From NCBI GenBank assembly GCA_029931885.1, contig JAOZRJ010000062.1, positions 1 through 6,439 on the forward strand: DNA of 6,439 bases, in the 5' to 3' direction. Shown here one piece after another: positions 1 to 6,439 of the stretch; within the stretch, counting starts at the first letter, position 1, and each line of letters starts with the position of its first letter. The translations under genes were made by a program, and so were the position numbers. The notes under the pieces were generated by a model. The model was not told the DNA's origin and made no database searches. It worked only from the letters and a program-made list of their open reading frames with translations. The DNA is from Candidatus Omnitrophota bacterium (GTDB lineage: Bacteria > Omnitrophota > Koll11 > Zapsychrales > Aceulaceae).

Positions 1-401
1 AAAATTGATCGGTTTTCTTCAGCATCAAAAACAAGTGGAAGATAGACGTTGCCGGAGTCATTGATGGCATTTGCAAAAACCTCATCATGGAAACTTGGCT
101 CTTGAAAAATAACATCAAAAATAATAGCCTTAGCCCCTTTTTCTTTAAGAACATCAACAAGGCTAGCATGAAAATCACGTGGCAGAGGCCATGTGCTTAA
201 ATTCTTTAGTGTGTCGTCGGAAATCTCAACAAAAACAACATTATCCATCATGTTTAATGTTGGACGCATTTTAAAACGCAAATCATAAAACATCAAATCA
301 GCGTTCTTAAAAAAACGAAAGTAAGAAAAACAAAAAACGATAATAAAGGCAAGGGCGAAAAACAAAATACGCCATGAAGGAAGATTTCTAAAAAATTTCA
401 T
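1..401 (-). CDS. CHASE2-domain membrane protein, 3' end missing
   Basis: This is the N-terminal 133 residues of a protein that runs off the left edge, so it has no stop codon here. Reading from the ATG at 401, a hydrophobic helix spans about residues 11-29. It is followed by a CHASE2-like extracytoplasmic sensor domain: YDLRFKMRP at 39-47, DNVVFVEISDD at 53-63, WPLPRDFHASLVDVL at 71-85, then KGAKAIIFDVIFQEPS at 88-103. This order matches the conserved start of CHASE2 (membrane helix, 'YDLRF.LRP', 'V.IDD.sL', 'WP.PR..HA.L', 'GAK.I.fDv.F.EP'). CHASE2 proteins normally continue through more membrane helices into an output domain such as an adenylate/guanylate cyclase, histidine kinase, diguanylate cyclase or SpoIIE-type phosphatase. 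Which output this one has lies outside the window. It follows the beta-barrel gene after three bases, with no good ribosome binding site, so coupled translation is likely. The domain call is firm; the ligand is unknown. Confidence 0.85.
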   Translation of the reverse strand, partial: MKFFRNLPSWRILFFALAFIIVFCFSYFRFFKNADLMFYDLRFKMRPTLNMMDNVVFVEISDDTLKNLSTWPLPRDFHASLVDVLKEKGAKAIIFDVIFQEPSFHDEVFANAINDSGNVYLPLVFDAEENRSI

Positions 402-404
402 GAA

Positions 405-1424
405 TTAAAAATTATACTGCCATCCGACGCGAAAAACATTATCAGCATATTTCTGCGTATAATCATTAGAGGAATTATCTCGAAACTCATACGAAACTGA
501 CACAATATTATTCTTACCAATCTTATACCTTAAACCAGTATTCATTTTATAAAGAATATCTCGTTGTTTGTAGGTATCATAAGTTACAGTTCGGGCTTTA
601 TAGTTCTTGCGTAAATACGTAAAATTGGCAAATAGCTGAGTTTTTTTGTTCAATTTATAATAAAGGCTTGGGTTTAAGCGATAACCCATATAATCATAAT
701 AATCAAGATAGATAGCATTGGAATCATTTCTTATAATACTCGCTTTTACTTGAAGAAATAATTTTTGAGTTAACACCGCTCCGATACTGTAAGTAAATGT
801 GCCTCTTTCGTCGTCAAGGTCCTTGTCTTGATAAGTGCTAATAGTATTGTCGAGAGCTTTCTTATCGGGATGAATCTTGAGGCCAGATTCCCAGGTAACT
901 TGATGATAAAAACCTTCAAACAAATAATCTCTAAAATAACAAAAGAATTTATGAAAAACAAACTGACTCTCCTTGTCGTTAGGATAATAGGAAGAGCTGA
1001 AATCATAACCTGTTGCAAATTGGAAACGCGATGTTTTTCGAAGAAATCCCAGCCTTAAATGATTTAAAATATTTGTCGCATCTGTTATTTCATTATAAGT
1101 CAGTGCATCTAAATCATAATTAAAAGTAAAATAAAGATTTTTACAGATAGGTTTAGAAATTCCTAATGAATAAATATACTCTTGAAAAATATCACCTTTT
1201 TTTGTTGATCCAAGATTAACATTATTATCATAACCTGTAAAAAAAGCTATCCGGCTTGTTATATCTAGCCCGAGACTAGGTTCTGCCAAAAGTTGTTCAA
1301 CCTGATCGCTGCGCTCTTGCTTTTCTTCATTAGACTGCGCTAAAGCTTGATCGATGAATAAAAAACATAAAAATAATATTGCTACAATAGATACAAAATA
1401 AATTTTTTTTCTTAATTTCCTCAT
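405..1424 (-). CDS. Outer-membrane beta-barrel protein (BBP2/porin-like)
   Basis: This 339-residue protein has a classic Sec signal peptide: basic MRKLRKK, a hydrophobic core to about residue 24, and an ALA-Q site suggesting cleavage after A29. A short charged linker (about 30-50) leads to a long region rich in alternating hydrophobic and polar residues, aromatic residues and Tyr/Asn turns (GYDNNVNLGS near 64-73, FTFNYDLDAL, QFATGYDFSSSYY, LFANFTYLRKNY, NIVSVSYEFRDNSS). The chain ends in QYNF. A terminal Phe with alternating hydrophobic residues is the usual BAM recognition signal, so outer-membrane insertion is well supported. The 'YDNNV' opening recalls putative beta-barrel porin families such as BBP2_2, but that family call is from memory of the pattern. 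The cargo or partner is unknown. It lies between the FecR and CHASE2 genes in the same operon; the ATG at 1424 is 14 bases after the FecR stop and has only a weak, distant AGG upstream. Confidence 0.85.
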   Translation of the reverse strand: MRKLRKKIYFVSIVAILFLCFLFIDQALAQSNEEKQERSDQVEQLLAEPSLGLDITSRIAFFTGYDNNVNLGSTKKGDIFQEYIYSLGISKPICKNLYFTFNYDLDALTYNEITDATNILNHLRLGFLRKTSRFQFATGYDFSSSYYPNDKESQFVFHKFFCYFRDYLFEGFYHQVTWESGLKIHPDKKALDNTISTYQDKDLDDERGTFTYSIGAVLTQKLFLQVKASIIRNDSNAIYLDYYDYMGYRLNPSLYYKLNKKTQLFANFTYLRKNYKARTVTYDTYKQRDILYKMNTGLRYKIGKNNIVSVSYEFRDNSSNDYTQKYADNVFRVGWQYNF

Positions 1425-1438
1425 TTTTAAATAATTAC

Positions 1439-2359
1439 CTACCCTTCAATCTCAAAACCATTATTTTCGTTGCCTTCATTATTGCCTTCATTCCCACACC
1501 CGTTTTGACTCTGACCTCCCTCCACTATTCTTCGAGCATCCTCATCATTAAGCTCTCTTAAATCCTCTTTTCTATTATCAGCTAAACTGCCTAAGTTTTC
1601 AAGCGCATCTCCGCCTATTTCCCAAAGAAAATCATCAATGCTTGCACTGCCTCCTTGCGGACCCTGTCCTCCATCTACACCTCCATCTGCACCTTTTTGC
1701 TCTAAAAGAACACTCGCTCTATTAGAAAATTTATCCCACCCTTCATAATCTCTATCTGTTAAAGGAAAACGATCACCAAAAAATCCATCAGGTCCGACAC
1801 CAAGACCAAAACCATTTTCCAGATCTTCTTCTTTAATAACTTTTCCATCTTTGCCAAGACCTTGAACAAAAACAGTTTCCTCAAAAACATGAACAGCAGT
1901 TTTCCCATCATGGCTTGTTACCCATCCTGTTCCGCGAGCTCCAGCAATTGCTACGGGAGTTCTCACCTGAAACTTCTCTTCATTTTCGATATTCTCAACT
2001 AAAGAAAAAACACGGCCTCGATTTAAAAATATATTTCCTGGTTTAATATTTTCAATTTTAAGTTGAGAGTTCTCCCCAACTGTTAAAACATTTTTCATCT
2101 TCTCATCAAATGCCAGCGTACAGCTTGAATCCATTTCTGTCTTAAGCTCTGCTTCTTTGTTTAAAAAAGTATTAATTTTTGCGCGAACCCAAGAAACATT
2201 TGTTTTCTCTCGAGCAAAAACGTTGCCTTGAATGTCAACAATCTTTGCAGTTTGCGCAAACAAAATTGTTGAATAAAAAACAACAATAAAGCAAAAACAA
2301 ACCGTTATTAATTTTTTCCATATTAATGATATTCTTTTCTGGCAAATATTATTTTTCAT
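1439..2359 (-). CDS. Secreted FecR-domain protein with Gly/Asn-rich tail
   Basis: This is a 306-residue exported protein. A long N-terminal region with a hydrophobic core at about 17-34 ends in LFA-QTAK, a plausible signal peptidase I site after A35. Next come 'AKIVDIQGNVFAREKT' (38-53) and a FecR domain at about 75-170 carrying the family signature TPVAIAGARGTGW at 134-146. There is no anti-sigma helix bundle before the membrane segment, so this is a stand-alone periplasmic or surface FecR protein and not a FecR-type anti-sigma factor. After about residue 222 the chain is low complexity: a Gly-rich patch (ADGGVDGGQGPQGG), an acidic helix-like stretch (about 240-280), then a Gly/Asn/Glu tail containing one Cys (C288). 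Two short DNA tandem repeats underlie the Gly patch and the tail. The ATG is one base after the mlaD stop and lacks a close Shine-Dalgarno (AAGGA is 14 bases away), suggesting reinitiation. FecR proteins often pair with CHASE2 and beta-barrel proteins, as here; the exact role is unknown. Confidence 0.85.
   Translation of the reverse strand: MKNNICQKRISLIWKKLITVCFCFIVVFYSTILFAQTAKIVDIQGNVFAREKTNVSWVRAKINTFLNKEAELKTEMDSSCTLAFDEKMKNVLTVGENSQLKIENIKPGNIFLNRGRVFSLVENIENEEKFQVRTPVAIAGARGTGWVTSHDGKTAVHVFEETVFVQGLGKDGKVIKEEDLENGFGLGVGPDGFFGDRFPLTDRDYEGWDKFSNRASVLLEQKGADGGVDGGQGPQGGSASIDDFLWEIGGDALENLGSLADNRKEDLRELNDEDARRIVEGGQSQNGCGNEGNNEGNENNGFEIEG
1470..1493 (-). repeat. 12-bp tandem repeat in FecR tail
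   Basis: Two adjacent copies of a 12-base unit (ttgccttcatta and ttgccttcattc on the plus strand) match at 11 of 12 positions. They encode the Asn-Glu-Gly-Asn-type repeat in the C-terminal tail of the FecR protein. The unit is a multiple of three, so copy number can change without a frameshift. Confidence 0.7.
1669..1692 (-). repeat. 12-bp tandem repeat in FecR Gly-rich linker
   Basis: Two adjacent 12-base units (ctccatctacac and ctccatctgcac on the plus strand) match at 11 of 12 positions and encode the ADGG-VDGG stretch after the FecR domain. Like the tail repeat, it preserves the reading frame. Confidence 0.7.
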
Positions 2360-2360
2360 T

Positions 2361-3032
2361 TTATTTTGTAGGATCCTTTGGTTTTTCTTTTGTTTTAAAT
2401 AAAATCTTCCAAGGATTTCGTCTTAAGTCATCACTAAACTCTTCAAAATTCTCAGAAGTTGTTTCAAAATTCTTAATAGCTTTGGCAAGGTTATCTCTAT
2501 TGTCAGAAAGCGTACCATCAAGATTAGCAAGAACTTGATCAAGATGCTTAATAGCATCTTTGACAGATTGCCTATTTTCTTCAACTACCGCATTTAAATT
2601 ACGTACAAAAACATCCAAATCCACATATTTCTGTCCGTTTAAAGTCGACCCTGGCGTTACAAACTCATTGCTGTTTGATGACTCAATCTGAACATATTTC
2701 TCACCCATCAACCCCATCATTTTAATAGATATTTCTGAATTCTCTCTAACCTTAGCTTTATTCTCCAGCCAAAGTTTTAATGTAATATGAGTTTTGTTTC
2801 CTTCGTAAGAAGGCTTAATGTCCTCGACCTTTCCAATTTCAAGACCATTAAGCATAACAGGAGCTTTTTTATCCATTCCCGCTGCTTCATCAAAAACGAC
2901 ATAAACAAAATACCCGCTGTCTTTATTGATACCCAACTTTCCTGTGCTATAAGTCATGTATGCTAAACCTAAAAGACAAGCCAGCACAAACAACCCAACC
3001 TTAAATTCATTTGTCCATTTATTCTTTTTCAT
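2361..3032 (-). CDS. mlaD: MlaD-like MCE-domain lipid transport protein
   Basis: This is a 223-residue inner-membrane-anchored periplasmic protein of the MCE family, the substrate-binding part of Mla-type lipid transporters, where MCE subunits form a hexameric ring over the permease. The order is a short basic start (MKKNKWTNEFKVG), one membrane helix at about 12-28, the MCE domain at about 41-119 (VVFDEAAGMDKKAPVMLNGLEIGKV, then IKMMGLMGEKYVQIESS), and a long helix-prone region at about 140-203 with heptad-like Leu/Ile/Val spacing. It ends in NPWKILFK, a tail seen in many MCE proteins of this kind. The length is above that of E. coli MlaD (about 183), because of the C-terminal helix. The start is supported by AAAGGGGAG at 3037-3045, four bases from the ATG. 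It follows mlaF after 25 bases. No mlaC or mlaA gene is visible in the window. Confidence 0.93.
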   Translation of the reverse strand: MKKNKWTNEFKVGLFVLACLLGLAYMTYSTGKLGINKDSGYFVYVVFDEAAGMDKKAPVMLNGLEIGKVEDIKPSYEGNKTHITLKLWLENKAKVRENSEISIKMMGLMGEKYVQIESSNSNEFVTPGSTLNGQKYVDLDVFVRNLNAVVEENRQSVKDAIKHLDQVLANLDGTLSDNRDNLAKAIKNFETTSENFEEFSDDLRRNPWKILFKTKEKPKDPTK

Positions 3033-3036
3033 AATA

Positions 3037-3045
3037 CTCCCCTTT
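3037..3045 (-). promoter_or_regulatory. Ribosome binding site of mlaD
   Basis: The minus strand reads AAAGGGGAG followed by four bases and the ATG at 3032. The purine-rich core fits the anti-Shine-Dalgarno and fixes the mlaD start; the spacing is at the short end of the normal range. Confidence 0.75.
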
Positions 3046-3057
3046 AACTCTCTAAAA

Positions 3058-3870
3058 TTATACAGCTAATATTCCTTCGGATTCTGTCTGTCCTTTAAAA
3101 AGATCTATTGGCCCATCTGGATTTCCTTTAATAAATTGCTGAATAAGAGGATTTTGTGAACTTTTAATCTCTTCAGGAGTTCCTATCTCAACAATCTTCC
3201 CTTGATGAATCATTGCAATACGATCAGCAATAGTAAAAACACTATGCATATCATGCGTAACTACAATTGAAGTGATCATAAGCTTCACGCTTAAATCTTT
3301 AATTAATTTATCTGTAATGCCTCCAACCACTGGATCAAGCCCCGAGGTGGGTTCATCATAAAAAACAATATCCGGATCAAGGGCAATAGCACGAGCCAAT
3401 CCCGCCCTTTTACGCATACCGCCAGAGAGCTCAGACGGATAATAACTTTCAAACCCTCGTAACCCCACAAGAGATAATTTCATTCTTATAATAATATCAA
3501 TAATCTCATCAGCCAATTTTGTATGCTCTCTTATAGGAAGAGCGACATTATCTTCAATTGTTAAAGAATCTAAAAGTGCAGAATACTGAAAAGACATTCC
3601 AATTGTTTTTTTGACATTATTTAATTCTTCATCAGAAATATTAGCAATATCTTTACCTTTAATAAAAATACCTCCTTTGTCAGGAGGAATTGCTCCTGTC
3701 ATATGCCTTAACAATGTACTTTTTCCTGAACCCGAACAACCCATAATAACAAAAGTCTCTCCGCACATAATATCTAACGAAACATCATCGATAATTTTTC
3801 TCCCCTGAAATGATTTTGTTACATTTCGAAGAGAAACAATTTTTTCACCATTACATTCTTTATCTAACAT
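3058..3870 (-). CDS. mlaF: MlaF-like ABC transporter ATPase
   Basis: This is a 270-residue cytoplasmic ATPase that should power the MlaE permease; the length matches E. coli MlaF (269). All ABC motifs are present: Walker A GCSGSGKST (44-52), Q-loop Q95 in FQYSALL, signature LSGGMRKRAGLARAIA (148-163), Walker B DIVFYDEPTSGLDP (167-180) with catalytic E173, and the switch histidine H206 in VVTHD. After the core fold a C-terminal extension contains QQFIKGNPDGPIDLF (244-258). This resembles the 'QFL.G.ADGPVPF' extension of MlaF proteins, which in E. coli reaches across the ATPase dimer next to the MlaB contact, so the Mla subtype is better supported than a general ABC label. The ATG at 3870 has AAGGA seven bases upstream. 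It starts 17 bases after the mlaE stop. Confidence 0.95.
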   Translation of the reverse strand: MLDKECNGEKIVSLRNVTKSFQGRKIIDDVSLDIMCGETFVIMGCSGSGKSTLLRHMTGAIPPDKGGIFIKGKDIANISDEELNNVKKTIGMSFQYSALLDSLTIEDNVALPIREHTKLADEIIDIIIRMKLSLVGLRGFESYYPSELSGGMRKRAGLARAIALDPDIVFYDEPTSGLDPVVGGITDKLIKDLSVKLMITSIVVTHDMHSVFTIADRIAMIHQGKIVEIGTPEEIKSSQNPLIQQFIKGNPDGPIDLFKGQTESEGILAV

Positions 3871-3877
3871 ATATTAA

Positions 3878-3882
3878 TCCTT
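3878..3882 (-). promoter_or_regulatory. Ribosome binding site of mlaF
   Basis: AAGGA on the minus strand lies seven bases before the mlaF ATG. It sits in a 12-base sequence, TTAAGGATTAAT (3873-3884), that is repeated exactly in the leader of the first gene of the operon (5423-5434). Confidence 0.75.
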
Positions 3883-3887
3883 AACTA

Positions 3888-4670
3888 TTAAGAAAAATAA
3901 AAAATCGCCGTCAAAAGACAATCTGCCGCAATAATAAGAGTAAAACTAATCACAACGCTTCGCGTAGTTGCCCGACCAACGCCTTCTGCGCCACCTTTTG
4001 TTGTTAATCCCTCATAACAACCAACGAGTGCGATTATAATACCGAAAACAACAGATTTTAAAATCCCAGTATAAATATCCTTTAATTCAAGATATTTAAA
4101 ACTAATTTGAATATACAGATCTGGGTTTATATTCATGCTTTCTGTTCCAATCAAAAATCCGCCAAAAATACCAGCAAGATCGCCTAAAATTGTTAATGCT
4201 GGCAACATTATTATAAGCGCCAAAAATCTTGGTACAGCTAAGAAGCCAACGGGATTAATCGCCATTGTTTCTAAAGCCTCTATTTGCTCTGTAACTTTCA
4301 TTGTTCCCAATTCAGCAGCAATTGCAGATCCTGCACGACCTGCAACAACCAAAGCTGTTAAAACTGGACCTAACTCTCGGCACAAAGAAACAGAAACAAG
4401 CGAGGCAACATATAGCTGAGCACCCATTTTCTGCAAAACATAAGCACTTTGCATCGCGAGAACAATACCTGTAAAAAGATCAACAAAAAAGACAATCACG
4501 ATAGAACAAAGGCCGACAAAAATCATTTGATGAATGATACCTTGCCGGCGAGATGCCTTACCAAGAAATGGACCGACAAAAATCCAATAAATAATTTTTA
4601 TAAAAAGAGAAAATATTCCTCTGGCCCATTGAGCGTATTCAATAACAAATCTGCCTAAAAAACTAATCAT
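3888..4670 (-). CDS. mlaE: MlaE-like ABC transporter permease
   Basis: This is a 260-residue integral inner-membrane permease of the MlaE family (usual length about 260). A membrane-associated N-terminal helix (about 1-35, with IFSLFIKIIYWIFVGPFLG) is followed by helices at about 48-72, 150-175, 202-218 and 236-257. The family signature, REL at 98-100 then GPVLTALVVAGRAGSAIAAELG (101-122) and KVTEQIEALETMAINP (125-140), is intact; this region includes the segment that contacts the ATPase. Its role is to pass lipid between the inner membrane and the MlaD ring. The ATG shares its A with the TAA of the STAS gene (TAATG), so the two are translationally coupled, and AAAGGA six bases upstream supports the start. 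The gene order STAS-mlaE-mlaF-mlaD is compatible with an Mla operon whose MlaB-like protein is encoded first. Direction of transport cannot be told from sequence. Confidence 0.95.
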   Translation of the reverse strand: MISFLGRFVIEYAQWARGIFSLFIKIIYWIFVGPFLGKASRRQGIIHQMIFVGLCSIVIVFFVDLFTGIVLAMQSAYVLQKMGAQLYVASLVSVSLCRELGPVLTALVVAGRAGSAIAAELGTMKVTEQIEALETMAINPVGFLAVPRFLALIIMLPALTILGDLAGIFGGFLIGTESMNINPDLYIQISFKYLELKDIYTGILKSVVFGIIIALVGCYEGLTTKGGAEGVGRATTRSVVISFTLIIAADCLLTAIFYFS

Positions 4671-5002
4671 TAAAAATCCTTTATGGCTTCTTCTTTGGAA
4701 TTATAAATCTTAAAAAGTTTATCTAATTTTGTAATCTCAAAAAGACTTTTTACCTTCTCATCCATCTGACTTAATTTAAGGTCTCCTTCGACTTTTTTAA
4801 GTCGTTGAAACATTTCAATCAATGTTGCTAATCCGGAACTATCAATATATGAAACTGATGCCAAATCAACAACTACCTTTTTCTCATCTTGAGAAATAAG
4901 CGCATCAAATGCCTTTCTCAACTCGGGCGAATTATTAATATTTACTTCGCCTGTGATTGCACAAATTGCAACATCTGAACTTTTTTCAATTTTAATGTTC
5001 AC
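4670..5002 (-). CDS. STAS-domain protein (anti-anti-sigma / MlaB-like)
   Basis: This 110-residue soluble protein is a single STAS domain. VAICAITGEVNINNSPELRKAF at 11-32 gives the first strands and helix, KKVVVDLASVSYIDSSGLATL at 41-61 the core, and VKSLFEITKLDKLFKIYNS at 84-102 the C-terminal part. In SpoIIAA and RsbV the 'DSSG' or 'DSTG' loop carries the serine phosphorylated by the partner kinase; by alignment that is S55 here (D54-S55-S56-G57). The start is GTG at 5002, supported by AAGGAG seven bases upstream, and the gene overlaps the kinase gene by 11 bases. Two roles are possible: a phospho-switch anti-anti-sigma factor, as the adjacent kinase suggests, or an MlaB subunit that binds MlaF, as the coupling to mlaE suggests. 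E. coli MlaB has a functionally important Thr in the same loop. A dual role is inference. Confidence 0.9.
   Translation of the reverse strand: MNIKIEKSSDVAICAITGEVNINNSPELRKAFDALISQDEKKVVVDLASVSYIDSSGLATLIEMFQRLKKVEGDLKLSQMDEKVKSLFEITKLDKLFKIYNSKEEAIKDF
4677..4682 (-). promoter_or_regulatory. Ribosome binding site of mlaE
   Basis: AAAGGA on the minus strand lies six bases before the mlaE ATG, inside the last codons of the STAS gene. It allows direct initiation in addition to TAATG stop-start coupling. Confidence 0.75.
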
Positions 5003-5411
5003 AATGATTCTCCTTGCCTAAAAATTTTATCATCTTTATTCCACGCCCTTTATCAAAAAATTTAACTTTATCCATCTTCCTCTTTATCAAAAAAACACCT
5101 CTACCTGAAAGTTTATTTAAATTTTTTTCTTCCGTCGGATCTTCGAGTTCTTGATCATTAAATCCCTGACCTTCATCTATAATATTAATTTCTAAGAATT
5201 CATCTGAGATCTCAATGTCCAACTGAACCTTTAGTTCAGAATTTAACTTATTGCCATGCTTTACGGCATTTACCAAGGCCTCTTGAATACAAAGCCGTAC
5301 CTGAAAAAGATCCTGCTCTGATTTAACTTTTTCTTTGATTTGCCTCATGACATCATCAATGCATTTCGGCAAATCATCCAAACGTGAAGGAAAAACTTTT
5401 GAAACTTTCAT
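4992..5411 (-). CDS. RsbW/SpoIIAB-like serine kinase (anti-sigma type)
   Basis: This 139-residue soluble GHKL ATPase is of the short HATPase_c_2 type used in partner switching. It has the N-box EALVNAVKHGN (44-54), with E44 in the position of the catalytic base and N48 the Mg-ATP ligand, G1 box DEGQGF (79-84), and G2 box SGRGVFLIK (102-110). It has no histidine phospho-acceptor domain and no membrane segment, so it is a free protein kinase of the RsbW/SpoIIAB/BtrW class. Its expected substrate is the DSSG serine of the overlapping STAS protein. It is the first gene of the minus-strand operon; its last codons overlap the STAS start by 11 bases. The ATG at 5411 is the only standard start after the in-frame stop upstream, but its best Shine-Dalgarno, AAGGA at 5428-5432, is 16 bases away. 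No sigma factor gene lies in the window, so 'anti-sigma factor' names the family and not a shown function. Confidence 0.9.
   Translation of the reverse strand: MKVSKVFPSRLDDLPKCIDDVMRQIKEKVKSEQDLFQVRLCIQEALVNAVKHGNKLNSELKVQLDIEISDEFLEINIIDEGQGFNDQELEDPTEEKNLNKLSGRGVFLIKRKMDKVKFFDKGRGIKMIKFLGKENHCEH
5010..5015 (-). promoter_or_regulatory. Ribosome binding site fixing the GTG start of the STAS gene
   Basis: AAGGAG on the minus strand ends seven bases before GTG at 5002-5000, inside the end of the kinase gene. This is the strongest ribosome binding site in the window, and it supports GTG as the true start. It suggests the STAS protein may be made in excess of the kinase. Confidence 0.8.
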
Positions 5412-5427
5412 TCGCGAGATAGATTAA

Positions 5428-5432
5428 TCCTT
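5428..5432 (-). promoter_or_regulatory. Shine-Dalgarno-like site in the operon leader, oddly distant
   Basis: AAGGA lies 16 bases before the kinase ATG, outside the usual 5-10 base range. In the same 12-base context before mlaF the ATG is seven bases from AAGGA; here that position holds ATC, in frame with the kinase. Confidence 0.45.
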
Positions 5433-5462
5433 AATATATTTTCACTTAATTGGTGCGATTTC

Positions 5463-5491
5463 ATTATATAGATATCCATATATAATATCAA
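5463..5491 (-). promoter_or_regulatory. Sigma-70-type promoter of the kinase-STAS-mla operon
   Basis: The minus strand reads TTGATA (5491-5486, five of six to the -35 consensus), a 17-base spacer, and TATAAT (5468-5463, perfect -10). Transcription should start near 5456, giving a leader of about 45 bases before the kinase ATG. The intergenic DNA is very AT-rich, which makes chance -10 matches common, but a near-consensus pair at exactly 17 bases is convincing. With no clear terminator or large gap downstream, this promoter may serve all eight genes. Confidence 0.75.
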
Positions 5492-5540
5492 GAAATAAAC
5501 AGTTTAGAGTAAATCTCCTTAAAATATTATTTTACAACCA

Positions 5541-5569
5541 AATGTTTGAATTTTTTAATCCCAAACGTT
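5541..5569. repeat. Imperfect inverted repeat over the phosphatase promoter
   Basis: Arms AATGTTTG (5541-5548) and CAAACGTT (5562-5569) are inverted copies matching at seven of eight positions with a 13-base centre. They cover the -35 element and touch the first base of the -10 element of the plus-strand promoter. This could be an operator for a dimeric regulator, but chance cannot be excluded. Confidence 0.35.
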
Positions 5570-5574
5570 ATACT
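5546..5574 (+). promoter_or_regulatory. Sigma-70-type promoter of the phosphatase gene
   Basis: TTGAAT (5546-5551, four of six) and TATACT (5569-5574, five of six) are separated by exactly 17 bases. The expected transcription start, six to eight bases after the -10, falls at about 5580-5582, on the ATG at 5581. No Shine-Dalgarno lies before that ATG, which fits a leaderless transcript. Confidence 0.6.
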
Positions 5575-5580
5575 AAACAT

Positions 5581-6439
5581 ATGTTGTTATCTAAAAAAAT
5601 TAAAAATATTCTCAAAATCAATAAAATTCCAGAAGCCTATTTAAACGAATTCACACAAGGGCAAATTACCCTTATCAAGGCCCGGATTCAACTTTCTTGT
5701 CTTTTAGCGATTATGTTTTATATAGGCTCTACTGCTATTGATTTTCTTTTATCTCCAGCAACAACCAAAAAAGAATTTCGCTCTGAAGAAATTTCTCTTT
5801 TCATTCTTTTTGTCATCATAAGTATCTTTATTCGATGGACAATTCAACGCGTCCATACAATTAATGCCTGCAAAAACTGTGCTTATGTTTTTATTTTATT
5901 TGCTTTAACAATTATCACCATTATTAGCTTATTTTATCCACAATACATCGACCTTACCTCGACGCTATATATGTTTATTTTCTTTATGATTTCTTTTACA
6001 ATTCCATGGGATCCTGTTGAAATTATCTTTGTCTCATTATTGCATGTAGGTGCTTATGGTTTCTTGTTTTGGTTTGTTCAAGTATCCATGCCAGAATATA
6101 TTCGGCTCGATTTTAATTTTCCTGTATACCTTTCAGGCACAACACTCCTTTTTATGTCTGCGGCCCTTGTTTTTATTTTGAGAAAGAAAGAGTCCGAACG
6201 TGATATGGAAAACTTTATTTTACTAAAAGATGTAGAAAAAAAGAATGAACAGATGCAAAAAGAACTACAAATCGCAACACGTGTTCACAAAACTCTTGTT
6301 CCAAAATCAATGAATACCGACTTAGCAGACATTGCGGTTTTGTATCTTCCGATGCATTATATCGGCGGAGATTATGCGCGCTTTCATTTTGTTGACAAAG
6401 ATAAACTAATTTTTATTATTTGCGACGTTACCGGTCACG
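5581..6439 (+). CDS. Six-helix membrane SpoIIE/RsbU-type protein phosphatase, 3' end missing
   Basis: An open frame of 286 codons continues past the right edge. After a basic cytoplasmic start come six likely membrane helices at about residues 36-57, 70-87, 99-118, 127-142, 145-168 and 182-200. A charged, coiled-coil-like linker (about 201-235) leads to ELQIATRVHKTLVPKSM (228-244), the usual entry to SpoIIE/RsbU phosphatase domains ('EL..A..iQ..LlP'). The catalytic domain begins with YIGGDYARF (260-268) and IICDVTGH (279-286); D264 and D282 correspond to metal-binding aspartates of PP2C-type enzymes. The rest of the domain lies outside. Expected role: removing phosphate from the STAS protein's serine in response to a membrane signal. 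It is divergent from the kinase-STAS operon. The start is uncertain: an in-frame ATG at 5542 would add 13 residues, but neither ATG has a Shine-Dalgarno, and the promoter at 5546-5574 favours 5581. Confidence 0.88.
   Translation, partial: MLLSKKIKNILKINKIPEAYLNEFTQGQITLIKARIQLSCLLAIMFYIGSTAIDFLLSPATTKKEFRSEEISLFILFVIISIFIRWTIQRVHTINACKNCAYVFILFALTIITIISLFYPQYIDLTSTLYMFIFFMISFTIPWDPVEIIFVSLLHVGAYGFLFWFVQVSMPEYIRLDFNFPVYLSGTTLLFMSAALVFILRKKESERDMENFILLKDVEKKNEQMQKELQIATRVHKTLVPKSMNTDLADIAVLYLPMHYIGGDYARFHFVDKDKLIFIICDVTGH

What the first reader, a model, noticed from the sequence alone, without database searches (positions are those of the whole stretch)
3058..6439. Phospho-switch apparently wired to a lipid transporter instead of a sigma factor
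Seen: an RsbW-like kinase gene overlaps a STAS gene with an intact DSSG serine loop, which is stop-start coupled (TAATG) to mlaE and followed by mlaF and mlaD; a SpoIIE-type phosphatase gene is divergent. Known: Mla systems use a STAS protein (MlaB) that binds the ATPase MlaF, and partner switches use kinase/phosphatase control of a STAS serine. Inference: one STAS protein serves both roles, so phosphorylation of S55 by the kinase would release or block it from MlaF and tune lipid transport, with the membrane phosphatase reversing this. That would be post-translational control of an Mla transporter by partner switching.
Basis: partly seen in the sequence, partly recalled or inferred. Interest (0 to 1): 0.7.

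Follow-up and report, generated by a model that had tools for sequence, protein, structure and literature searches.

The report
Phospho-switch operon for lipid transporter
Genes for a serine kinase, its likely target protein and phosphatases sit in one operon with a lipid-transport machine of the bacterial envelope, which suggests that the machine is turned on and off by phosphorylation.

Summary
Window 5411 to 3 (minus strand) is one tight operon: RsbW-like kinase, STAS protein with the SpoIIAA-type serine (S55), mlaE, mlaF, mlaD, FecR, likely beta-barrel, and a cut-off CHASE2 gene whose full-length relatives end in a SpoIIE phosphatase. The host is probably Omnitrophota.

The arrangement recurs: kinase-STAS-mlaE in 63 of 193 drawn Omnitrophota genomes, at 24 of 30 examined Planctomycetota STAS loci, and at 1 of 20 Acidobacteriota loci. 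In 23 of 24 genomes the STAS-paired kinase is the only match to its family above 34 bits. In four of these 24 the operon STAS is the only STAS found, so no second MlaB is visible. No SigB/F/G-type sigma factor exceeded the curated cut-off in 193 genomes.

MlaF proteins of these operons usually carry the C-terminal motif that in E. coli docks at the MlaF-MlaB interface (49 of 58, against 0 of 47 from loci without a STAS gene; the window's own copy lacks it). MlaB phosphorylation was proposed for E. coli in 2016 and 2020; I found no report showing it.

Best reading: the STAS protein is both MlaB and kinase substrate, and phosphorylation of S55 switches lipid transport.

The parts
4992..5411 (-). 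RsbW/SpoIIAB-like serine kinase (anti-sigma-type, HATPase_c_2)
   Evidence: PF13581 7.5e-22; AF2 model pLDDT 91 matches RsbW 6m37 and SpoIIAB 1tid/1til; E44 and N48 invariant in 70 of 70 operon kinases
4670..5002 (-). STAS protein, proposed MlaB and kinase substrate; phosphosite candidate S55 at the N-terminus of helix 55-70
   Evidence: PF01740 4.4e-23; TIGR00377 over cut-off; S55 aligns with the phosphoserine of SpoIIAA; model pLDDT 95
4835..4840 (-). codons for S55-S56 of the STAS protein (candidate phosphosite)
   Evidence: read from the sequence; Ser in 69 of 70 and Thr in 1 of 70 operon STAS proteins at S55
3888..4670 (-). MlaE lipid ABC permease
   Evidence: PF02405 7e-80, TIGR00056 over cut-off
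3058..3870 (-). MlaF ATPase with C-terminal extension (GNPDGPIDLFKGQTESEGILAV)
   Evidence: best PDB matches are MlaF-type ATPases, among them 7ch8 (P. aeruginosa MlaF) and 6xbd (MlaF)
2361..3032 (-). MlaD (MCE domain)
   Evidence: PF02470 1.9e-18
1439..2359 (-). FecR-domain protein, probably exported (hydrophobic N-terminus, read by eye)
   Evidence: PF04773 2.2e-09; found between mlaD and the likely beta-barrel gene in several relatives
405..1424 (-). likely outer-membrane beta-barrel
   Evidence: no Pfam hit itself; the relative L001:11897-12913 has sub-threshold matches OMP_b-brl 2e-05 and BBP2_2 0.00014
3..401 (-). N-terminus of a CHASE2 sensor; full-length relatives are CHASE2-SpoIIE phosphatases
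   Evidence: PF05226 4.4e-22; L001, L007 and L009 relatives carry PF05226 plus PF07228
5542..6439 (+). divergent SpoIIE-type phosphatase, probably a membrane protein, cut by the window end
   Evidence: relative L176:5662-7026 (246 bits) is PF07228 3.2e-41 and lies co-directionally just upstream of the kinase there
5463..5491 (-). sigma-70-like promoter match upstream of the kinase, TTGATA-17-TATAAT, 11 of 12
   Evidence: 5 sites found in the region against 1.6 expected; a consensus match only

Best explanation
The operon encodes an MlaFED lipid transporter together with its own partner switch. The STAS protein acts as MlaB: unphosphorylated, it binds MlaF through the face around helix 2 and allows the transporter to assemble and work. 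The RsbW-like kinase binds the same face and phosphorylates S55, which removes STAS from MlaF and lowers transport. SpoIIE phosphatases (the CHASE2-type one at the end of the operon, and the divergent one) dephosphorylate STAS in response to envelope signals and restore transport. Shown by sequence: gene content, order, conservation, catalytic residues, predicted fold. Taken from E. coli work: MlaB binds MlaF by this face, and a phosphomimetic at the matching residue weakens binding. Inferred: phosphorylation of this STAS, its direction, and the signal.
For: Kinase-STAS-mlaE in 61 fetched Omnitrophota genomes plus G001 and G008, 63 of 193 drawn (models rebuilt). All 79 STAS matches of 83 bits or more in that draw were inspected: 65 lie directly before mlaE, and 63 of these have the kinase directly upstream; of the two exceptions one lies at a contig edge. 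Order kept at 11 of 12 loci with weakly matching kinases (L219-L230, 46-69 bits against A1). Same order at 24 of 30 Planctomycetota STAS loci and, preceded by a phosphatase domain, at 1 of 20 Acidobacteriota loci. STAS-paired kinase is the only PF13581 match above 34 bits in 23 of 24 genomes. Single STAS protein in 4 of 24 genomes. S55 Ser/Thr in 70 of 70 and kinase E44/N48 in 70 of 70; the matching RsbW Glu49 contacts RsbV Ser56 (PMC7340262 passages). MlaF tail motif Y[LI]..[LI] 49 of 58 in these operons, 0 of 47 from loci without a STAS gene (tail not located in 1 and 4 of them), aligned without gaps to E. coli MlaF through Tyr261, which docks at the MlaF-MlaB interface (PMC7367683). Helix-2 motif ATxxE after DSSG 91 of 96 beside mlaE, 9 of 42 elsewhere (biased sample). 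In L007 and L012, where the kinase has its own second STAS, the mlaE-side STAS keeps both serine and motif.
Against: No biochemical data. The window's own MlaF tail lacks the Y[LI]..[LI] motif, as do 9 of the 58 operon copies counted and the MlaF of the STAS-mlaE loci of G007 and G012 (tails GPIQVS and GPIQMS). By sequence the STAS is RsbV-like: it passes TIGR00377 but not the MlaB equivalog (32.1 against 90 bits). A Ser/Thr at this place is also kept in E. coli MlaB, for which no phosphorylation is shown, so S55 alone proves nothing. E. coli MlaB T52A keeps binding but loses ATPase activity, which does not fit a simple on/off switch (PMC5016091). Nine drawn genomes have kinase-STAS without adjacent mlaE, only one of them (G005) at a contig end, so the module can serve other outputs. 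One genome (G095) has STAS-mlaE with no adjacent kinase. Six lone STAS genes have neither neighbour. Every one of the 193 genomes has a generic sigma-70 match and most have two or more.
Confidence: 0.7

Rival explanations
1. The kinase, STAS and phosphatases form an ordinary partner switch for a sigma factor or another unlinked target and are merely co-transcribed with mla genes. MlaFED would work without MlaB, as the STAS-less paralog clusters presumably do.
For: All 193 genomes hold sigma-70 matches, many of about 270-295 aa besides RpoD-sized ones. Kinase-STAS-CHASE2 loci without mlaE exist. STAS-less mlaEFD clusters exist in the same genomes.
Against: 0 of 193 genomes pass the SigBFG cut-off, and genomes without a kinase match at 1e-8, such as G131, G092 and G121, hold the smaller sigma factors too. 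Linkage to mlaE recurs in three phyla. The MlaF of the kinase-STAS operons usually has the MlaB-docking tail and that of STAS-less loci does not.
Confidence: 0.15
2. The STAS protein is a constitutive MlaB and also a substrate, but phosphorylation regulates the kinase or another partner, or activates rather than inhibits the transporter.
For: T52A in E. coli separates binding from ATPase activity (PMC5016091). The kinase may sequester STAS without phosphorylating it.
Against: The phosphomimetic T52E lowers MlaF binding in E. coli, and the authors expect steric and electrostatic repulsion from a phosphate there (PMC7367683).
Confidence: 0.12
3. The neighbourhood is inherited together but the kinase has decayed in function.
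For: Some operon kinases are divergent (46-69 bits against A1).
Against: E44 and N48 invariant in 70 of 70, G103 and G105 invariant, D79 in 68 of 70.
Confidence: 0.03

Closest known systems
E. coli MlaFEDB with MlaB (STAS)
   Same: mlaE, mlaF, mlaD and a STAS protein in one operon; MlaF with a GPxxF C-terminal extension; Ser/Thr at the same STAS position
   Different: E. coli has no kinase or phosphatase in the operon (recalled) and MlaB is a shorter STAS (PMC7367683); here the STAS is RsbV-like with a fifth strand and a C-terminal helix, and no mlaC was recognised among the window's nine ORFs scanned
B. subtilis SpoIIAA-SpoIIAB-SpoIIE and RsbV-RsbW-RsbU/P partner switches
   Same: kinase, STAS and SpoIIE-type phosphatase; active-site Glu and target Ser conserved; folds match
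   Different: lipid transporter genes stand where the sigma-factor gene would be
Partner switches with non-sigma outputs (SypA-SypE of Vibrio fischeri; SiaB-SiaC of Pseudomonas)
   Same: a STAS or STAS-like protein controlled by an RsbW-like kinase with an output other than a sigma factor
   Different: outputs are biofilm control and a diguanylate cyclase (the latter recalled), not an ABC transporter. SypA-SypE seen as search listings and starts of abstracts only; SiaB-SiaC seen as a PDB title
Leptospira LvrC (9qih; chain named SenB)
   Same: closest solved kinase fold
   Different: titled a response regulator; no link to Mla seen (title and chain name only)

Membership tests
Mla/MCE lipid ABC transporter | MlaE permease | tested here: met
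   PF02405 7e-80, TIGR00056 258.6 against 212.2
Mla/MCE lipid ABC transporter | MlaF ATPase and MCE-domain MlaD in the same operon | tested here: met
   best PDB matches are MlaF-type; PF02470 1.9e-18. The stricter NF008809 and TIGR04430 equivalog cut-offs were not reached
MlaB | NCBIfam MlaB equivalog NF033618 | tested here: not met
   32.1 bits against 90
MlaB | STAS protein encoded with mlaFED | tested here: met
MlaB | binding to MlaF | not testable with these tools
   no complex prediction offered; indirect support only
RsbW/SpoIIAB kinase | HATPase_c_2 fold with catalytic Glu and N-box Asn | tested here: met
RsbW/SpoIIAB kinase | curated equivalogs for RsbW or SpoIIAB | tested here: not met
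   53.9 against 145, 46.4 against 155.05, 41.5 against 135 bits
Partner switch | STAS antagonist with phosphorylatable Ser at the SpoIIAA position | tested here: met
Partner switch | cognate SpoIIE/PP2C phosphatase gene | tested here: met
   CHASE2-SpoIIE in relatives, divergent SpoIIE relative; both window copies are cut, and activity on STAS was not tested
Partner switch for a sigma factor | SigB/F/G-type sigma factor in the genome | tested here: inconclusive
   0 of 193 Omnitrophota genomes over the TIGR02980 cut-off, but generic sigma-70 matches in all; the window's own genome is not held
Partner switch | phosphorylation of STAS by the kinase | not testable with these tools
   needs biochemistry

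The most novel reading that the evidence does not exclude
This is a self-contained, post-translational control loop for envelope lipid traffic, widespread in Omnitrophota and Planctomycetota. A CHASE2 phosphatase reads the periplasm, the kinase sets the opposite bias, and the STAS protein carries the phosphate state directly onto the MlaF ATPase, with no sigma factor and no transcription step. To my knowledge it would be the first ABC transporter run by partner switching, and it would explain why MlaB has a STAS fold.
Probability: 0.5. Interest if true: 0.87.

Novelty: new variant of a known kind. Interest (0 to 1): 0.74.

Why it matters
Why MlaB is a STAS protein, and whether it is phosphorylated, was left open in the E. 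coli papers of 2016 and 2020. Here the missing kinase and phosphatases appear to be encoded beside the transporter, in a gene order kept across phyla. That gives concrete protein pairs for testing phospho-control of an ABC transporter and of outer-membrane lipid balance.

Tried and rejected
Sigma-factor target: looked for with TIGR02980; none over cut-off, but generic sigma-70 hits in all genomes, so weakened and not excluded. Second MlaB elsewhere: looked for with PF01740 in 24 genomes and PF13466 in 10 of them; one STAS only in four genomes, further STAS proteins in the other 20 of 24. S55 conservation as proof: dropped, because E. coli MlaB keeps Thr there without a known kinase. MlaB did not appear among the 50 VIA-align rows shown for the STAS model, which is no evidence against a shared fold. 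The STAS flags printed were wrong (a length filter hid the STAS genes); the count was redone. A paper with deep mutational scanning of Mla (PMC10245069, term search of its text) mentions neither Thr52 nor phosphorylation.

Limits of the counts: genomes are drafts and no completeness was given. One search kept the best 80 of 498 confirmed candidates. The rows were capped. Kinase and STAS models were rebuilt with fetched loci, so later scores are not independent; one search used the original models. Loci were picked by kinase, STAS or MlaE hits, so one search is biased, and its sequences are related, so its Fisher value is not a clean probability and I do not rely on it. The MlaF tail contrast compares paralog subfamilies and may reflect few events; the 47 include L096, whose MlaE seems to carry a fused STAS part (read by eye), and L091 and L095, whose genomes keep a STAS gene elsewhere. 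Six Planctomycetota loci counted 'noKIN' include five (L365, L366, L371, L372, L377) where one search shows the kinase, hidden by an over-long ORF. L380 is counted among the 24 of 30 although about 0.9 kb lies between STAS and mlaE; of 66 Planctomycetota genomes with a STAS match, 30 were examined. Phylum names for the draws follow the names of the records L043 and L058. In one search some loci seemed to lack STAS or MlaE because of ORF overlaps; one search used all ORFs. Paper searches: 20 of 94 listed; 0; 15 of 390; 20 of 288; 5 of 5; 7 of 7; 3 of 3; 10 of 70; no listed title or abstract start names a kinase or phosphatase encoded with Mla genes. Only openly licensed papers are held.
Full report
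What is there. Seven complete genes from 5411 down to 405, and the cut CHASE2 gene at 3-401, lie on the minus strand with overlaps or gaps under 30 nt: kinase, STAS, mlaE, mlaF, mlaD, FecR, likely beta-barrel, CHASE2. The STAS gene overlaps the kinase gene by 11 nt and shares TAATG with mlaE. A promoter-like match (TTGATA-17-TATAAT) lies upstream of the kinase. A divergent gene at 5542 starts a probable membrane protein that reaches the first SpoIIE phosphatase motif before the window ends. Protein relatives that bear a source name are Omnitrophota, including Candidatus Aceula, as are the closest named loci.

The operon in relatives. A scan with the kinase alignment gave 80 named loci, the best of 498 confirmed candidates. 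In Omnitrophota loci such as L001, L003 and L008 the full order is kinase-STAS-mlaE-mlaF-mlaD-FecR-barrel-CHASE2. The CHASE2 proteins of L001, L007 and L009 end in a SpoIIE phosphatase domain, so the window's cut CHASE2 gene is most likely a phosphatase gene too. In L176 a relative of the window's divergent phosphatase lies directly upstream of the kinase in the same direction. The module thus has one kinase and up to two phosphatases.

How common. In a draw of 193 Omnitrophota genomes, kinase matches at 1e-8 occur in 81 and MlaE in 188. I fetched 90 regions, chosen around kinase or STAS matches; with L001 and L008 they cover all 79 STAS matches of 83 bits or more. Kinase-STAS-mlaE is contiguous in 61 of the fetched genomes (models rebuilt), and in G001 and G008 (L001 and L008), giving 63 of 193. 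In one search nine further STAS genes sit with a kinase without mlaE (one, G005, at a contig end), six sit with neither, and two sit before mlaE without a kinase, one of these at a contig edge. A phosphatase or CHASE2 match lies in 39 of the 61 fetched regions; several regions are cut by contig ends. The 12 loci L219-L230 have kinases that score only 46-69 bits against A1, and 11 of them show the same order. In Planctomycetota (246 genomes, 66 with a STAS match at 1e-16) I looked at the best locus of 30 genomes: 24 show kinase-STAS-mlaE. In Acidobacteriota (247 genomes, 187 with a match) 1 of 20 loci does, preceded by a phosphatase domain.

Is the STAS protein the only candidate? In 24 genomes (20 of them with kinase-STAS-mlaE), the STAS-paired kinase is the only PF13581 match above 34 bits in 23; G083 has a second in an 800-residue frame. 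G023, G035, G039 and G043 have exactly one STAS match by PF01740 and by PF13466, the operon's own; the other 20 of 24 have two or more PF01740 matches. In 193 genomes none passes the SigBFG cut-off, while one of 14 control genomes does. Every genome has a generic sigma-70 match, so a sigma target is not excluded.

MlaF side. In E. coli, helix 2 of MlaB is the centre of the MlaF interface, Thr52 lies near its middle, T52E weakens binding, and the MlaF tail places Tyr261, Leu265 and Leu266 between MlaF and MlaB (PMC7367683: sections 7 and 9 read, other passages seen). T52A keeps the complex but abolishes ATPase activity (PMC5016091 passages). MlaF tails of the kinase-STAS-mlaE operons carry Y[LI]..[LI] in 49 of 58, against 0 of 47 MlaF proteins from loci without a STAS gene (the tail could not be located in 1 and 4 of them). 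An Omnitrophota tail aligns without gaps to the E. coli MlaF chain up to residue 263, which includes Tyr261 but not the two leucines. The window's own tail lacks the motif, and so do the MlaF tails of the STAS-mlaE loci of G007 and G012, so for the window itself the link rests on family evidence. After DSSG, helix 2 reads ATxxE in 91 of 96 STAS proteins beside mlaE and in 9 of 42 others (biased and related sample). In Acidobacteriota the one STAS beside mlaE has it, and the 19 other loci have GE-type motifs. In L007 and L012 a second STAS sits by the kinase while the mlaE-side STAS keeps S and ATxxE.

Mechanism. The same face of STAS would serve kinase and MlaF, so binding should be exclusive, and a phosphate at S55 should break both contacts. 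Kinase activity would lower transport and phosphatase activity would raise it. CHASE2, usually an extracytoplasmic sensor (recalled), suggests an envelope signal. The steps from phosphorylation onward are inference.

Novelty. The E. coli authors proposed MlaB phosphorylation and called its regulation an open question. Eight searches of the held library (long lists were capped) showed no title or abstract start linking an RsbW-type kinase or SpoIIE phosphatase to Mla genes. Both halves are known kinds; their combination in one operon appears undescribed in what I could search. I therefore file it as a new variant of a known kind.

Noticed in passing
L355:6662-8768 (genome of L079, 'bacterium isolate RI_54'): A protein that reads as a receiver domain fused to an RsbW-like kinase lies directly upstream of mlaE-mlaF-mlaD, without a STAS gene: perhaps another phospho-input to an Mla transporter.
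   Followed up: partly
L091:805-2154 and L095:1474-2652 (G011, G010): A stand-alone protein that reads as a response-regulator receiver sits just before mlaE, while the genome's kinase-STAS-CHASE2 phosphatase set lies elsewhere.
   Followed up: partly
L001:14863-15636: The gene after the CHASE2 phosphatase encodes an ion-channel domain protein (PF07885); similar-sized genes with similar ends follow at the same place in L003, L006 and L008.
   Followed up: no
L007, L010, L011, L012: In these Omnitrophota a CHASE2 phosphatase-kinase-STAS set lies next to what looks like another ABC transporter (type not tested).
   Followed up: no
L294-L297: Lone STAS genes with DSLG in place of DSSG, near neither kinase nor mlaE.
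   Followed up: no
G182:C26:1489574-1489876: A kinase-like match (59.5 bits) falls inside an open frame of 29,111 codons, an apparent giant gene.
   Followed up: no
L081, L099, L101, L141-L170 and similar: Many Omnitrophota have a second mlaEFD cluster without STAS, with shorter MlaF tails, mostly of the GPIT type.
   Followed up: partly
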